A DNA stretch of 64,000 nucleotides from Cryptosporangium aurantiacum. GTDB taxonomy: Bacteria > Actinomycetota > Actinomycetes > Mycobacteriales > Cryptosporangiaceae. Of the stretch, positions 1-64,000 are shown piece by piece; the stretch's first letter is position 1, and every line of letters starts with the position of its first letter. The DNA lies in contig NZ_FRCS01000012.1 in NCBI RefSeq assembly GCF_900143005.1, forward strand, positions 186,001 through 250,000, written 5' to 3'. The notes below the pieces were generated by a model. The model was not told the origin of the DNA. It saw nothing but the letters and a program-made list of their open reading frames with translations, and searched no databases. The position numbers and the translations under genes were made by a program.

Positions 1-360
1 GCCGGCCGGCAGCTTCTCCAGCGTCAGGCCGTCCCGGGCGATCAGCGCGTCGCGGGTGTCGGCGCGGACCGGCACCGCCGCGATCGTCAGCCCCTCGGCG
101 GCCGCCGTCGGCAGGTCCTTGTACGAGTGGACCGCGAAGTCGATCTCGTCGGCGAGCAGCGCGTCCCGCAGCGCCGAGACGAACACCCCGGTGCCGCCGA
201 TCTGCGTCAGCGGCGTGGTGCGGTCGCGGTCACCGTCGGTGCTGATGTGCACCAGCTCGACCGCGCGGCCGGTGGCCGCGGTGAGCGCGGCGGCGACGTC
301 GCCGGACTGGGCCAGCGCGAGCTTCGAGGCCCGCGTACCCAGGCGCAACGGCCTGCTCAT
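1..360 (-). CDS. hemC: Porphobilinogen deaminase, N-terminal part (cut by window edge)
   Basis: Hydroxymethylbilane synthase, which joins four porphobilinogen molecules in the cytoplasm during haem synthesis. Only the first 120 residues are visible because the gene runs off the left edge. The start reads MSRPLRLGTRASKLALAQSG, the family N-terminus, followed by STDGDRD near residue 40 and HSYKDLP near 78-84, which belong to the substrate and cofactor site. The ATG overlaps the stop of hemA by 4 bases (ATGA), so the two are translationally coupled in a rex-hemA-hemC order known from Streptomyces and mycobacteria. Confidence 0.95.
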   Translation of the reverse strand, partial: MSRPLRLGTRASKLALAQSGDVAAALTAATGRAVELVHISTDGDRDRTTPLTQIGGTGVFVSALRDALLADEIDFAVHSYKDLPTAAAEGLTIAAVPVRADTRDALIARDGLTLEKLPAG

Positions 361-1721
361 CCGGACACCTCGCTCTCGCTCACGATCCAGGGGTTGCCGT
401 CGACGACGCTCTCCGAGCCGACCGGCTCGACGGTGACCGCGGCAGCCGGCCGCGCGTGTCCGTCGAGCAGGAACAATTCCCGGACCGCCGCAGCGTAGCG
501 GTCTCCGCCAGGGGCCGTAGCCAGCTCTTTCATCCGCACGGTCGGCGTGTGCAGGAGCGTCGACACCACCCGGCGCACGGTCTTCTCCACCTCGCGGCGG
601 GCGGCGTCGTCGAGGTCGGGCAGCCGGGAGTGCAGCCGATCGAGTTCACCCGCGACGACCTGGTCGGCTCGGGCACGCAGCGCGACCACGGTCGGTGCGA
701 CCTCGGTCGACCGCTGCCAGGCAGCGAACGCCTCGACCTCGTTCTCGACGATCGACGCCGCGGCGTCGACGGAGGTGGTCGCGGGCTCGTGGGCCAGCGC
801 GGCGGTGAGCGCCTCGATGTCCAGCACGACGACGCCCGGCAGCATGTCGACCGCGCGCTCGGTGTCGCGCGGCACCGCCAGGTCGAGGATCGCCAGGTCG
901 GCCGCGTTCGGCCCGCGTGCCTCTAGCGCTGCGGAGACGTCCTGGTACGTGAGCACGGCCTCGGTCGCGCCGGTCGCGGTCACGACGACGTCCGCCTCGG
1001 CCAGGGCCGCCCGGATCTCGGTCAGGTCGCCACCGCGCCCGCCGACGCCCGCGGCGACGCGGTGGGCGGTCTCCGGGGTGCGGTTCAGGACCGTGATGTC
1101 GCCGATGCCGTCGCGGCGGAGCGTGGCGGCGGCGAGCGCCCCCAGGGAACCGGCGCCGACGACCAGTGCGCGGCGGCCGGACAGCGAGCCGACCCGCTCG
1201 GAGCCCAGCCGGAGCGCGGCGGTGACCACCGACTGACCGGCGTGGTCGATGTCGGTGTCGGTGTGGACGCGCTTGCCGACCCGCAGGGCCTGCTGCATCA
1301 CCTCGTGCAGCATCCGGCCCGGTGCGCCGTGGCCGTCCGCGGCGTTGTAGGCCTCGCGCATCTGGCCGAGGATCTGCGGCTCGCCGACGACGAGCGAGTC
1401 CAGCCCGGACACGACCGTGAAGAGGTGCCGCACCGCGGCGTCCGCGTAGTGGACGTAGAGGTGGTCGGCGAGTTCGGCGATGTGGACGCCGGTGCGGGCG
1501 GACAGCACCTGCCCGATCTCGTGCAGCGCGCCGTGGAACGTGTTGACCGCGGCGTAGACCTCCACCCGGTTACAGGTGGAGAGCACGACCGCCTCGGCGA
1601 CGTGCGCACCACTGATCAGCTCGGCCAGCACGCCACCGAGTTCCGGGGACGGCACCGAGGCTCGTTCCAGCAGGCGCACCGGCGCGGTGCGGTGGTTGAG
1701 ACCGACGACGACAACGCTCAT
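357..1721 (-). CDS. hemA: Glutamyl-tRNA reductase
   Basis: Reduces glutamyl-tRNA(Glu) to glutamate-1-semialdehyde with NADPH, the committed step of C5-pathway haem synthesis. The chosen start gives 454 residues beginning MSVVVVGLNHRTAP, matching the family N-terminus. The catalytic Cys is residue 50 in VVLSTCNRVEVYA. A Rossmann segment with GAGSLG follows near residue 190, then the C-terminal dimerisation helix. An upstream in-frame start at 1790 would overlap rex and add 23 residues unlike the family, so it is rejected. The gene lies 43 bases after rex and overlaps hemC by 4 bases, so one transcript under Rex control is likely. Confidence 0.95.
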   Translation of the reverse strand: MSVVVVGLNHRTAPVRLLERASVPSPELGGVLAELISGAHVAEAVVLSTCNRVEVYAAVNTFHGALHEIGQVLSARTGVHIAELADHLYVHYADAAVRHLFTVVSGLDSLVVGEPQILGQMREAYNAADGHGAPGRMLHEVMQQALRVGKRVHTDTDIDHAGQSVVTAALRLGSERVGSLSGRRALVVGAGSLGALAAATLRRDGIGDITVLNRTPETAHRVAAGVGGRGGDLTEIRAALAEADVVVTATGATEAVLTYQDVSAALEARGPNAADLAILDLAVPRDTERAVDMLPGVVVLDIEALTAALAHEPATTSVDAAASIVENEVEAFAAWQRSTEVAPTVVALRARADQVVAGELDRLHSRLPDLDDAARREVEKTVRRVVSTLLHTPTVRMKELATAPGGDRYAAAVRELFLLDGHARPAAAVTVEPVGSESVVDGNPWIVSESEVSG

Positions 1722-1764
1722 GCCAGGTGCACGCTCCGCTCGGGGCTCCCGGTTCGATACAGGC

Positions 1765-2559
1765 TCACTGACCGACGACCTCCCGGGCATCGACTCGGGG
1801 AGCCGGCAGTGGCGTCACGGTGCCGCTGGCGGCCGACGGCACCGTGTTGCTGCCGTTGACACCCGTTCCGTTCACACCGGATCGGCCCCCGGCGCTGTCC
1901 GCCTTCCGCTGCTCGTGGAAGGAGAGGATCTGCAGCTCCAGCGCGAGATCGACCTTGCGGACGTCGACCCCGTCGGGGACCTGCAGGACGCAGGGGGCGA
2001 AGTTCAGGATGCTGGTGACCCCCGCCTCGACCAGCCGATCGGCCACCTCTTGGGCGGCGTCGGACGGCGTGGAGATCACCCCGATGGAGACCTGCTCCTC
2101 GTCGACGACCCGGGGAAGGTCGTCGATGTGGCGGATGTCGAGGCCCGCGATGCGCTCGCCGACGCGCTCGGCGTCCGCATCGAAGAGGGCCGCGATCCGG
2201 AAGCCACGGGAGGCGAAGCCGGCGTAGCCGGCCAGCGCGTGACCGAGGTTTCCGACCCCGACCAGGACGACGGCCCAGCGCTGGGTGAGCCCGAGCGCGC
2301 GGGAGATCTGGTCGACCAGGAGCGCGACCTCGTAGCCGACCCCACGGGTGCCGTAGGAGCCGAGGTGGGAGAGGTCTTTGCGGAGTTTCGCGGAGTTCAC
2401 GCCCGCCGCGACCGCCAGCTCCTCGGAGGACACCGTGTCGTGGCCGGCGTCGGCGAGCGCGTGCAGCGCCCGCAGATAGACCGGGAGCCGGGCGACCGTC
2501 GCTTCGGGCACACCGCGGGTACGACCCGCGGCGCGGATGCGCGGACGATCTCCGGACAT
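1765..2559 (-). CDS. rex: Redox-sensing transcriptional repressor Rex
   Basis: NADH/NAD+-responsive repressor of respiration and haem genes. At 264 residues it is slightly longer than usual because of a Ser/Gly-rich C-terminal tail. Residues 1-85 form the winged helix (SAKLRKDLSHLGSYGTRGVGY recognition region). A Rossmann fold with GVGNLG at 101-106 binds NAD(H), and a C-terminal swap helix reads LALELQILSFHEQRK. First gene of the hem cluster, with a Rex operator about 110 bases upstream, so autoregulation is expected. Confident by sequence and by the rex-hemA-hemC order. Confidence 0.95.
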   Translation of the reverse strand: MSGDRPRIRAAGRTRGVPEATVARLPVYLRALHALADAGHDTVSSEELAVAAGVNSAKLRKDLSHLGSYGTRGVGYEVALLVDQISRALGLTQRWAVVLVGVGNLGHALAGYAGFASRGFRIAALFDADAERVGERIAGLDIRHIDDLPRVVDEEQVSIGVISTPSDAAQEVADRLVEAGVTSILNFAPCVLQVPDGVDVRKVDLALELQILSFHEQRKADSAGGRSGVNGTGVNGSNTVPSAASGTVTPLPAPRVDAREVVGQ

Positions 2560-2669
2560 CGGTCTCCTCGACGGTGCGGACGCCGACTGATGGTCGCGCG
2601 ATCGGTACGCCCCGGAACCGCTACCTGGACCCGGCGCGGTAACAGCGCTTAGCCCTCACCGTAGCCGCT

Positions 2670-2685
2670 TGTGAACGCCTGCACA
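2670..2685. promoter_or_regulatory. Rex operator (ROP)
   Basis: TGTGAACGCCTGCACA is an imperfect palindrome with TGTGAA and GCACA half-sites, very close to the TGTGAAC-N-TTCACA type site bound by Streptomyces Rex. It lies upstream of rex in the rex-hemA-hemC promoter region. Flanking T and A bases extend the symmetry to TTGTG...CACAA (2669-2686). Binding itself is inferred. Confidence 0.75.
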
Positions 2686-2842
2686 AAGTCGACACCGCAG
2701 GCCAGAGCCTCGGTGACGAGCAACACAAACACCAAGAGTGTTGAAGAAGTCACAGAACGCTAGTTCGACGCTGGTTAACCCGACGGTAACCCGACCGGGC
2801 CCGCGACCCAGCGTCACTGTCGCCTTGTCGTCACCACCGCGG

Positions 2843-3091
2843 TCAGCGCGCGAGGTCGCGGAGCAGGCGAGCCTCCTCGACCCGCCAGAAGCCGTGCTCC
2901 TTGCCGTCGAGCAGGACGACCGGCACCCGGTCGCCGTATTCGTAGGCCAGCTCGGGGTCGGCATCGACGTCCACCTCGTCCCAGCCGACGCCGGTCTCGG
3001 ACGCGATCCGCACCAGCACGTCCTTGGCGTCGTCACAGAGGTGGCACCCGACCCGGGTCAGCAGCGTCACGGTGTGATCGGTCGCCGCCAT
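2843..3091 (-). CDS. Glutaredoxin-like protein (DUF836 family)
   Basis: Small thioredoxin-fold protein of 82 residues with a redox-type motif C16-H-L-C19 after the first strand (TVTLLTRVGCHLC). The rest carries the expected VDVDADPELAYEYGDRVPVVLLDGKEH core with the cis-Pro (RVPVV). The start at 3091 is preferred because it puts the first strand directly at the N-terminus; an in-frame start at 3157 would add 22 unconserved residues. A homologous gene sits next to hemA in mycobacteria. It probably acts as a thiol oxidoreductase; the partner is unknown. Confidence 0.82.
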   Translation of the reverse strand: MAATDHTVTLLTRVGCHLCDDAKDVLVRIASETGVGWDEVDVDADPELAYEYGDRVPVVLLDGKEHGFWRVEEARLLRDLAR

Positions 3092-3579
3092 CTCACCCTC
3101 GATCGATCGTGGTCCGGAATGGACCGTCACTCGGTCCGTCGCCGGAAAGTCTGCCACGTAGCCCCATCGCCGGAGCGTCCGTCACCAGAGAGACGAGCGA
3201 GAACTCCCGGTCGTTCCGAGCACCGACGGACGTTCGGGGGCCAATCGTGGAACTACTGGCGCGGCACTGCCCCCCGTACGGGGGCTGTGACTAACTTTTG
3301 CAACTCTGAGTGGCGCGACAGTGCCAGGATGTGCCGCAGTGCATGACAAGGGGGCCGGAATGGAAGAAATGTCGTGGTGTGTGCGTCCCCGACGCGGCGA
3401 GAGCCTTGGGGAAAGTATGATCTCTGCGTTATCAGTCATGTACTTGCTGTAGTCGGTCCGTCCGGACGTCGTCCGGCCGGCGGGCTCGCCACTTCTGGGG
3501 CACCGCTGGTGACCGCTTGGCGGAGGCCGTCGCTCACGGCCTCCCGGGCGGGCTCGGCGGGCCACGTGGGGGGACGAGC
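3092..3579. other. Intergenic region upstream of the bldN-like gene
   Basis: About 490 bases without a convincing gene, between a leftward glutaredoxin-like gene and the rightward sigma factor. It contains a good -10 hexamer TATGAT at 3416-3421 on the plus strand, about 160 bases before the sigma-factor start, but no clear -35. A short inverted repeat GGTCC-N5-GGACC lies at 3109-3123. Such a long leader fits a heavily regulated developmental gene. No specific operator was identified. Confidence 0.4.
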
Positions 3580-4791
3580 ATGATCGGCGGGACGGTGGGG
3601 TACGGCGCGTTGCCGGGCGGCATCGAGCTGGAACTCGACCTCTCCGATCTCCGGCAAGCGCTCGCGGACCTTCGGGAACGCACCGGCCTGCGCAGCCGCA
3701 CCGGCTTGGGCGGGCTCGGCCTCGGCCTGGGCGGCAGCCTGGGCGGTGGCTTGCGTTGCCTGACCGGGCGACGGGAACCGACCCGGATCCCGTGGGCTCG
3801 CCGTGCCGAGCACGCGGGGCCGCTGGACGCCGACAGCACCCCGACCGCAGCGCTACCCCTACCGACGTTGCCCCCCGCCGGCACCCAGGCGGGACCGGTC
3901 CTGCCCGCGCAGCCGGGTGTCGAACCGCCGCCCGGCGGCCCCGACACCCCCGGCGCCCAGGGCGAACCGCACCGCGCCGATCCGCGGCCGGGGCGGCCGT
4001 CCTCGCGCGCGCTGCGCAACCCGGCCCAGCGCCGCCCGGTCGATTCGGAGACCGGGGGCACGGTCGTGGTCGGGCGACCACCCGGCGGAGCCGGTTCGGG
4101 CGGACCACCAGGCCAGGAGCCTCCGGGCCACGACGGCCCTGACCGCGACGACCAGCCCGGTTACCGCGTTCCCGGCCCGACCAGGGGCCGACGTTCGGCC
4201 GAGCGACCCGCGCCCGAGACGCACGATGAGGACGAGGACGTCTGGGACCTGGTGCGCCAGGCACAGGCCGGCGACGCGAGCGCGTTCGCGCGGATCTACG
4301 ACCGGTACTTCGACACGGTCTACCGGTACATCTCGTACCGGATCGGCTCCCGCACCGTCGCGGAGGACCTGACCAGCGAGGTCTGGCTCCGCGCGCTGCG
4401 GCGGATCGGCAGCGTCACCTGGCAGGGCCGCGACCTCGGCGCCTGGCTGGTCACGATCGCCCGGAACCTGATCGCCGACCACTACAAGTCGGCGCGGGCC
4501 CGGCTCGAGGTGACCACCGCCGACATGCTCGACGCCGACGACGAGGCACCGGGTCCGGAGGGCCGCCCCGAGGCCGAGGTGATCACCCGGCTGGACAACG
4601 CGACGCTGCTGGACGCCGTCCGTCGCCTCAACCCCGAGCAGCAGGAGTGCATCACGCTGCGGTTCCTCCAGGGCCTGTCAGTGACCGAGACCGCGCAGAT
4701 CATGGGCAAGAACGACGGGGCCATCAAGGCACTGCAATACCGGGCAGTACGGACACTCGGCCGGTTGCTCCCGGAGGGATTCACTCCGTGA
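3580..4791 (+). CDS. bldN: BldN-type ECF sigma factor with long N-terminal extension
   Basis: RNA polymerase sigma factor resembling Streptomyces BldN, which drives aerial growth and sporulation genes. Region 2 lies near residues 220-290 (FDTVYRYISYRIGSRTVAED, then DLGAWLVTIARNLIADHYKS) and region 4 near 340-395 (LNPEQQECITLRFLQGLSV). The first ~219 residues are Gly/Pro/Arg-rich and disordered; BldN is made as a proprotein with a shorter extension. Start ATG 3580 follows a purine-rich GGGGGGACGAGC; a TTG at 3517 is possible. The neighbouring rsbN-type gene and nearby rex-hem genes match the Streptomyces order. Confidence 0.85.
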   Translation: MIGGTVGYGALPGGIELELDLSDLRQALADLRERTGLRSRTGLGGLGLGLGGSLGGGLRCLTGRREPTRIPWARRAEHAGPLDADSTPTAALPLPTLPPAGTQAGPVLPAQPGVEPPPGGPDTPGAQGEPHRADPRPGRPSSRALRNPAQRRPVDSETGGTVVVGRPPGGAGSGGPPGQEPPGHDGPDRDDQPGYRVPGPTRGRRSAERPAPETHDEDEDVWDLVRQAQAGDASAFARIYDRYFDTVYRYISYRIGSRTVAEDLTSEVWLRALRRIGSVTWQGRDLGAWLVTIARNLIADHYKSARARLEVTTADMLDADDEAPGPEGRPEAEVITRLDNATLLDAVRRLNPEQQECITLRFLQGLSVTETAQIMGKNDGAIKALQYRAVRTLGRLLPEGFTP

Positions 4792-4924
4792 GGGTTCCGA
4801 ACCGACGCGCCCCCGTAACCCCGGGGCGGCGCGGCGCGTTATCCGGTGTGCCGAGGCGATGGTGTCCTCGGCACCGGCAGCGGACGGCCGGGACGTGGGG
4901 GGCGGAGAGGAGGTGCCCACGGTG

Positions 4925-6289
4925 ATGTTGAGCCCAGCGGAACGCCGACGAGCGCGGGACTTCAACGCGAGGGTGTCGGCCCGCCGTGGTGCCGAGCGCC
5001 GTTCTGCCGACCGGACCGCCGACCGCGCCGGCGAGCGCCGCACGATCGACCACCCCGGTCGCTCACGACATACCGGCCAGCACGCGGCCGGTCAGCACGC
5101 GGCGCCGCCGCACCCGATCGGCGTCCATCGCGCCCCGGCCGGACGCGGATCGGACGAGGTCAGCGACCTGGTGCTCCTCGCCGAACGGCTCGGGAGCGCG
5201 GGCGAGCAGGTCAAGGCGGACGACGAGTTCCGTAACCGGCTGCGGCAGCGGCTCATCGCGGTGGCCTCGGTGCACGGCATCAACGCCGAGCCCGGGTTCC
5301 GGCCGCCCCCTTCCGTCGACGTCGAGCCCGGCACACGCACGTTCCCGCTGGGCCGGCGGCGGATCCCGCGCCGCGTCACGGTGGTCAGCGGGACGCTGGC
5401 CGGGCTGGTCGCGCTGTCCGGGGTCGGATTTGCCAGCGGCGGTGCCAACCCCGGCGACGCGCTCTACGGCGTCAAACGGAGCCGTGAGGCCGCACAGCTC
5501 ACGCTGGCCCGCTCCGCGGTCGCCCGCGGGCAGCTCCACCTGGACTTCGCGCGCAACCGGCTGCAGGAGGCCGCCGCGGCCACCGGCGACCTCGCCCAGC
5601 TCGGCCGGTTGCTCGACGACATGGACAGCGACAGCCGGCTCGGGATGTCCGACCTCGGCACCGCAGCCACCACCCAGCACCACCCCGCGCCGCTCGATCT
5701 GGTGGACGAGTTCGTGGTGTCGCAGCGCCGGGGGCTGACCCGGATCGAGAAGGCGCCCGGAGCGGCACCCGCGGTCGTGCGCCGGATACACGCCTCGCGC
5801 GCCCTGCTCGAACAGATCAGCGTCCGCTCGTCCCAGGTCCGTGAGGTCCTGCACTGCACCGGGCCGTTCAACCGGGACGAGCTCGGGCCGATCGCACGCC
5901 CGTGTTCGGACACCTCCGCCGACGAATCCCGGATACCCTCGGACGAGCCGGCACCGCCGAGAGTTCCGTGGACCGAGAGTTCCCGGTCGGACAGCTCGGA
6001 CCGCACGTCCGAAACGCCGACCACCGCACCAACTGGCAGCGCAGCCAGCACCGGCCGGGTCTCCCCCGGAGCCGCAGGCCGGAAGTCCTCCGCAGCCGTC
6101 ACCGACGACGACTGGGAATCCGACCCGTCGAGTGCTGCGGAAAACCTGATCCCGCAGTCCGGATCGATCCTCCCCTCGCCGAGCACCGGGTCACCGACCG
6201 ACTCGCTGATCGGCTCCGCGGACCAGACCGTCGACAGCATCGTCGGCAGCGCGCTCACCAGTGACGTCGGAGAGGCAGGCCGGGACTGA
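4925..6289 (+). CDS. rsbN: RsbN-type membrane anti-sigma factor (DUF5667)
   Basis: Probable anti-sigma partner of the preceding BldN-like factor. An N-terminal cytoplasmic part (LSPAERRRARDFNARV, then LVLLAERLGSAGEQVKADDEFRNRLRQRL) precedes one membrane span near residues 150-175 (VTVVSGTLAGLVALSGVGFA). Outside the membrane is a DUF5667-like segment (ANPGDALYGVKRSREAAQL) and a long Ser/Thr/Pro-rich tail. Start ATG 4925 is preceded by GGAGAGGAGG about 10 bases away; an ATG at 4859 is an alternative. It lies 130 bases after bldN, most likely on the same transcript. The function is inferred from domain and position. Confidence 0.8.
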   Translation: MLSPAERRRARDFNARVSARRGAERRSADRTADRAGERRTIDHPGRSRHTGQHAAGQHAAPPHPIGVHRAPAGRGSDEVSDLVLLAERLGSAGEQVKADDEFRNRLRQRLIAVASVHGINAEPGFRPPPSVDVEPGTRTFPLGRRRIPRRVTVVSGTLAGLVALSGVGFASGGANPGDALYGVKRSREAAQLTLARSAVARGQLHLDFARNRLQEAAAATGDLAQLGRLLDDMDSDSRLGMSDLGTAATTQHHPAPLDLVDEFVVSQRRGLTRIEKAPGAAPAVVRRIHASRALLEQISVRSSQVREVLHCTGPFNRDELGPIARPCSDTSADESRIPSDEPAPPRVPWTESSRSDSSDRTSETPTTAPTGSAASTGRVSPGAAGRKSSAAVTDDDWESDPSSAAENLIPQSGSILPSPSTGSPTDSLIGSADQTVDSIVGSALTSDVGEAGRD

Positions 6290-6448
6290 ACGGGCCGCCC
6301 CGGACGTTCATTCTGCGGGCCCGCACGCCTCACGTTCTGTTGCCCCGACCGGCACAGAGCCGTTCAGGCAGCCGCCCGTAAACTGGGGCGCGGTCGCCCC
6401 CAGGGTCTACAGGCGCGTTTCTGCACGTCAGTGTTTCGGAGGTAGCGC

Positions 6449-7327
6449 GTGATCACGCTCACTAAGCGACGCCGCCGCAAGGACGCTCTGGCGGTCGTCG
6501 CCGGCGCCGCGAGCGCAGCCGCCGCCGAGGTGGAAGCACCGGCCCAGGTGGCGCCGGACCTTAGTGCTGCGGCGTTCTTCGACGTCGACAACACGATGAT
6601 GATGGGCGCGTCGATCTATCACTTCGCCCGTGGCCTCGCCGCGCGGAAGTACTTCAGCAGCCGCGACCTGTTCGGGTTCGCGGTGCAGCAGATGCGGTTC
6701 CGGATGTCCGGCGTCGAGGACGCCGCCAACATGGTGACGGCCCGCCAGGCCGCGCTCGCGTTCGTCGCCGGACGCGACGTCACCGAGATCGTCGGCCACG
6801 CCGAGGAGATCTACGACGAGGTCATGGCCAAGCGGATCTGGTCCGGCACCCGGGCGCTGGCCCAGATGCATTTGGACGCCGGTCAGCGGGTCTGGCTGGT
6901 CACCGCGACGCCGGTCGAGCTGGCAAGCATCATCGCCCACCGGCTCGGGCTCACCGGCGCACTCGGCACCGTCTCCGAGGTCGTCGACGGCAAGTACACC
7001 GGCCGTCTGGTCGGTGAGCCGCTGCACGGTCCGGCGAAGGCGGAGGCCGTGCTCTCGCTGGCGCGCCGCGAGGGCCTCGAGCTGCCTCGCTGCACGGCGT
7101 ACAGCGACTCGGTCAACGACGTCCCGATGCTCAGCACGGTCGGCACCGGCGTGGCGATCAACCCGGACTCGGCGCTGCGCCGCGAGGCCCGGGAGCGTGG
7201 CTGGCAGGTGCGTGACTACCGCACCGCCCGCAAGGCCGCCAAGGTCGGCGCCCCGGCCGTGGCCGCCGCCGGCGTCATCGCCGGCGGCGTAGCGGGCACT
7301 CTCGCCATGCGCCGAAAGATCGCCTGA
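6449..7327 (+). CDS. HAD-IB family phosphatase (SerB-like)
   Basis: 292-residue phosphohydrolase of the HAD-IB subfamily. The nucleophile motif FFDVDNT has D45 and D47, motif II is VTATP, and motif III-IV is [11 protein letters not shown], all intact. A basic Ala-rich leader (1-35) comes first, and the C-terminus is a Gly/Ala-rich hydrophobic stretch ending AMRRKIA, which may be membrane-embedded. GTG start with GGAGG at 6439-6443. Mycobacteria carry a SerB1-type gene in the same neighbourhood. The substrate is unknown; phosphoserine or a lipid phosphate are both possible. Confidence 0.85.
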
Positions 7328-7332
7328 AGCGC

Positions 7333-7370
7333 TGAACATTCTGTGCCCCTGGAGGGGCACAGAATGTTCA
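7333..7370. terminator. Perfect 38-bp palindrome, bidirectional terminator
   Basis: Arms of 18 bases (TGAACATTCTGTGCCCCT and its exact complement) separated by only GG, between the HAD gene and a convergent small gene. With no mismatch and a position six bases past a stop codon, it should terminate transcription from both sides. It lacks a U-tract, as is common in actinobacteria. Confidence 0.8.
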
Positions 7371-7374
7371 TTGC

Positions 7375-7569
7375 TCAGAGGCCGGTGTCCGGGGTGGGGC
7401 GGGTGTCGTCGGATTCGGCGGCGGCGCGGGCGCGCTGCACTTCGGCCAGCGCGTCTCCGCCGGTTGCGTCGTCGCCCTGACCGTCACCGGAGTAGGTGGC
7501 CATCGCGTCCCGCACGTCCTTCGGAGTCACCCGGCGGGTCGTGCCCTGTTCGTTCGCGTTGTCGGTCAT
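7375..7569 (-). CDS. Small acidic conserved protein
   Basis: 64-residue hydrophilic protein, convergent with the HAD gene. It reads MTDNANEQGTTRRVTPKDVR at the start, continues with DAMATYSGDGQGDD, and ends Asp/Pro-rich; no catalytic motif or membrane span is seen. The ATG at 7569 is chosen because residues from there look conserved in style; an in-frame start at 7596 would add nine residues. It lies between the acyltransferase and the palindromic terminator, so it is probably the last gene of that leftward unit. Function unknown. Confidence 0.6.
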   Translation of the reverse strand: MTDNANEQGTTRRVTPKDVRDAMATYSGDGQGDDATGGDALAEVQRARAAAESDDTRPTPDTGL

Positions 7570-7604
7570 GACCGGACGTTTACCCAGCTCGGGCACGAGC
7601 TAAC

Positions 7605-8999
7605 TCACCCGAAGACGCTGCGCCGCCGCATGAGCAGTTGGTAGAGCATCTGCTGGATGGTCTCCCGCACCTGGTCGGTGAGGTTGAACACCTGCATCGG
7701 GTCGTCCGCGCCGGACGCCAGATCCGAGGTCTCGATCGGCTCCCCGAACTGGATGTACCACTTCGACGGCAGCGGGACCACGCCCAGCGGCCCGAGCCAC
7801 GGGAACGTCGGGGTGAGCGGGAAGTACGGCAACCCGAACATCCGTGCGATGACCTTGGCGTCCCCGATCTTCGGGTAGATCTCCTCGGCGCCGACGATCG
7901 CGCACGGGATGATCGGCGCCTTCGTGGCCAACGCCGCCGACACGAACCCGCCCCGACCGAACCGCTGCAGCTTGTACCGCTCGCTGAACGGTTTGCCGAC
8001 GCCCTTGAACCCCTCTGGGAAGACGCCGACCAGCTCACCGCCGGACAGCAGCCGCTCGGCGTCCGGCTGGCAGGCCAGCGTGCTGCCGGACTTCCGCGCC
8101 AGCTCACCGACGAACGGCATCTGGAACACCAGGTCGGCGCCGAGCAGCCGTAGGTTCCGGTGCGCCGGGTGGCGGTCGAGGAGCCCGAGCTGCAGCATCG
8201 TCGCGTCCACCGGGATCGTGCCGGAGTGGTTGGCCACCACGAGCGCGCCGCCGGTGTCGCTGATGTGCTCCAGGCCGGAGATCTCGACCCGGAACCACTT
8301 CTCGTAGATCGGGCGCAGCGCCGGTGCCAGCACCGAGGTCGCGAACTCGGGGTCGAACCCGAACTCGTCGGTCTCGTACTCGCCGGTGAGCCGACGGCGG
8401 AGGAAAGCGAGCGCTCCGGCGACCCGCCGGTCCCAGACGTCTCCCTCGGGCCCTGCCGTCGGCGCCTGACGCGTACCCGCAGCGTCGTCCTTCGCCGGGT
8501 GGGCCTTCGGGGTCGCCGCCCGCCCGTTAGCGCTCGCCGTGCCCCGACCCGCGCCGTTACCGCTCGCCGTGCCCCTGCCCGCGCCAGCCGCCTTCTTCAC
8601 GGCGACCTTCTTCACGGTCCCGCCGGCCGCGGTCGTGCCGGACGCACTGCGCCCCTTGGCCGCCGTACTGCGGCCCTTCCCTGCCGTGCCGCGGCCCGTG
8701 CCGGCGGTGCTGCGTCCAGTGCCCGCCGTGCCGCGGCCGGAGCCCGGGGTCGTGCGCCGTCGCGGTGCGGGCTTGTCCGCGCCCTGCGGGGGGATGACGG
8801 CCGCTTCCACGGTCACGGCCTCACCGGCGGCTCGCCGATCGGCGTCCGCGTCGGCGGTGATTCCTTCGTCGGTGGCCACCACAGGTTCGGTGGGAAGCGT
8901 CGGGTCGGCGGCGTCGTCCACCTCGATCGGAGCGTGCTGTTCGGTGCGCTGAGCACGGGACGCGCCGCCGTCGAAGGGGATGATCTGGGCGTCGGGCAT
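7605..8999 (-). CDS. Lysophospholipid acyltransferase family protein
   Basis: 464 residues in two parts. Residues 1-190 are low complexity, with runs of Gly-Thr-Ala and Lys/Arg repeats (GRGTAGTGR, GRSTAGTG). The rest is a PlsC/LPLAT-type acyltransferase with block I NHSGTIPVD and block III FPEGFKGVGKP. Similar genes stand next to galE2-like epimerases in mycobacteria (Rv0502 type). The ATG at 8999 has AAGGAG eight bases upstream; the GTG at 9008 overlaps that site. It likely acylates a lysolipid or related acceptor at the membrane. The basic N-terminal arm is unusual and may bind nucleic acid or acidic lipid. Confidence 0.85.
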   Translation of the reverse strand: MPDAQIIPFDGGASRAQRTEQHAPIEVDDAADPTLPTEPVVATDEGITADADADRRAAGEAVTVEAAVIPPQGADKPAPRRRTTPGSGRGTAGTGRSTAGTGRGTAGKGRSTAAKGRSASGTTAAGGTVKKVAVKKAAGAGRGTASGNGAGRGTASANGRAATPKAHPAKDDAAGTRQAPTAGPEGDVWDRRVAGALAFLRRRLTGEYETDEFGFDPEFATSVLAPALRPIYEKWFRVEISGLEHISDTGGALVVANHSGTIPVDATMLQLGLLDRHPAHRNLRLLGADLVFQMPFVGELARKSGSTLACQPDAERLLSGGELVGVFPEGFKGVGKPFSERYKLQRFGRGGFVSAALATKAPIIPCAIVGAEEIYPKIGDAKVIARMFGLPYFPLTPTFPWLGPLGVVPLPSKWYIQFGEPIETSDLASGADDPMQVFNLTDQVRETIQQMLYQLLMRRRSVFG

Positions 9000-9077
9000 C
9001 TGCGGCACTCCTTGCCAACCGGGGGTCTCGCCCTACCGGGTTCCACCAGGGTCGGGGGCCATACGTCGGGGAGCAGC

Positions 9078-10178
9078 TCAGGATCGGGGGGCGCCGGACC
9101 GGACCGACTCGACCAGGCGGCGAGCCGCCGACCAGCGCGTCCGCAGCCCCCGTTCGACCGCGCTCAGGTTCTCGGCGGACAACAGGGACGCGAGATCGCT
9201 GCCGCGGACAAAATCGTCGAACGCCGCCGCGGTCGTGAACGCCGGGGTGAGCCCGAACTCCTGCTGGAGCCGGGAGATGTCGACGACGCGGCCGTACGTG
9301 AGCAGCCGCGTCTGTTCGGGGGAGAAGTCGATCGAGCCGGCCTGCCGCACGACCATCCCGAGGTAGGGGGCGGTGATCGACGGCACCGGCAGCTGGACCC
9401 GCCCGGCCCGGCGAATCGCCTGCGACAGCAGCAGCGACCCGGGTCCGGCGACGTTGTACGTACCGGGGTGGTCCTCGAGCACGGCGCGGCAGAGCGCGTC
9501 GAGACCGTCCTCGACGTGCAGGAACTGGAGCCGGGCGTCGTAACCGAGCACGGTCGGCACCACCGGCAGCGCGAAGTACCTCGCCAGCGGCGTGTCGATC
9601 CGCGGGCTGAGCATGTTCGCCAGCCGCAGGGTCGTGACGATGACGTCCGGACGCCGCCGGGCGAACCCGCGGACGTACCCTTCGACCTCGGTCGCGTCCT
9701 TGGCGTAGCCGCTCGGGGGGCTCTGCTTCGCCTGGATGTTCTCGGTGAACACCGCCGGATCACGCGGCGAAGCCCCATAGACGGCTGTCGACGACCGCAC
9801 GACGAGCTTCCGGACCGTCGGCGCCTTCTGGCACGCCGCGAGGAGCTGCATCGTGCCGATGACGTTGAGCTCTTTCATCGACGCCCGCCCGCCGAGACCG
9901 GCCGGAGTCGCGAGCACGCTCATATGGACGACGGTGTCGACACCGGCGTCGGCGATGACCTTCGCGATCAACGGGTTACGGATGTCGGCACGCACGAATT
10001 CCGTGCGGCCGATCCGCTCTGCCGTCTCCGCGTCCGGCGCCACGGTGTCGACGCCGAGTATCCGCTCGATACTCGGGTCGGCCGCGAGACGGGCGGCAAG
10101 ACGACCGCCGAAGTACCGGCTGACGCCGGTGACCAAGACAACCCGGGGCAGACCCGGCGGTGTTTCCTCTGCCGGCAT
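9078..10178 (-). CDS. NAD-dependent epimerase/dehydratase (extended SDR)
   Basis: 366-residue Rossmann protein of the sugar-nucleotide epimerase class. The NAD-binding start is VVLVTGVSRYFGGRLAARL, a variant of TGxxGxxG. A Ser-Thr pair (RSSTAVYG) is followed by the SGYAKDATE region, where the family Tyr-Lys pair appears as YAKD. ATG 10178 is preceded by GGGGAGG; longer in-frame starts would run through bS22. Together with the acyltransferase, bS22, the excisionase-type gene and proC it reproduces the Rv0500-Rv0502 order. The exact sugar substrate cannot be read from sequence. Confidence 0.85.
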   Translation of the reverse strand: MPAEETPPGLPRVVLVTGVSRYFGGRLAARLAADPSIERILGVDTVAPDAETAERIGRTEFVRADIRNPLIAKVIADAGVDTVVHMSVLATPAGLGGRASMKELNVIGTMQLLAACQKAPTVRKLVVRSSTAVYGASPRDPAVFTENIQAKQSPPSGYAKDATEVEGYVRGFARRRPDVIVTTLRLANMLSPRIDTPLARYFALPVVPTVLGYDARLQFLHVEDGLDALCRAVLEDHPGTYNVAGPGSLLLSQAIRRAGRVQLPVPSITAPYLGMVVRQAGSIDFSPEQTRLLTYGRVVDISRLQQEFGLTPAFTTAAAFDDFVRGSDLASLLSAENLSAVERGLRTRWSAARRLVESVRSGAPRS

Positions 10179-10198
10179 GCTGCCTCCCCGGGTGCGGC

Positions 10199-10297
10199 CT
10201 ACTTCTTGTTGCGACGCTGAACGCGGGTCCGCTTCAGGAGCTTGCGGTGCTTCTTCTTCGCCATCCGCTTGCGGCGCTTCTTGATGACCGAACCCAT
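10199..10297 (-). CDS. Small ribosomal protein bS22 (AURKAIP1/COX24 motif)
   Basis: A 32-residue, extremely basic peptide beginning [12 protein letters not shown] and ending RVQRRNKK. It matches the tiny actinobacterial ribosomal protein bS22 seen in mycobacterial ribosomes. Half of the residues are Lys or Arg. It sits 20 bases upstream of the epimerase on the same strand, a placement also seen in mycobacteria (Rv0500B) and Streptomyces. It is short enough to be missed by ordinary gene callers. Reading frame and stop (TAG at 10199-10201) are unambiguous. Confidence 0.93.
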
Positions 10298-10758
10298 ACG
10301 ACTTCCTCAATGTTCTTCGTACGACGATAGAGAGACGGAAGTACACCCTATCTTGAGCCGGCCCGACTGCCCTGCCCGGGCTGCTGTCGCCCGCGCCGGA
10401 CCCCCTCCGCGGGAGTCGCCGAGCGTGCCGCTCGTCGTACCAAAAGTGAGCCTAGGCCGGACATGCCAGACCCGCGACCCGAACCCTGAATGCCACTAGT
10501 CACACGACTACGGCACTGGAGCCCACACGAAGAAGCCGTGGGGGTGGAGGTAGGGGGCCTCCACGCCACCACGGCCGATTCGTGGACGGCTCACGCCGCC
10601 CGGTCAGGCCAGGTTCCCCCACCCGGAGCGGAGGTTGCAGCGGACTCCCCGGCCGCTACTGCCCCTCTCCGGGTCGGAGCCGTCAGATGAACTCTTTTCA
10701 ACCTCACGCCTCCTCCAAGGTCACCGCGACCTCGGAGAGTCGGTCGAAAAGACTTCAC
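10298..10758. other. Intergenic region with strong terminator
   Basis: About 460 bases between the excisionase-type gene and bS22, both leftward. Nothing protein-like is seen. A nested hairpin at 10535-10575 (listed separately) splits it into the tail of the upstream unit and the promoter zone of bS22. A TAGGCT hexamer on the minus strand near 10450 could be a -10 for bS22, but no matching -35 is obvious. Confidence 0.4.
10535..10575. terminator. Nested hairpin terminator
   Basis: Outer arms GCCGTGG and CCACGGC enclose perfect inner arms GTGGAGG (10544-10550) and CCTCCAC (10558-10564). It lies downstream of the excisionase-type gene and upstream of bS22, so it probably ends the former transcript. 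Confidence 0.6.
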
Positions 10759-10965
10759 TCAGGCGGTGTCGGTGAACGCGTCGCGAAGATACTCGTGCAC
10801 TGCACGCTCGGGCACTCGGAACGAGCGACCGACCCGTACTGCGTTCAGCTCTCCTGAATGGACGAGCCTGTACACGGTCATCTTCGAGACTCGCATCAAC
10901 GTCGCCACCTCAGCGACGGTGAGGAACCTGACATCGGACAAATTCGACGGTCCTGCCATTGCCAT
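10759..10965 (-). CDS. Excisionase-family helix-turn-helix DNA-binding protein
   Basis: 68-residue MerR/excisionase-like wHTH protein: FLTVAEVATLMRVSKMTVYR is the helix-turn-helix, followed by LVHSGELNAVRVGRSFRVPE as the wing and a short helix. It resembles the small DNA-binding protein encoded next to bS22 in mycobacteria (Rv0500A) and the BdtA-like protein of Streptomyces development. The start at 10965 has GAGGTG upstream; a start at 11055 adds 30 unconserved residues. It probably regulates development or metabolism; targets are unknown. It is not linked to any phage genes here. Confidence 0.85.
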   Translation of the reverse strand: MAMAGPSNLSDVRFLTVAEVATLMRVSKMTVYRLVHSGELNAVRVGRSFRVPERAVHEYLRDAFTDTA

Positions 10966-11265
10966 ACGACCCACCTCACCCGGGCACGTATCGGGTGCCG
11001 GCTTCCCCTCCGGCACGGTGGTCACGCACGTGCTCCTAGTAGAGTAACGGTGCAAGTGGGAGCGAGCGATACCCTCAGCAACTCTGCCTATGCTGATCGC
11101 AACATTCCTTGGGATTTCATCCGAGTTTGCCCCACTTTAGACCGTCCGAATTCATGTTTTGTCATGTCCCGGACAGCTCGATCCGCCCCACGAATCGCCC
11201 TGAGGACCCTCGGATTCGGCCCTCGGCAGCCCCACTGGACACTCCGGACCCCCGAGTTCGCTCGC

Positions 11266-12069
11266 TCAGTAGAGGCGACCCAACTCAGTGGAGCGGTCTC
11301 GGGCGGCCTCGATCGCATCGAGTAGCGCAGCCCGAACCCCGTGCCGCTCAAGCTCCCGGATAGCCGCGATCGTCGTCCCGCCCGGCGACGTGACCGCCTC
11401 GCGCAGCTGCACCGGGTGCTGTCCGCTGTCCCGCAGCATCGTCGCGGCGCCGAGCGCACTTTGGACGATCAGGTCCGCCGCCACCTCGCGGGAGATCCCG
11501 AGCAGTATCCCGGCGTCGATCATCGCCTCCACAAGGAAGAAGAAGTACGCGGGACCGGAGCCGGACAGCGCGGTCACCGCGTCCTGTTGCGACTCGGGCA
11601 GCCGGCGGACCTTCCCGACCGGCCGCAGCAACGCCTCCGCCGCGGCCAGGTGCTTCTCCTCGGCGTGCGCTCCTGCGGACAGGACGCTCATCGCCTCGTC
11701 AACCAGCGCAGGCGTGTTCGGCATCACCCGGATCACCGGGACGCCGTCCGCGAGCCGCTGCTCGTAGTACTTGGTCGGGATCCCCGCCGCCACCGAGACG
11801 ACCAGTTGGTCCGGCCCGACCAGCGGCGCCAGCGTGTCCAGCAGCACCCCGACGTCCTGCGGCTTCACCGCGATGATCAGCGTCCGGGCGTGCGCGACCG
11901 CGTCGGCCGGGGAGACCGCCCGCACGTCGTAGCGCTCGAGCAGGAACTTCGCCCGCTCCTCGGAGCGCTCGACGACGACGATCTCTTCCGGCGCCCGGCC
12001 GGCCCGCCGCAGGCCGGAGAGCAACGCCTCGCCGAGCTTGCCCGCACCGAAGATCGCCAGCGTGTCCAC
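11266..12069 (-). CDS. proC: Pyrroline-5-carboxylate reductase
   Basis: Last enzyme of proline synthesis, reducing pyrroline-5-carboxylate with NAD(P)H. At 267 residues it has the usual length. The N-terminal Rossmann motif is LAIFGAGKLGEALLSGL. The C-terminal domain carries TALSGSGPAYFFFLVEAM and the signature near SPGGTTIAAIRELERHGVR. Start ATG at 12069. It lies 21 bases after the proline dehydrogenase gene on the same strand, so synthesis and degradation genes for proline sit side by side. Confidence 0.95.
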   Translation of the reverse strand: MDTLAIFGAGKLGEALLSGLRRAGRAPEEIVVVERSEERAKFLLERYDVRAVSPADAVAHARTLIIAVKPQDVGVLLDTLAPLVGPDQLVVSVAAGIPTKYYEQRLADGVPVIRVMPNTPALVDEAMSVLSAGAHAEEKHLAAAEALLRPVGKVRRLPESQQDAVTALSGSGPAYFFFLVEAMIDAGILLGISREVAADLIVQSALGAATMLRDSGQHPVQLREAVTSPGGTTIAAIRELERHGVRAALLDAIEAARDRSTELGRLY

Positions 12070-12090
12070 AGGAGTTTCCTTCCAGCTTGT

Positions 12091-13011
12091 TCAGCGACTC
12101 GAGACCAGCGACCGGGCGAACAACGCCAGGTACGCCGGACGCTCCGCGAGGCGGCGCATCAGGTAGGGGTACCAGTCCCGCCCGTAGGGCACGTAGATCC
12201 GCACCGTATAGCCGTACCGGGCGAGCCTGCGCTGCTCGTCGGTCCGCACCCCGTGGAGCATCTGGAACTCGAACGTGTCCGGCGTCCGGTCGTACCAGCG
12301 GGCCCGTTCCTCGCCGATCGCGACCAGACGGGGGTCGTGCGTGGCCAGCATCGGGTACCCGTCACCGGCCATCAGGACGTTCAGGCAGCGGACGTACGAC
12401 CGATCGACGTCCAGCGCGTTCTCGAACCCCACCGACTCCGGTTCCGCGTAGGCGCCCTTGCAGAGCCGCACGCGCGACCCGGCGTAGGCCAGGTCACGGC
12501 AGTCGGTCTCGGTTCGCCGCAGGTACGCCTGCAGCACGGCGCCGGTGGACGGGTAGTCGGCCCGCAGCGCGGCGAGCGTGTCGAGCGTCAGGTCGGTGGT
12601 GGTGTGGTCCTCCATGTCGAGGGTCACGGTCGTTCCCACCGCCGCGGCGGCCTGGCAGATCTTGCGGGCGTTCTCGGTCGCCAGCTTGGCGTCCAGACGC
12701 TGGCCGACGGCGGAGAGCTTCACGCTCACCTCAGCTGGTGGTGCGACGCCTGCGGTGGCCAGCGCATCGAGCAGCCCGCAGTAGGCCGCGGTGGTCGCCG
12801 CCGCGCCGGCCTCGTCCTCGGTGTCCTCACCCAGGTGGTCGAGCGTGACGGTCAGGCCGTCGGCGATCAGCTCCCGGCTGATCCGGACCGCATCGGTGGC
12901 CTCATCGCCTGCCACGTACCGGGCGACCAGGCTTCGGGCGACCGACGCGTTGGTTACCAGGCGTTCGACGGTCGGGGTTCGAGCCGCCGCGAGGATCGCC
13001 GTTCGAAGCAT
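12091..13011 (-). CDS. Proline dehydrogenase (monofunctional)
   Basis: FAD enzyme oxidising proline to pyrroline-5-carboxylate; 306 residues, a stand-alone PRODH barrel without the P5C dehydrogenase half. Visible motifs are EVSVKLSAVGQRLD, VTLDMEDHTTTD, LRLCKGAY-type (RVRLCKGAYAEPE) and YVPYGRDWYPYLMRRLAERP near the C-terminus, all typical. Start ATG at 13011. It is immediately upstream of proC. It may be constitutive or substrate-induced; no operator was recognised. Confidence 0.92.
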   Translation of the reverse strand: MLRTAILAAARTPTVERLVTNASVARSLVARYVAGDEATDAVRISRELIADGLTVTLDHLGEDTEDEAGAAATTAAYCGLLDALATAGVAPPAEVSVKLSAVGQRLDAKLATENARKICQAAAAVGTTVTLDMEDHTTTDLTLDTLAALRADYPSTGAVLQAYLRRTETDCRDLAYAGSRVRLCKGAYAEPESVGFENALDVDRSYVRCLNVLMAGDGYPMLATHDPRLVAIGEERARWYDRTPDTFEFQMLHGVRTDEQRRLARYGYTVRIYVPYGRDWYPYLMRRLAERPAYLALFARSLVSSR

Positions 13012-13073
13012 GGCTGGAGCCTAACGCGGGCTCCTGGGCGGCCCTGCTCAGGAGATGCCCGCGCCGACACCCG

Positions 13074-13120
13074 CAAAAAGACCAACGCCCCCGGACGGGT
13101 GGGTATCCCGGTCCGGAGGC
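13074..13120 (-). terminator. Rho-independent-like terminator of the isomerase gene
   Basis: On the minus strand, stem GCCTCCGGAC / GTCCGGGGGC (13111-13120 with 13087-13096) is followed after eight bases by CTTTTTG (13079-13073). It lies downstream of the leftward TIM-barrel gene and upstream of proline dehydrogenase. ACCAA/TTGGT (13081-13085 with 13136-13140) can extend the structure. Confidence 0.55.
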
Positions 13121-13250
13121 GAGGTTTGGGGCGCCTTGGTGGGGCGTCCTTCAAAAGAGTACGAGCGTCCTACGAAATCTGCACGACATCGGGGGTGATC
13201 GTCGCAACATGTGAGACTCGCGGTCGAACCGCCGAGGTGTGCAGTGTGTG

Positions 13251-14099
13251 CTAGACCGTGCCCAGATGAGCGGCCGGCGCCGCCGGTGCGGCCAGGTGCA
13301 GCCTGGCGAACGCCAGCGACTCGGCCAGGTCGGCCTCGCGCTGCTCACGCTCGAGCCCGCGGGTCGAGACCTCCACCACGACCGAACCGCTGAAGCCCCG
13401 GCCGGCCAGCCGTTCGAGCACGGTTCCGCAGGGCTGGTCGCCCCGCCCGGGGACCAGGTGCTCGTCCCGGAACAGCCCGCTGCCGTCGCCGAGATGCACG
13501 TGCGCCAGCCGCCCGTCCATCCGGTCGAGCAGCGCGAGCGCGTCGGTGCGCGCGACCGCGGTGTGCGAAGTGTCCAGCGTGAAATGCCGGTACGACGCCG
13601 AGGTCGGGTCCCAGTGCGGCGCGTACGGGATGAACTCGCGACCACGAGCTCGCAGCGGATACATGTTCTCCACGGCGAACTTCACCGGGGTCTCGGCGCC
13701 CAACTGCTCGATGCCTTGGACGAAATTCCGCGCGTAGTCGCGCTGCCACCGAAAGGGCGGGTGCACGACGACCGTCTCGGCGCCGAGCACCTCCGCGGCC
13801 TCCTTGGACCGACGCAACCGCTCCCAGGGGTCGGGGCTCCACACCCGCTGGGTGATGATCAGGCACGGCGCATGGATCGCGAGCACCGGGAGCGCGTAAC
13901 GCTGCTGCAGGTCACGGAGCGCGTCGATGTCCTGGCTGACCGGGTCGGTCCACACCATGACCTCGATGCCGTCGTAGCCCAGCGCAGCAGCGAGTTCGAA
14001 CGCCGCCGGAGCAGTCTCTGGGTACACCGAGGCGGTGGAGAGCCCGACTTTCGCGGCCGGAACCCGAACCGTCTGCGGTGTGTCGCCTTCCCTGGTCAC
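13251..14099 (-). CDS. Sugar phosphate isomerase/epimerase-family TIM barrel
   Basis: 282-residue protein of the xylose-isomerase-like AP-endonuclease-2 fold. Metal-binding-type residues are seen in [45 protein letters not shown] and VVEVSTRG, in barrel order. Homologous genes stand between the Ppx-type gene and proC in mycobacteria (Rv0498). Start ATG at 14099; an inner GTG is possible. The likely role is sugar or inositol isomerisation, but no substrate can be assigned from sequence. Confidence 0.85.
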
Positions 14100-14147
14100 T
14101 CCATCCAGGGTAGCCCCCGGCCGTTTCCGGCAGCGGCCCCGTCTCGC

Positions 14148-15134
14148 TCAGGCGTTGGCCGGTCGGCGGTCGGTGACGACCTCCGGAAGCGAAGGATCTT
14201 GTATGCCGCTGTCCAGCCAGTCCAGACGCTGCAGGATCACGCCCTCACGGAGCGCCCAGGGGCAGATCTCGACCTGGGTCAAGCCGAGCCGCCGCATGGC
14301 CGCCTCGGCGACGACCGCTCCGGCGAGCAACTGGTGCGAGCGGCCCGCGCTCACGCCCTCCAGTTCGGCGAGGTCGGTGGCGGAGATCCGGGAGATGAAC
14401 TCGGTGATCTGGCGGAGGCCGTCGACGGTCAGTACCCGGCGGACGCGTGGCCCGGCCGCGGACGGCGCTGCGCCGGACAACCGGGCCAGCGTCCGAAAGG
14501 TTTTGGACGTGGCCACCGCACGGTCGATCTCGCCGGCCTCGGAAACCCCTTCGGCCACCGGGTCGAGCGTGCTGTCGACGTACTCGCGGAGCTCGGCGAT
14601 CTCCTTGCGCTTCGGCGGATCGTCGGTCAGGCGCTCCCGGGTCAGCCGCCCGGCGCCCAGCGGCACCGACAGCGCCAGCTCCGGGCTCTCGTCGACGCCG
14701 ACCGCGATCTCCAGCGACCCACCGCCGATGTCCAGGCAGAGCAGGCGCCCGGCCGACCAGCCGAACCAGCGCCGCACCGCGAGGAACGTCAGCCGCGCCT
14801 CGTCGTCACCGGAGAGGACGGAGAGGCCGACACCGGTCTCCTTCCGCACCTTCTCCAGCACCTTCTCGCCGTTGCGCGCCTCGCGGATCGCCGAGGTGGC
14901 GAACGCCAGCAGGTGATCGACATCGAGCCGACGCGCCGCCTCCTTCGCCGACGCGACGGCGTCCAGCAGGGAGTTCGCGCCCTTGTCGGAGAGCTTGCCG
15001 TTGTTGCCGACCGCTTCGGCCAGCTTCAGGACCGACTTCTCCGAGTAGGCCGGCGTGGGGTGGCCACCCCGGCGGGCGTCGACCACGAGCAAATGAACGG
15101 TATTCGAACCGACGTCCAAGACCCCCAGGCGCAT
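14148..15134 (-). CDS. Ppx/GppA exopolyphosphatase-guanosine pentaphosphatase family
   Basis: 328-residue ASKHA-fold phosphatase consisting of the two N-terminal domains only, like the short mycobacterial Ppx1. Phosphate 1 loop is [15 protein letters not shown] and phosphate 2 loop is [14 protein letters not shown]. Conserved [17 protein letters not shown] lies between them. It hydrolyses polyphosphate ends or pppGpp. Its neighbourhood with senX3-regX3 and phoU fits phosphate homeostasis. Start ATG at 15134, divergent from the next gene with 77 bases between. Confidence 0.9.
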
Positions 15135-15211
15135 CCCTGAACGGTACGCCCTGGTTCGTGCCGCCTACGGCCTGGTCACCCACTGTTCACCGGCACCCGT
15201 ACGCTGGGATC

Positions 15212-16024
15212 GTGGCCCGTACGGTGCAACTCCCGATGCCCCGCCCGCGCGACGCGGAGGTCGGGCTCGATTTCCCTCGCGAGTGGTTGGAACTGATCGA
15301 CCCCGCCGACCCGGAACACGTCGTCAAAGCCGACCTGACCTGGTTGCTCTCCCGATGGACGTGCATTTACGGCGTCGGCTGTCACGGGGTGGTCGAGGGC
15401 CGTGCGGAGACCGGATGCTGCAGCCACGGCGCCTTTTTCACCGACGAGGACGACGTCACACGCGTCGCCGCGTTCGTGCGGGACCTCGGCCCGGCGGACT
15501 GGCAGTTCTACCGGCCGGGCGACGCCGACGCGTGGACCGAACGCGACTCGGTGGGCGACGAGGACGACCGGCTGCGAACCGCGGTTGTGGACGGCGCCTG
15601 CCTGTTCCACAACCGCGAGGGCTTCCCGGGCGGAGCCGGGTGTGCGCTGCACGCGTTGGCGCTGCGTACCGGGCGGCACCCGCTGGAGACCAAACCCGAC
15701 GTCTGCTGGCAGCTGCCGGTACGCCGGGAGCAGGAGTGGGTGACGCGTACCGACGGCACCCAGGTCCTCGTCGACACGCTCGGGGAGTTCGACCGACGCG
15801 GCTGGGGCGAGGGTGGACACGACCTGCACTGGTGGTGCACGTCCGCGCCCGAGTCCCACGTCGGCGCCGAGCCGCTCTACCTGACGTACGGGCCGGAGCT
15901 GACCGCGCTGATCGGCGCGAGCGCCTACGCGGAACTGGCGCGGCTCTGCGCCGCCAGGGAGTCGCGCGGTCTGATCGCACCCCACCCCGCCACCGTCGAA
16001 GCCTCCCGCCTCGCCGGGGAGTGA
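15212..16024 (+). CDS. Conserved actinobacterial Cys-rich protein (Rv0495c-like)
   Basis: 270-residue protein with several conserved Cys: [38 protein letters not shown] and KPDVCWQLP, spaced like a metal or Fe-S site of the YkgJ/DUF3109 kind. It begins GTG at 15212 ([14 protein letters not shown]); an ATG at 15236 would also work. The same gene sits next to Ppx1 and RegX3 in mycobacteria. Function is not established; the Cys pattern suggests a metal-dependent enzyme. Confidence 0.8.
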
Positions 16025-16033
16025 CGCGAGGAG

Positions 16034-17008
16034 CTACGCGGCGCCCTCTTCCTCCGGGCACTCGGCCGCGCAGCGGAACGCACGACGGTATTCGCGTGGC
16101 GGAACCCCGCGACGGCGGACGAACTGGTCGCGCAGCGCCGCTGCAGTGCCGAACCCGACCCGCCTGGCGACCTCCTCGACCGGCAGGTCACCACCTTCGA
16201 GCAGTTCCTCGGCACGGTGCAGCCGCTGTGCGAGCAGCCAGGCGCGCGGCGTCGTGCCGGTGGTGGCCCGGAAGTGCCGTGCGAAGCTCCGCGGGCTCAT
16301 CAGCGCCTTAGCCGCCAGCGTCTCCACGGTGAGGGGCAGGTGCAGGTTCGCCCGCATCCACGCCAGCACGTCGACGAGACGCTCGGAATCCCCGACCTCG
16401 GGCAGCGGCGAGACGATGTACTGCGCCTGACCACCGTCCCGGTGCGGCGGGATGACCACCGATCGGGCCAGCGCGTTCGCTACCCGCGCGCCGTACTCCC
16501 GACGCACCCAGTGCAGGCACAGGTCGAGCCCGGCCGCGCTCCCGGCGCCGGTGAGCACCCGCCCCTCGTCCACGTAGAGGACGTCGGCGTCGATCGTGAC
16601 CTGCGGGAACGTCTCGGCGATGAAACTCGAGTTGCACCAGTGCGTCGTCGCCCGGCGTCCGTCGAGCAGACCGGTCGAGGCCAGCACGAACGTGCCGGAG
16701 CAGAAGCCCATCAGCGTGGCGCCGCGGTCGTACGCCCGGCGCAGCGCGTCGAGGTAGGCGACCGGCGGCGGGCTGAAGGTCTCCCACGGCATGACCAGCA
16801 CGAGATCCGAGTCGTCGATCCGGCTGAAGTCACCGTCGAGCTGGATGGTGGCGCCGTAGCGGGTACGGATCGGGCCGTCCTCGGCGGGGACGATCGCGAA
16901 GTCGAAGGTGGGAAGGCCGATGTCCGTGCGGTCGTAGCCGAAGACCTCGGTGACGATTCCGAAGGTCAGCGCGCCGATCATCGTGGGGGTGACGCCGGTG
17001 ACGATCAT
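16034..17008 (-). CDS. GlxA-type transcription regulator (DJ-1/PfpI plus AraC)
   Basis: 324 residues: an N-terminal class-I glutamine-amidotransferase-like domain (1-190) with GFCSGTFVLA carrying the nucleophile-elbow Cys, and a C-terminal AraC-type double HTH (about 215-310; LAAKALMSPRSFARHFRATT, VARRVGFGTAAALRDQFVRR). Proteins of this class sense small metabolites and activate catabolic genes. It is convergent with the preceding gene. Start ATG at 17008. No adjacent catabolic target is seen. Confidence 0.9.
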   Translation of the reverse strand: MIVTGVTPTMIGALTFGIVTEVFGYDRTDIGLPTFDFAIVPAEDGPIRTRYGATIQLDGDFSRIDDSDLVLVMPWETFSPPPVAYLDALRRAYDRGATLMGFCSGTFVLASTGLLDGRRATTHWCNSSFIAETFPQVTIDADVLYVDEGRVLTGAGSAAGLDLCLHWVRREYGARVANALARSVVIPPHRDGGQAQYIVSPLPEVGDSERLVDVLAWMRANLHLPLTVETLAAKALMSPRSFARHFRATTGTTPRAWLLAQRLHRAEELLEGGDLPVEEVARRVGFGTAAALRDQFVRRRGVPPREYRRAFRCAAECPEEEGAA

Positions 17009-17125
17009 GGCGTCATCATGGCAGTTTTCTTGCGCTCAACGGAACCCTGACGTTGGCAGTTTTCTGCCGATGGCGGTCGGGTTTGCCACTCACACCCGGA
17101 CGCCGTCCGACGAGAAGCTTTTCGC

Positions 17126-17326
17126 ATGTTCGCAATCGACTGCCACCACCACGGCGCCCGCACTCTGGCCAGCACCGACGACATCCGACGCATCGAGCAC
17201 ACCGACCGCGGCATCGTGATGGAGGTGGAGTGCTGGTGCGGCGGGATCGTGACCGTCGTGACCGGCCGCACCGCCGACACGACCACCGCTGACCGCGAGC
17301 CGGTCGCCTGCGGCGCAGCAGCGTGA
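17126..17326 (+). CDS. Small Cys/His-rich conserved protein
   Basis: 66 residues starting MFAIDCHHHGARTL and containing IVMEVECWCGGIVTVVTG, with a C-x-C pair and an upstream Cys-His cluster that could bind a metal. Short proteins with this MFAIDC...CWCG layout are widespread in actinobacteria. It is divergent from the GlxA-type regulator. ATG start at 17126 in good context of codon use. Function unknown. Confidence 0.65.
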   Translation: MFAIDCHHHGARTLASTDDIRRIEHTDRGIVMEVECWCGGIVTVVTGRTADTTTADREPVACGAAA

Positions 17327-17362
17327 AGCGCCGCCAGGCGCGCGCAGTTGCACGAACCCGGA

Positions 17363-17466
17363 GCCCGCTGACGGCGTCGGGGACAGTCGAGCGAGCCGAC
17401 GCCGTGACCTTGGCCTCGGTGTCATAAGGAGGCTCGCTCGCCTGTCATCCGTCGTCGTCAGCGGGC
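17363..17466. repeat. Nested long inverted repeat
   Basis: Three complementary pairs are nested: GCCCGCTGACG (17363-17373) with CGTCAGCGGGC (17456-17466), and CGAGCGAGCC (17388-17397) with GGCTCGCTCG (17431-17440), with GACAG/CTGTC between them. A competing perfect pair ACGGCGTCGG (17371-17380) with CCGACGCCGT (17396-17405) is also present. The element fills the gap between a small gene and the end of regX3. It could act as a bidirectional terminator or be a mobile palindromic element. Confidence 0.6.
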
Positions 17467-17472
17467 CGCCCA

Positions 17473-18153
17473 CTAGGCTTCGAATTTGTAGCCGAGGCCT
17501 CGCACCGTCACCAGGTACTGCGGGTTGCTCGGCGACGGCTCGATCTTGGCGCGCAGCCGCTTGACGTGGACGTCGAGCGTCTTCGTGTCGCCGACGTAGT
17601 CCGCGCCCCAGATCCGGTCGATGAGCTGCCCCCGGGTGAGCACCCGCCCGGCGTTGCGCAGCAGCATCTCCAGCAGCTCGAACTCCTTGAGCGGCAGCGA
17701 GATCCCGGCGCCGTTGACCGTGACCGTGTGCCGGTCGACGTCCATCCGAACCGGACCGGCCTCGAGCGTCGCCGGCGTCAGCTCCTCCGGCTCGGTCCGC
17801 CGGCGCAGCACCGCTCGGATCCGCGCGACCAGCTCGCGAGGCGAGTACGGCTTCGTGACGTAGTCGTCGGCCCCGATCTCCAGCCCGACGACCTTGTCGA
17901 TCTCGCCGTCCCGCGCGGTGACCATGATGATCGGCACCGTCGACCGCGCGCGGAGCGTCCGGCACACCTCGGTACCGGACAGCCCCGGCAACATGACGTC
18001 GAGAAGCACGATGTCGGCGCCTGCCCGGTCGAACTCGGTCAGCGCGTCCGGCCCGGTAGCGGCGAGGCCGACCTCGAACCCCTCCTTACGGAGCATGTAC
18101 GACAAGGCGTCGGAGAACGACTCCTCGTCCTCGACCACCAGAACTCGGGTCAC
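17473..18153 (-). CDS. regX3: Response regulator RegX3 (OmpR family)
   Basis: 226-residue response regulator of phosphate starvation. The receiver has acidic residues E8-D9, phospho-acceptor D52 (IVLLDVMLPG) and K101 (YVTKPYSP). The C-terminal winged helix covers about 130-225 (KEFELLEMLLRNAGRVLTRG, TLDVHVKRLRAKIE). The GTG start overlaps the stop of senX3 by 4 bases, so the pair is coupled. Orthologous pairs (SenX3-RegX3, PhoR-PhoP) bind PHO boxes of direct 11-bp repeats, such as the one upstream of pstS in this window. Confidence 0.95.
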   Translation of the reverse strand: MTRVLVVEDEESFSDALSYMLRKEGFEVGLAATGPDALTEFDRAGADIVLLDVMLPGLSGTEVCRTLRARSTVPIIMVTARDGEIDKVVGLEIGADDYVTKPYSPRELVARIRAVLRRRTEPEELTPATLEAGPVRMDVDRHTVTVNGAGISLPLKEFELLEMLLRNAGRVLTRGQLIDRIWGADYVGDTKTLDVHVKRLRAKIEPSPSNPQYLVTVRGLGYKFEA

Positions 18154-19583
18154 GCTTCACCTCTCGTTACTGCTGTGGGGCGATCGGCCCGGGGCTCGGT
18201 GCCCGGGTCCTCCTCGGCGGACGCCTGCGGCGCAGCGTCCGCGTTGGCCGCTTCGTGCGCGTCGGCGCGCTCCGTGGCGTCCGCATCGGTTTTTGTGCGG
18301 TTCTCCGGGCCCACGGGCCCGGAGAGGTCGTCCGGGTCGGACGGGCCTAACTCGGCGCGTCCGTTCGACCCCTTGGGTTCGGTTTCGTCGCCGGAGAACT
18401 CGGCCAGGCGGTCGAGGTCCTCGAGCGCGTCGAAGTCCTCGAAGCCCGGCGAGTCGCAGCCGGGGTCGGGCAGCCGGAGCGTGAACGTCGAGCCGGACCC
18501 CTCCACGCTCCAGACATCGACGCTACCGCCGTGGTTGGTCGCGATGTGCTTGACGATCGCCAACCCGAGCCCGGTGCCACCGGTTGCCCGCGACCGCGCC
18601 GGGTCGGCGCGGTAGAAGCGCTCGAAGATCCGGTCGAGGTCTGCCTCGCCGATGCCCATGCCCTGGTCGGAGACCGAGATCTCGATCAGGTGGCCGCGCC
18701 GCCGGGTGCCGATCGCGACCCGGGTGCGTTCCGGGCTGTACGTGACCGCGTTCTCCACCAGGTTGACGATCGCGCTGACCAGCTGGTTCTCGTTGCCTTC
18801 GACGATCAGCCCGCGCTCGCCGCCGGAGACGACCGTGATCGACTTGCCCTCGGCCACCGTCCGGGTGCGGTCGACCACCTCGGACACCACCCGGTCCACC
18901 GGCACCGCGACCGGCTCGGGCAGCGGGTCGGCGCCCTGCAGCCGGGACAGCTCGATGAGTTCCTGCACCAGGCGGCCGAGCCGGCCGGACTCGTGGCGGA
19001 TCCGCTCCGCGAACCGCTGGATGGCTGCCGGGTCGTCGACGGCGTCGAGCATCGCTTCGGCCAGCAGCGAGAGCGCGCCGACCGGCGTCTTGAGCTCGTG
19101 GCTGACGTTGGCGACGAAGTCGCGGCGAACGTTGGCCAGCCGGTGCGACTCGGTGACGTCCTCGACCTGCATCACGGCGTGGCCGCTGACGCCGAGCGGG
19201 GCGGCCCGGACCCGAACCCCCAACGGTTCCAGGCCGCGCCCGCGCGGCAGCTCTACCTCGGTTTCCCGCACCTCACCGATCTGCCGAACCTGTCGACTGA
19301 AGGCGCGAAGTACCGAATGTCCGATCCGACCGTCCCGGACAACCCCTAGCCTACGTGCCGCAGGGTTCGCGAGCACGACATCATCGCGTGGATCCAGAAC
19401 AACTACGCCAATTCCTAGGGCATCGAGGCTCCGGCGGGCCAGATCGAGGTCCAACGCGGTCACCGGAGGGGCCGGCGTCTCCGGCCGCGATGGACGCCGG
19501 GTAGCGGCGAACACGGCAATCCCGATCACCGCGCCGAAGAGCACAGCCGGAACGCCGATGAGCAGCGCCGATACGAGATCCAC
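18150..19583 (-). CDS. senX3: Sensor histidine kinase SenX3
   Basis: 477 residues. One N-terminal membrane span (LVSALLIGVPAVLFGAVIGI), a PAS-like domain (about 50-145), HisKA with H162 in FVANVSHELKTPVG, and HATPase with N box (NLVENAVTY), G1 (DQGMGIG) and G2 (GGTGLGLAIVKHI). A disordered, acidic C-terminal tail of about 90 residues follows. The start is uncertain: GTG 19583 fits the membrane span best but has no Shine-Dalgarno, so a leaderless message is possible. It is divergent from phoU, whose product modulates this kinase with Pst in related systems. Confidence 0.93.
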   Translation of the reverse strand: MDLVSALLIGVPAVLFGAVIGIAVFAATRRPSRPETPAPPVTALDLDLARRSLDALGIGVVVLDPRDDVVLANPAARRLGVVRDGRIGHSVLRAFSRQVRQIGEVRETEVELPRGRGLEPLGVRVRAAPLGVSGHAVMQVEDVTESHRLANVRRDFVANVSHELKTPVGALSLLAEAMLDAVDDPAAIQRFAERIRHESGRLGRLVQELIELSRLQGADPLPEPVAVPVDRVVSEVVDRTRTVAEGKSITVVSGGERGLIVEGNENQLVSAIVNLVENAVTYSPERTRVAIGTRRRGHLIEISVSDQGMGIGEADLDRIFERFYRADPARSRATGGTGLGLAIVKHIATNHGGSVDVWSVEGSGSTFTLRLPDPGCDSPGFEDFDALEDLDRLAEFSGDETEPKGSNGRAELGPSDPDDLSGPVGPENRTKTDADATERADAHEAANADAAPQASAEEDPGTEPRADRPTAVTRGEA

Positions 19584-19765
19584 GGCAACGATCGTAAGAG
19601 GCGCACCGTCCGTCGTGACCCTAACGTGACCGCCTGACCGAAATCTGCGGCAGCTGTTCACCGGAAAGCCGCCCAACCTTCAGGGGATCGACATCGGTGG
19701 GGAAAGCCGCGCGGGCTCCCCGACCACTAACGTCGGAGAAACTGTGGTTACCCCTCGGAGTTTTC

Positions 19766-20416
19766 ATGCGTGACTCGTTCCACGGCGAGCTCTCGAAGAT
19801 CAACGAGATCCTCGTCCGGATGACCGACCTTGCCCGCGTGGCGATGGATTCGGCGACGACCGCGCTGCTCACGTCCGACCTCCGGCTCGCCGAAGCGGTG
19901 ATCTCCGGCGACGCTCAGATCGACGCGCTCCACCGCGAACTGGAGGAGCGCTCGATGGATCTCCTGGCGCGCCAGCAGCCGGTCGCGGTCGACCTGCGGA
20001 CGATCATCGGCGGGCTGCGGATGGTCTCGTCGCTGGAGCGGATGGGCGACCTGGCCCGGCACGTCGCGACGATCGCTCGGATGCGCTACCCGGATTGTGC
20101 GGTTCCGGCCGATCTCAAGCCGATTTTCGCCGAGGCGGCACAGGTGGCCGACAAGCTCGTCGTCAAAACCCGGGACGTGTTGGTCGAGCGAGATGTGTCA
20201 CTCGCGGCCGAGATCGCCAAGGACGACGACCGGATGGACGAGCTTCATCGGGAACTGTTTGCCCGGGTTTTGGACGACAACTGGTCCCACGGCATGGAGG
20301 CAGCGATCGACGTGACGCTGCTCGGACGGTTCTACGAGCGATACGCGGACCACGCGGTGTCGCTGGCCAGGCGGATGGTTCAACTGGTGACGGGTGTGCT
20401 GCCGACCAACGCCTGA
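19766..20416 (+). CDS. phoU: Phosphate signalling protein PhoU (copy 1)
   Basis: 216-residue PhoU, two three-helix bundles with the metal-binding E/D-x3-D repeats (LERMGDLARHVA and FYERYADHAVSLARRM). The start ATG 19766 (MRDSFHGEL) has CGGAG eight bases upstream; an upstream TTG-type start is rejected. It is divergent from senX3 with about 180 bases between. PhoU normally links Pst transport to the histidine kinase and represses the Pho regulon when phosphate is ample. Two further copies lie at 42.2-43.7 kb. Confidence 0.93.
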   Translation: MRDSFHGELSKINEILVRMTDLARVAMDSATTALLTSDLRLAEAVISGDAQIDALHRELEERSMDLLARQQPVAVDLRTIIGGLRMVSSLERMGDLARHVATIARMRYPDCAVPADLKPIFAEAAQVADKLVVKTRDVLVERDVSLAAEIAKDDDRMDELHRELFARVLDDNWSHGMEAAIDVTLLGRFYERYADHAVSLARRMVQLVTGVLPTNA

Positions 20417-20433
20417 GGAAGAATGCGGTCGTG

Positions 20434-21132
20434 ATGGCCGCACGAACGCACCTGGATCGTCTCGCCAACCCGGAGACCTGGTCGACCACGCTCGCCGGGA
20501 TCCTCTTCGATCTCGACGGCACGTTGGTCGACTCCACAGCGGTCGTGGAGCGACAGTGGTGGACGTTCCTCGACTGGTACGGGCTTCCCGCCGAGGCGTT
20601 CCCAGAGCCGTTGCACGGCAAGCGCGCCGAGGACCACATCCGCGGTCTGCTCCCGGACGACCAGGTGGCCGACGCCGTGGCACGCCTCTCGGCGCTGGAG
20701 GCCACTGACATCGCGGGCGTGACGGCCGTTCCCGGCGCCGCCACGCTGCTGGACGCGGTCGCCGGGGTGGTGCCCTGGGGGATCGTGACCAGCGGTACCT
20801 ACGAGGTCGCCACGGCGCGGCTCGCCGCCGCGGGGTTACCGACGCCCGGCGTGCTGGTGACCGCGGAGGACGTGCGCGCCGGTAAGCCGGACCCGGAGCC
20901 CTACCTGATCGGCCTGGAGCGGCTGGGCGCCGCCGGGCCGGTGGTCGTGTTCGAGGATGCGCCGGCCGGCATCCGCTCCGGGCGGGAGGCGGGGTGCCCG
21001 GTCGTCGCGGTGACCACGTCCCACCCGGCCGCCGACCTGGCCGAGGCCGACGTCGTGGTCCCCGACCTGACCGCGATAGCCCTGACCGCCCCCGCGAGGG
21101 ACGACAGCGCGGTCCTCACCGCAGCACGGTGA
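20434..21132 (+). CDS. HAD-IA family sugar/glycerol phosphatase-like hydrolase
   Basis: 232-residue HAD hydrolase with cap domain. Motif I is ILFDLDGTLVDST, motif II VTSGTYE, motif III the Lys of RAGKPDPEPY, and motif IV VFEDAPAGIRSGREAG. This EDAPAG pattern is typical of the beta-phosphoglucomutase and sugar/glycerol-phosphatase branch. ATG 20434 (or GTG 20431) follows GAGGAAG; it is 17 bases after phoU, so probably in the same transcript. Substrate unknown, probably a small sugar phosphate. Confidence 0.88.
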   Translation: MAARTHLDRLANPETWSTTLAGILFDLDGTLVDSTAVVERQWWTFLDWYGLPAEAFPEPLHGKRAEDHIRGLLPDDQVADAVARLSALEATDIAGVTAVPGAATLLDAVAGVVPWGIVTSGTYEVATARLAAAGLPTPGVLVTAEDVRAGKPDPEPYLIGLERLGAAGPVVVFEDAPAGIRSGREAGCPVVAVTTSHPAADLAEADVVVPDLTAIALTAPARDDSAVLTAAR

Positions 21133-21182
21133 TTCACGCGAAACCGGCCTCTAAGCGGCGCTTAGAGGCGGTTTCGCGTGAA
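21133..21182. terminator. Bidirectional terminator between convergent genes
   Basis: Long inverted repeat directly after the HAD stop codon: TTCACGCGAAACCG and CGGTTTCGCGTGAA as outer arms, then CCTCTAAGC and GCTTAGAGG, with a single bulged G. It separates the HAD hydrolase from the convergent gpmA. Confidence 0.75.
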
Positions 21183-21191
21183 CGTGCGTCT

Positions 21192-21947
21192 TCAGCGGCC
21201 TTGGTTCGCGACGGCGGCGGCTGCGGCCTTGGCTGCCTCGGGGTCCAGGTAGGTGCCGCCGGGGTTGGTGGGCTTCAGGTCGGCGTCCAGGTCGTAACGC
21301 AGCGGGATACCCGTCGGGATGTTCAGACCGGCGATCGCCTCGTCGCTGATCCCGTCCAGGTGCTTCACGAACGCCCGCAGCGAGTTGCCGTGCGCCGCGA
21401 CCAGCACGGTCTTCCCCGCCTGCAGGTCCGGGACGATCGAGTCGTACCAGTACGGCAGCGCTCGGACCAGCACGTCCTTCAGGCACTCCGTACGCGGCCT
21501 GACCTCCGGCGGCAGCGCGGTGTACTGCGCGTCACCGAACTGCGACCACTCGTCGTCCACGTCGATCGGCGGCGGCGGCGTGTCGTACGAGCGACGCCAG
21601 AGCATGAACTGCTCCTCGCCGAACTCCTCGAGGGTCTGCTTCTTGTTCTTGCCCTGCAGAGCGCCGTAGTGCCGCTCGTTCAGACGCCAGCTGCGGGTGA
21701 CTGGGATCCACAGCCGGTCGAGGACGTCCAGCGTGAGGATTGACGTCCGGATGGCCCGGCGCAGCACCGAGGTGTGCAGGACGTCCGGCAGCAGCCCGGC
21801 GTCCTTCAGCAGCTCACCGCCGCGCCGTGCCTCGTCCTCGCCCTTGGCCGTGAGGTCGACGTCGACCCATCCGGTGAACAGGTTCTTCGCGTTCCACTCG
21901 CTCTCGCCGTGGCGGAGCAGAACCAGGGTTCCGATCGCTGCACTCAT
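21192..21947 (-). CDS. gpmA: 2,3-bisphosphoglycerate-dependent phosphoglycerate mutase
   Basis: Glycolytic enzyme interconverting 3- and 2-phosphoglycerate; 251 residues. The catalytic signature [19 protein letters not shown] contains the phospho-His, and [14 protein letters not shown] and [17 protein letters not shown] carry the other active residues. In mycobacteria gpm1 lies between mshA and senX3, as here (with extra genes between). Start ATG 21947. Convergent with the HAD hydrolase. Confidence 0.96.
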
Positions 21948-21971
21948 GACGAACAGCCTGCCAGACCTCCG

Positions 21972-24959
21972 TCAGGACTCCGCGTGCACCACCGAGATGG
22001 AGTACGGCGGCAGCTTCACCTTCGACGAGGATTGGTGGGTCTTGGTCGGCGGGAAGCTCTTCTTCGGCTTACCACCGTTCTCCTTGGTAGGCCCTGGCTC
22101 CCAGTCGTAGTGCTCGCTCGAGTACTGGTACATGTGGTACGGCCCGCTCAGGTCGCCACCGGTGGCCTTCAGCTCGACCGTGACTTCCTTCTTCGGGTCC
22201 TTGTTGATCAGCAGGATCGAGATCTTGCCGTCCGGTCGCCGCACCGCCCACGAGGTGACCTGCGGGTTCCCGTCCGCCAGCTTCAGGTCCGACTTCGCCT
22301 TCAGCATCTGGTGCTTCTCGTTACCCGGCTTCACCCAGTGGCGGGTCACTAACTGCGCCGCGTAGTACCCGACCAGCGGCCGGATCTCGAAGTTGTCGTG
22401 GAACTGCAGCATCATCAGGTTGCCGTACGTGTCGCACGGCTCGCCCTCTTTCTCCTGGAACACCCAGTTCGGTTCCAGCCCGTAGAAGTAGCTGGTGTGG
22501 CCACCGACCTCCAGGTGCATCGCCGCGGTCTCGACGTTGACGATCGCGCCGGGGAACTCCAGCTCCACCTGGCCGGCGAACGACGAGTAGCCGTACTCGG
22601 TGATCACCATCGGTACGTCCCGTGGCAGGCCGTTCTTGTACTGCTTCTCGATCTGCTCGTAGAACAGCTTCGGGTGCTCCGCGATCTGCTTGTCGTGCTT
22701 ACCGCAGACGTCGTCGAACGGGTACCACTCAAACGAGAAGAAGTCGAAGTCCTCCATGCGGTTGTTGCCCTTGAGGTACTTCACGAACCGGCTGGTCCAC
22801 GCGTTGTCGCCGTTCTCGTCCCGCCAGTGAATCCAGTCCGGGATGACGGTCTGGTAGCCGGGACCGCCCATCTCGATCTTCGGGTCGACTTCCTTGATCG
22901 CGTCGGCGACCTGCATGTAGAGCTGCGCGTAGTCCTCCGGCGTCGCCAGCTGACCGTCGGGCTCCTCACCCATCTCCACCTGGAAGAACGGGTACTTCTT
23001 CTTCTTCAGGTACCGCATCAGCGCAGCCGCGTCGTCCGGGATGCCGTAGAGCACCGGCACCGGGATCATCATCGGCTCGTTGTTCGTCAGCCCGCTGGCG
23101 TAGGTGCGCTCGAAGCTCGCGTGCTCGTAGTCCTTGTCCATGTCCGAGGCGCGGTGCCACGGGTCGGTGGACGAGACCCAGGTCGGCGACTGCTCCTGGT
23201 CCTTGCGGTGGACGATGTGGTCGACGAACGAACCGTCCTTCGTGTAACCGATGGAGAGCTCACGCACCGAGTAACCGAGCGAGTCGCGGATGTCGGAGGA
23301 GCCGGACGGTCCGGTGCCGGAGCCCTCGGACATCACGATGCGGATGAACTGCGCACTCACCGGCGAGTCGGCCACCGTGACGGTCTGCTTGCCGCCGGTT
23401 CCGGTGTGCGACGCGTTCGGGAAGTCCTTCCAGTTGGCGGTCGGGTGCGAGGGGTGAATCGCGTCGTTGCTCCCGTGCCAGTACTGGACCTTGAACTTCT
23501 TCGCGTACGGGTCGCCCCAGTTGATCGTGATGTCCTGCACCGGCTTCTCGTAGCCGAGGCCGATCATGATCCACTGCTCGTGCTCGGTGCTCGGCTTCTT
23601 GGTGTAGTGCGGATCCAGGTACGGATTGCTCTTCCAGAAGCTGTCCGGGTCACCGTCGGTGATCTTGGCGAACGCGTCGTTGTTGGCCTGGTCGATCGTG
23701 TTGCCGCGGCGGGGCAGGTGGAAGCCGTACGAAACGCCGGCGTCCTTCTCGATCGTGTCGCTGGAGGTCCAGTAGCCCTCCTTCTTCGCCGCGTTGCTCC
23801 AACTGCCGACCGGATTCCAGTGCCAAGCCTTGACGCCGAGCTCGGTACGGAGCCGGTAGCTGATCGCGCCCCAGCCGGCCGACTTCATCGCGGTGATGTT
23901 CTTCTGCGTCCAGACCTTGGCGATCTCACCGCCTTCCAGGCCGTCGACGCCTGCCCCGAGCTGCTTGTGCGGCTGGAACTCGTTGATCTTCTCGTTCAGC
24001 GCGACCGTCACGGTGCCGTCGGCGGAGCCGCTCAACAGGTGGAGCGGCGGCCGGACGTTGCTGTCCGCGGCTGCCAGCACGACGACGAGAGCCGCCGCGG
24101 CCAGCGAGATGATCTTCGGGCGCTGCCAGAGCGGGCGCACGTCGGGGAGCTTGCGAGCACCGTCGCGACCCCGGCGGTGACCACCGCCGTGGATCGGCGT
24201 GCCGCCCGGGCTCACCGGGATGCTGCTGACCGGTGCCGTCTCGGCGCCCGGAGCCCATCCGGCGTCGGCCGTCGCGGCGGCGGAGGGGCCGGCCGACCAG
24301 CCGAGTTCGGTCGGGGGCGGGCCGGGTGGGGCCGACGGCACGGACGCCGGGCCGCTGACGGGCCGGGCGCTGCTCACCGGCCGAGCGCCGCTGACGGGCC
24401 GGGCACCGCTGACCGGAGCCGCGGGGCCGCTCACCGGCCGGGCACCACTGACCGGGGCGGCGCCGCTGGTGGGCGCCGACGACCAGTTGTCGCGAGGTTG
24501 CGGGGTCCCGTACTGCGAACCGCCGTACTCGTTGGACCGGCCGTATTCGCCGGCGCGGTATTCCCCACCGCGGTACTGACCGGAAGAACCGTGGTCGGCC
24601 GAGGAGCCGTACTGGCCCGAGGAACCGTACTGGCCGGAGGAGCCGTACTCGGTCGAGGAACCGTACTCGGCCGACCGGCCGTACTCGTTGCCCCGATATT
24701 CGTTGCCGCCGTACTCGTTACCGCGGTATTCGTTCCCGCCGTACTCGTTACCGCGATACGGCTCCGGCGATCCGTACTGGGCCGACGAGGACCCGTACTC
24801 CGTCGCGCCGTACTGACGCGGCGGCATCGGCGCACCGCTCACCGGCGGTACCGGAGGGACGCCTGCGGCACCACCCGCCCGGGGGTCCCACTCGTCGGGC
24901 TGACCATCGTGGTTCCATCCACCAGGCCCGCCGGCTCCGTACTGACCGCCTGCGTTCAC
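21972..24959 (-). CDS. Membrane-anchored clan-A-like glycoside hydrolase with discoidin domain
   Basis: 995 residues. Part 1 (1-260) is cytoplasmic and disordered, with EYG-type repeats (GGNEYRGNEYGG) and then PVSGARPVSG repeats. One membrane span follows near 290-310 (IISLAAAALVVVLAAADS). The exterior part has a discoidin/CBM32-like region (WIMIGLGYEKPVQDITINWG) set before a TIM-barrel-like region with candidate acid/base FFQVEMGEEPDGQ and nucleophile PMVITEYGYSS, then a beta C-terminus. GTG 24959 has AGGGAGC upstream; starts further out lack support. Probably acts on cell-surface polysaccharide; family and substrate are not certain. Confidence 0.72.
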   Translation of the reverse strand: MNAGGQYGAGGPGGWNHDGQPDEWDPRAGGAAGVPPVPPVSGAPMPPRQYGATEYGSSSAQYGSPEPYRGNEYGGNEYRGNEYGGNEYRGNEYGRSAEYGSSTEYGSSGQYGSSGQYGSSADHGSSGQYRGGEYRAGEYGRSNEYGGSQYGTPQPRDNWSSAPTSGAAPVSGARPVSGPAAPVSGARPVSGARPVSSARPVSGPASVPSAPPGPPPTELGWSAGPSAAATADAGWAPGAETAPVSSIPVSPGGTPIHGGGHRRGRDGARKLPDVRPLWQRPKIISLAAAALVVVLAAADSNVRPPLHLLSGSADGTVTVALNEKINEFQPHKQLGAGVDGLEGGEIAKVWTQKNITAMKSAGWGAISYRLRTELGVKAWHWNPVGSWSNAAKKEGYWTSSDTIEKDAGVSYGFHLPRRGNTIDQANNDAFAKITDGDPDSFWKSNPYLDPHYTKKPSTEHEQWIMIGLGYEKPVQDITINWGDPYAKKFKVQYWHGSNDAIHPSHPTANWKDFPNASHTGTGGKQTVTVADSPVSAQFIRIVMSEGSGTGPSGSSDIRDSLGYSVRELSIGYTKDGSFVDHIVHRKDQEQSPTWVSSTDPWHRASDMDKDYEHASFERTYASGLTNNEPMMIPVPVLYGIPDDAAALMRYLKKKKYPFFQVEMGEEPDGQLATPEDYAQLYMQVADAIKEVDPKIEMGGPGYQTVIPDWIHWRDENGDNAWTSRFVKYLKGNNRMEDFDFFSFEWYPFDDVCGKHDKQIAEHPKLFYEQIEKQYKNGLPRDVPMVITEYGYSSFAGQVELEFPGAIVNVETAAMHLEVGGHTSYFYGLEPNWVFQEKEGEPCDTYGNLMMLQFHDNFEIRPLVGYYAAQLVTRHWVKPGNEKHQMLKAKSDLKLADGNPQVTSWAVRRPDGKISILLINKDPKKEVTVELKATGGDLSGPYHMYQYSSEHYDWEPGPTKENGGKPKKSFPPTKTHQSSSKVKLPPYSISVVHAES
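24495..24795. repeat. Tandem coding repeats (EYG motif)
   Basis: Degenerate short repeats of the type CCGTACTCGTT with spacers, encoding Glu-Tyr-Gly-Gly/Ser units on the minus strand inside the glycosidase-like gene. Units of 12-15 bases recur more than fifteen times. Boundaries are approximate. Such repeats expand and contract by slippage, so the copy number may differ between strains. Confidence 0.7.
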
Positions 24960-25208
24960 GCTGCTCCCTGCTCGACCGGCAGGGCAACCGTTAACTGTTA
25001 CCCCGTCGAGCGCGATCGTAGGCGCCACACGCCGCAACAAATCCGGCTCTTCACCACACAAAAAGGGTGAATCGCTCACGTTCAGAGCAAATTCTTAGGC
25101 ACTAGCTAAGCATCGTTTAAGAGAACACTCAGGAAGGCGGTTCGGTCACCAAATCACGCCTAACAGGCCTGAATCATCCGCTTATGCAGCCGAACCACGT
25201 ACCCGATC

Positions 25209-26876
25209 TCAGACTTTGGCCTCGTCTTCCGACACCGCGCTGCCACTCCGATGGTCCTTCAGATCCGCAACCCCGGCGGCGGGCGGCTCCGATTCCGCCA
25301 CAGCGTCCCCGCCCGGCTCCGCTGCTTCCGCGCCCGCGGCGCCCCGGCCCGTGTCAGTAGGGGTACGCCGCCGCTTCGGCAGGAACAGGAGCGCGACAAC
25401 GGCTCCGAGCCAGGCCACCACCGCCGAGCCGACGGCGGTCAGGTGCATGGCGTCCACGAAGGCGTCCTTCGCGGATTCGACGAGCGCCAGCGCGGCGGAA
25501 GGCGCCTCACCGGCCAGCCGCCCGGCGGCCTCCAACGCACCACCGATCGACTCCCCCGCGTCGTCGCGCGCTGCCGCAGGCAGCACGTCGACCGCGTCAC
25601 CGAGGTGCGACCGGTACGACGCCGAGAGCAACGACCCCATGATCGCGACGCCGAGCGCCCCACCGACCATCCGCACGGTGTTGTTCACCGCCGACCCGGC
25701 ACCGGCCTTGGTTCGCGGCACCGCCGACATCACGGCCTCGGTCGCCGGGGCCATCGTGTTGCCCATGCCGAAGCCGAGCGCGAACACGATGATCTCGATG
25801 ACCCAGACCGGCGTGTCTCGCCCGACGAACGTGTAGGTGCCGAGCGCGAGCCCGACCAGCGTCATCCCGAACGCGACCACCGCACGGGTGCCGAATCGCT
25901 TCGCCATCTTGGCCGAGCGCGGCGCCGCGAGCGCGATCCCGACCGCCACCGGAACGACCAGGAGCCCGGCCTCGAGGGGCGAGTAGCCCCGGACCGCCTG
26001 CCAGAAGTAGGCGAGGAAGAACGTCGCACCCTGCATCGCGAAGAAGACCAGGCCGAGGCTGACCGCCCCGGCCGAGAACGCGGCGTTCTTGAACAGCGTG
26101 ACGTCCAGTGACGGGTGGCTGCTGCGCGCCTCGACGTAGACGAACAACCCGACCAGCGCGATGCCGCCGAGAATCGGGGCGAGCACCGCCGGAGAGCCCC
26201 ACTCGGTGGTCTCGCCGCCGTGGATGATGCCGTAGACCAGCAGCGACAGGCCGGCGATCGAGAGCAGCACGCCGAACGGGTCGATGCGGCCGGGTGACGG
26301 GTCCTTCGACTCGGGCACCACCAGCGCGATCGCGACGACGCCCACCAGCACGAACGGGACGTTGACCAGGAAGACCGAGCCCCACCAGAAGTGCTCGAGC
26401 AGCAGGCCGCCGGTGACCGGGCCGATCGCGATGCCGATCCCGGAGAAGCTCGCCCAGATGCCGATCGCCTTGCCGCGCTCGGAGGGGTCGAAGACGTTCG
26501 TGATCACCGAGAGCGTCTGCGGCTGCACCATCGCGGCGCCGATGCCCATCAGCGCGCGGGTGGCGATCAGCTGGCCGGGCGTGTCCGCGAACGCGGAGGC
26601 GACCGACGCCAGGCCGAACACGATCATGCCGATGATCAGGAACCGGCGGCGCCCGAAGCGGTCACCCAACACGCCCGCGCTGAACATCAGTCCGGCGAAG
26701 ACCAGCGTGTAGGAGTTGATCGCCCATTCCATCTGGGACTGGGTTGCACCCAGGTCGGCCTGGATGGTCTTCAGCGCGACGTTGAGGATCGTGTTGTCGA
26801 GGATCACGACGAGCAGGCACACCACCAGCACGCCGAGAATCAGCCAACGCCGCCGGTGCACGGTCTCGTTCTCCAC
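25209..26876 (-). CDS. MFS drug exporter, DHA2 (EmrB/QacA) family
   Basis: 14-span major facilitator of 555 residues from GTG 26876. It has the DHA2 hallmarks: LDNTILNVALKTIQ in span 1, DRFGRRR in loop 2-3 (motif A), and RALMGIGAAMVQPQTLSV in span 4-5 (motif B region). A charged C-terminal tail follows. A GTG at 26930 directly after the YbjN stop would add 18 residues, but a promoter-like stretch with a palindromic operator lies over them, so the shorter start is favoured. It probably exports hydrophobic drugs or metabolites by proton antiport. Confidence 0.85.
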   Translation of the reverse strand: MENETVHRRRWLILGVLVVCLLVVILDNTILNVALKTIQADLGATQSQMEWAINSYTLVFAGLMFSAGVLGDRFGRRRFLIIGMIVFGLASVASAFADTPGQLIATRALMGIGAAMVQPQTLSVITNVFDPSERGKAIGIWASFSGIGIAIGPVTGGLLLEHFWWGSVFLVNVPFVLVGVVAIALVVPESKDPSPGRIDPFGVLLSIAGLSLLVYGIIHGGETTEWGSPAVLAPILGGIALVGLFVYVEARSSHPSLDVTLFKNAAFSAGAVSLGLVFFAMQGATFFLAYFWQAVRGYSPLEAGLLVVPVAVGIALAAPRSAKMAKRFGTRAVVAFGMTLVGLALGTYTFVGRDTPVWVIEIIVFALGFGMGNTMAPATEAVMSAVPRTKAGAGSAVNNTVRMVGGALGVAIMGSLLSASYRSHLGDAVDVLPAAARDDAGESIGGALEAAGRLAGEAPSAALALVESAKDAFVDAMHLTAVGSAVVAWLGAVVALLFLPKRRRTPTDTGRGAAGAEAAEPGGDAVAESEPPAAGVADLKDHRSGSAVSEDEAKV

Positions 26877-26884
26877 GTCTCCGA

Positions 26885-26914
26885 ACGCTACTGCGCAATC
26901 ATTGCGCCCTGCAA
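26885..26914 (-). promoter_or_regulatory. Candidate promoter with palindromic operator for the MFS exporter
   Basis: On the minus strand TTGCAG (26914-26909) and TAGCGT (26890-26885) are 18 bases apart. The spacer holds a perfect palindrome, GCGCAAT-C-ATTGCGC at 26893-26907. TAGCGT ends 8 bases before GTG 26876, so the message could be leaderless. A palindrome inside the spacer is typical for TetR or MarR control of exporters. No regulator gene lies beside it. Confidence 0.5.
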
Positions 26915-26930
26915 CTGTTCTGATCGCCAC

Positions 26931-27434
26931 CTAGGCGGGAGCGTCGGAACCTGCCCAGTCGGCGAAGGCTTGGAGGTTGGCGAGCGACTCGCCGCGCTTC
27001 ACGCGCCAGGCCCACTCGCGGCGGATCGCGCTCGGGAACCCGATCTCGAGCATCGTGTTGAAGCTCCCGTCCGAGTACTCCAACACCGCACCGAGGATCC
27101 GGTCGAGCTCGTCCGGCGTCACCGACGACAGCGGCAGTCGCCCGGTGAGATACACGTCACCCGCCTTGTCGATGCTGAACGACACCGCGTACATCCGCGC
27201 GTTCCGGGTCAACAGCCAGGCGTGCAGTTCCTCCCGGTTCTCGTCCGGGTGCCGCATGACGAACGCCTCGACCCGCAGCGAGTGGTCGCCGATCACCAGG
27301 TTCGCGAGCGTCTTCTGCTTCCGTGTCCCGGGCAGCGTGACGACGAAGTCCCCGCCGGGCGTCCGCTCGTACTCGGCGTCCCGGTCCTTCAGGAACTCCT
27401 CGACCAGCGCGGTCAGTTCATCCTTCGTCGCCAC
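26931..27434 (-). CDS. YbjN domain-containing protein
   Basis: 167-residue YbjN-fold protein (LVEEFLKDRDAEYERTPGGD, RVEAFVMRHPDENREELHAW), a fold related to type III secretion chaperones and tRNA-binding adaptors. The same gene follows mshA in mycobacteria (Rv0487). It starts 15 bases after mshA ends and is probably co-transcribed. Function in actinobacteria is unknown; a role as a protein-stability or signalling adaptor is a guess. Confidence 0.85.
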   Translation of the reverse strand: MATKDELTALVEEFLKDRDAEYERTPGGDFVVTLPGTRKQKTLANLVIGDHSLRVEAFVMRHPDENREELHAWLLTRNARMYAVSFSIDKAGDVYLTGRLPLSSVTPDELDRILGAVLEYSDGSFNTMLEIGFPSAIRREWAWRVKRGESLANLQAFADWAGSDAPA

Positions 27435-27449
27435 GCGACCTCCCGAGTG

Positions 27450-28775
27450 TTAGACGGGGGTCAGATCACCCCGACGCTGGCGCATTGCGGCACGGTACCC
27501 GTCCAGTAGCCCGTCGGCAGTTCGCTGCCACGAGAAGCGTGCGGCATGCCGCACGCCGCCCCGGCCCAGCGTCGCCCGGTAGCGCGGCTCGGCGATCAGC
27601 CTGCCGAGCACGCGCGCGTAGTCGCGCGGATCGTGCGAGTCGACCAGCACGCCGGACACCCCGTCCGCCACCGCGGTTCGTAAACCGCCGACCGCCGCGG
27701 CCACCACCGGCGTTCCGCACGCCTGCGACTCCACCGCGACCAGCCCGAACGACTCGTTGTGGCTCGGCACGACGGTCACGTCCGCGGCCCGGTACAGCCG
27801 GCTCAGTTCGTCCGGCGGCAGCGGGTCGAGGAAGCGCACCAGGTCGGTGACGTCGAGAGCAGCCGCGAGCCGCCGTAGCGCCGCGGGCTCCCCCATACCG
27901 TTACCGCTCGCACCACCGCACACCACGACGGTCAGCGAACTCCGCAGCGCCGGGTACAGCGAGACCAGTTCGGCCGCCGCCCGCACCAGGATGTCCGGCG
28001 CCTTCAGCGGCTGGATCCGCCCGACGAACAGCAGCACGGTGCCGTCCTCGGGCAGCCCGAACCGACGCCGCGCGACCCGCTGGTCCCCCGGCCGGAATCG
28101 CCCCAGGTCGACGCCCGGCGCCACGGTGGCGACCCGGTCGGCGTCCGCGCCGTACAGATCGATCAGCTGACGGGCCTCGGCCGGGGTGTTCGCGACCAGC
28201 AAGTCGGAGTCCGCGACGACCTGCTCCTCGCCGAGGACGCGGCTGTCCGGCTCGGGCTTGTCGCCGTCGGCCAGCGCAGCGTTCTTCACCTTCGCGAGCG
28301 TGTGCGCGGAGTGCACCAGCGGCACACCCCAGCGCATCCGGGCCAGGCTGCCGACCTGGCCGGACAGCCAGTAGTGCGAGTGCACGAGGTCGTACCACCC
28401 GGGCTCGTGGTGCGCCTCGGCCTCGAGCACCGCGCCGGAGAACGTGCAGAGCTGGCCGGGCAGCTCGTCGCGTCCGAGCCCCTCGTACGGGCCCGCCGGC
28501 ACGTGCCGCACCAGCACCCCGGGCGCCATCTCGACGATCGGCGGCAGCTCCGAGGACGTGGCCCTGGTGAAGATCTCGATCTCGACGCCCGCCGCGGCCA
28601 GTCGCCGGGAGACCTCGGCCACGTAGACGTTCAGGCCACCCGCGTCGCCCGTTCCTGGTTGGTCTAGCGGAGAGGTATGGAGGGTGATCGTCGCGACCCT
28701 GCGCGGCAACCCCATACCGTCCAGCCGGCGACGGCGGGTGGTGAACGGCACCCGTGACTCCCCTCGACGAGGCAT
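27450..28775 (-). CDS. mshA: D-inositol-3-phosphate glycosyltransferase MshA
   Basis: First enzyme of mycothiol synthesis: it transfers GlcNAc from UDP-GlcNAc to 1L-myo-inositol-1-phosphate. GT4 family, 441 residues. N-terminal signature [23 protein letters not shown], nucleotide-sugar site [14 protein letters not shown] and the E-x7-E-type motif [19 protein letters not shown]. Start ATG 28775; an ATG at 28715 is possible. Its presence with mshD later in the window shows the cell makes mycothiol. Confidence 0.95.
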
Positions 28776-28910
28776 GACCTCTGCAAGAACTTCGTCGGTC
28801 TTCCCCGGGACCCGACCTTACGTAACACTCTCTTCTTCAACTATCTTCCGGGCGACCGATCGTGACGTCCCGCACTACGTGGCCCCCGGTGCATGCGGCA
28901 GGATTCAGCC

Positions 28911-29669
28911 ATGAGCAGCCCCCGTCCGGTCGCGGTAGTCACCGGCGCCAGTAGCGGTATCGGAGCAGCGAGCGCACGGCGGTTGTCCGCCGAAGGGTTC
29001 CAGGTCGCACTCGGCGCCCGCCGAACCGATCGGCTGGTCGAGCTGGCAGCTGAGATCGACGGCGTCCCGCTGCCGCTGGATGTGACCGACGACGCCTCGG
29101 TCGCCGCGTTCGCCGACGCCGTGAGCGCGCTGCCCGGACCGGTGAACGTGCTGGTCAACAACGCCGGCGGCGCGAAAGGGCTGGACCCGATCGAGTCCGC
29201 GGACGTCGCCGACTGGGCGTGGATGTACGAGGTGAACGTGCTCGGCACGCTGCGGGTGACCCGGGCGTTGCTCCCGGCGCTCGAGGCCTCCGGCGCGGGG
29301 CACGTCGTGCTCATGTCGTCCACCGCCGCGCACGGCGTCTACGAGGGTGGCGCCGGATACACCGGGGCCAAACACGCGATCAACGCCTTCGCCGAGACGC
29401 TGCGGCTCGAGCTCAACGGGCGGCCGATCCGGGTGACCGAAATCGCACCCGGCATGGTGAAGACCGACGAGTTCGCGCTGGTCCGGTTCGGCGGTGACGA
29501 GCAGCGCGCGGAGAAGGTCTACGAGGGTGTCGCCGAGCCACTGACCGCCGACGACGTCGCGGACTGCGTCGCCTGGACCGTGACCCGCCCGCCGCACGTC
29601 GACATCGACCTGCTCGTCGTCCGACCGGTCGCGCAGGCGTCGAACTACAAGGTGCACCGGGTCAAGTGA
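28911..29669 (+). CDS. Short-chain dehydrogenase/reductase
   Basis: 252-residue classical SDR. Cofactor motif TGASSGIG at residues 10-17, NNAG near 80, catalytic Ser in VLMSSTAAHG and Tyr-x3-Lys in GYTGAKHAINAFAE. Close in type to Rv0484c, which sits near murB and mshA in mycobacteria. ATG 28911 is chosen over an in-frame start at 28893. It overlaps the following methyltransferase by 4 bases (GTGA). Substrate unknown. Confidence 0.92.
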   Translation: MSSPRPVAVVTGASSGIGAASARRLSAEGFQVALGARRTDRLVELAAEIDGVPLPLDVTDDASVAAFADAVSALPGPVNVLVNNAGGAKGLDPIESADVADWAWMYEVNVLGTLRVTRALLPALEASGAGHVVLMSSTAAHGVYEGGAGYTGAKHAINAFAETLRLELNGRPIRVTEIAPGMVKTDEFALVRFGGDEQRAEKVYEGVAEPLTADDVADCVAWTVTRPPHVDIDLLVVRPVAQASNYKVHRVK

Positions 29670-30469
29670 AGCGGCAGCCTCGGCTGGCCGCGGGCCGGGC
29701 CCGCGCGCTGGGGCTGCCCACCCGCGGCACCACGAACCCCAACCGGCTGCGCCGGATGGACCGCTGGCTGGTCGATACGCAAGCATCGGTCCTGCGGGGT
29801 TCACCCCTGGTCGTCGACCTGGGGTACGGCGCGTCGCCGGTCACGACCGTCGAGCTCTACACCCGGTTGCGGGCCCGGTTTCCCGCCGTCTCCGTCGTCG
29901 GCCTCGAGTTGGACGCCGAGCGCGTGGCCGCCGCAGCGGACGCCGCCGATCCGCCCGGCCTCACGTTCCGCCGGGGCGGGTTCGAACTGGCGGGGTTGCG
30001 CCCGACCGTCGTCCGGGCGGCGAACGTGCTCCGGCAGTACGAGGAGGCCGCGGCGGCCGAGGCCTGGCGGACGGTGTGCGCCGGCCTGGCGTCCGACGGG
30101 CTGTTCCTCGACGGGACGTGCGACGAGCTGGGCCGGATCGGCGGGTGGGTCGCGCTCGGGCCGGAAGGCCCGCGGACGTTGACGTTCGCGGTCCGGGTGG
30201 CCTCGCTCGACCGGCCGTCGACGCTCGCCGAGCGGCTGCCGAAGGCGCTGATCCACCGGAACGTGCCGGGGGAACGGGTGCACGCGCTGCTCGCCGCGTT
30301 CGACGCCGCCTGGGACGCCGCCGCGCCGATGGCGCCGTTCGGGCCAAGGCAGCGGTGGGTCGATGCGGTGGGACGACTCGCCGACGACGGTTGGCCGGTG
30401 CTGGGCAGCCGCCGCCGCTGGCGCCTGGGCGAGCTGACGCTCCCGTGGGAGGCCGTCGCCCCGATCTGA
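29666..30469 (+). CDS. Class I SAM-dependent methyltransferase-like protein
   Basis: 267 residues. The SAM-binding motif is LVVDLGYGASPVTTVEL with the following acidic residue in VVGLELDAERV. The end of the Rossmann part reads SDGLFLDGTCDELGRI. GTG start overlapping the SDR stop suggests coupled translation. No target can be read; close relatives in actinobacteria sit beside this SDR and murB and are uncharacterised. Confidence 0.8.
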   Translation: MKRQPRLAAGRARALGLPTRGTTNPNRLRRMDRWLVDTQASVLRGSPLVVDLGYGASPVTTVELYTRLRARFPAVSVVGLELDAERVAAAADAADPPGLTFRRGGFELAGLRPTVVRAANVLRQYEEAAAAEAWRTVCAGLASDGLFLDGTCDELGRIGGWVALGPEGPRTLTFAVRVASLDRPSTLAERLPKALIHRNVPGERVHALLAAFDAAWDAAAPMAPFGPRQRWVDAVGRLADDGWPVLGSRRRWRLGELTLPWEAVAPI

Positions 30470-30513
30470 CGAGTAACCGGGGGTGTACGACGACCTTAGA
30501 GGCCGATTGCGCG

Positions 30514-31566
30514 TCAGACGGCGGGCACCGACGAGAGCTCGACGCCGACCAGGCGGGGTTCGGGCACCAACGTCACGCCGAACTTGTCGCGGACGCCGGC
30601 CACGATCTCCTCCGCGAGCGAGAGCAGCGCCGCCGTGGTGCCGTCGCCCCGGTTCGTCAGCGCGAGCGTGTGCTTCGTCGAGATCGCCACCCCGTCGCGT
30701 CCGTAACCGCGACGGAACCCCGCACGCTCGATGAGCCAGGCCGCAGACGTCTTGATCCGCCCGTCGGCGCCCTCCCAGCGCGGGGGAGCCTCCGGCAGAC
30801 GCGCCTCCAGCTCGGCGAACACGTCCGGGTCGAGCACCGGGTTCGTGAAGAACGAGCCGACGCTCCGGGTGTCCGGGTCGTCCGGGTCGAGCACCATGCC
30901 CTTGCTGCGGCGCAGGCCGAGCACGGCCTCGCGGACGTCGCCGAGCGGTGCCGTGCCGTCGGCGGGCACGCCCAGCACCCGGGTCAGCTCGCCGTACCGC
31001 AGCGGCTGCGACACCAGCTGCGGAGCCAGCCGGAACCGCACGGACAGCACCACGTAGCGGTCGGTCTCCTTGAACGTCGAGTGCCGGTACCCGAACCCGC
31101 ACTCGGCTGCGGCGAGCTGCACGACTGCGTCCTCGACCCGGTCGTACGCGGTCACGTCGAGGAGCGTCTCGGCCACCTCGGCCCCGTAGGCGCCGACGTT
31201 CTGGATCGGGGTCGCTCCGGTCGAGCCCGGGATGCCGGACAGGCACTCCAGCCCCGACCAGTGCTCCGCGACCGCCTCGGCGACCAGTGCGTCCCAGTCG
31301 TGGCCCGCCTGCACGGTGACCTCGATGCCGTCGCCACGGCGAGCGGCCACGACCCCGCTGGACCGCACCAGCACGACCGTGCCGCGGAACCCCTGGTCGG
31401 CCACCACCACGTTGCTGCCACCCGCCAGCACCAACAGCGGCTGACCGGTGGCGTCGGCCAGCCGGACCGCCTCGACGATCTCGGCCGCGTCGGCAGCGGT
31501 GACCAGAGTGGCCGCCGGACCACCGAGACCGAGCGTGGTCAGGGGGGCCAGGGAAGCGTCGCTCAC
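30514..31566 (-). CDS. murB: UDP-N-acetylenolpyruvoylglucosamine reductase
   Basis: FAD enzyme making UDP-MurNAc for peptidoglycan; 350 residues. FAD motif VLAGGSNVVVADQGFRGTVV, substrate/catalytic parts GIPGSTGATPIQNVGAYGAE, GFGYRHSTFKE and SVGSFFTNPVLD with the catalytic Ser, and KTSAAWLIERAGFRRG near the end. GTG start at 31566. It is convergent with the methyltransferase and lies between mycothiol-related genes, as in mycobacteria (Rv0482). Confidence 0.96.
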   Translation of the reverse strand: MSDASLAPLTTLGLGGPAATLVTAADAAEIVEAVRLADATGQPLLVLAGGSNVVVADQGFRGTVVLVRSSGVVAARRGDGIEVTVQAGHDWDALVAEAVAEHWSGLECLSGIPGSTGATPIQNVGAYGAEVAETLLDVTAYDRVEDAVVQLAAAECGFGYRHSTFKETDRYVVLSVRFRLAPQLVSQPLRYGELTRVLGVPADGTAPLGDVREAVLGLRRSKGMVLDPDDPDTRSVGSFFTNPVLDPDVFAELEARLPEAPPRWEGADGRIKTSAAWLIERAGFRRGYGRDGVAISTKHTLALTNRGDGTTAALLSLAEEIVAGVRDKFGVTLVPEPRLVGVELSSVPAV

Positions 31567-31746
31567 GCTGCGAACGATACGGCGCGACCCTCGGTTGCCG
31601 GTGGCCCGCCCGGGGTATCGGAGCGGTGCCCGACCACCGCACCCCGACGACGTGTGTCGATGCCGCCACGCTCCGCGCGCCCGGCGGCCGATGCGTGACT
31701 AGGCTGGTGCGGGAGCAACCCCACTCACCATGACAGGACGCCATCG

Positions 31747-32505
31747 ATGAGCGAGAACCGCCTGACCGCGGACTTCTGGCTGGACAGCCTGCGACGCGAG
31801 GGTGCTGCCTTCCGTACGGCAGTGACGCCCGAGACGCTCGCGACACCGGTTCCTTCCTGTCCGGAGTGGAACGTCGAGCAACTCGTCGCACACGTCGGCG
31901 AGGTCTACCGGTTCCACGCGGCTCATCTCGTCCGGGGTGTCTCGACCCCGCCGGACGAGGAGCCGATGGACGTCCCGAGCGGTCCGGCCGTGCTCGAGTG
32001 GTGGGACGATTCGTTCCGGACGATCATCGCGGCGCTGGAGTCGACGGACCCGGCCGCGCCGGCGTGGAACTGGTCCATCCAGGAGCCGGTGGCGCAGTTC
32101 TGGTTCCGCCGGATGGCGCACGAGACCGCGATGCACCGCTGGGACGCCCAGCTCGCCGCGGGGGCCGCGCTGACCGAGCCGATCGAGACGCGGCTCGCGG
32201 TCGACGGCGTCGACGAGGCGCTCGACACGTTCCTTCCGGCCGGGCACCGCGCCGGGCCGGACAACCTGCGCGGGGTCGTGACCCTGCGCTGCACCGACGC
32301 GGACGGGCACTGGGCGGTCCGGCTCCGTGGGACGGGCATGTCGCTGCTCGACACCGGAACCGTCTTCGACGACCCGCCGCACGCCCAGACCGCGGTCAGC
32401 GGGCACGCCAGCGACCTGCTGCTCGCGCTCTGGGGCCGGGTGCCGCTCGCGGTGCTGACCGTCGAGGGCAACCCGGAGCTGCCGCAGGCCCTGCTGGTCG
32501 GCTGA
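31747..32505 (+). CDS. Maleylpyruvate isomerase-family mycothiol-dependent protein
   Basis: 252 residues with a DinB-like four-helix bundle at the N-terminus (VEQLVAHVGEVYRFHAAHL; then FRRMAHETAMHRWDAQLAAG), whose three His are the expected metal ligands. The C-terminal MDMPI-type lobe follows (LRCTDADGHWAVRL). Members use mycothiol as cofactor, and the window makes mycothiol (mshA, mshD). The reaction is not known for most members. Start ATG 31747. Confidence 0.85.
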   Translation: MSENRLTADFWLDSLRREGAAFRTAVTPETLATPVPSCPEWNVEQLVAHVGEVYRFHAAHLVRGVSTPPDEEPMDVPSGPAVLEWWDDSFRTIIAALESTDPAAPAWNWSIQEPVAQFWFRRMAHETAMHRWDAQLAAGAALTEPIETRLAVDGVDEALDTFLPAGHRAGPDNLRGVVTLRCTDADGHWAVRLRGTGMSLLDTGTVFDDPPHAQTAVSGHASDLLLALWGRVPLAVLTVEGNPELPQALLVG

Positions 32506-32512
32506 CGCCGAG

Positions 32513-33157
32513 ATGGCAGCGGTGGTGGGGGTAGCCGGTCCCGGTGATCCGGGGACGGACGAGTGGTCGGCGGCGCTGGCCCGAGGCGTGGCGGCGGCGG
32601 GAACGGTCGGCACCGTGTCGTCGCTGCAGGTCGTCCCGGCCGGTGACGACGGGCTGCCGGACGCCGACGACACGGCCGTCCGACGCCTGCTGGACGAGTT
32701 CGGCGGCTCCGACCCGCTGCTGGTCGAGCTGGCCCGCACGCTGCACGGGTACCTCACCGGGAACGCCGCGGCCACGATCGAGCGCGTGACGCAGGCCCTG
32801 GTGCCGGAGACCACGGTCCTGGTAGGGCACGGCTTCGGCGCAGTCGTGGCGTTCGACGTCCTGCGTCGCGCGCGCTCCACCGGCCTCCGCGGGCTGGTGA
32901 CGCTCGGGTGCCCGTTGAGCCTGACGGTGGTGCGTCGCGCGCTGAACATTCCCGAGCCGCTGGCCCGGCCGGACGGCGTCCGCTGGGTGAACGTCCTCGA
33001 CCCGGACGACGTCCGCACCGGCGGGGAAGGCCTCGCCGACCTGGGCCCCGGAATCACCGATGAATACGTCGACAACGGCGAACCGCCGCACTCCGTGGAG
33101 GCCTACCTCGCCCAGGGCTCGACCGGCCGCGGGGTCCTCACCGCTCTGACGGGCTGA
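32513..33157 (+). CDS. Alpha/beta-hydrolase-like protein without nucleophile Ser
   Basis: 214 residues. The segment TTVLVGHGFGAVVAFDVLRR looks like the nucleophile elbow GxSxG, but the Ser position is Gly (GHGFG). A later HSVEAYL could hold the His. The N-terminus is short and Gly-rich. It starts 7 bases after the MDMPI-like gene, suggesting an operon, and its end overlaps the convergent SMR gene by 20 bases. Probably a non-catalytic or altered member of the fold; function unknown. Confidence 0.6.
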   Translation: MAAVVGVAGPGDPGTDEWSAALARGVAAAGTVGTVSSLQVVPAGDDGLPDADDTAVRRLLDEFGGSDPLLVELARTLHGYLTGNAAATIERVTQALVPETTVLVGHGFGAVVAFDVLRRARSTGLRGLVTLGCPLSLTVVRRALNIPEPLARPDGVRWVNVLDPDDVRTGGEGLADLGPGITDEYVDNGEPPHSVEAYLAQGSTGRGVLTALTG

Positions 33158-33509
33158 CCGGTGGTGGTGCCGCGGCCTCGGTGTGGCCCGCACCGCTGAG
33201 GTTGACCAGCACCACACCGGCCACGATCAGCAGGATCCCGCTGATCGCCGCGATCCCCAGGCGGTCGCCGAACACCACCCAGCCGATGATCGCGATCAGC
33301 CCGGTGCCCACCCCCGCCCAGACCGCGTACGCGGTGCCGAGCCCGAGACCGAGCTTCAGCGCCTGCGAGAGCCCGACGAACGAGAACCCGTAGCCGAGCA
33401 CGACCACGATGCTCGCCCAGAGGACCGTGAAGCCGTTTGACGCCTTGAGCGCACTCGTCGCGATCACCTCCGCCACGATGGCCGACGCTAACCACACCCA
33501 TGCGCCCAC
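33138..33509 (-). CDS. SMR-family multidrug/cation efflux protein
   Basis: 123 residues with four membrane spans. Membrane Glu in span 1 (AIVAEVIATSALKAS), corresponding to EmrE E14, and the WAGVGTGLIAIIGW span are clear. C-terminal tail is Pro/Ser-rich. SMR proteins exchange protons for cationic drugs or guanidinium. No guanidine riboswitch is seen upstream in the 48 bases to the AlaX gene. Start ATG 33509. Confidence 0.92.
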   Translation of the reverse strand: MGAWVWLASAIVAEVIATSALKASNGFTVLWASIVVVLGYGFSFVGLSQALKLGLGLGTAYAVWAGVGTGLIAIIGWVVFGDRLGIAAISGILLIVAGVVLVNLSGAGHTEAAAPPPVSPSER

Positions 33510-33557
33510 GGCGTCCCCCTTGTAGACCCTCGGATCGTACGTCCCGGGTCGGCCGTG

Positions 33558-34280
33558 TCAGTCGGCCAGGCGCAGCCGAACGCGGCGGAAGCCCCGTCCC
33601 TTGTTCTCGATCTTCGCCACGGTGATCCGGCCGATCTGCTTCGTCGACGCGACGTGGGTGCCGCCATCGGCCTGCGCGTCCAGCCCGACGATGTCGACGA
33701 CCCGGACCTCGGCCAGATCCGGCGGCAGCAGGTTCGTCGCGGTGCGGATGATGTCCGGGATCGCGAACGCCTCCTCGCGCGGGAGCACCTTCACCTCGAC
33801 CGGACGGTCGGCTGTCACCTCGACGTTGACCGCCTCCTCCAGCGTCTGTTTGAAGCCGGGCGGCACCTCGGTCAGGTTGAAGTCCATCCGCGCCTCGCCC
33901 GGCTCCATGTTGCCGCCGGTCACCAGCGCGCCGAAGTCCCGGAACACCACGCCGCAGAGGACGTGCAGGCCGGAGTGCGTCCGCATCAGCAGCGTGCGGC
34001 GCTCGTCGTCCAGCGCACCGCGGACGGCCGTCGCGACCGGCGGGACCGGGTCACCCTCGGCCGGGATCAAGTACAGGTCGTCGCCCTTGCGGGTGCCGGC
34101 GATCCGGGTCTGGGTGCCGCCCCAGAGCAGGGTTCCGTGGTCCGGCGGCTGTCCGCCGCCGCCCGGGTAGAACGCCGAACGGTCGAGGACGATGCCCTGC
34201 TCGGGATCGACGTGCAGCACCGTGGCGTCCCACTCGCGCAGCGTCGGGTCGGTCAGGTCGAGTCGGTGGGTGTGCGGCAT
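33558..34280 (-). CDS. Alanyl-tRNA editing protein AlaX
   Basis: 240-residue free-standing editing domain that clears mischarged Ser- or Gly-tRNA(Ala). Zn site: HSGLH (residues about 113-117) and a second motif DAQADGGTHVAST. Where AlaRS and many AlaX proteins have Cys before GGTH, this one has Asp, so the fourth metal ligand may be Asp. N-terminal beta part shows FYPGGGGQPPDHG. It starts 5 bases after an Lrp-type gene, so the two are probably one unit. Start ATG 34280. Confidence 0.88.
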   Translation of the reverse strand: MPHTHRLDLTDPTLREWDATVLHVDPEQGIVLDRSAFYPGGGGQPPDHGTLLWGGTQTRIAGTRKGDDLYLIPAEGDPVPPVATAVRGALDDERRTLLMRTHSGLHVLCGVVFRDFGALVTGGNMEPGEARMDFNLTEVPPGFKQTLEEAVNVEVTADRPVEVKVLPREEAFAIPDIIRTATNLLPPDLAEVRVVDIVGLDAQADGGTHVASTKQIGRITVAKIENKGRGFRRVRLRLAD

Positions 34281-34285
34281 GACCG

Positions 34286-34741
34286 TCACGGTAGCGGCGT
34301 GATCACCGGGTTTCGTGTGTGCTGGTAGATCACCGAGCTGTTGAAGCCGATGACCTCCCGCCGTCCGCTCAGCCGGTCCATCAGGAAGTTGTGCAGCGCG
34401 TCGATGTCCGGCACCGCGACGTGGATCAGGAAGTCGTCGCGGCCGGCCACCACGTACACCGAGAGCACCTCGGGCAGCGCAGCCGCGTACCCCTTGAACC
34501 CCTCGATCACCTCGCGGTTGAGCGGCCGGACCTGCACCGCGATCAGCGCCTGCACGTGCCGGTTCAACGCGGGCAGGTCGACCCCGGCGTGGAACCCGGT
34601 CAGCACACCGGCGGCCCGCAGCGCGCGTACCCGCTCGAGGCAGGTCGACGGCGCGATCCCGACCGCCGCGGCCAGTTGGCGGTTGGTCTGCCGAGCATCT
34701 CGCTGCAGGTGGGCGAGGAGCGCCGAATCCAATTCGTCCAT
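34286..34741 (-). CDS. Lrp/AsnC family transcription regulator
   Basis: 151 residues: HTH near 10-50 (LLAHLQRDARQTNRQLAAAV, STCLERVRAL) and a RAM ligand domain (about 70-145; VYVVAGRDDFLIHVAVPDID). Start ATG 34741 gives the standard Lrp N-terminus MDELDSALL; a GTG at 34762 is possible. It is divergent from the amino-acid dehydrogenase with an inverted repeat between, so it probably controls that gene in response to an amino acid such as Leu, Val or Phe. Confidence 0.9.
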   Translation of the reverse strand: MDELDSALLAHLQRDARQTNRQLAAAVGIAPSTCLERVRALRAAGVLTGFHAGVDLPALNRHVQALIAVQVRPLNREVIEGFKGYAAALPEVLSVYVVAGRDDFLIHVAVPDIDALHNFLMDRLSGRREVIGFNSSVIYQHTRNPVITPLP

Positions 34742-34761
34742 GGCCAGGATTCTGCCGCACA

Positions 34762-34780
34762 CGCCGAATTTCGTTCGGCG
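34762..34780. promoter_or_regulatory. Inverted repeat between Lrp-type regulator and dehydrogenase
   Basis: CGCCGAA-TTTCG-TTCGGCG: perfect 7-base arms around a 5-base AT-rich centre. A second small palindrome CGTTCGAACG is at 34796-34805. Lrp-type proteins bind AT-centred imperfect palindromes; the position between divergent genes fits an operator. Confidence 0.5.
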
Positions 34781-34820
34781 CTACGTTTTCGACACCGTTC
34801 GAACGCCTACCTTTTCGGCC

Positions 34821-35861
34821 ATGTTCACTCACGAAGAAGTCCACGTCACGGCCGGGCGACGCTCCGGGCTGCCGATCACGATCGCCATCCACTCCACCGC
34901 GCTGGGACCCGGCCTCGGCGGCTGCCGGCTCTGGACGTACGCCGACTGGCGGGACGGCGTGGAGGACGCGCTGCGACTCTCCACCGCGATGACCGCGAAG
35001 ACCGCGCTGGCCGGTCTCGCCAACGGCGGCGGCAAGACCGTGGTCGCGCTGCCGCCGGGCACCCGCCTGGACGTCGACGCCCGCCGCGCGCTGCTGCACG
35101 ACGTCGGGGACGCCGTGGAGACGCTCGGTGGCCGGTACGGCACCGGGCCGGACGTGGGAACCGGAACCGACGACATGGTCACAATCGGCGAGCGCACCGA
35201 CCACGTGTTCTGCCGCCCGGCCGCGCACGGCGGCAGCGGCAGTTCGTCGCCGGGCACCGCGGCCGGTGTGGTCGCGGCCCTTCGGGCCACGGTCGAGCAC
35301 CTCGACGGGTCGGCCGATCCGGCCGGGCGCACGTTCGGTGTGATCGGCCTCGGTTCGGTCGGCGCGGACGTCGCCCGGCGGCTCGCCGCTGCCGGGGCTC
35401 ACCTGGTCGTGTCCGACGTCCGGGCGGACGCCCGCGCGCTGGCCGATGAGTGGGGCGCGCGGTGGGTGTCGCCGGAGGAGGCGCTGACCGCCGAGGTCGA
35501 CGTGCTGGTGCCGTCGGCGCTGGGTGGGGTGCTGACCCCTGCGGTGGTGCCACGCCTGCGGTGTCGCGCCGTGGTCGGGCCGGCGAACAACCAGCTGGCG
35601 TCCCCCGACGTCGCCGGGCTGCTGCACGAGCAGGGCGTCCTGTGGGGGCCGGACTACGTGGCGAGCGCCGGCGGCATCGTCCACGCGGTCGCGGTCGAGC
35701 AGTACCGGGAGACCGAGGCCGTCGTCGCCGCACGGATCGATCGGATCGGCGACACGATGGCCGAGATCTACCGCACCGCCGCAGCGGCGAACGAGCCCCC
35801 GGCGCGTGCCGCCGAGCGCCTGGTCGCCGCCCGTCTGAAGGTCACCGCAGGAACGCGCTGA
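34821..35861 (+). CDS. Leu/Phe/Val dehydrogenase family
   Basis: 346 residues. NAD-dependent oxidative deamination of branched-chain or aromatic amino acids. N-terminal catalytic domain with [21 protein letters not shown], including the Gly-rich GGGK and its catalytic Lys. C-terminal Rossmann domain has [17 protein letters not shown]. Usual length is 340-370. ATG 34821. Divergent Lrp gene; its 3-prime end overlaps the convergent hydrolase by 20 bases. Substrate preference (Val, Leu or Phe) cannot be read. Confidence 0.92.
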
Positions 35862-36606
35862 TCCGACGGCGGAGGTCGGCCCGCTGGTTCCAGAGCACGC
35901 CGGGCTCGTCGTAGACGTGGAGCGTGGCGCGCGGCAGCGCGCCTGCGAGCGCCTCGGCCACACCGACGGGGTGGAGCGGGTCGCCCACACAACCGATCAC
36001 CAGCGCGGGCACTGCCACCGCACGCAGAGCGTCCGCGGAATCAACGGCGGTCAACGCGGGCAGCCGGCGCAGGGCCCCCGCCATACCGGGCGCGCGCAGC
36101 GCGGCCACCCGCTGCCGCACATAACCCCGCGCCGCCGCACTACGAGTGAACACCGCAGGAACCTCGAGCTCGACGACCCGCGCCAACTCCTCGTCGTCGC
36201 CCGCCTCCAGGGCGGCGGCGAGCGCGGCGAACCGGCTCTTCGCGTCCTCCGGACGGGGCCGGTCGAGCACCGCGGGCAGGAAGAACACGAGGCGCTCGAA
36301 GCGGTCGGGCGCCGCGGCGACCAGCCGGGTCAGCGCGCCTGCGCCGAGGCTGGTCCCGACCGCACGGCTCGCGTGCCGGGCGTCCGCGACCTGGCGCAGG
36401 TCGTCGGCGAGCGTCTCGTAGGTCCAGTCGGCCGGCAGCGGCGCCGAGCCGCCGTGACCGCGGAACGCGAAGAAGACCCGAGTCCCGGCGACACCGGACC
36501 CGAGCGGACGTGTGTCCGAGATACCGCCGCCGAAGCCGTGCGCGAAGACGGTGACCGGGTCGCCGCTGCCGGTGGCCAGCCAGTCGACCCGCGAACCGGC
36601 TACCAG
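35842..36606 (-). CDS. Alpha/beta hydrolase with no canonical start codon
   Basis: Open frame of about 255 codons after a stop at 36610-36612. Oxyanion region VTVFAHGFGG, nucleophile elbow AVGTSLGAGALTRL (GxSxG) and a late VGDPLHPVG (Asp) are intact, so the fold is complete. No ATG, GTG or TTG occurs before a GTG at 36288, which would delete the elbow Ser. The best start is CTG 36606, which overlaps the stop of the upstream DUF2516 gene; this suggests reinitiation. A frameshift or sequencing error is the alternative. Confidence 0.65.
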   Translation of the reverse strand: MVAGSRVDWLATGSGDPVTVFAHGFGGGISDTRPLGSGVAGTRVFFAFRGHGGSAPLPADWTYETLADDLRQVADARHASRAVGTSLGAGALTRLVAAAPDRFERLVFFLPAVLDRPRPEDAKSRFAALAAALEAGDDEELARVVELEVPAVFTRSAAARGYVRQRVAALRAPGMAGALRRLPALTAVDSADALRAVAVPALVIGCVGDPLHPVGVAEALAGALPRATLHVYDEPGVLWNQRADLRRRISAFLR

Positions 36607-36902
36607 CGGCTACCGCCGCCGCTGATCTCGCGGATGCGCGGCCGGACGTCGAGCAGATACACCAGCGCCGCGATCAGCGCGATCATCGCGAACAGCATGC
36701 CGAACGCATAGAAGAGGAGCGAGGCGAGCATCGTGCCGCCGATGAGCGCCAGCCAGACGCCCTTCTGCAGCGTTTCGACGGCCGGGAATGCCTCCGCCTT
36801 CTGCAGCAGCGCATGCACGAACGCCCAGGCCTCGAGCCCGAGGCTGACTACCAGGACCACCACATTGATGACCCCGATGACTTGGCCGACCCATCCACCC
36901 AC
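36600..36902 (-). CDS. DUF2516 family membrane protein
   Basis: 100 residues with three hydrophobic spans (VINVVVLVVSLGLEAWAFVH, WLALIGGTMLASLLFYAFGM, FAMIALIAALVYLLDV). DUF2516 proteins are actinobacterial, of unknown function; a homologue sits in the Rv0476 region. Start ATG 36902. Its stop overlaps the start zone of the alpha/beta hydrolase by 7 bases. Confidence 0.85.
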   Translation of the reverse strand: MGGWVGQVIGVINVVVLVVSLGLEAWAFVHALLQKAEAFPAVETLQKGVWLALIGGTMLASLLFYAFGMLFAMIALIAALVYLLDVRPRIREISGGGSRW

Positions 36903-36961
36903 GTGTCCAGCCTACGGGAGTGCGCGAAGTAAGGGGCGTTGACCCGATCAGCCGTTGCCCG

Positions 36962-37636
36962 CTACTTCAGCGAGATCTTGATTTCGTCGTCGTAGTCACC
37001 GACCGGATTCATCAGGAGAGTGGCCGGTGTCTGGTCTTTCGGCAGGTCGAATGCGATGACGCCGGTTGCCGTCTTCTTGGGGTAGATGTTCTCGAACAGC
37101 GGGAGCTGGTTGTCGGGGTTGGCCCGGTACGAGCCCCAGTCGACCGAGGTCTCGCCGCCGTTCTCGTCGACCAGCTTCGTGCCGAAGTCCGTCGGCTTGA
37201 CCGCCTTGGCGCCGGTGTTCTCGAACTTGAGGTCGATCAGGCAGTACTGGCCCTTCTGGTTCTCCTGGGCCGAGTAGCCGCTGCCGATCGACTGGACGCC
37301 GCACCGCGGCTTGCCGGTCACCGTGATCAGCAGGTCGCCCTGCCGGACCGGCTTGCCGATCACCCCGTTGCCGCTGGTCGGAGCGGTGGAGTCGGTGGTG
37401 GTCTCGCCGGTGTCCGTCGCCGCCGGGCTCGAGGAGGTGGGGTCGGCGACGACGCGGTCTTCGCTCGAACCGCGGTTCGAGACGTAGACCGCTGCGGCCA
37501 CGCCGGCGGCGATCATGATCAGCACCACGACCGAGACGATCGCGGCGACGATCAACCCGACCTGACGCTTCTGCTCGGGTGGCTGCGGAGGCTCCCCGTA
37601 GCCGGAGTAGTAGCCGGGCGCCTCGGGCTGTGCCAT
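36962..37636 (-). CDS. DUF4352-type exported protein
   Basis: 224 residues. N-terminus is a Pro/Tyr/Gly-rich cytoplasmic segment (PGYYSGYGEPPQPPEQ), then one span (VGLIVAAIVSVVVLIMIAAG), a Thr/Ser linker, and an Ig-like DUF4352 domain (FENTGAKAVKPTDFGTKLVD). Two Cys (PRCG, QYCLI) may form a disulfide. Start ATG 37636 is chosen as the first Met with the known PGYY-type start. Probably a membrane-anchored lipid- or protein-interaction module; function unknown. Confidence 0.8.
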   Translation of the reverse strand: MAQPEAPGYYSGYGEPPQPPEQKRQVGLIVAAIVSVVVLIMIAAGVAAAVYVSNRGSSEDRVVADPTSSSPAATDTGETTTDSTAPTSGNGVIGKPVRQGDLLITVTGKPRCGVQSIGSGYSAQENQKGQYCLIDLKFENTGAKAVKPTDFGTKLVDENGGETSVDWGSYRANPDNQLPLFENIYPKKTATGVIAFDLPKDQTPATLLMNPVGDYDDEIKISLK

Positions 37637-37723
37637 TGGGAAATACTCCAGAATCCGACGTCCACACGTGACCGCAGCATCCAACCACGCCGCCGTTCGA
37701 TCGCGGAACGGCTTCAGAATTCG

Positions 37724-39406
37724 TTAAGCCTGATGCCGCTCCGCGCTCGCGCTGAGTACCGGACGGCTCGCGTACTGCACCCGGACGCCGGGCGCCTCGT
37801 ACGTCGCGGCCACCCAGGCGGTGCCGCCGAGCTGGTGCCCGTGGCGCATCAGCTCGGCGAGCCGGACGGACAGGCCGGACGGGTCGCCCGCCGCCGACGG
37901 CGGACAGTCGAGCGTCCCCACCGTGAGGTCGACCGGGCGTCCGTACCGGTCTTCGGGGCGGTAGTCGAGCAGCGAACGGATCGTCCGGTCGGCGGTGGCG
38001 CGGTCGGTCAGCAGAACGAACGCTCCGGCGCCGAAATGGCCCAGCCAGTTGCCTCGCCCGGTCGAGGAGGCGACCCGGCGCAGCACCGCAGCGGCCTCGA
38101 CGACCAGCGCGTTGCCTGCCAGGAACCCTTCGGCCTCGATCACCGACTGCCGGTCGATCTCGATCCAGCTGATCGCGACCCCGCCGGGCTCGCGCACGCG
38201 GCGGCGCACGGTCTCGTCGACGACCTTGCCGCTGGGCAGCTCGGTGAGCGGGTCCAGCGAGATCGCGGCGTCGACCTGGTTGCGCTGCGAGGCGGTCAGC
38301 AGGTCGGCGACCCGGACGATGCCGACGCACCGCCCGTCGTGGTCGGCCACCACGAGGTCGTCGTACACCCGGCTGCGGGACCGCGACGTGACCAGCCGGA
38401 TCGCCTCGGCGACCGGCGTGTCCGGCGCGACCAGCCGCGGCTTCACCGCGTGCTGCAGGACGCTGCGCCGGGCGTGCAGCGCGTGCCCGAACGGCCCGCT
38501 GGCCGCCAGCATGAACGTGCCGCGCGGGATGACGCCGGCGATCTGGCCCGCGTCGTCGATCAGGACGACGGTCAGCAGGTCCTCGTCCAGGCCGAACACC
38601 TCGCGGATCTCGTCGCCGGACGCGTCGACGGAGGCGGACATCGCGCGGCGCAGCAGTTCCCGGAGCGTCTGGCCCTCGAACGCGTCGCTGCCGGCCTCGG
38701 CAGCCACCGGCTGTTCGTCGGCGAGCAACGGCGGCACTCCGACGACGTCGCTCCAGTGACTCTCCGGGTCGCCGAAGTAGCTTCCCTGGCCGTAGCCGAC
38801 TCCGATCGAGCGCAGCGTCGAGACCGAGGCAGCGGTGTCCACGCCGGTCGCCATCAGCGTCGCTCCGAGTTTGCGGGCGAACAGCACGGACGCCTCGACC
38901 ACCGCCGACGCCTCGGGGTACTCGCCGAGCGCGGAGACGACGGTCCGGTGGACCTTGATCACCTGCGGGTGGATCGCGGCGAGCACGGAGAGCGACCCGT
39001 GGAACGCACCGACATCGTCGATGCCGATCGAGAACCCGTGTCGACGTAGTGCCGCGCACCGGCGGCGCAGGCTCACCACGTCGGTCATGCAGTGTTGTTC
39101 GGCGAGCAGGAGCGTGACGGTGTCGGGCGCGCGGCGGGTCGCGGCGCAGCGCTCGGCCAGCCGGTCGGGTAAGCCGGCGTCCCGCAGCAGAGCGTCCGGG
39201 TGCAGCGGGAGGTGGACCGCCGTCGGCAGCCCGGCGGCGAGGTCGAGGAGTCGGAGGGCGGCCTGCTCGGCGCCCGGCGGGTAGGCGCTCCCGATCAGGG
39301 AGACCTCGTGCGCCGGGACGCGGCCGCTGAACAAGTCGGCGACCGGCTGGTAGCCGATCGTCCCACCGGAGAACGGTGCGTCGAAATACTGAGTCGATTC
39401 CCCCAC
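37724..39406 (-). CDS. Degenerate EAL-CBS-GGDEF protein
   Basis: 560 residues. Residues 1-230 resemble an EAL domain (IGYQPVADLFSG, later GIDDVGAFHG) but EAL itself is degenerate (AHEVSLIGS). Residues about 250-380 are a CBS pair (GTFMLAASGPFG, DDLVVADHDGRCVGIVRVADLL). The end resembles GGDEF, but the motif is GHFGAGAFVL rather than GGDEF. No membrane span. Likely a c-di-GMP or nucleotide receptor, not an enzyme. Start ATG 39406. Confidence 0.7.
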   Translation of the reverse strand: MGESTQYFDAPFSGGTIGYQPVADLFSGRVPAHEVSLIGSAYPPGAEQAALRLLDLAAGLPTAVHLPLHPDALLRDAGLPDRLAERCAATRRAPDTVTLLLAEQHCMTDVVSLRRRCAALRRHGFSIGIDDVGAFHGSLSVLAAIHPQVIKVHRTVVSALGEYPEASAVVEASVLFARKLGATLMATGVDTAASVSTLRSIGVGYGQGSYFGDPESHWSDVVGVPPLLADEQPVAAEAGSDAFEGQTLRELLRRAMSASVDASGDEIREVFGLDEDLLTVVLIDDAGQIAGVIPRGTFMLAASGPFGHALHARRSVLQHAVKPRLVAPDTPVAEAIRLVTSRSRSRVYDDLVVADHDGRCVGIVRVADLLTASQRNQVDAAISLDPLTELPSGKVVDETVRRRVREPGGVAISWIEIDRQSVIEAEGFLAGNALVVEAAAVLRRVASSTGRGNWLGHFGAGAFVLLTDRATADRTIRSLLDYRPEDRYGRPVDLTVGTLDCPPSAAGDPSGLSVRLAELMRHGHQLGGTAWVAATYEAPGVRVQYASRPVLSASAERHQA

Positions 39407-39533
39407 GGCATCAGTATTCAGCCGCTCCCGTGGCCACAGCTATACCCGCTGACCAGCGTTAACTCTGACTCCGGCCGCCGTTCACCCGGACGACCGCGCT
39501 GCTTTATCCGGGTGACGATCGGGTACTGGCCGA

Positions 39534-39899
39534 TCACCGGGCGAGGCGGCGCGCCAGTAGCCAGCCGAGCGCGATGCCGATCACGTCGGCCAGTGCGTCC
39601 CACGGGCTGGCCGAGCGGTTGAGCGCCGGGGCGGCTTGCACGACCTCGGAGACGACCGCGTACAGCGCCAGCGTCGGCAGCAGCCACGCCGCCCGCACCC
39701 CGGCACGACTGCCGGTCAGCGCCAACGCGGCGAACAACGCGCCGTGCACGAGCTTGTCGGTTCCAGGCGGGAACCCGGAGGGAACATCATCATTAGGAAG
39801 AAAAAGAACAAAGAGACTAATAACGATTACGACGACGAAGGACGCCTGCCCGCTGCGGCGCGCCTTCTCAGCTTTACCTAGCATCTCCTTGCGAAACAC
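39534..39899 (-). CDS. VanZ-family membrane protein
   Basis: 121 residues with VanZ layout: span 1 (FVVVIVISLFVLFLP), the DKLVHGALFAALAL motif, later spans, and DALADVIGIALGWLL near the C-terminus. VanZ-like proteins often modify resistance to cell-wall drugs, but general function is unknown. The region encoding span 1 is AT-rich (about 39785-39840) and uses rare codons. GTG 39899 or ATG 39884 may be the start; the former leaves only 33 bases to the divergent DUF47 gene. Confidence 0.8.
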   Translation of the reverse strand: MFRKEMLGKAEKARRSGQASFVVVIVISLFVLFLPNDDVPSGFPPGTDKLVHGALFAALALTGSRAGVRAAWLLPTLALYAVVSEVVQAAPALNRSASPWDALADVIGIALGWLLARRLAR

Positions 39900-39932
39900 C
39901 TTCCCTACACCTCGACGTCACCAGGGGTTCAC

Positions 39933-40559
39933 GTGCGCTTCCGGCTCCGCCCCACCGAGACCGTCTTTTACGACTTCTTCAGCCAGGCCGCCGACAACCT
40001 GGTGAAGGGGGCGGACATCCTCGGTGAGCTCAGCCTGCCCACCCCGGACTTCCAGTCGATCTCCGACCGGCTCAAGGAAATCGAGCACGCCAACGACGAG
40101 GTTACGCACGAACTGCTGCGGAAGCTGAACTCGACATTCGTGACGCCGTTCGACCGCGAGGACATCTACCGGCTGGGCTCGCTGCTCGACGACGTCATGG
40201 ACCACATGGAGGGCGCCGGAAACCTGGTCTACCTCTACGGCCTCTCGCAACTGCCCAACCTGCCCCGGGAGATGCACGAGCTGATCGAGACGCTCAGCCG
40301 CGCGGCCCAGCTCACCGCGTCCGCGATGCCGCGCCTGCAGTCGCTCAAGGACCTCGAGTCGTACTGGATCGAGGCCAACCGGATCGAGAACGAGGGTGAC
40401 CACGCGTACCGGATGCTGCTCGTCCGGCTGTTCAGCGGGGAGTACGACGCGCTGACCGTGATGAAGCTCAAGGAGGTGGCCGACGAGCTGGAGGCGGCCG
40501 CCGATGCGTTCGAGCACGTCGCGAACACGGTCGAGACGATCGCCGTCAAGGAGTCCTGA
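39933..40559 (+). CDS. DUF47-family PhoU-like accessory of Pit
   Basis: 208-residue helical-bundle protein (PTETVFYDFFSQAADNLVKG; FDREDIYRLGSLLDDVMDHM). DUF47 proteins are paired with Pit and are thought to control low-affinity phosphate or metal-phosphate uptake. GTG start with CCAGGGG upstream. Four bases separate it from pit, so they are one operon. Divergent VanZ gene is very near. Confidence 0.92.
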   Translation: MRFRLRPTETVFYDFFSQAADNLVKGADILGELSLPTPDFQSISDRLKEIEHANDEVTHELLRKLNSTFVTPFDREDIYRLGSLLDDVMDHMEGAGNLVYLYGLSQLPNLPREMHELIETLSRAAQLTASAMPRLQSLKDLESYWIEANRIENEGDHAYRMLLVRLFSGEYDALTVMKLKEVADELEAAADAFEHVANTVETIAVKES

Positions 40560-40562
40560 CCG

Positions 40563-41558
40563 GTGGAGATCCTCCCGGTCCTCGCGATCATCGTCATCGC
40601 GCTGGCGTTCGACTACACCAACGGTTTCCACGACGCAGCGAACGCGATCGCCACGTCGGTCTCCACCCGCGCGCTCACGCCGAGAGCCGCGCTGATCATG
40701 GCCGCGGTGGCCAACTTCGCCGGTGCGCTGCTCGGCACCGACGTCGCCAAGACCGTCGGCGAGGGCATCGTCTCGGCCCCGACCGGCGGCGAAGGCCTGC
40801 TGCTGGTGTTCAGCGCACTGTTCGGTGCGATCGTCTGGAACCTCATCACGTGGTACTTCGGGCTACCGTCGTCGTCCTCACACGCGCTGATCGGCGGCCT
40901 GGTAGGTGCGGCGCTCTCCTCCGACGCGATCGTCAAGTGGGCCGGCGTCTTCGACAAGGTCGTCATCCCGATGATCTTCTCGCCGCTCGTCGGCTTCGGC
41001 CTCGGATACCTTCTGATGCTCGCGATCCTCTGGGCGTTCCGGCGGGCGCACCCGGCGAAGATGAGCCGGGGCTTCCGGTACGCCCAGACCGTCTCGGCCG
41101 GCGCGATGGCGCTCGGGCACGGCCTGCAGGATGCCCAGAAGACGATGGGCGTGATCGTCCTGGCGCTGGTCGTCGGCGGATACCAGACGGGTTTCGAGGT
41201 GCCGCTCTGGGTGGTCACCGTGGTCGCGTTGGCACTCGCGGCCGGGACGTACGCCGGTGGGTGGCGGATCATGCGGACGCTCGGCCGCCGGATCATCCAC
41301 CTCGACCCGCCTCGCGGTTTCGCCGCCGAGACGGCCGGCGCGGCCGTGCTCTACACGACTGCGTACGTGTTCCACGTGCCGATCTCGACGACGCACACGA
41401 TCACCTCGTCGGTGATGGGTGTCGGGGCGACGAAGCGGCTGTCGGCGGTGCGGTGGGGTGTTGCGACGAACATCGTCACGGCCTGGGTGCTGACGATTCC
41501 CGCCGCGGCGCTGGTGGCCGCCGCCCTCGAATCGATCCTCCACCCTCTGATGTTCTGA
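40563..41558 (+). CDS. pit: Inorganic phosphate transporter Pit
   Basis: 331 residues, multi-span. Duplicated PiT signature: FDYTNGFHDAANAIATSVST at the N-terminus and the second GxxxxxxAQxxMG-type part GAMALGHGLQDAQKTMGVIV. Carries metal-phosphate with protons; low affinity, used when phosphate is ample. Works with the DUF47 protein. The window also has the high-affinity pst genes, so both uptake types are beside each other. Confidence 0.94.
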   Translation: MEILPVLAIIVIALAFDYTNGFHDAANAIATSVSTRALTPRAALIMAAVANFAGALLGTDVAKTVGEGIVSAPTGGEGLLLVFSALFGAIVWNLITWYFGLPSSSSHALIGGLVGAALSSDAIVKWAGVFDKVVIPMIFSPLVGFGLGYLLMLAILWAFRRAHPAKMSRGFRYAQTVSAGAMALGHGLQDAQKTMGVIVLALVVGGYQTGFEVPLWVVTVVALALAAGTYAGGWRIMRTLGRRIIHLDPPRGFAAETAGAAVLYTTAYVFHVPISTTHTITSSVMGVGATKRLSAVRWGVATNIVTAWVLTIPAAALVAAALESILHPLMF

Positions 41559-41635
41559 AACAGGTTCACTCGTACCACCGAGTTGCGCTAGCCTCGCCTC
41601 GTCGGTTGTTATCGTGCACGCGAGGAGGAGTCGAC

Positions 41636-42229
41636 ATGATCGCGCTGCCGTATGACTGGCACCAGCCACCGTCCGGTGTCTGGACCCTGCGTGATGTCGA
41701 GCGCCTCCCCGAAGGCTCCCGGGTCGAGGTCATCGATGGAGCCTTGACCGTGAATCCGAGCCCCCTCCCGATTCACCAGCGGATCAGTCGTCGGCTGGCG
41801 AATGCGATCGAGCGCCAGCTTCCGCCCCGATGGCAAGTCGAGATCGAAATCGATGTCCTGCTCAACCTGGAGCCGCTGGACTACGTCGCTCCCGACGTGG
41901 TGGTGTTCGGCGCCGACGTGCCGTTGACGACCCGACCCATCCCGGCCGAACAGTTCGCGCTCGTCGTCGAAGTGGTGTCGCCCGGCTCCCGGCGTCGAGA
42001 CCGCGGAAGCAAGCCGCTCATTTATGCCCACGCCGGCGTGCCCTATTACTGGCGGATCGAGGGCGAGCCGGTCGGCGCCAAGGGGCCGACGGTGCACGTG
42101 TTCAGCGAGCCGGGCGACGACGGATACCGCGACGAGCAGGCCTACACCGGGCGGTTGCGCACACGCTCGCCGTTCCCGATCGAGCTCGATCTGGACGAGT
42201 TGGAGCGGTCGAAGGACAAGCGCTCCTAG
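41636..42229 (+). CDS. Uma2-family (DUF820) putative nuclease
   Basis: 197 residues, restriction-endonuclease-like PD-(D/E)xK fold: APDVVVFGADVP supplies the Asp, and FALVVEVVSPGSRRRDRGSK gives E-x-V with the Lys of GSKPLIYAHAG. ATG 41636 follows GAGGAGGAG. These genes are scattered in actinobacteria and often multi-copy; cellular role unknown. Its stop overlaps the convergent phoU by 4 bases. A lone gene without toxin or methylase neighbours. Confidence 0.85.
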   Translation: MIALPYDWHQPPSGVWTLRDVERLPEGSRVEVIDGALTVNPSPLPIHQRISRRLANAIERQLPPRWQVEIEIDVLLNLEPLDYVAPDVVVFGADVPLTTRPIPAEQFALVVEVVSPGSRRRDRGSKPLIYAHAGVPYYWRIEGEPVGAKGPTVHVFSEPGDDGYRDEQAYTGRLRTRSPFPIELDLDELERSKDKRS

Positions 42230-42888
42230 CTGAGTTTTTCGTCGCGTTCTCGGGGGAGCTCGCCGGTGACCAGGTAGACGACGCCGTCGGCGATCGAGAC
42301 CGCGTGGTCGGCGAACCGCTCGTAATACCGCCCCAGCAGCGCCACGTCGATCGCCGACTCGACGCCGTACGGCCAGTTGTCGAGCAGCATCCGGAACAGC
42401 GTCCGGCGCAGGCCGTCCATCGCATCGTCGTCGATTGCGAGCCGTCCGGCGTCCGCAGCGTCCGTGGAGTGCAGCACCGCACCGGCGCTCTGTGCCATCC
42501 GGGTCGCGACCTCGCCCATCCGCCGGATCAGCGGGAACAACTCGTCCGGCACGGCGTACGCGGGGTGCCGCCGCACGGCCACCTTCGCGACGTGGTTGGC
42601 CAACGACCCCATCCGGTGGATGTCACCGCCGACCTTGATCGCCATCACCATCGTGCGCAGATCACTGGCCACCGGCTGCTGCAGAGCCAGCACCTCGTAC
42701 GTCTGGTCCTCCACCGCGCGGCGCGCGGCCTCGAGCCGCCCGGCCTGCGCCGCCACGTCTTCGGCGACCACGAGGTCGGCACCGAGCAGCGCGACGGTCG
42801 CCCGTTCCATCGCGGCCGCGGCCATGTCCGTCATATCGGCCAGCGCTCCGCGGATCGCGTCCAGCTGGCCGTGAAATCCCTCGCGCAC
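42226..42888 (-). CDS. phoU: PhoU family protein (copy 2)
   Basis: 220 residues of PhoU fold (DIHRMGSLANHVAKVAVRRH; RYYERFADHAVSIADG). Metal-binding signatures are partly altered: the first reads HRMGSLANHV with Ser where many PhoU have Asp, while the second keeps E-x3-D. Shares the leftward direction with a third phoU and pst genes, separated by a hairpin. Likely controls Pst or the SenX3 kinase; division of labour unclear. Confidence 0.9.
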   Translation of the reverse strand: MREGFHGQLDAIRGALADMTDMAAAAMERATVALLGADLVVAEDVAAQAGRLEAARRAVEDQTYEVLALQQPVASDLRTMVMAIKVGGDIHRMGSLANHVAKVAVRRHPAYAVPDELFPLIRRMGEVATRMAQSAGAVLHSTDAADAGRLAIDDDAMDGLRRTLFRMLLDNWPYGVESAIDVALLGRYYERFADHAVSIADGVVYLVTGELPRERDEKLS

Positions 42889-42948
42889 CTGTCACCCTTC
42901 GAGCAGCCCCGACGCCGACGCCGGACGGCAGGATCGCCGAAACATACC

Positions 42949-42990
42949 CGCGCCCGGCCCACCCAACCGAAGTCGGGCGGACCGGGCGCG
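42949..42990. terminator. Hairpin between the two phoU genes
   Basis: CGCGCCCGG (42949-42957) and CCGGGCGCG (42982-42990) form a perfect 9-base stem with a 24-base loop, between the ends of phoU copy 3 and copy 2. It could reduce read-through. Confidence 0.55.
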
Positions 42991-43003
42991 GCCGGGCTCG
43001 AAC

Positions 43004-43648
43004 TCAGGCCTCGGCGGCCACGCCGGTGACGAGGTACACCACCGCGTCGGCGATCGCGACCGCGTGGTCGGCGAACCGCTCGTAGTATCGCCCGAGCAGC
43101 GCGGCGTCGGCGGCAGCCTCGGCGCCGTGCGGCCAGTCGCCGGCGATCTGGCGGAACAGGTCCAGACGCAACCGGTCGACGGTGTCGTCCTTGCTCGCCA
43201 GGCGAGCCGCGTCCTCGGTGTCCCGCGAACGCAGCGCCGCCGCCGCGTCGACCGCCATCTCCCGGGCGACCTCACCCATCTGCCGGAAGACCGGCGCGAG
43301 CGAGTCCGGGACGACCGACGCGGGGTGCCGCCGCTCGGCGGTCTCGGCGACGTGCGCGGCCAGCGAACCCATCCGCTCGATGTTGGCCCCGAGCCGGACG
43401 ACCGTCACCAGCACCCGCAGGTCGGACGCCACCGGTGCCTGCAGTGCCAGCAGGTGGTAGGCGTTGCTTTCGAGCTCGGCCAGGCGCGTCCGTAACGCCT
43501 GGTTCTGCTCCAGAGCGGTCTTGGCCGCGGTCAGGTCGGCCTCGAGCAGCGCCACGGTGGCGCGCTCGATCGCCGCCGCAGCACCGTCGGCCAGCTCCGC
43601 GAGGGTGTCCTCGGCCGCCGCCAAGGCATTACGGAATTCATCCCGCAC
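43004..43648 (-). CDS. phoU: PhoU family protein (copy 3)
   Basis: 214 residues, PhoU fold (NIERMGSLAAHVAETAERRH; RYYERFADHAVAIADA). Like copy 2 it has Ser-Leu-Ala in the first signature. It follows pstB by 36 bases on the same strand and is the copy most likely to be the Pst partner, as mycobacterial phoY2 sits beside phoT (pstB). Start ATG 43648. Confidence 0.92.
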   Translation of the reverse strand: MRDEFRNALAAAEDTLAELADGAAAAIERATVALLEADLTAAKTALEQNQALRTRLAELESNAYHLLALQAPVASDLRVLVTVVRLGANIERMGSLAAHVAETAERRHPASVVPDSLAPVFRQMGEVAREMAVDAAAALRSRDTEDAARLASKDDTVDRLRLDLFRQIAGDWPHGAEAAADAALLGRYYERFADHAVAIADAVVYLVTGVAAEA

Positions 43649-43684
43649 GGGAATGTCTCCTGAGGTAGAGGTGGGCGTCGGCGA

Positions 43685-44461
43685 TCAGCCGAAGCGACCC
43701 GTGATGTAGTCCTCGGTGCGCTTGTCGGTGGGGTTGGTGAAGATCTTCTGGGTGTCGTCCATCTCCACGAGCTTGCCGGGCTTGCCGACGGCGGAGAGGT
43801 TGAAGAAGCCGGTCCGCTCGCTGACACGCGCGGCCTGCTGCATGTTGTGCGTGACGATCACGATCGTGTAGTCGGTCTTGAGCTGCTGGATCAGGTCCTC
43901 GATGGCCAGCGTCGAGATCGGGTCCAGCGCCGAGCACGGCTCGTCCATCAGCAGGACCTCCGGCTCGACCGCGATCGCGCGGGCGATGCAGAGCCGCTGC
44001 TGCTGACCACCGGAGAGGCCGGCACCGGGCTTCTTCAGCCGGTCCTTGACCTCGTTCCAGAGGTTCGCGCCCTTGAGCGACTTCTCCACGGTGTCGTCCA
44101 GGACGCTCTTCTTCTGCCGGCCCTGGAGCTTCAGGCCCGCGATGACGTTGTCGTAAATCGACATCGTCGGGAACGGGTTCGGGCGCTGGAACACCATGCC
44201 GATCGTGCGGCGGACGTTCACCGGGTCGACCGAGGAAGCGTAGATGTCCTCGCCCTCCAGCAGCACCTTGCCCTCGACCCGCGCACCCGGGATGACCTCG
44301 TGCATCCGGTTGAGCGTGCGCAGCACGGTGGACTTACCGCAGCCGGACGGGCCGATGAACGCGGTGACCGAGCGCGGCTCGATCGACATCGACACGCCCT
44401 CGACCGCGAGGAAGCTGCCGTAGTAGATGTTGACGTCTTTGACTTCGATCGCCTTGGACAT
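43685..44461 (-). CDS. pstB: Phosphate ABC transporter ATPase PstB
   Basis: 258 residues, ATPase of the high-affinity phosphate importer. Walker [10 protein letters not shown] near residue 36-44, signature LSGGQQQRL, Walker [14 protein letters not shown]-loop [10 protein letters not shown], all intact. It starts 50 bases after pstA. Works as dimer with PstA-PstC on the cytoplasmic face; PstS delivers phosphate. Confidence 0.97.
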
Positions 44462-44511
44462 GGCGGTGCCTCTTTCGGGGTTACGTCAGGGGTTGGACCG
44501 GCGGCGCCGAC

Positions 44512-45588
44512 TCAGCCACGGGCCTTGGTGAACCGCCCGACGAACCGGGCGAGCAGGTTGAAGATCATGATGATCGCGATCAGCGTGACCGCCGCGCCCC
44601 ACGCACGGGCGGTGCCCGGCGCGTCCGCGTTGCCGGCCGCGCTGCCGAGCTGCGAGTAGATGAACGTCGGCAGCGTCGACATGGCATCCGTGGTCGGATC
44701 GAAGTTGATCTTTGCCTGGGTGCCGACGAGCAGCAGCAGCGGTGCGGTCTCGCCCATCGCACGGGCGATCGCCAGCATGACGCCGGTGACGATGCCGCTG
44801 AACGCGGTCGGCAGCACGACCCGGACGATCGTCTTCCACTTCGGCACACCGAGCGCGTACGACGCCTCACGCAGCTCGTGCGGGACCAGTCGGAGGATCT
44901 CCTCGGTCGACCGGACGATGACCGGCAGCATCAGGATGACCAGCGAGAGCGCACCGGCGAACCCGGACTTCTGGAAGCCGAGGGTGAGCAGCCAGAACGT
45001 GAAGATGAACAGACCCGCGACGATCGAGGGGATACCGGTCATGACGTCGACGAAGAAGCTGACCAGCCGGGCGAACTTCTTCCCCTCGCCGTACTCGACC
45101 AGGTAGACCGCGGTCAGGACGCCGATCGGCACCGCGAACACGGCCGCGATCCCGGTGACGATCAGCGTGCCGATGATCGCGTGGTACGCGCCGCCGCCGA
45201 AGCTGTCCTCGCTGATCGTGAACATCGAGTGGGTGAGGAACCCACCGTTGATGACGCTGAGGCCCTTGGACAGCGTGTAGTAGATGATCGAGAACAGCGG
45301 CGCGATCGCGAGGATGAACGCCGAGTAGACGAACGTCGTGAACAGCCGGTCGGTCGCCTGCCTGCGGCCCTCGACCGCGAAGCTGACGCCGGTCAGCACG
45401 AGGACGAACAGCAGCGCCGACAGCACCGCGAACCGGGCCACGTTGAAGCTGTCGCCGGTGAACGCGAAGATCAGCGCACTGAGGACGATGGAGCCGGCGC
45501 CGATCGCCCACGTGGACCAGTTCGGCAACTTCTGCCCGCGGAGATTGCTCTCCCGCAGCTCGTCGGGGGAAGCCTGGAGAGTAGCCAT
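44512..45588 (-). CDS. pstA: Phosphate ABC transporter permease PstA
   Basis: 358 residues with six or more spans. EAA loop ELREASYALGVPKWKTIVRV with LPTAFSGIVTGV after it, the ATPase contact. The N-terminus is longer than E. coli PstA by two extra spans, as is usual in actinobacteria. ATG 45588 is 3 bases from the pstC stop. A longer in-frame reading exists upstream but lies over pstC and is rejected. Confidence 0.95.
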   Translation of the reverse strand: MATLQASPDELRESNLRGQKLPNWSTWAIGAGSIVLSALIFAFTGDSFNVARFAVLSALLFVLVLTGVSFAVEGRRQATDRLFTTFVYSAFILAIAPLFSIIYYTLSKGLSVINGGFLTHSMFTISEDSFGGGAYHAIIGTLIVTGIAAVFAVPIGVLTAVYLVEYGEGKKFARLVSFFVDVMTGIPSIVAGLFIFTFWLLTLGFQKSGFAGALSLVILMLPVIVRSTEEILRLVPHELREASYALGVPKWKTIVRVVLPTAFSGIVTGVMLAIARAMGETAPLLLLVGTQAKINFDPTTDAMSTLPTFIYSQLGSAAGNADAPGTARAWGAAVTLIAIIMIFNLLARFVGRFTKARG

Positions 45589-45590
45589 GA

Positions 45591-46625
45591 TCAGGCCTCC
45601 TTCTTGCGCCGCACGATGAGCTGCGACAGAGAGTTGACGATCAGCGTGATGACGAACAGGCAGAGACCGGACGCGATGAGCGCGCTGGTGCCGATCTCGC
45701 CGGCCTCGTCGTACTTGTTCGCGATGTTCGACGCGAACGTGACGCCGCCGTTCTCGGTGATGTGGATGCTCACGTTGTAGGCGCTGGCCAGGATGATCGT
45801 GACCGCGAGCGTCTCGCCGAGCGCGCGCCCGAGGCCGAGGATCGCGGCGGAAACCATGCCGGCACGGCCGAACGGCAGCACCGAGAGTCGGATCATCTCC
45901 CAGCGCGTCGCACCCAGCGCCAGCGCACCCTCCACATGGGCCGGCGGGACCTGGCGGAAGACCTCGCGGGTGATCGCCGCGACGATCGGCAGGATCATCA
46001 CCGCGAGCACGATGCCGACGGTGAAGTCCGATCGGTTGCCGGGAATGTCGTCCGGCCGGTAGTCGAACAGCGGGATCCAGCCGAGGTACTGGTCCAGGAA
46101 GAGCGTCAGACCGGTCATGTTCGGGACGAGGAAGAACAGACCCCAGAGGCCGTAGACGACCGACGGCACCGCGGCGAGCAGGTCGACCAGGTAGGCCAGA
46201 CCCTGCGAGAGGCGACGCGGCGCGTAGAACGTGATGAACAGCGCGATACCGATCGCGACCGGAACCGCGATGAGCATCGCGATGATGCCGGTGACGACCG
46301 TGTGGTAGGTCAGCGCGGCGATACCGAACACCGACGGACCACCGGGCTCGGGCGGGTCCGGAGTCCACGTCTTCTCGGTGAAGAAGTTGCCGTCGTTCGA
46401 CGTGAACGCATCGATCGACTTGTAGACCAGGAACGCGGCGATCGCGCCCATGATCAAGAGCAGAATGGCCCCGGCGCCGGTCGAGATGAACTTGAAGGCC
46501 GCGTCACCACCGCGGGTCGACTTCTGTCCACCCAGCCCGCTGGACTTGTCCGGCGCGGTCCCCCGACGGTCAGGGGGTGCGGGGGCAGTAGCGGTGGTGG
46601 CTGGTTGCGTGGAGGGGTCAGCCAT
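45591..46625 (-). CDS. pstC: Phosphate ABC transporter permease PstC
   Basis: 344 residues. N-terminus is Ala/Pro/Thr-rich (1-35), then six spans; EAA loop VEGALALGATRWEMIRLSVL. ATG 46625 has AGAGGA at a good distance; an ATG at 46634 overlaps that site and is less likely. It forms the channel with PstA. A strong hairpin separates it from pstS. Confidence 0.95.
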   Translation of the reverse strand: MADPSTQPATTATAPAPPDRRGTAPDKSSGLGGQKSTRGGDAAFKFISTGAGAILLLIMGAIAAFLVYKSIDAFTSNDGNFFTEKTWTPDPPEPGGPSVFGIAALTYHTVVTGIIAMLIAVPVAIGIALFITFYAPRRLSQGLAYLVDLLAAVPSVVYGLWGLFFLVPNMTGLTLFLDQYLGWIPLFDYRPDDIPGNRSDFTVGIVLAVMILPIVAAITREVFRQVPPAHVEGALALGATRWEMIRLSVLPFGRAGMVSAAILGLGRALGETLAVTIILASAYNVSIHITENGGVTFASNIANKYDEAGEIGTSALIASGLCLFVITLIVNSLSQLIVRRKKEA

Positions 46626-46687
46626 GACGAACATCCTCTGGACGAGCGGCCGCGGGGGCCTGGGGGCAATAAAGTCTGCACGCGCCC

Positions 46688-46723
46688 GGGCCGGGTGAGG
46701 ACGATGCGGTCCTCACCCGGCCC
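46688..46723. terminator. Intercistronic hairpin pstS-pstC
   Basis: Perfect 15-base arms GGGCCGGGTGAGGAC (46688-46702) and its complement (46709-46723), 6-base loop, placed between pstS and pstC. It likely attenuates read-through or protects the pstS message, giving more PstS than membrane subunits. No U-tract. Confidence 0.75.
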
Positions 46724-46753
46724 AGGCCGACGGACAACTCAGGCGTTGCTAGG

Positions 46754-47854
46754 TCAGGCGATCGCGGCGGCCGCGGTCTGGGCCTTGGTCAGCAGGTCGG
46801 CCGGCAGCTTCGAGTAGCCGGCGTCCGCCGCAGCGGTCTGCCCGGCGTCGCTGACCACGTAGCTGAGGAAGCCCTTGGTCAGCTTGACCTCGTCGGCGGT
46901 GAGGCCCTTCTCGCAGGTGATCTGGTAGGTCACGAGCACGGCCGGGTACGCGCCGGCCTCCTTGAGACCGTAGTTCAGCTTCAGCTTCAGGTTGTTGCCG
47001 TCGAAGTCCTGCTCGGCGGCGGCGATCGCCTTACCGACGGTCTCGTCGGAGATCTCGACGGCGCCGGCACCGGTGTCGAGCGCGGCGGCCTTCAGGCTGT
47101 TCTTCTTGGCGTCGGGGGCGTCGACGTAGGAGATCGAGCCGTCCTTGCCGGTCACCGCGGAGACAACGCCGGCCGAGTCGGGCGCGCCGGTGCCGACGGT
47201 GCCCTTCCAGCCCTTACCGGTGCCGAGCTTCCAGGTCTCCGGGGTCTGCGCCTCGAGGAACTTGGTGAAGTTGTCGGTGGTGCCCGAGTCCTTCGAGCGG
47301 AAGACGATCGAGATCGCGGTCGACGGCAGGGTCACGCCGGAGTTGGTCTTGGCGATCGCCGGGTCGTTCCAGGTCTTGATCTGGCCCTGGAAGATCTTCG
47401 AGATCGTGGCCGGGTCGAGCGTCAGCTTGTCGACGCCGTTCACGTTGAAGACGATCGCGACGGCGGTCGCCACACCCGGGATGTTGATGGCCTTGCCGGT
47501 CTTGCAGCGCGCGTCAGCGGCGGTCTGCTCGTCGTCCTTGAGGGCGGAGTCCGAACCGGCGAACGCGACCTTGCCGGCCGTGAACTCCTTGACGCCCGCG
47601 CCGGAACCGGTGGGGCTGTAGTTGATCTGCGCGCCACAGTCCTTGGCGTACGCCGTCGTCCAGGCGTTCATCGCGGTCTTCTGGGCGGACGAGCCGGAAG
47701 CGGAGATCTGGCCCTCCGCGCAGTTCGGGTTGCTGCTCGCGCTGCCGTCAGAACTCGCGGTCTCGGTGTTGTCCGAACCACAGGCGGAGATGGCGAGCAG
47801 GCTGGCAAGCGCAATCCCGGCGATGGCGCCAGTGCGGTGCAGCTTCACGTTCAA
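46754..47854 (-). CDS. pstS: Phosphate-binding lipoprotein PstS
   Basis: 366 residues. Lipoprotein signal with C25 (LASLLAISACGSD). Phosphate-binding loops SGSSAQKTAMNAW, the STGxG-type SPTGSGAGVKEF, and FRSKDSGTTDNFTKFLE are intact. It captures phosphate outside the membrane and delivers it to PstC-PstA. First gene of the leftward pst operon with a PHO box upstream, so RegX3 induction on phosphate starvation is expected. Confidence 0.96.
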   Translation of the reverse strand: MNVKLHRTGAIAGIALASLLAISACGSDNTETASSDGSASSNPNCAEGQISASGSSAQKTAMNAWTTAYAKDCGAQINYSPTGSGAGVKEFTAGKVAFAGSDSALKDDEQTAADARCKTGKAINIPGVATAVAIVFNVNGVDKLTLDPATISKIFQGQIKTWNDPAIAKTNSGVTLPSTAISIVFRSKDSGTTDNFTKFLEAQTPETWKLGTGKGWKGTVGTGAPDSAGVVSAVTGKDGSISYVDAPDAKKNSLKAAALDTGAGAVEISDETVGKAIAAAEQDFDGNNLKLKLNYGLKEAGAYPAVLVTYQITCEKGLTADEVKLTKGFLSYVVSDAGQTAAADAGYSKLPADLLTKAQTAAAAIA

Positions 47855-48246
47855 GTCCCTCCGAGGGGTTACTGCCCAGTCCTCTGGGGCCGGCTTCCGT
47901 CGCCGGTCGTTCGGAACGCTAGGTAGCGAAAGTGACGCGCTCCCCGGGCCTAAATGAACGCACGGTGAACACCGCAGGTTCCGGAATTAACCGTCTCTGC
48001 ACAGGTCAGTGGCCATTAGGTGAACGAGATCACGCGCCGCGATCACAATCCCGCATCGGCCGGAACTTCCTCACGCTGAGTAGTTTCGGACAAAAATTCC
48101 CAAAGCGGGCGGGCGTCACGTGTAGAGCCGCAGGTTACCCACGGAATACGGAAATTGCACTAATGCCTCTGACGGACACTACCGACGGTGCGGAAGCGCT
48201 CGCCGCGGCTGAAGTTAGCAGCATCACGGTGGCTCGGATGCGAGGC
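47855..48246. other. pstS upstream region
   Basis: About 390 bases between pstS and the gamma-glutamyltransferase end. Besides the PHO box it contains an AT-richer stretch (48070-48170). No coding sequence is convincing. The right part is the 3-prime flank of the gamma-glutamyltransferase gene. Confidence 0.5.
47949..47970 (-). promoter_or_regulatory. PHO box of pstS (RegX3/PhoP site)
   Basis: Read leftward: GTTCACCGTGC then GTTCATTTAGG, two 11-base direct repeats exactly in tandem (first bases at 47970 and 47959). This is the classic actinobacterial PHO-box pattern. A third GTTCACC begins at 48025, exactly 55 bases (five 11-base steps) upstream. About 95 bases lie between the box and the pstS start. 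Confidence 0.85.
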
Positions 48247-50028
48247 CTAGGGCCGAACCACAGCCGCCGAACCGCCGCCTCGACGACTGGGCTCGGCCGC
48301 CGCGACGATACGGCCGTCCCGCAAGAACTCGACGGCAGCCACGGCACCGATCTCCGCGACGTCGGTGAACGACCAGCCGAGTGCAGTCAGCGCAGCCGTG
48401 TCGAACCCGGGCTCGGCCTCGACGGCCGCCCCGTTACGGCCGGACGCCCGGGGCGCCGCGATCGCCTGCGGCAGCGTCAGCCCCCGGTCCAGCCGGCCGA
48501 GCAGCACCTGCAGCACGGTCGTGATGATCGTCGCGCCGCCAGGCGAGCCGAGTGCGAGCAGCGGCTTGCCGTGGTCGAGAACGATCGTCGGGGCCATCGA
48601 GCTGCGCGGACGCTTGCCCGGCCCGGGCAGGTTCGGGTCCGGGGCGCCCGGGGTCACCGGCGTGAAGCTGAAGTCGGTGAGCTCGTTGTTGAGCAGGAAA
48701 CCCCGCCCGGGAACCGTGATCGCCGACCCGCCGGTCTGCTCGATCGTCAGCGTGTAGGCGACGACGTTGCCCCACTTGTCGGCGACGGTCAGGTGCGTCG
48801 TCGAGGGCCCCTCGTACGCGGCGCCGGACGGAGCACCGGCGGGCTGGGCGCAGTCCGAGCCCGCGGTGCGCGGGTCACCCGGTGCCTGCGGGGTGGTCAG
48901 CGCCTTCTCCGGGTCGACCAAGCAGGCCCTGGTCGCGGCGAACCGGTCGGAGAGCAGCTCCCGCACCGGCACATCGACTGCCGCCGGATCACCCACCCAG
49001 CGATTGCGGTCGGCGAACGCCAGGGTGGTCGCGGCCAGGTAGCGGTGCAGGTACTGGGTCTGATCGACGCCCTTCAGGCCGACGCGTTCGAGGATGTTGA
49101 GCGCCTCCCCTACGGTGGTGCCGCCGGAGGACGGTGGCGCCATGCTGAACACGTCCAGACCGCGGTAACCGACGCGGGTCGGTGCCCGGAACGGCGCTGT
49201 ATAGCGGGCCAGGTCGGCTGCGGTGAGCTGACCCTTGCGCACGATTCGAGTGGCAGCCGGGTCGACCGGCGGGTTCTGCGCGGTCCGGACGACGTCCGCA
49301 CCGATCGGACCGGTGTAGAACTGCCGCACTCCACCGCGCGCCAGCTGCTCGTACGTCCGTGCCAGGTCGGGGTTGCGCAGCGTGGTGCCGATGGTCGGCG
49401 GCTGGCCACCCGGCAGGAACAGCGCGCGGGTCGCCGGGAAGTCGGCGAAGCGGGCCGCGTTCGCCGCAGTCTGCGCCCGGAACGTCGTGTCGACCACGAA
49501 GCCCTTCTTCGCCAGGGCGGTGGCCGGCGCCAGCGACTGGGACAGTGAGCGAGTGCCCCAGGTGTCGAGCGCCTGCTGCCAGGTCAGCGGGGTGCCGGGG
49601 ACGCCGACGGAGAGGCCGCTGGTCACCGCCTCCGCGAACGGGATCGCGGTGCCGTTCTCGGTGAAGACCGTCGGCGTGAAGCTCGCCGGTGCGGTCTCGC
49701 GGCCGTCGATCGTGCTGATCTTCTTGCGCTTGGCGTCGTAGTAGACAAAAAAGCCGCCGCCGCCGATGCCGGCCGAGTACGGCTCGGTGACGCCGAGCGC
49801 GGCGGCGGTGGCGATCGCCGCGTCGACCGCGTTGCCGCCGCGACGGAGAACCTCGATGCCGATCGCGGTGGCGTCCGGGTCGACCGACGAGACAGCGCCA
49901 CCGTGTCCTACCGCGGTGGGGCGACCCTGGGGTGGGGTGGCGGCAACCGCGGGGACCGCAGTCACCAGCGCGAGCGCGGTCACCACGCCTCCGGACAGCG
50001 CACCGAGGAACCGACGCTTCTTCGCCAC
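48247..50028 (-). CDS. ggt: Gamma-glutamyltransferase
   Basis: 593-residue secreted Ntn-hydrolase that cleaves gamma-glutamyl bonds (glutathione and conjugates) and self-processes. Signal peptide FLGALSGGVVTALALVTAVP with AVAA cleavage-like end. The catalytic Thr of the small subunit is in GPSTTHLTVADKWGN. Substrate loop NNELTDFSF and PGPGKRPRSSMAPTIV are typical. GTG 50028 with GGGGAGG upstream; a longer start at 50094 lacks a signal-type N-terminus. Actinobacteria use mycothiol, so the physiological substrate may be other gamma-glutamyl peptides. Confidence 0.93.
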   Translation of the reverse strand: MAKKRRFLGALSGGVVTALALVTAVPAVAATPPQGRPTAVGHGGAVSSVDPDATAIGIEVLRRGGNAVDAAIATAAALGVTEPYSAGIGGGGFFVYYDAKRKKISTIDGRETAPASFTPTVFTENGTAIPFAEAVTSGLSVGVPGTPLTWQQALDTWGTRSLSQSLAPATALAKKGFVVDTTFRAQTAANAARFADFPATRALFLPGGQPPTIGTTLRNPDLARTYEQLARGGVRQFYTGPIGADVVRTAQNPPVDPAATRIVRKGQLTAADLARYTAPFRAPTRVGYRGLDVFSMAPPSSGGTTVGEALNILERVGLKGVDQTQYLHRYLAATTLAFADRNRWVGDPAAVDVPVRELLSDRFAATRACLVDPEKALTTPQAPGDPRTAGSDCAQPAGAPSGAAYEGPSTTHLTVADKWGNVVAYTLTIEQTGGSAITVPGRGFLLNNELTDFSFTPVTPGAPDPNLPGPGKRPRSSMAPTIVLDHGKPLLALGSPGGATIITTVLQVLLGRLDRGLTLPQAIAAPRASGRNGAAVEAEPGFDTAALTALGWSFTDVAEIGAVAAVEFLRDGRIVAAAEPSRRGGGSAAVVRP

Positions 50029-50090
50029 GGGGGCCTCCCCAGCGCAGACGACCGTCCTTTGGAGAAGGACTGTGCCCGATCCGCCGAGGT

Positions 50091-51716
50091 TCAACCCCCG
50101 GATCGGCCACGGTTGAGACGGCGGATCGCGCGTGCCGTGAGGCCCGCCGCGAGGAACGACGCGCTGATCAGGCCGACCGCGAGCATCGCCTCCAGCGGGC
50201 CGGGAGGCCGAGGCGTGCTGGTCGTCGCGGCGAGGTGCCGCGCCGAGGCGTCAACGGCACGCGCCGGAACCTCCACAGCCCGGCCCGGCCCTTCGGTAGC
50301 CCGATCGGCAGCGCGACCCGCCACCTCCGCAGCGCGGCCCGGGACATCCGCGGCGCGACCCGGCCCTTCGGCGGCCCGGCCCGGGACATCGGCGGCGCGA
50401 CCCGGCCCATCCGCAGCGCGGCCCGAGACATCGGCAGGCCGGCCCGGGACATCGGCAGCGCGGCCCGGGACATCGGCGGCCCAGCCTGGCACATCGGCGG
50501 CGTGGCCCGGGGCATCGGCGGCCGGGACACGGGTGGGCGGCAGGGCCGGGCTGGACGTGGTCGCGCTCGGCGCGTGCGGGCCCACCGCGGGGAGACGCGG
50601 CGAACGGAGGCGCGGCGGGCGAAGCCCGGCGGCCGGAGGCCGGTCGAACGCCAACGGCGCGGACGCGGCGGGCAAGCGCTGCGGAAGCCTGGCGACCGGA
50701 GGTCCGGCCGGGGCGATCAGCAGCGGATCCGCCGCAGCGTGCTCACCCGCAGACGCCGCCGCCCGCCCCGAAGCCCCCGAAGCCGCCGCCCTAGCCGGCG
50801 CCGACCCCGCCGCAGCCGAAGGCGACACCGCTCCCACCGCCGGCCCCGGCGGCGTCCCCACCCCCGCCACGGGCACAGACGACACCGCCCCAGGCGCAGG
50901 CGACACCGCAGGCAGCGCCGCCGCCGCAGGCGAAGCCGCAGTCGCGGGTGGCGTCGCGGACGCGGACGCGGGCGTGCGCGCGGCCGAGTTCGTGCCTGCG
51001 GGCGCGGCCGCTGGGGATTCCGTGGCCGCGACCGAGCTGCTGTCCGCGGAGGCGGCCGCTTCCCTGGGCGGGGCCGCTTCCCTGGGCGGGGCAGCTTCCC
51101 TGGGCAGGGCTGGGGGCGGTTGGGCGGCTCGGGTTGTGGGGGCGGGGACCGCGCATCGGGCGGTGGCGAGCCGCAGCGTGCCGAGTTCGACCGGCGCGAG
51201 GGCCTGCGCTGTCGCGACGATCCGCACCTCGACTGCGGTGCGCGCTCCCCTCTCGTCCACCGCGGTGTGTTTGTGCAGTTCGGCCCGGACCTGCACCCCA
51301 TCGGCGCGAGGCGGCGCGTACTCACGGACACCGGAGACGACCGCGTTCGCGGTCGGCGCGGCCGACCCCGGACACCGCACCTGCGCGTCGACCCGTTCAA
51401 CGCGCAGCAGCACTGCACCGAGCGCGGCGAACTCGAAGCGGTCAAGAGCGGCGGTCGCGCCGGACTGGCCGGTAGAAGCAGCCCGGACGACCCCACGCGC
51501 GACCAGCCTGCCCGCATCGATGGTGACCTGACCAGCGGTGGCGCCCTCGCGCTCGAGGCCGGTAAACCGCACCGACCGTACTTCGGCGGCACGGAGCTCC
51601 GCGCTCAGAACCGTGGCCTCCGGCTCACGAGTGTCCGCGCTCGCCGATCGATCCCCGACCGCGGACGCGAGCGCCCCCGCGCACAGCACGCACAACCCAG
51701 CCGACCAACGCCTCAT
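50091..51716 (-). CDS. Secreted or surface-anchored Ala/Pro-rich repeat protein
   Basis: 541 residues. Signal peptide (LCVLCAGALASAV), a beta-rich N-terminal domain with two Cys (VRCPGSA and ARCAVPA), then a very long Ala/Pro/Ser region. Near residues 395-475 are about 11 copies of a 7-residue unit such as AADVPGR, encoded by 21-base repeats. A C-terminal span (LEAMLAVGLISASFLAAGLT) and basic tail RRLNRGRSGG suggest cell-envelope anchoring. Function unknown; looks like a surface stalk. The opposite strand is also open, but the signal and anchor favour this one. Confidence 0.6.
   Translation of the reverse strand: MRRWSAGLCVLCAGALASAVGDRSASADTREPEATVLSAELRAAEVRSVRFTGLEREGATAGQVTIDAGRLVARGVVRAASTGQSGATAALDRFEFAALGAVLLRVERVDAQVRCPGSAAPTANAVVSGVREYAPPRADGVQVRAELHKHTAVDERGARTAVEVRIVATAQALAPVELGTLRLATARCAVPAPTTRAAQPPPALPREAAPPREAAPPREAAASADSSSVAATESPAAAPAGTNSAARTPASASATPPATAASPAAAALPAVSPAPGAVSSVPVAGVGTPPGPAVGAVSPSAAAGSAPARAAASGASGRAAASAGEHAAADPLLIAPAGPPVARLPQRLPAASAPLAFDRPPAAGLRPPRLRSPRLPAVGPHAPSATTSSPALPPTRVPAADAPGHAADVPGWAADVPGRAADVPGRPADVSGRAADGPGRAADVPGRAAEGPGRAADVPGRAAEVAGRAADRATEGPGRAVEVPARAVDASARHLAATTSTPRPPGPLEAMLAVGLISASFLAAGLTARAIRRLNRGRSGG
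50300..50530. repeat. 21-base tandem repeats
   Basis: About eleven degenerate copies of a 21-base unit with core GGCCCGGGACATCGGC, encoding AADVPGR-type heptads of the surface protein. Variants (ACCCGGCCCTTCGG) recur in the same phase. Bounds are approximate. Confidence 0.75.
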
Positions 51717-51779
51717 GCCCCTTAACGTACGGATTGGGCTTTTGGCCTGTTAAGTCACCGCACGGGTGCAGTTCGGTTG

Positions 51780-52667
51780 CTACCGATTCGAGTACATGAC
51801 GTGCGTCTCGCACACCTCGAACCCGAGCCCGGCATACACGCGGACAGCGCGCTCGTTCGACTCGTCGACGTACAAGACTCCCTCGGTCGCACCTGCGCGC
51901 GCCAGGTGCTCGAGGCCGGCGATCGTGAGTGCGGTGCCCAGCCGGAGGCCCTGCGCATCCGGATCGACGCCCACGACGTACACCTCACCCTCCGGGCCGG
52001 GGGTGCCGTCGGGGCTGAGCTCCCGCTTCGTCCAGTGGTAGCCGAGCACGTCGTCTCCGCGCACGGCCAGCAGGAAACCCGCAGCGTCGAACCAGGGCTC
52101 GCGCTGGCGCACCTCCAGGTCGTGCTGGGTCCACTTCCCCTGCTCCGGATGGGAGGCGAAGGCCCGTGCGTTGACGCGCAGCCAGGCGGCGTCGTCCGCC
52201 CCGACGACAAACGACCGCAGCCGGACGTCGTCCGGCAACCGGACCGGCGGCAGCGGACGCTCCAGCGACCGACACATCTTGGACAGCACCCGCGACCGCT
52301 GCAGCCCCAGCGAGCCGGCCAGCGCGACGGCGGCCGGGTGCTCACCGTGCGCCCAGATCGCGAGCGGCCCGTGGGCAGCCGCGAGCGCCGACTCCACAAG
52401 CCGCCGCCCGAAACCCTGGCCACGGGCGGCCGGATGCACGACGACCTCGCCGGACGCCGGGTCACCCGGCGCGACCTGCGCGTAGCCGGCGATCTCGTCG
52501 CCCTCACGCGCGAAGAGATGAACGACGTCCGGGTACTCGGCGGGATTTTTCAGCGCGAGGATCGTCTGCTCGGAGAGCGGTCCGACGCCGTCGGTCGCGG
52601 TTGCCGCCTCGTTCAGAGCCAGTACCGCTTTGATCTCCGCCGGACCCGGGAATTCACCAGTCGCCAC
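51780..52667 (-). CDS. mshD: Mycothiol synthase MshD
   Basis: 295-residue double GNAT acetyltransferase, final step of mycothiol synthesis (acetylates Cys-GlcN-Ins). First GNAT half has VVVHPAARGQGFGRRLVES, second VYVVGVDPDAQGLRLGTALT and YVDESNERAVRVYAGLGFEV. Start ATG 52667. It lies 18 bases after glnR in the same direction, the same order as mycobacterial Rv0818-Rv0819. Confidence 0.95.
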   Translation of the reverse strand: MATGEFPGPAEIKAVLALNEAATATDGVGPLSEQTILALKNPAEYPDVVHLFAREGDEIAGYAQVAPGDPASGEVVVHPAARGQGFGRRLVESALAAAHGPLAIWAHGEHPAAVALAGSLGLQRSRVLSKMCRSLERPLPPVRLPDDVRLRSFVVGADDAAWLRVNARAFASHPEQGKWTQHDLEVRQREPWFDAAGFLLAVRGDDVLGYHWTKRELSPDGTPGPEGEVYVVGVDPDAQGLRLGTALTIAGLEHLARAGATEGVLYVDESNERAVRVYAGLGFEVCETHVMYSNR

Positions 52668-52685
52668 GCCCGGAACTGTAGGGCG

Positions 52686-53402
52686 TCAGACGACGCTGAG
52701 GATCGGGTCGGACTCGGGCAGGGTCCGCGGCGGCGGCGTGACGAACTTGTACCCGACCTGCCGCACGGTGCCGATCAGCGCCTCGTGCTCGCTGCCGAGC
52801 TTGGCACGCAGACGACGGACGTGAACGTCGACGGTGCGCGTGCCACCGAAGTAGTCGTAGCCCCAGACCTCGCGGAGCAGCTGGTCACGGGTGAAAACCC
52901 GGCCCGGGTGCTGGGCGAGGAAGCGAAGAAGCTCGAACTCCTTGTAGGTGAGGTCGAGCGGCCGGCCCTTGATCCGGGCCGAGTAGGTCTGCGGGTCGAT
53001 GACCAGCTCGCCCGCGCGGACGACGCCGGGCTCATCGTCCGCGGCCTCGTTGCCGTTCTTGCCGGTCGCGAGCCGGAGGCGAGCCTCGACCTCGGCCGGG
53101 CCGGCCGTCGTGAGCAGGATGTCGTCGACGCCCCACTCGGCGTTGAGGGCGACCAGACCGCCCTCGGTGAGCACGGCGAACAGCGGAACGGTGAGGCCGG
53201 TGGTGCGCAGCAGCCGACAGGTCGACCGGGCGCCGGCCAGGTCGCCACGGGCGTCCACCATGACGGCGTCGGGGGTCGGGCCACCGAGCAATGCCTTCAG
53301 GTCGCGCGGAGCGGTCCGGACGGTGTGTCCAAGAAGATCCAGGGCGGGAAGGACGGTCGCGGCCTCGGCTTCGACGCCTGCCGTCATCAGGAGGATTTCC
53401 AT
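52686..53402 (-). CDS. glnR: Orphan response regulator GlnR
   Basis: 238 residues. Receiver is atypical: the acidic pocket at the N-terminus is lacking ([17 protein letters not shown]), although an Asp at the phospho site ([11 protein letters not shown]) remains. C-terminal OmpR-type wHTH ([35 protein letters not shown]). GlnR controls nitrogen assimilation without a partner kinase. Start ATG 53402. Divergent alpha/beta hydrolase; downstream mshD. Confidence 0.93.
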
Positions 53403-53495
53403 GGGCCACCTCCGGTGTAGCGATCCGGTCGGGCGGCGCTGCCCAGGTCAGCCCCGCTACGCGCGGTCCGGGGCGTTACGGGCAGGATAACAACA

Positions 53496-54284
53496 GTGGA
53501 CAGCGGAGAACCGGTGCTCCTTCTCACAGAGGACCAGATTCAGCTTTTCGGTTCATGGTGGCCAGCCGCATCGGTAGCCGGACGAGGCACTTCCGAGGGC
53601 CGATCCGAGCGCACTTCCGACACTTTGATCATTTTCGTTCCCGGCTTCACCGGTCACGCGCGTGTTGCCGCAGTGCGACGGCTCGTCGTCCGATTGCGGC
53701 GTCGAGCCGACGTTTTTGTCATCGAACTGCGCGGGCACGGACGCAGCGGCGGCTTGTCGGCGATGGGCGGCCCGGAGGTCGCCGACGTGGCCGCCGCCGT
53801 GGAGTGGGCACGCCGGAAGGGTTACCCCCGGGTGGTGACCGTCGGCTTCTCGTTCGGCGCCGCGGTCGCGCTGTGCCATGCCGCGGTCCGCGGAGGCGTC
53901 GACGCGGTGGCCGCGGTCAGCACCCCGTCACGGTGGTTCGTGCGGGACACCCCGTCGATGCGAGCGGTACACGTGTTGATCGAGAGCCTGCCGGGGCGGC
54001 TCGTGGCCCGCACGTTCTTCAAGGTGCGGCTGGCACCGATCACGCTGGCGGTCCCGCCGTCGCCGCTGGAGCTGATGCCGGCGATCGCCCCCACACCGGT
54101 ACTCCTCGTGCACGGGCTGATCGACCACTACTTCCCGATCGAGCACCCGCTCGCGCTCGCCGCTGCAGCGGGTGACAACGCGACCGTCTGGCTGGAGCCG
54201 GATTTTGCGCACGCGGAGAACCGGCTGCCGGTGCGGCTGGCCGATCGACTCGGACGCTGGCTGCTCGAACCGGGCACCCCGTGA
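53496..54284 (+). CDS. Alpha/beta hydrolase
   Basis: 262 residues. Oxyanion FVPGFTGH, nucleophile elbow VGFSFGAAVAL (GxSxG), acid/His candidates in LVHGLIDHYFP and DFAHAENRLP. GTG start at 53496. Overlaps the next gene by 4 bases (GTGA). Likely esterase or acyl-hydrolase; substrate unknown. Confidence 0.85.
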   Translation: MDSGEPVLLLTEDQIQLFGSWWPAASVAGRGTSEGRSERTSDTLIIFVPGFTGHARVAAVRRLVVRLRRRADVFVIELRGHGRSGGLSAMGGPEVADVAAAVEWARRKGYPRVVTVGFSFGAAVALCHAAVRGGVDAVAAVSTPSRWFVRDTPSMRAVHVLIESLPGRLVARTFFKVRLAPITLAVPPSPLELMPAIAPTPVLLVHGLIDHYFPIEHPLALAAAAGDNATVWLEPDFAHAENRLPVRLADRLGRWLLEPGTP

Positions 54285-55195
54285 CCACCGACGACGCCTC
54301 TGGGGTCTGGCACGATCGGGGCGTGCAGCCGCGTCCCCGATCTGAACCGTTGGGCTCGGAGCCGCTCGGTGACGCATCGATTACTGAGGGTGCCAGCCTG
54401 GTGACCAGCGCTGCGACGGTCGCCGGAGTCACCGCGCTCGTCGGCGGCGCGGTTCTCGGCGGTGCCGCGTTCGCCGGACCGCTCCCGTACGCGATCGCGA
54501 TCCTGCTCGCCCAGCTGGCGCTGGTCGGCGCCTGGTGTCTGGTGACCCGCCCGCCGGGGACGCGCGGCACGGCCGTCGTCGGGGTGCTCACCGCGATCGC
54601 GGCCGACGCCGTCGCGCTAGCCACCGGCGAACGCGGAGCAGGCGGGCTGGTCGCGGTGCTCGCGTGCGCGTTCGGCGCGACGACGTTCACCCAGCTGGCC
54701 CGCGGGGTCAAGCGGCGCAACGTCACCGAGGCGTTCGGGTCGACGCTGACGATGGCGGTCGCGGTGATCGCGCTCGCGGCGACCGTCGCGCTGCGGCAGG
54801 CCGAGAATCCCGACCTCGTGGCGCTGATCGTGGCCGCGGCCGCTGTGGCGATGGTGATCGCGCGGTTGGCCGACCTGGTGCTGCCGCGTCCGGCCGCCCA
54901 CCGGGACGTGCCGCGCGGCGTGGTGGGACTCGCGCTGGGGAGTGCGGTGGCCGCCGGGGCGTCGGCGCTCGCCGTCCAGCTCGGGCTGAACCTCGCGCTC
55001 GGCCCAGCGACGCTGGTCGGGTGGTTGGTCGGCACCGCGGCGGTACTCGCCGACCTCGGCGTCGACTTCGCGCGTGCCGGCCGGATCGCCGCGGGCGGCC
55101 GACCGACCGGCGGCCTGGCCGGTCCCGCGCTGGGACCGCTGGTGGCCCTCGCGGTCGCGGCCCCGATCGGTTACCTGGCCGGCCTGACCCTCTGA
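54281..55195 (+). CDS. Polytopic membrane protein, unknown
   Basis: 304 residues, about eight to nine spans (VTALVGGAVLGGAAFAGPLP, TMAVAVIALAATVALRQ, LGPLVALAVAAPIGYLAGL). A charged RLADLVLPRPAAHRDVPRG loop lies in the middle. GTG overlaps the hydrolase stop. No known family recognised; actinobacterial conserved type. Confidence 0.65.
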   Translation: MTTDDASGVWHDRGVQPRPRSEPLGSEPLGDASITEGASLVTSAATVAGVTALVGGAVLGGAAFAGPLPYAIAILLAQLALVGAWCLVTRPPGTRGTAVVGVLTAIAADAVALATGERGAGGLVAVLACAFGATTFTQLARGVKRRNVTEAFGSTLTMAVAVIALAATVALRQAENPDLVALIVAAAAVAMVIARLADLVLPRPAAHRDVPRGVVGLALGSAVAAGASALAVQLGLNLALGPATLVGWLVGTAAVLADLGVDFARAGRIAAGGRPTGGLAGPALGPLVALAVAAPIGYLAGLTL

Positions 55196-55276
55196 CCCCG
55201 GGCCTGACATCCTGACCCGGGCCTGGCGTCCGCCTGGTACACACGGCGTCTGACGTCGATCGCCTGGAGGACGTGT

Positions 55277-56014
55277 ATGGCAGCCGGAAAGCGGCGGGGC
55301 ACCGGCTGCCTCGTCCTGGTTGTGATCCTGCTGGTCGTGGTGTGCGGTGGTGCGGTTGCGCTCGACCGTGTCGTCGCCAATGCCGCCGAGGGCCGGTTGA
55401 CCGACGCGGTCGCCCAGAACCTGCGCGACAACGGCACTCCGGCGGCGAGCACCGACGTGGAGACCGTCGGCTTCCCGTTCATCACCCAGCTGATCTCGGG
55501 GAACTTCGACGGCGCCGACGTCCACCTGACGAACGTCACCACACCGCAGGGCAAGGTCGACCGCGTCGACCTCCAGCTGCGGGACGTCTCGATCCCGCAG
55601 GACGTGCTGCGCGGCGGTGCGCTGCACGACGTCACCGCCGATCGCATCACGGGCACCGGGCGACTCAGCGTCGACGAGGTGGCACGCCGGCTCGGGCTGG
55701 AGGGGCTGAAGCTGGAGAGCTCCGGGTCCGCCCTGCGGGCGACCCTGCCGGTCGCGATCCCCGTCGTCGGCACGGTCGACGTGCAGGCGGACGTCACGCC
55801 CAAGCTGAACGGCGACACGCTGACGTTCGACGTCGGCTCGGTCAGCGCGGCGGGTGTCACGGTGCCGACCGCGGTCGTCGACCGGATCACCGACCAGTTC
55901 GCCCAGCCGGTGGCGCTCCAGCTGCCGTTCGAGGTAAAGCTCGACAAGGTGACCGCGAGCAACGGCTCGCTGGCCGTCACCGGCAGCGCGACGAACGTCC
56001 CACTGGTTCAGTAG
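55277..56014 (+). CDS. DUF2993 (LmeA-type) protein
   Basis: 245 residues. N-terminal span (LVLVVILLVVVCGGAVAL), then a DUF2993 beta domain (TVGFPFITQLISGNFDGADVH; EGLKLESSGSALRATLPV). LmeA, a DUF2993 protein of mycobacteria, helps lipomannan mannose-chain lengthening and binds phosphoinositides. ATG 55277 with GGAGGACGTGT upstream. Envelope location inferred. Confidence 0.85.
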   Translation: MAAGKRRGTGCLVLVVILLVVVCGGAVALDRVVANAAEGRLTDAVAQNLRDNGTPAASTDVETVGFPFITQLISGNFDGADVHLTNVTTPQGKVDRVDLQLRDVSIPQDVLRGGALHDVTADRITGTGRLSVDEVARRLGLEGLKLESSGSALRATLPVAIPVVGTVDVQADVTPKLNGDTLTFDVGSVSAAGVTVPTAVVDRITDQFAQPVALQLPFEVKLDKVTASNGSLAVTGSATNVPLVQ

Positions 56015-56051
56015 CGGGAAGGGTCCCGGCGCGCCGGGTGTTGCGGCGGTC

Positions 56052-56648
56052 ATGGACAGCGTGTGGGTGCGGGTCGTCGTGCTCGTGGTGGTGCTGGCCG
56101 CCGCGACCGTCGGCGGCCTGGTGTGGCGCGCCCGCACCGGCCGCGTCCGCCCGGTCGCGGCCGCCGACCCGCCCGCAGCCCCGATCCCGACCCCGGCCGC
56201 GAGGGCTGAGGCGGCCGGCTCGCCCGCCGGCCAGGCCGCCGGAGCCGAGGCCAGCGCCGTTGGAGGCGCGGCTGGGGCCGAGGCGGCTGGGGCCGAGGCG
56301 GCTGGAGTCGGGGCCGAGGCTGCGGCCGGGGCCGGGGTGTGGGCGCAGCTGGGGATCGAGCCCGGGAACGCCGCGGTCACGCTGGTGCAGTTCTCGTCGG
56401 CGTTCTGCGCGCCCTGCCGGGCGACTCGCCAGGTCTTGAAAGACGTGGTCAGCCGCCTTCCGGAGACCGCACACGTCGAGGTTGACGCCGAATCGCACCT
56501 GGACGTCGTCCGAGTGCTCGACGTTCGGAGCACCCCGACGACGCTGCTGGTCGACCGCAACGGGCGGATCGCCGGCCGTGCCGTGGGACAACCGCGCCGG
56601 GACGACGTCCTCGCCGCGGTCGGCCCGTTTCTTTCTCCGGGCCCATAA
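56052..56648 (+). CDS. Membrane-anchored thioredoxin-like protein
   Basis: 198 residues. N-terminal span (VRVVVLVVVLAAATVGGLVW), an Ala/Glu/Gly-rich linker of about 65 residues with AGAEAAG repeats, then a thioredoxin fold with C119-A-P-C122 and cis-Pro STPTTLLV. It stands before the sulfurtransferase operon, like ThiX near CysA2 in mycobacteria. Probably reduces envelope or membrane partners. ATG 56052. Confidence 0.85.
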   Translation: MDSVWVRVVVLVVVLAAATVGGLVWRARTGRVRPVAAADPPAAPIPTPAARAEAAGSPAGQAAGAEASAVGGAAGAEAAGAEAAGVGAEAAAGAGVWAQLGIEPGNAAVTLVQFSSAFCAPCRATRQVLKDVVSRLPETAHVEVDAESHLDVVRVLDVRSTPTTLLVDRNGRIAGRAVGQPRRDDVLAAVGPFLSPGP

Positions 56649-56711
56649 ATCCCCGTTTACGGGTAGGAATTCCACGCCAGCCGATTGGTTGTCCCGCACA
56701 TCAGGAGCCGC

Positions 56712-56728
56712 GTCCCGCATTTCGGGAC
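56712..56728. promoter_or_regulatory. Inverted repeat near the leader-peptide promoter
   Basis: GTCCCG-CATTT-CGGGAC, perfect 6-base arms, directly upstream of the -10. GTCCCGCA also occurs at 56691-56698, 21 bases away, one helical double turn. May be an operator of a sulfur regulator or the end of the previous transcript. Confidence 0.4.
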
Positions 56729-56748
56729 AGGGGTCGTCGAGCGTTTGC

Positions 56749-56754
56749 TACGCT
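56749..56754 (+). promoter_or_regulatory. -10 element for a leaderless message
   Basis: TACGCT, exactly 7 bases before the ATG of the leader peptide, so transcription should start at or next to the ATG. No Shine-Dalgarno stands before this ATG, which supports leaderless translation. Confidence 0.6.
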
Positions 56755-56761
56755 GACCCCC

Positions 56762-56836
56762 ATGAGCTCCCTGCTCACGAAGCGCCGCGCGGTAGACCTC
56801 TGCCGTGTCGGTAGCTGCCTGTGTCCCCCGGCCTGA
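56762..56836 (+). CDS. Cysteine-rich regulatory leader peptide
   Basis: 24-residue reading frame MSSLLTKRRAVDLC... ending CRVGSCLCPPA, with Cys at 14, 19 and 21. Cysteine-rich leaders of this look are found before actinobacterial sulfur genes, and in mycobacteria leaderless small frames with Cys runs act as cysteine-responsive attenuators. It precedes DUF4395-sulfurtransferase-DUF1416. Stalling at Cys codons when cysteine is scarce would change folding of the following 90 bases. A CCCGGC/GCCGGG hairpin overlaps its stop. Confidence 0.82.
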   Translation: MSSLLTKRRAVDLCRVGSCLCPPA

Positions 56837-56891
56837 CGCCGGGCGATGCGCGCTGAGCACCTCTCCGCTCCGCTGACCGCGTGACCGTCGC

Positions 56892-56920
56892 CCTGACAAC
56901 CCCAGCCCCTGGATGTCAGG
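56892..56920 (+). promoter_or_regulatory. Hairpin occluding the DUF4395 ribosome binding site
   Basis: CCTGACA (56892-56898) pairs with TGTCAGG (56914-56920), 15-base loop. The Shine-Dalgarno AGGAG (56918-56922) of the DUF4395 gene is partly inside the right arm. Together with the leader peptide this suggests translational attenuation. Confidence 0.55.
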
Positions 56921-56926
56921 AGATTC

Positions 56927-57376
56927 ATGTCGAAGTTATCCCCTCCGCACGTTGACCCACGCGGGCCGCGGTTCGCCGCCTGGGTGACCACGGCCGTCCT
57001 CGCGGTCGTCCTGGTCACCGGTTCCGGCTGGCTGGTCGCCGCGCAAGCAGTGGTGTTCGCTCTCGGCGCGTTCGTCGGCCTGGGCGTCGCACCGTACGGG
57101 GTGCTCTACCGCGTCCTGGTCGCACCGCGGCTCGCGCCGGCCACCGAGCGCGAGGACGCCGCCCCGGTGCGTTTCGCGCAGGGGGTCGGCTTCGTGTTCG
57201 CAACGGTCGCTGCCGTCGGTTACCTCGCCGGCGCGCCGGTCGTCGGAGTCGTGGCCACCGCAGGGGCGCTGGTCGCGGCGTTTCTCAACGCGGCGTTCGG
57301 GCTCTGCCTCGGTTGCCTCGCGTACCTTCGCGGGCGACTGCTGATTTCCCGCTTCACCCGGGCTCGCGCGGCGTGA
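56927..57376 (+). CDS. DUF4395 membrane protein
   Basis: 149 residues, four hydrophobic segments; the typical DVDxxGPRFAAxVT-type start is seen as [20 protein letters not shown], and a C-terminal [13 protein letters not shown] with two Cys. DUF4395 is almost always beside a thioredoxin/rhodanese sulfur operon. Likely helps sulfur or redox exchange at the membrane; mechanism unknown. Confidence 0.9.
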
Positions 57377-57434
57377 CGCCCCGCCGAGCGCACATCCTCC
57401 CCACCGACAAAACCCCACCCGAAGGAGTGTCTGC

Positions 57435-58268
57435 ATGAGCCGCGAGTCCGCGCTCGTCTCGACCGACTGGGCCGAGAAGAACCTGAACGCCGAGAACACC
57501 GTGTTCGTTGAGGTTGACGAAGACACCACGGCCTACGACAACGGGCACATCCCCGGCGCGATCAAGCTGGACTGGAAGACCGATCTTCAGGACCCGGTGC
57601 GCCGCGACTTCGTCAACAAGGAGCAGTTCGAGGCCCTGCTTTCCAGCCGGGGCATCGGCAACGACGACACGGTCGTGCTCTACGGCGGCAACAACAACTG
57701 GTTCGCCGCGTACGCGTACTGGTACTTCAAGCTCTACGGCCACGACGCCGTCAAGCTGATCGACGGCGGCCGCAAGAAGTGGGAGCTCGACGGGCGTGAG
57801 CTCGTCAAGGACGTGCCGCAGCGGGCCGCGACCTCCTACACCGCCAAGGAGCAGGACACCTCGATCCGGGCCTTCCGTGACGAGGTCGTCGCCGCGATCG
57901 GCGTCAAGAACCTGGTCGACGTGCGCTCGCCCGACGAGTTCTCCGGCAAGCTGCTCGCCCCGGCGCACCTCCCGCAGGAGCAGTCGCAGCGGGGTGGCCA
58001 CATCCCCACCGCGCTCAACGTGCCGTGGAGCAAGGCCGCCAACGAGGACGGAACGTTCAAGTCGGACGACGACCTCCGTAAGATCTACGGCGAGGTCGGC
58101 CTGGACGACAGCAAGGACACGATCGCTTACTGCCGGATCGGCGAGCGGTCGAGCCACACGTGGTTCGTGCTGCGCGAGCTCCTGGGCCACCAGAACGTGA
58201 AGAACTACGACGGTTCGTGGACCGAGTACGGTTCGCTGATCGGCGTTCCGATCGAGAAGGACGTCTAA
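57435..58268 (+). CDS. Thiosulfate sulfurtransferase (SseA/CysA2-type rhodanese)
   Basis: 277 residues in two rhodanese domains. N-terminal domain inactive-type ([20 protein letters not shown]). C-terminal domain has the catalytic Cys in [13 protein letters not shown], a loop typical of CysA2. Moves sulfane sulfur from thiosulfate to a thiol or cyanide. ATG 57435 with GAAGGAG upstream. Followed by the DUF1416 gene after 2 bases. Confidence 0.95.
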
Positions 58269-58270
58269 AT

Positions 58271-58573
58271 ATGTGCGGAGCTCCTGAGCAAGGCAACGAC
58301 CTGAGCACCGAAGGCATCGACACGACCAAGGAAACGGTCATCCAGGGCATCGTGACGTCCGGCGACGGTTCGCCGGTACCGAGCGCGTTCGTCCGGCTGC
58401 TCGACTCCACCGGCGAGTTCACCGCCGAGGTCGTCTCGTCGGCGACTGGCCAGTTCCGGTTCTTCGCGGCGCCGGGCGAATGGACGGTCCGGGCGCTCCA
58501 CTCGAACAAGTCCGGCCAGACCGCGGTCTCGGCCGACAAGGGTGTGAACCAGGCCAGCCTCGTTCTTGCCTGA
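58271..58573 (+). CDS. DUF1416 protein (SseC-type)
   Basis: 100 residues, starts MCGAPEQGNDL with C2. Carboxypeptidase-regulatory-like beta sandwich (GIVTSGDGSPVPSAFVRLLD; GQFRFFAAPGEWTVRAL). Always linked to CysA2-type sulfurtransferases; role probably as partner or regulator. Two bases after the sulfurtransferase, same transcript. A strong terminator follows. Confidence 0.92.
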   Translation: MCGAPEQGNDLSTEGIDTTKETVIQGIVTSGDGSPVPSAFVRLLDSTGEFTAEVVSSATGQFRFFAAPGEWTVRALHSNKSGQTAVSADKGVNQASLVLA

Positions 58574-58581
58574 TCCACGCT

Positions 58582-58631
58582 GCACGACGAAGGCTCGCGC
58601 CGGCGTTCCGCCGGGCGGGCCTTCGTCGTGC
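58582..58631 (+). terminator. Terminator of the sulfurtransferase operon
   Basis: Perfect 13-base arms GCACGACGAAGGC (58582-58594) and GCCTTCGTCGTGC (58619-58631) enclose a second hairpin CGCCGGC/GCCGGGCG. Nine bases after the DUF1416 stop. Confidence 0.8.
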
Positions 58632-58685
58632 TGATCCTGGTGTTCCTCCTGGCCTGGGGGGCCGACGAACTCCTACCCTGAGGGA

Positions 58686-59951
58686 ATGGCCCGACGGCGT
58701 AGCCACGCCTCCCGGGACGGTGCCCAGCCGGAAGAATCCGCCCCCGAACAGCAGTCGGACGAGACGGCTCCCCGCCACGTGAGCCGGGCGCCTGCCTACT
58801 GGGACGAGATGGACGACTCCGGCGCGACGCCCGTCCCCGACTTCGACGTGCTCAGCCAGGGCAGCTGGGAGCCGTCACGACGCTGGGCTGCACCCGAGCC
58901 GGTCGTCCCGCTCCCCCGGGCGCCGCTGCGCGACCCGTCGTCCGAATCGGAACCGTACGAGCCCGCGCCGGAACCATTACCGGAGGTGGAAGCGCCACCG
59001 GAACCTTCTACCGAAGAGGCGGAGGCCGACGAGCCACCCCCGCGGGGGCCGGCCTTCGTCGGACGCCTCCAACGATGGAGCCGGGCTCGTTCCACCCGCC
59101 TGCTCGCGATCGTCGCGTTCGTTGCGGGCGCCGTCCTCGGTGGTGCGACCGTGCACGAGTGGGACACCCAGCAGGCCGCCGAGAAGCAGCGGAACACCGT
59201 CCGGCTCACCGCCCGCGTGGCCGAGGACGCCGCCAGCAGCGCGAGCTGGACCGGCGCACGACAGCCCTGGACGCTCCGCGTCGTGGTGACGAACAGTGGA
59301 CCGACCGACCTCCGGGTCCGGGCCGCCCGGCTGGACGACAGGCGCTTCACGTCGCACCTGCGGACCGTCAGCCGCGGGGCGCAGGTGCGCGCGGGCCAGG
59401 ACGCCTGGATCTCGTTGGACGTGACGCACTCCTGCTCGACCGGCGGGCCGACGTCCGCACCGCGGACGATCATGCTGACGGTCACCCCGGAGGGACGTCC
59501 GGACCAGGAGATCCGGGTCCGGCTTTCCGACGACACCACGCTGGTCGTCGACACCGCTCGGCAGAAGTGCCAGAGCGCGGCGAGCAACCTCTGGATCACC
59601 GCCGAGCTGCACGGGGATCCGGCCGACCTGGGCACCGAACTGGTGACCCCGATCCGGATCACCCAGCAGGACACCAGCGCGGCGGCGGTGCGGGAGATCC
59701 GCACGCCGACGCCGGGACTCTCGGTGGTGTCCGCGCCGCTCCCGGTCAGCTTCGTCAAGATGCAGACGCCGCCGACGACGCTGCGGTGGACGATCGCCGA
59801 CTGCACGAAGGCCAGGGTGATCGTGTTCGCGGAGGTCGGTATCTCGGCGGTCATTCAGCTCGAGGGCGGCGAGTCCGTGCAGATGCCGATCGTGCTGGAC
59901 GCCAACGCGGTGCTGGCGATCGTCCGCTTCATCACGCGGACGTGCGGCTAG
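58686..59951 (+). CDS. Single-span exported protein, unknown
   Basis: 421 residues. Cytoplasmic disordered acidic N-terminus (about 1-135, Glu/Pro-rich), one span (LLAIVAFVAGAVLGGATV), then two Ig-like beta domains outside (LRVVVTNSGPTDLRVRAARL; VVSAPLPVSFVKM). Four Cys in the exterior part may pair. Start ATG 58686. The 3-prime end overlaps the convergent DsrE gene by 4 bases. No family recognised. Confidence 0.7.
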   Translation: MARRRSHASRDGAQPEESAPEQQSDETAPRHVSRAPAYWDEMDDSGATPVPDFDVLSQGSWEPSRRWAAPEPVVPLPRAPLRDPSSESEPYEPAPEPLPEVEAPPEPSTEEAEADEPPPRGPAFVGRLQRWSRARSTRLLAIVAFVAGAVLGGATVHEWDTQQAAEKQRNTVRLTARVAEDAASSASWTGARQPWTLRVVVTNSGPTDLRVRAARLDDRRFTSHLRTVSRGAQVRAGQDAWISLDVTHSCSTGGPTSAPRTIMLTVTPEGRPDQEIRVRLSDDTTLVVDTARQKCQSAASNLWITAELHGDPADLGTELVTPIRITQQDTSAAAVREIRTPTPGLSVVSAPLPVSFVKMQTPPTTLRWTIADCTKARVIVFAEVGISAVIQLEGGESVQMPIVLDANAVLAIVRFITRTCG

Positions 59952-60310
59952 TAGACGAGTGCCTGGGTGCCGTCGGCGAGGATTTCCTCGACGAAGACGG
60001 CCGCGCCGGCGATCCGGACGCCCGGCAGCACGTCGCTCTCCTCGATCGACCGCCGCGCGGCGCACTGGGTGCACAGCGTGACCCGGCCGGTCGCCAGCAG
60101 CGCGGAGAGTAGTTCGGACAGCGGCGCGGAGTGCGGTAGTTCGAACTCTGCGGCGCGGCCGGGCAACGCGAACCAGGACGACTCCCCGGTGAGCCAGAGC
60201 GAGACGTCCGCTCCGGCGGCGACTGCCGTGGCGGCGACCGTGAACGCCTGCGCGCAGCGTTCGGGAGCATCCGCTCCGGCTGTCACCTTCACGACCAGTG
60301 AGCGGCTCAT
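59948..60310 (-). CDS. DsrE-family protein
   Basis: 120 residues, DsrE/DsrF fold (LVVKVTAGADAPERCAQAFT; SLWLTGESSWFALPG). Cys in TLCTQCAARR gives a CxxC that could carry sulfur. It is near the sulfurtransferase operon, so a sulfur-relay job is plausible. Start ATG 60310. Confidence 0.85.
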   Translation of the reverse strand: MSRSLVVKVTAGADAPERCAQAFTVAATAVAAGADVSLWLTGESSWFALPGRAAEFELPHSAPLSELLSALLATGRVTLCTQCAARRSIEESDVLPGVRIAGAAVFVEEILADGTQALVY

Positions 60311-60423
60311 GAGCAGACCTTAGGGGGTCGACCCGTCAGGCTGGCGTCCCGGCGCCCGCGGCTCGCGACACTGTGCTGAGGGCCACGCGCACTCCGGGCG
60401 GTCTCTCGCCCTAGACTCGACAC

Positions 60424-60525
60424 GTGCTCGAGACCTTCTTCCTGGTGCTGCTGATCGCGGCCTTCCTCCTCATCGCGTGGTTCGGCGCGTACGTCGTCTA
60501 CCGGCTCTATCAGGGCCAGCGCTGA
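60424..60525 (+). CDS. Small single-span membrane peptide
   Basis: 33 residues from GTG 60424: LETFFLVLLIAAFLLIAWFG makes one strong membrane span, ending YQGQR. It stops 2 bases before the GTG of the nitrobindin gene, so the two are probably translated from one message. No homologue is known to me. Real expression is inferred only from spacing and composition. Confidence 0.55.
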   Translation: MLETFFLVLLIAAFLLIAWFGAYVVYRLYQGQR

Positions 60526-60527
60526 TC

Positions 60528-61064
60528 GTGACCGATCCGGCGGGCTACCCGTACGAGGAGACCCACGACCTCCGGTCCGGGCCGAACCTGCACGAGTCGC
60601 TGCTGGGCCTGCTGCCGTTCGTCGGCCTGTGGCGGGGTACCGGCAAGGGCGGGTACCCCGACATCGAGGACTTCGACTACGCCCAAGAGGTGCGGTTCAG
60701 CCACGACGGCAGGCCGTTCCTCGCGTACGAGTCGCGGACCTGGCTCATCGACGCCGAGGGGCGGCCGATCCGCCCGGCGGCGCGCGAGGTCGGGTGGTGG
60801 CGTCCGCAGGCTGACGACTCGGTGGAGGTGCTGCTCGCGCACCCGACCGGGTTCGTCGAGGTGTACGTCGGCGAGATCGACGGGCTGAAAGTGGAGCTGA
60901 GCACCGACGCGGTCGTGCGTACCGCGACCGCCAAAGAAGTTTCGGCGAACCACCGTCTCTACGGCATCGTCGAGGGCGATCTGCTCTATGCGGTCGACAT
61001 GGCCGCAACGGGCCACGATTTGACCCCGCACCTATCCGCCCGCCTCAAGCGAATCGGCGGTTAA
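60528..61064 (+). CDS. Nitrobindin-like haem-binding protein (FABP-like, Rv0813c type)
   Basis: 178 residues, ten-stranded barrel. The GxWxGxG signature is GLWRGTGKG at about residue 37, and the proximal His candidate lies in MAATGHDLTPHLSAR. Nitrobindins bind ferric haem and react with NO or peroxynitrite. Located beside the PabC-like gene, as in mycobacteria. GTG start 60528. Confidence 0.9.
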   Translation: MTDPAGYPYEETHDLRSGPNLHESLLGLLPFVGLWRGTGKGGYPDIEDFDYAQEVRFSHDGRPFLAYESRTWLIDAEGRPIRPAAREVGWWRPQADDSVEVLLAHPTGFVEVYVGEIDGLKVELSTDAVVRTATAKEVSANHRLYGIVEGDLLYAVDMAATGHDLTPHLSARLKRIGG

Positions 61065-61100
61065 GCGCCGCCAGAGCGCGCGCATTTGTTTGAACGGGGA

Positions 61101-61199
61101 GCCCGCCCAGGGCGGGGCCTGCCGATCGGGCGCGACCGCGCCGCGTATTGGTCGTACTCAAGTGGTCGCGCCCGCTCGGCAGCGTCGTCCTGGGCGGGC
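61101..61199. terminator. Large stem downstream of the nitrobindin gene
   Basis: Outer arms GCCCGCCCAG (61101-61110) and CTGGGCGGGC (61190-61199) are perfect. Inner arms of 19 bases (61119-61137 with 61164-61182) match at 18 of 19. It follows the nitrobindin stop by 36 bases and probably ends that transcript. On the minus strand it lies just after the small-RNA terminator. Confidence 0.65.
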
Positions 61200-61206
61200 C
61201 GCCCAC

Positions 61207-61416
61207 AAAAAAAGCCCCTCGGGCTGGTTCCCGTGCTTACGCACGGGGCCGGTCGGACGAGGCCGGCAGCCCGAGGGGTCGGTGGTTACCTTGGTTTGCC
61301 TTACCGCCGTCTACGTCTCAGGCGACGGTTCGGACCGGAGTCCGATGGGCGGCTAGGAAGTAGCCACCTCACGAGTCCGATAAGTATTCAACTTTGGACC
61401 ACCTCCCCTCTCGTGT
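61207..61416 (-). ncRNA. Candidate free-standing small RNA, about 210 nt
   Basis: From a predicted start near 61416 to a T7 run (61213-61207). It ends in a strong stem CCCCTCGGGCTG / CAGCCCGAGGGG (61278-61267 with 61226-61215), with CCGTGC/GCACGG inside. Other folds: GGTGGCT/AGCCGCC (about 61369-61350), CGGAC/GTCCG and GACGG. The octamer TCGGACTC occurs twice (61380-61373, 61345-61338). No gene follows on this strand. GGGGAGG near 61408 precedes a possible TTG-initiated 12-codon frame, so a tiny peptide is possible. Family unknown to me. Confidence 0.65.
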
Positions 61417-61422
61417 AGCTCG

Positions 61423-61451
61423 AATCTACGTCGGTCTCCGAGGGTCGGCAA
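61423..61451 (-). promoter_or_regulatory. Promoter of the candidate small RNA
   Basis: TTGCCG (61451-61446), 17 bases, TAGATT (61428-61423). Near-consensus housekeeping sigma sites. It lies directly after the stop of the PabC-like gene. Confidence 0.65.
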
Positions 61452-61453
61452 CG

Positions 61454-62320
61454 CTATTTTTCGGTGTTCTCCGGGAGCGGAAATCCGAGGATTCGCTGTA
61501 CCCCTTCGGTGAGCCCGCGCTCCCCGATCGGCTTGCCGTCCAGCGCGGTGATCCGAGCCGCCCCCCGCACGCTCGAGCACAGCCACGCCTCGTCCGCCGC
61601 GTACAGATCGTCCAGGTGTGCTCGGGTGCGCTCGGCCCGCAGCCCCAGCTCACCGGCCCGGTCGAGCAGGTAGTTCACGGTGGTACCGGCGAGGATCCCG
61701 GTGTCCACCGGCACGGTCCGCAGCGCCCCGTCGGCCGCCCACACCACGGTCGCGGTCGGCGCCTCCAGCACCGTTCCCTCGACCGAGAGCATCAGCGCGT
61801 CGTCCGCGCCCGCCGCCGCGGCGTACCGCAGCGCCGCCATGTTCACCGCGTACGAGAGCGTCTTCGCGCCGCCGAGCAGCCACGGCGCTCCGGACCGCAC
61901 GTCGGCGGTCACGCCGAGCGTGACCGTCACGACCGAGATCCCGTCCCGGCGGCCCTGACGCTGCGCCGGTGAGACGTCGAACATCGTCGCGAACACGGTC
62001 GGCGGCTCCGGCTGGCCGGTGTCGGGTCCGCGCGTGCAGACGATCTTGACGCCGACCTCCTCGTCGTCCGTGGCCTCGGCGCACACCGACTCCACCAGCG
62101 CGGCCAGCTCCGAGGCCGGCGGGAGGTTGATGCCGAGGATCCGCGCCGAACCGGCCATGCGGGCCAGGTGCTCGTCCAGTTGCCAGGGTTTGCCGTACCG
62201 GACGTGGATGGTCTCGAATACGCCGTCGCCGCGGGTCAGGCCGGCGTCGTCGGCACGGGCGATGAGTGTGTCGACCGGAAGGAGACCCCGGCCGAGGACA
62301 GCGAGCGCACGGGTAGCCAT
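61454..62320 (-). CDS. Aminodeoxychorismate lyase / class IV aminotransferase
   Basis: 288-residue class IV PLP enzyme. PLP Lys in LLGGAKTLSYAVNMAAL, other parts RGDGVFETIHVRYG and EGTVLEAPTATVVW. Makes 4-aminobenzoate if PabC, for folate; D-amino-acid or branched-chain activity cannot be excluded. Mycobacterial Rv0812 is in the same spot. ATG 62320 is chosen; an in-frame start at 62446 would read through the divergent promoter. YgfZ (folate-binding) lies two genes away, which supports a folate link. Confidence 0.88.
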   Translation of the reverse strand: MATRALAVLGRGLLPVDTLIARADDAGLTRGDGVFETIHVRYGKPWQLDEHLARMAGSARILGINLPPASELAALVESVCAEATDDEEVGVKIVCTRGPDTGQPEPPTVFATMFDVSPAQRQGRRDGISVVTVTLGVTADVRSGAPWLLGGAKTLSYAVNMAALRYAAAAGADDALMLSVEGTVLEAPTATVVWAADGALRTVPVDTGILAGTTVNYLLDRAGELGLRAERTRAHLDDLYAADEAWLCSSVRGAARITALDGKPIGERGLTEGVQRILGFPLPENTEK

Positions 62321-62338
62321 GCCGGAAACCGTAGTGAA

Positions 62339-62423
62339 GTTTTTTCCGGTCCGGCGCCCCGCGGTAGGTCTTCGCAGAACTCGGGCCCTGAACAGCGAAG
62401 GGGCGAACCGAGCCGGAAAAAAC
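62339..62423. promoter_or_regulatory. Distant inverted repeat between pabC-like and fur genes
   Basis: GTTTTTTCCGG (62339-62349) and CCGGAAAAAAC (62413-62423) are exact complements of 11 bases, 63 bases apart, in the divergent promoter region. A-tracts in a GC-rich genome stand out. Each arm lies about 20 bases from one start codon. Confidence 0.5.
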
Positions 62424-62444
62424 CTCAGTGAATAACATGGAGTC

Positions 62445-62915
62445 ATGGCGCTCCCGTCACTGACCGATGCGCTGCGCTCCCGCGGGCTCCGGATGACCGT
62501 TCAGCGGCAACTCGTCATGGAGGCCGTCGAGCGGCTGGGCCATGCCACCCCCGAACAGGTGCACGCCGAGGTGACGCAGACCGCGGCGGGTATCAACCTC
62601 ACCACCGTCTACCGGACGCTCGAGCTGCTCGAACAGATCGGCCTGGTGCGGCACACCCACCTGATCGACACCGCCACGACCTACCACCTCGCCGCCGACC
62701 AGCACTTCCACCTGGTCTGCCGAATGTGCCGGACGGTGTCGGAGGCCCCGACCGGAATGCTCGCCGAGCTCGCGGGCCGGCTGGCCGACGAGCGCGGTTT
62801 CAGCATGGACGTCGGGCACGTGGCGCTGTTCGGCGTCTGCGGCGATTGCAGCGACGGAAATACTTGCGAGCCCGAGACCGCTGCACCTACCGGATCCCCG
62901 GAGGTGTCGTCGTGA
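62445..62915 (+). CDS. Fur-family metal-dependent repressor (Zur-like)
   Basis: 156 residues: winged helix 1-85 (GLRMTVQRQLVMEAVERLGH; NLTTVYRTLELLEQIGLV), then dimer domain with HFHLVCRMC (C92, C95) and GVCGDC (C132, C135), the structural Zn site. Acidic tail. Could be Zur or Fur; metal is not certain. ATG 62445. Overlaps ygfZ by 4 bases. Confidence 0.93.
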   Translation: MALPSLTDALRSRGLRMTVQRQLVMEAVERLGHATPEQVHAEVTQTAAGINLTTVYRTLELLEQIGLVRHTHLIDTATTYHLAADQHFHLVCRMCRTVSEAPTGMLAELAGRLADERGFSMDVGHVALFGVCGDCSDGNTCEPETAAPTGSPEVSS

Positions 62916-63955
62916 CCAGCCCACTCGCTTCTCGTCCCGGTGCAGTGCTCGCCGAAGGGGCGGACACCGGAGTCGCCGCCCACTACGGCGACCCGTTCCG
63001 TGAGCAACGGCAGCTCGCCGAGGACGTCGGCGTGGTCGACCGCAGCCACCGCGGGGTGATCGCGGTCCCCGGCGCCGACCGGCTGACCTGGCTGCACAGC
63101 CTCACGTCCCAGCACCTGTCCGGGCTCGCGCCCTGGCACGGCACCGAGGCGCTGGTGCTCTCCCCGCACGGGCACGTCGAGCACCACGCACAGGTCGCCG
63201 ACGACGGCGAGACGGCCTGGCTGGACGTCGAGCCGGGCACCACCGCCGACCTGCTCGGCTACCTGCAGAAGATGGTCTTCTTCATGCGGGTCGAGCCGGC
63301 CGACGTGTCCGCCGCGTGGGCGGTGCTGTCGGTGGTCGGGCCGAAGACCACCGAGACGATCGCGCGGCTGGGGGTGGCGCTCCCGTCCGAGGCATATGCG
63401 CTGACCGCGCTGCCCGACGGCGGGTTCGTCCGCCGGATGCCGTGGCCGGGCAAGGTGGCCGCCGATCTACTGGTACCGCGCGCCGCTCTGGACGCGACCG
63501 TCGACCGGCTGGCTGCTCCGCTCGCCGGCGTCTGGGCGTACGAGGCGCTGCGGGTCGCCGACCGTCGTCCGCGGCTGCGCTTCGAGACCGACCACCGGAC
63601 GATCGTCCAGGAACCGGAGTGGATCCCGACCGCGGTGCACCTGGAAAAGGGCTGCTACCGCGGGCAGGAGACCGTCGCCCGGGTCCACAACCTCGGTCGT
63701 CCACCGCGCCGGCTGGTGCTGCTGCACCTCGACGGCGTCAGCGAGGAGCTCCCCGCGCAGGGCACGCCGATCACCCTGGGACGGAGCACGGACGGGCGCG
63801 AGGCTCGCGCGGTCGGATTTGTCGGCACCGCGGTGCGCCACTGGGAGCTCGGCACGATCGCGCTGGGCTTGATCAAACGCTCCACCCCGGACGACGCCGA
63901 CCTCTTCATCGGCGAGACCCGAGCCGCCGTCGAGCCGGCGCTCGAGACCGCCTGA
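62912..63955 (+). CDS. ygfZ: YgfZ/GcvT-like folate-binding Fe-S maturation protein
   Basis: 347 residues. Family hallmark KGCYRGQET near residue 245, GcvT-like N-terminal domain (LTWLHSLTSQHLSGLAPWHG). Binds tetrahydrofolate and helps Fe-S enzyme repair. GTG overlaps the fur stop (GTGA); a longer frame upstream lies over fur. It ends 45 bases before the window edge. Confidence 0.92.
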   Translation: MTSPLASRPGAVLAEGADTGVAAHYGDPFREQRQLAEDVGVVDRSHRGVIAVPGADRLTWLHSLTSQHLSGLAPWHGTEALVLSPHGHVEHHAQVADDGETAWLDVEPGTTADLLGYLQKMVFFMRVEPADVSAAWAVLSVVGPKTTETIARLGVALPSEAYALTALPDGGFVRRMPWPGKVAADLLVPRAALDATVDRLAAPLAGVWAYEALRVADRRPRLRFETDHRTIVQEPEWIPTAVHLEKGCYRGQETVARVHNLGRPPRRLVLLHLDGVSEELPAQGTPITLGRSTDGREARAVGFVGTAVRHWELGTIALGLIKRSTPDDADLFIGETRAAVEPALETA

Positions 63956-64000
63956 CGGTTTTCGTCACGTCGATACAGGGATTGACCTGCGGATTTGAGT

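Follow-up and report, generated by a model that had tools for sequence, protein, structure and literature searches.

Near one end of the analysed stretch of DNA (64,000 nt, hereafter the window) a GC-rich segment of the minus strand raises two questions: what kind of RNA is encoded there, and what could such an RNA do? The initial annotation had proposed a free-standing structured RNA of about 210 nt with its own promoter and terminator, had regarded it as a candidate for an undescribed element and had named raiA-type RNA or the 6S-like Ms1 RNA as possible relatives. The first part of this proposal is supported and the rest is not. The covariance model of Rfam family RF02471 (Ms_IGR-5) matches positions 61416-61207 of the minus strand over its full length (model positions 1-184) with 77.5 bits against a cut-off of 45, in agreement with the proposed size. 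It is the sole Rfam match across the whole window, and the genome to which the window belongs holds a single RF02471 match. The window RNA is a full-length member of this catalogued actinobacterial sRNA family. Between 61150 and 61500 no other Rfam family was found at E-values up to 1, and an identity as raiA, Ms1 or 6S RNA was rejected because the respective covariance models have no match there.

The signals on either side of the RNA were inspected separately. The promoter hexamers read from the sequence, TTGCCG (61451-61446) and TAGATT (61428-61423), stand ahead of a start-like A at 61416 of the minus strand. A pair of TTG and TAnnnT with a spacer of 17-18 nt occurs at the right place in 50 of the 87 distinct homologues (mean 0.35 and maximum 2 in shuffled upstream DNA), and the other 37 are without a pair under this strict rule. 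The comparison thus supports the promoter, although a promoter scan of 60900-61700 listed none; the hexamers match 8/12 by manual count and the threshold of the scan was 9/12. The strong stem and the run of seven T that had been noted at the other end were picked up by the terminator scan (stem 61225-61213, T7 61213-61207). The predicted fold has an energy of -99.1 kcal/mol, against a mean of -79.3 kcal/mol in 200 shuffles (z -4.3; none of the 200 as low). The duplicated octamer, TCGGACTC, is indeed present twice: the first copy is the segment shared by the reading frame and the pseudoknot described below, the second lies in the middle part of the RNA, where the sequences of the homologues vary. 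The features are collected in the table.

Table. Features of the RF02471 RNA and its promoter in the window.
Feature	Position	Strand	Basis
Promoter, TTGCCG, 17-nt spacer, TAGATT	61423..61451	-	Sequence and homologue comparison
RNA, RF02471 (Ms_IGR-5), full length	61207..61416	-	Covariance-model score 77.5 bits, cut-off 45
P1, 5' strand (CACG)	61412..61415	-	Pairs with 61373-61370
SD1, 16-nt complement to the 16S 3' tail (AGAGGGGAGGUGGUCC)	61396..61411	-	Comparison and predicted duplex
Mini-ORF, TTG start 61391-61389, 12 codons (M N T Y R T R E V A T S), TAG 61355-61353	61353..61391	-	
Pseudoknot, 5' segment (UCGGAC), inside the frame, codons 4-6	61375..61380	-	
P1, 3' strand (CGUG)	61370..61373	-	Both-sides changes
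SD2, GAGGUG, 9 nt ahead of the stop	61365..61370	-	Spacing kept in homologues
P3, 5' strand, end of the frame	61359..61368	-	Homologue swaps; one mismatch in the window
P3, 3' strand (GGUAACCACC), directly before the terminator	61281..61290	-	Also paired in the MFE fold
Pseudoknot, 3' loop (GUCCGA), within the terminator structure	61253..61258	-	
Branched GC-rich terminator hairpin and T7	61207..61278	-	Sequence, fold, terminator scan

Homologues were collected with two models. The Rfam model recovered the RNA, with one match each, in 54 of the 61 genomes around the window, and across the phylum it matched 57 of 296 genomes, 26 of them above the cut-off. We fetched 93 of the 103 distinct hits, leaving out 10, and these comprise 86 distinct sequences when compared over the first 70 nt and 87 over 75 nt. 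From an alignment (A1) of 71 of the 73 5' domains (L089 and L092 were left out) a model of the 5' domain, R1, was built. In a phylum-wide search R1 matched 148 of 396 genomes, and within the class 162 of 246, usually with a single match per genome; some of these genomes had themselves supplied R1. The R1 matches that were read consisted of the listed loci and 60 more; seven of the loci L117-L234 did not fit the pattern used for parsing. The resulting held-out set contains 86 sequences, and the comparisons below rest on up to 172 distinct sequences. In a scan of named genomes at least 71 loci, out of 80 among the matches listed, scored 35 bits or more with R1, and these R1-supported loci stem mainly from Acidimicrobiia and Thermoleophilia MAGs. 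Two further Actinomycetota MAGs (L303, L305) carry divergent forms that score 23-24 bits with R1 and have no Rfam match, so that the family appears to reach beyond both models.

In the window the RNA is preceded on the same strand by an aminotransferase class IV (pabC-like) gene, with a Fur-family gene beyond it, and the nearest downstream gene, nitrobindin-like (PF08768), is convergent. Directly ahead of the latter we noticed a 33-codon GTG frame (60424-60525, plus strand) whose product (LETFFLVLLIAAFLLIAWFGAYVVYRLYQGQR) resembles a small membrane protein; a similar end (YVVYRLLKD) is present in the flank of one other locus (L047). Among the 93 loci, with flanks of 1.5 or 3 kb, pabC was found upstream in 25 (24 in the order of the window) and nitrobindin downstream in 24 (all in that order), and elsewhere other genes are adjacent, for instance ligA or gyrA (names read off translations). 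The earlier statement that the RNA has no protein to lead holds for the window, and the neighbourhoods of the homologues point to no single cis target. A link with tRNA or tmRNA was also considered and rejected: such genes occur in 5 of 37 scanned loci and in none overlap the RNA.

The 5' part of the homologues reads approximately GARAGGAGGUGGUCC and is complementary over 15-16 nt to the 3' tail of 16S rRNA, for which we took the sequence GGAUCACCUCCUUUCU as the presumed reference; 12 of 18 genomes contain this tail, two of them from the genus of the window, and it found no match in the draft genome of the window itself. Positions -4 to +10 of this element, SD1, pair with the tail in 85-86 of 86 distinct sequences, and where SD1 departs from the majority base the pairing is mostly kept (71 of 74 non-majority bases in the 86 sequences) by A or G opposite U and C or U opposite G. 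Pooled with the held-out set the count becomes 117 of 121, which is not independent since the pattern by which that set was parsed, and thereby partly selected, demands part of SD1. The predicted duplex of SD1 with the tail has an energy of -29.2 kcal/mol, against -22.6 kcal/mol for the next best place on either strand of the window. A 14-nt match by itself proves nothing, since the SD pattern occurs at three sites in the own genome and its reversed control likewise at three. The comparison is what shows the 5' part to be a maintained complement of the 16S tail, at which a ribosome would be able to dock.

Directly behind SD1 a short reading frame was found. When the first NTG after the SD is taken as start, 80 of 87 distinct sequences reach a conserved stop (mean 10.5, maximum 22 in 1000 shuffles), and six more do so from AUU or AUC, which brings the frame to 86 of 87 with L045 as the sole exception. 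In the held-out set 76 sequences reach the conserved stop from the first NTG, nine more use AUU, AUC or AUA, and L207 has a UUG one base earlier. Under the permissive rule the pooled set has the frame, ending at the fixed stop, in 170 of 172 distinct homologues; the other exception, L216, is truncated by the end of its contig, and a separate reading of the held-out set gave it an AUU frame. The starts among these 170 are TTG (98), ATG (37), GTG (14), CTG (8), ATC (8), ATT (4) and ATA (1), hence other than AUG in 133, the stops are TAG (146), TGA (19) and TAA (5), and the length is 10-17 codons. Within the 12-codon class internal stops are absent from all 87 sequences, where column permutation would predict 7.9 sequences with one, and the other two frames are interrupted in 25 and 85 of the 87. 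The comparison shows that the RNA contains a conserved mini-ORF, which is presumably translated.

The peptide encoded by this frame differs between classes (RTREVAVR, GTLEVTGR, GPREVTGC, VTVEVMRR, SGGGSS). A second element, SD2 (GAGGUG), lies 8-9 nt ahead of the stop in 167 of 170 homologues (9 nt in 157, 8 nt in 10). In 12 of the 170 GAGGUG is read in another frame and stands 8 or 11 nt from the stop, with start-to-stop intact, which suggests that more depends on the frame than on the peptide and that the distance between SD2 and the stop is probably kept for its own sake. A start-proximal extended SD together with a weak start codon is also a property of the infC-type sites, with AUU or AUA as start, in the accessible part of PMC13009471; those sites start real proteins, whereas the window RNA has a frame of 10-17 codons in a stand-alone RNA.

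Three pairings connect these elements. Helix P1 links the 5' end of the RNA to the segment preceding GAGGUG, and each of its four pairs changes on both sides in some homologues (48 cells vs 8.3 in shuffles). A further helix, P2 (GUCC/GGAC), is not claimed, as 91% of its cells are paired but none shows a both-sides change. P3 is a long-range pairing of the end of the frame with CAGYCACC, which adjoins the terminator; at least 8 of 9 pairs form in 66 of 87 sequences (partners swapped between homologues: mean 46.4, maximum 57). The pseudoknot joins the middle of the frame to the terminator structure, and its partners shift jointly in other groups (GUGACC/GGUCAC, GCGACC/GGUCGC, AGACC/GGUCU). It has 5 bp or more in 121 of 172 homologues (swap mean 64.4, maximum 72) and 6 bp or more in 63 of 172 (swap mean 20.3, maximum 29), counts that include some short matches elsewhere as the partner was sought anywhere in the 3' region. 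P1, P3 and the pseudoknot thus appear to have comparative support, measured against shuffles and swaps that do not remove relatedness. When P1 and P2 are taken together, however, the number of pairs with a both-sides change is not above shuffles (4 vs 3.4; 212 of 500). The Rfam consensus leaves the P1 bases unpaired and instead pairs positions 14-19 with 55-60, a 5' helix that is partly non-standard in the window, whereas our comparison favours P1 and P3. A conserved protein frame had been mentioned as something that could explain away the conservation of the interval: such a frame exists, but it is not the sole explanation because at the RNA level the 16S complement, P1, P3 and the pseudoknot are all maintained, and the peptide is not conserved.

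Transcription of homologues has been reported before. As far as the accessible parts of these sources go, the homologue of S. lividans has RNA-seq support (PMC8079986), that of S. avermitilis matches an sRNA transcription unit (PMC8780764), that of M. smegmatis overlaps ncMSMEG15794c (PMC10454040, which also names Ms1), and the M. abscessus and M. smegmatis homologues show ribosome-protected reads (PMC4974804), where the authors describe footprints on other non-coding RNAs too. In the literature searched no function, frame or 16S complementarity was found for Ms_IGR-5. To the catalogued family the present analysis adds a mini-ORF, complementarity to the tail of 16S rRNA, three pairings (P1, P3 and the pseudoknot), a broader distribution and similar-looking loci outside the phylum.

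The reading that we favour, at about even confidence, is that of a free-standing, mRNA-like regulatory RNA that engages ribosomes and acts as a switch. P1, P3 and the pseudoknot would keep the free RNA closed, and a 30S subunit could use its 16S tail to capture the loop in which the SD complement lies. Initiation at the weak codon would be slow; if it succeeds, the translating ribosome would unwind the pseudoknot, P1 and P3, reach the stop and be held there by SD2. By docking, unwinding and holding at the stop, the shape of the RNA would report whether ribosomes initiate, elongate and terminate, and the RNA may act in trans, either because it holds ribosomes or because the C-rich 3' strand of P3 is set free. 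Instead of serving translation, the strong SD might inhibit it. Comparable systems each share a part of this scheme. The bar minigenes of lambda have a very short frame behind an SD, and this is the single feature in which we liken them to the window RNA. 6S RNA and Ms1 mimic the substrate of a core machine; unlike these, with which it shares no Rfam match, the window RNA would have the ribosome rather than RNA polymerase as target.

Another arrangement, which we consider unlikely, is a pure ribosome decoy that titrates 30S subunits through the 16S complement and damps translation, the frame being a safe exit. It would account for the complement and for a frame that is kept while its peptide is not, and it has a precedent in SprF1 of Staphylococcus aureus, which binds ribosomes by its purine-rich 5' end and lowers initiation (PMC8938821, accessible part). 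The window RNA resembles SprF1 as a small RNA whose purine-rich 5' end, here the 16-nt complement with its predicted -29.2 kcal/mol, could meet the ribosome, but SprF1 is an antisense antitoxin, and a mini-ORF, SD2 or pseudoknot is not described for it in that part of the source. A decoy leaves the pairing of the pseudoknot with the frame, P3 and the fixed distance from SD2 to the stop unexplained, and with one copy per genome it would need high expression.

Two other readings are quite improbable. The locus could be a micropeptide gene whose 9-17-residue product is the active part, as start, frame and stop are kept and certain peptide ends do not vary inside a group (TREV, GGARRG); the constant residues coincide, however, with SD2, P1 and P3, the sequence changes from class to class, the homologues that read SD2 in another frame argue against it, and the long 3' structure would be superfluous for a peptide. 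Just as doubtful is an ordinary antisense sRNA that pairs with mRNAs through its purine-rich or C-rich parts and in which the frame is merely protective: a free-standing sRNA with a terminator and a C-rich P3 strand adjoining it would suit such a role, but what varies least is the stretch that fits the 16S tail, where every variable position tolerates G-U, and the conservation of the frame would be left unexplained. A leader or attenuator of a neighbouring gene is very improbable and was rejected, for although an attenuator is likewise built from an SD, a mini-ORF, alternative pairings and a terminator, and one Planctomycetota locus has a release-factor-2-like gene downstream, the next gene in the window is convergent and the homologues have no fixed downstream gene.

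The proposed switch RNA may have counterparts outside the Actinomycetota, where phylum labels are given as deposited and MAGs may be mislabelled. The scan of named genomes also matched, among the matches listed, records of SAR86, Truepera, Planctomycetota and Gemmatimonadaceae, and none of ten such outlying loci (two of them labelled Actinomycetota) reaches an Rfam cut-off. In a pattern search 19 of 246 Planctomycetota genomes matched, and 31 of 111 Deinococcota genomes did so partly at the level of the reversed control, since many genomes of 2.0-2.4 Mb, perhaps Thermus-like, match the pattern about as often as that control. The pattern requires both SD elements, so only the frame, the stop and the T-run are independent evidence: 28 of 33 loci read have a mini-ORF with its stop 5-11 nt past the second GGAGGUG (shuffled spacers: mean 6.5, maximum 13), and 13 of these 28 are followed by a T-run. 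The mini-ORF is present in 15 of the 20 Planctomycetota loci read, five of them nearly identical, with frames that end RRWLS-like; the other five (L394, L397, L399, L405, L406) look like chance matches inside genes. In the Deinococcota, of which 10 loci were read, the frames end GGARRG-like and start with AUC, AUA, AUU or CUG. Putative elements of the same layout thus occur in Planctomycetota, Deinococcota and one Gemmatimonadota record, labels that may be wrong. In the Planctomycetota locus L300 an ORF that is release-factor-2-like by translation (6162-7364) lies about 150 nt past the RNA-like element.

Several other matches were noted. Two SAR86 loci (L236, L237) have the same layout with GGAGGUGCCUUCUGAC, which to us recalls SD-stimulated frameshift sites; they stand alone in the Gammaproteobacteria, where 1 of 229 genomes matched, that one being the SAR86 seed itself. 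The layout is absent from a Clostridium locus (L268). Four loci labelled Acidobacteriota, Acidobacteria, Eisenbacteria and Chlamydiae (L252, L297, L310, L311) score 48-68 bits with R1 and may be MAGs that are mislabelled or contain foreign contigs. Among 38 viral stretches that match a pattern the best scores 22.8 bits with R1 (L381, 2470-2535, E 3.8e-4) and the others at most 19 bits; all of these, L381 included, are probably chance matches, as the stretches were chosen by the SD pattern.

In sum, an sRNA catalogued as "non-coding" combines a reading frame that is conserved with complementarity to the entire 16S tail and with a pseudoknot that ties this frame to the 3' part. Its function thereby becomes directly testable in laboratory Streptomyces, and the combination suggests an RNA class that reports on, or acts through, the ribosome. 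Look-alikes also occur in phyla where the loci that were scanned have no Rfam match, which points to an RNA that has been overlooked and may be ancient. Tentatively, and with the balance somewhat against it, we propose that an old class of ribosome-sensing RNAs spans several phyla, with RF02471 as its actinobacterial branch and further members in Planctomycetota, Deinococcota and Gemmatimonadota. Each member would have a docking site for the 16S tail, a mini-ORF, a structured 3' part and an internal SD placed to meet the ribosome as it terminates. If this is true, the class would stand to the small ribosomal subunit as 6S RNA stands to RNA polymerase.
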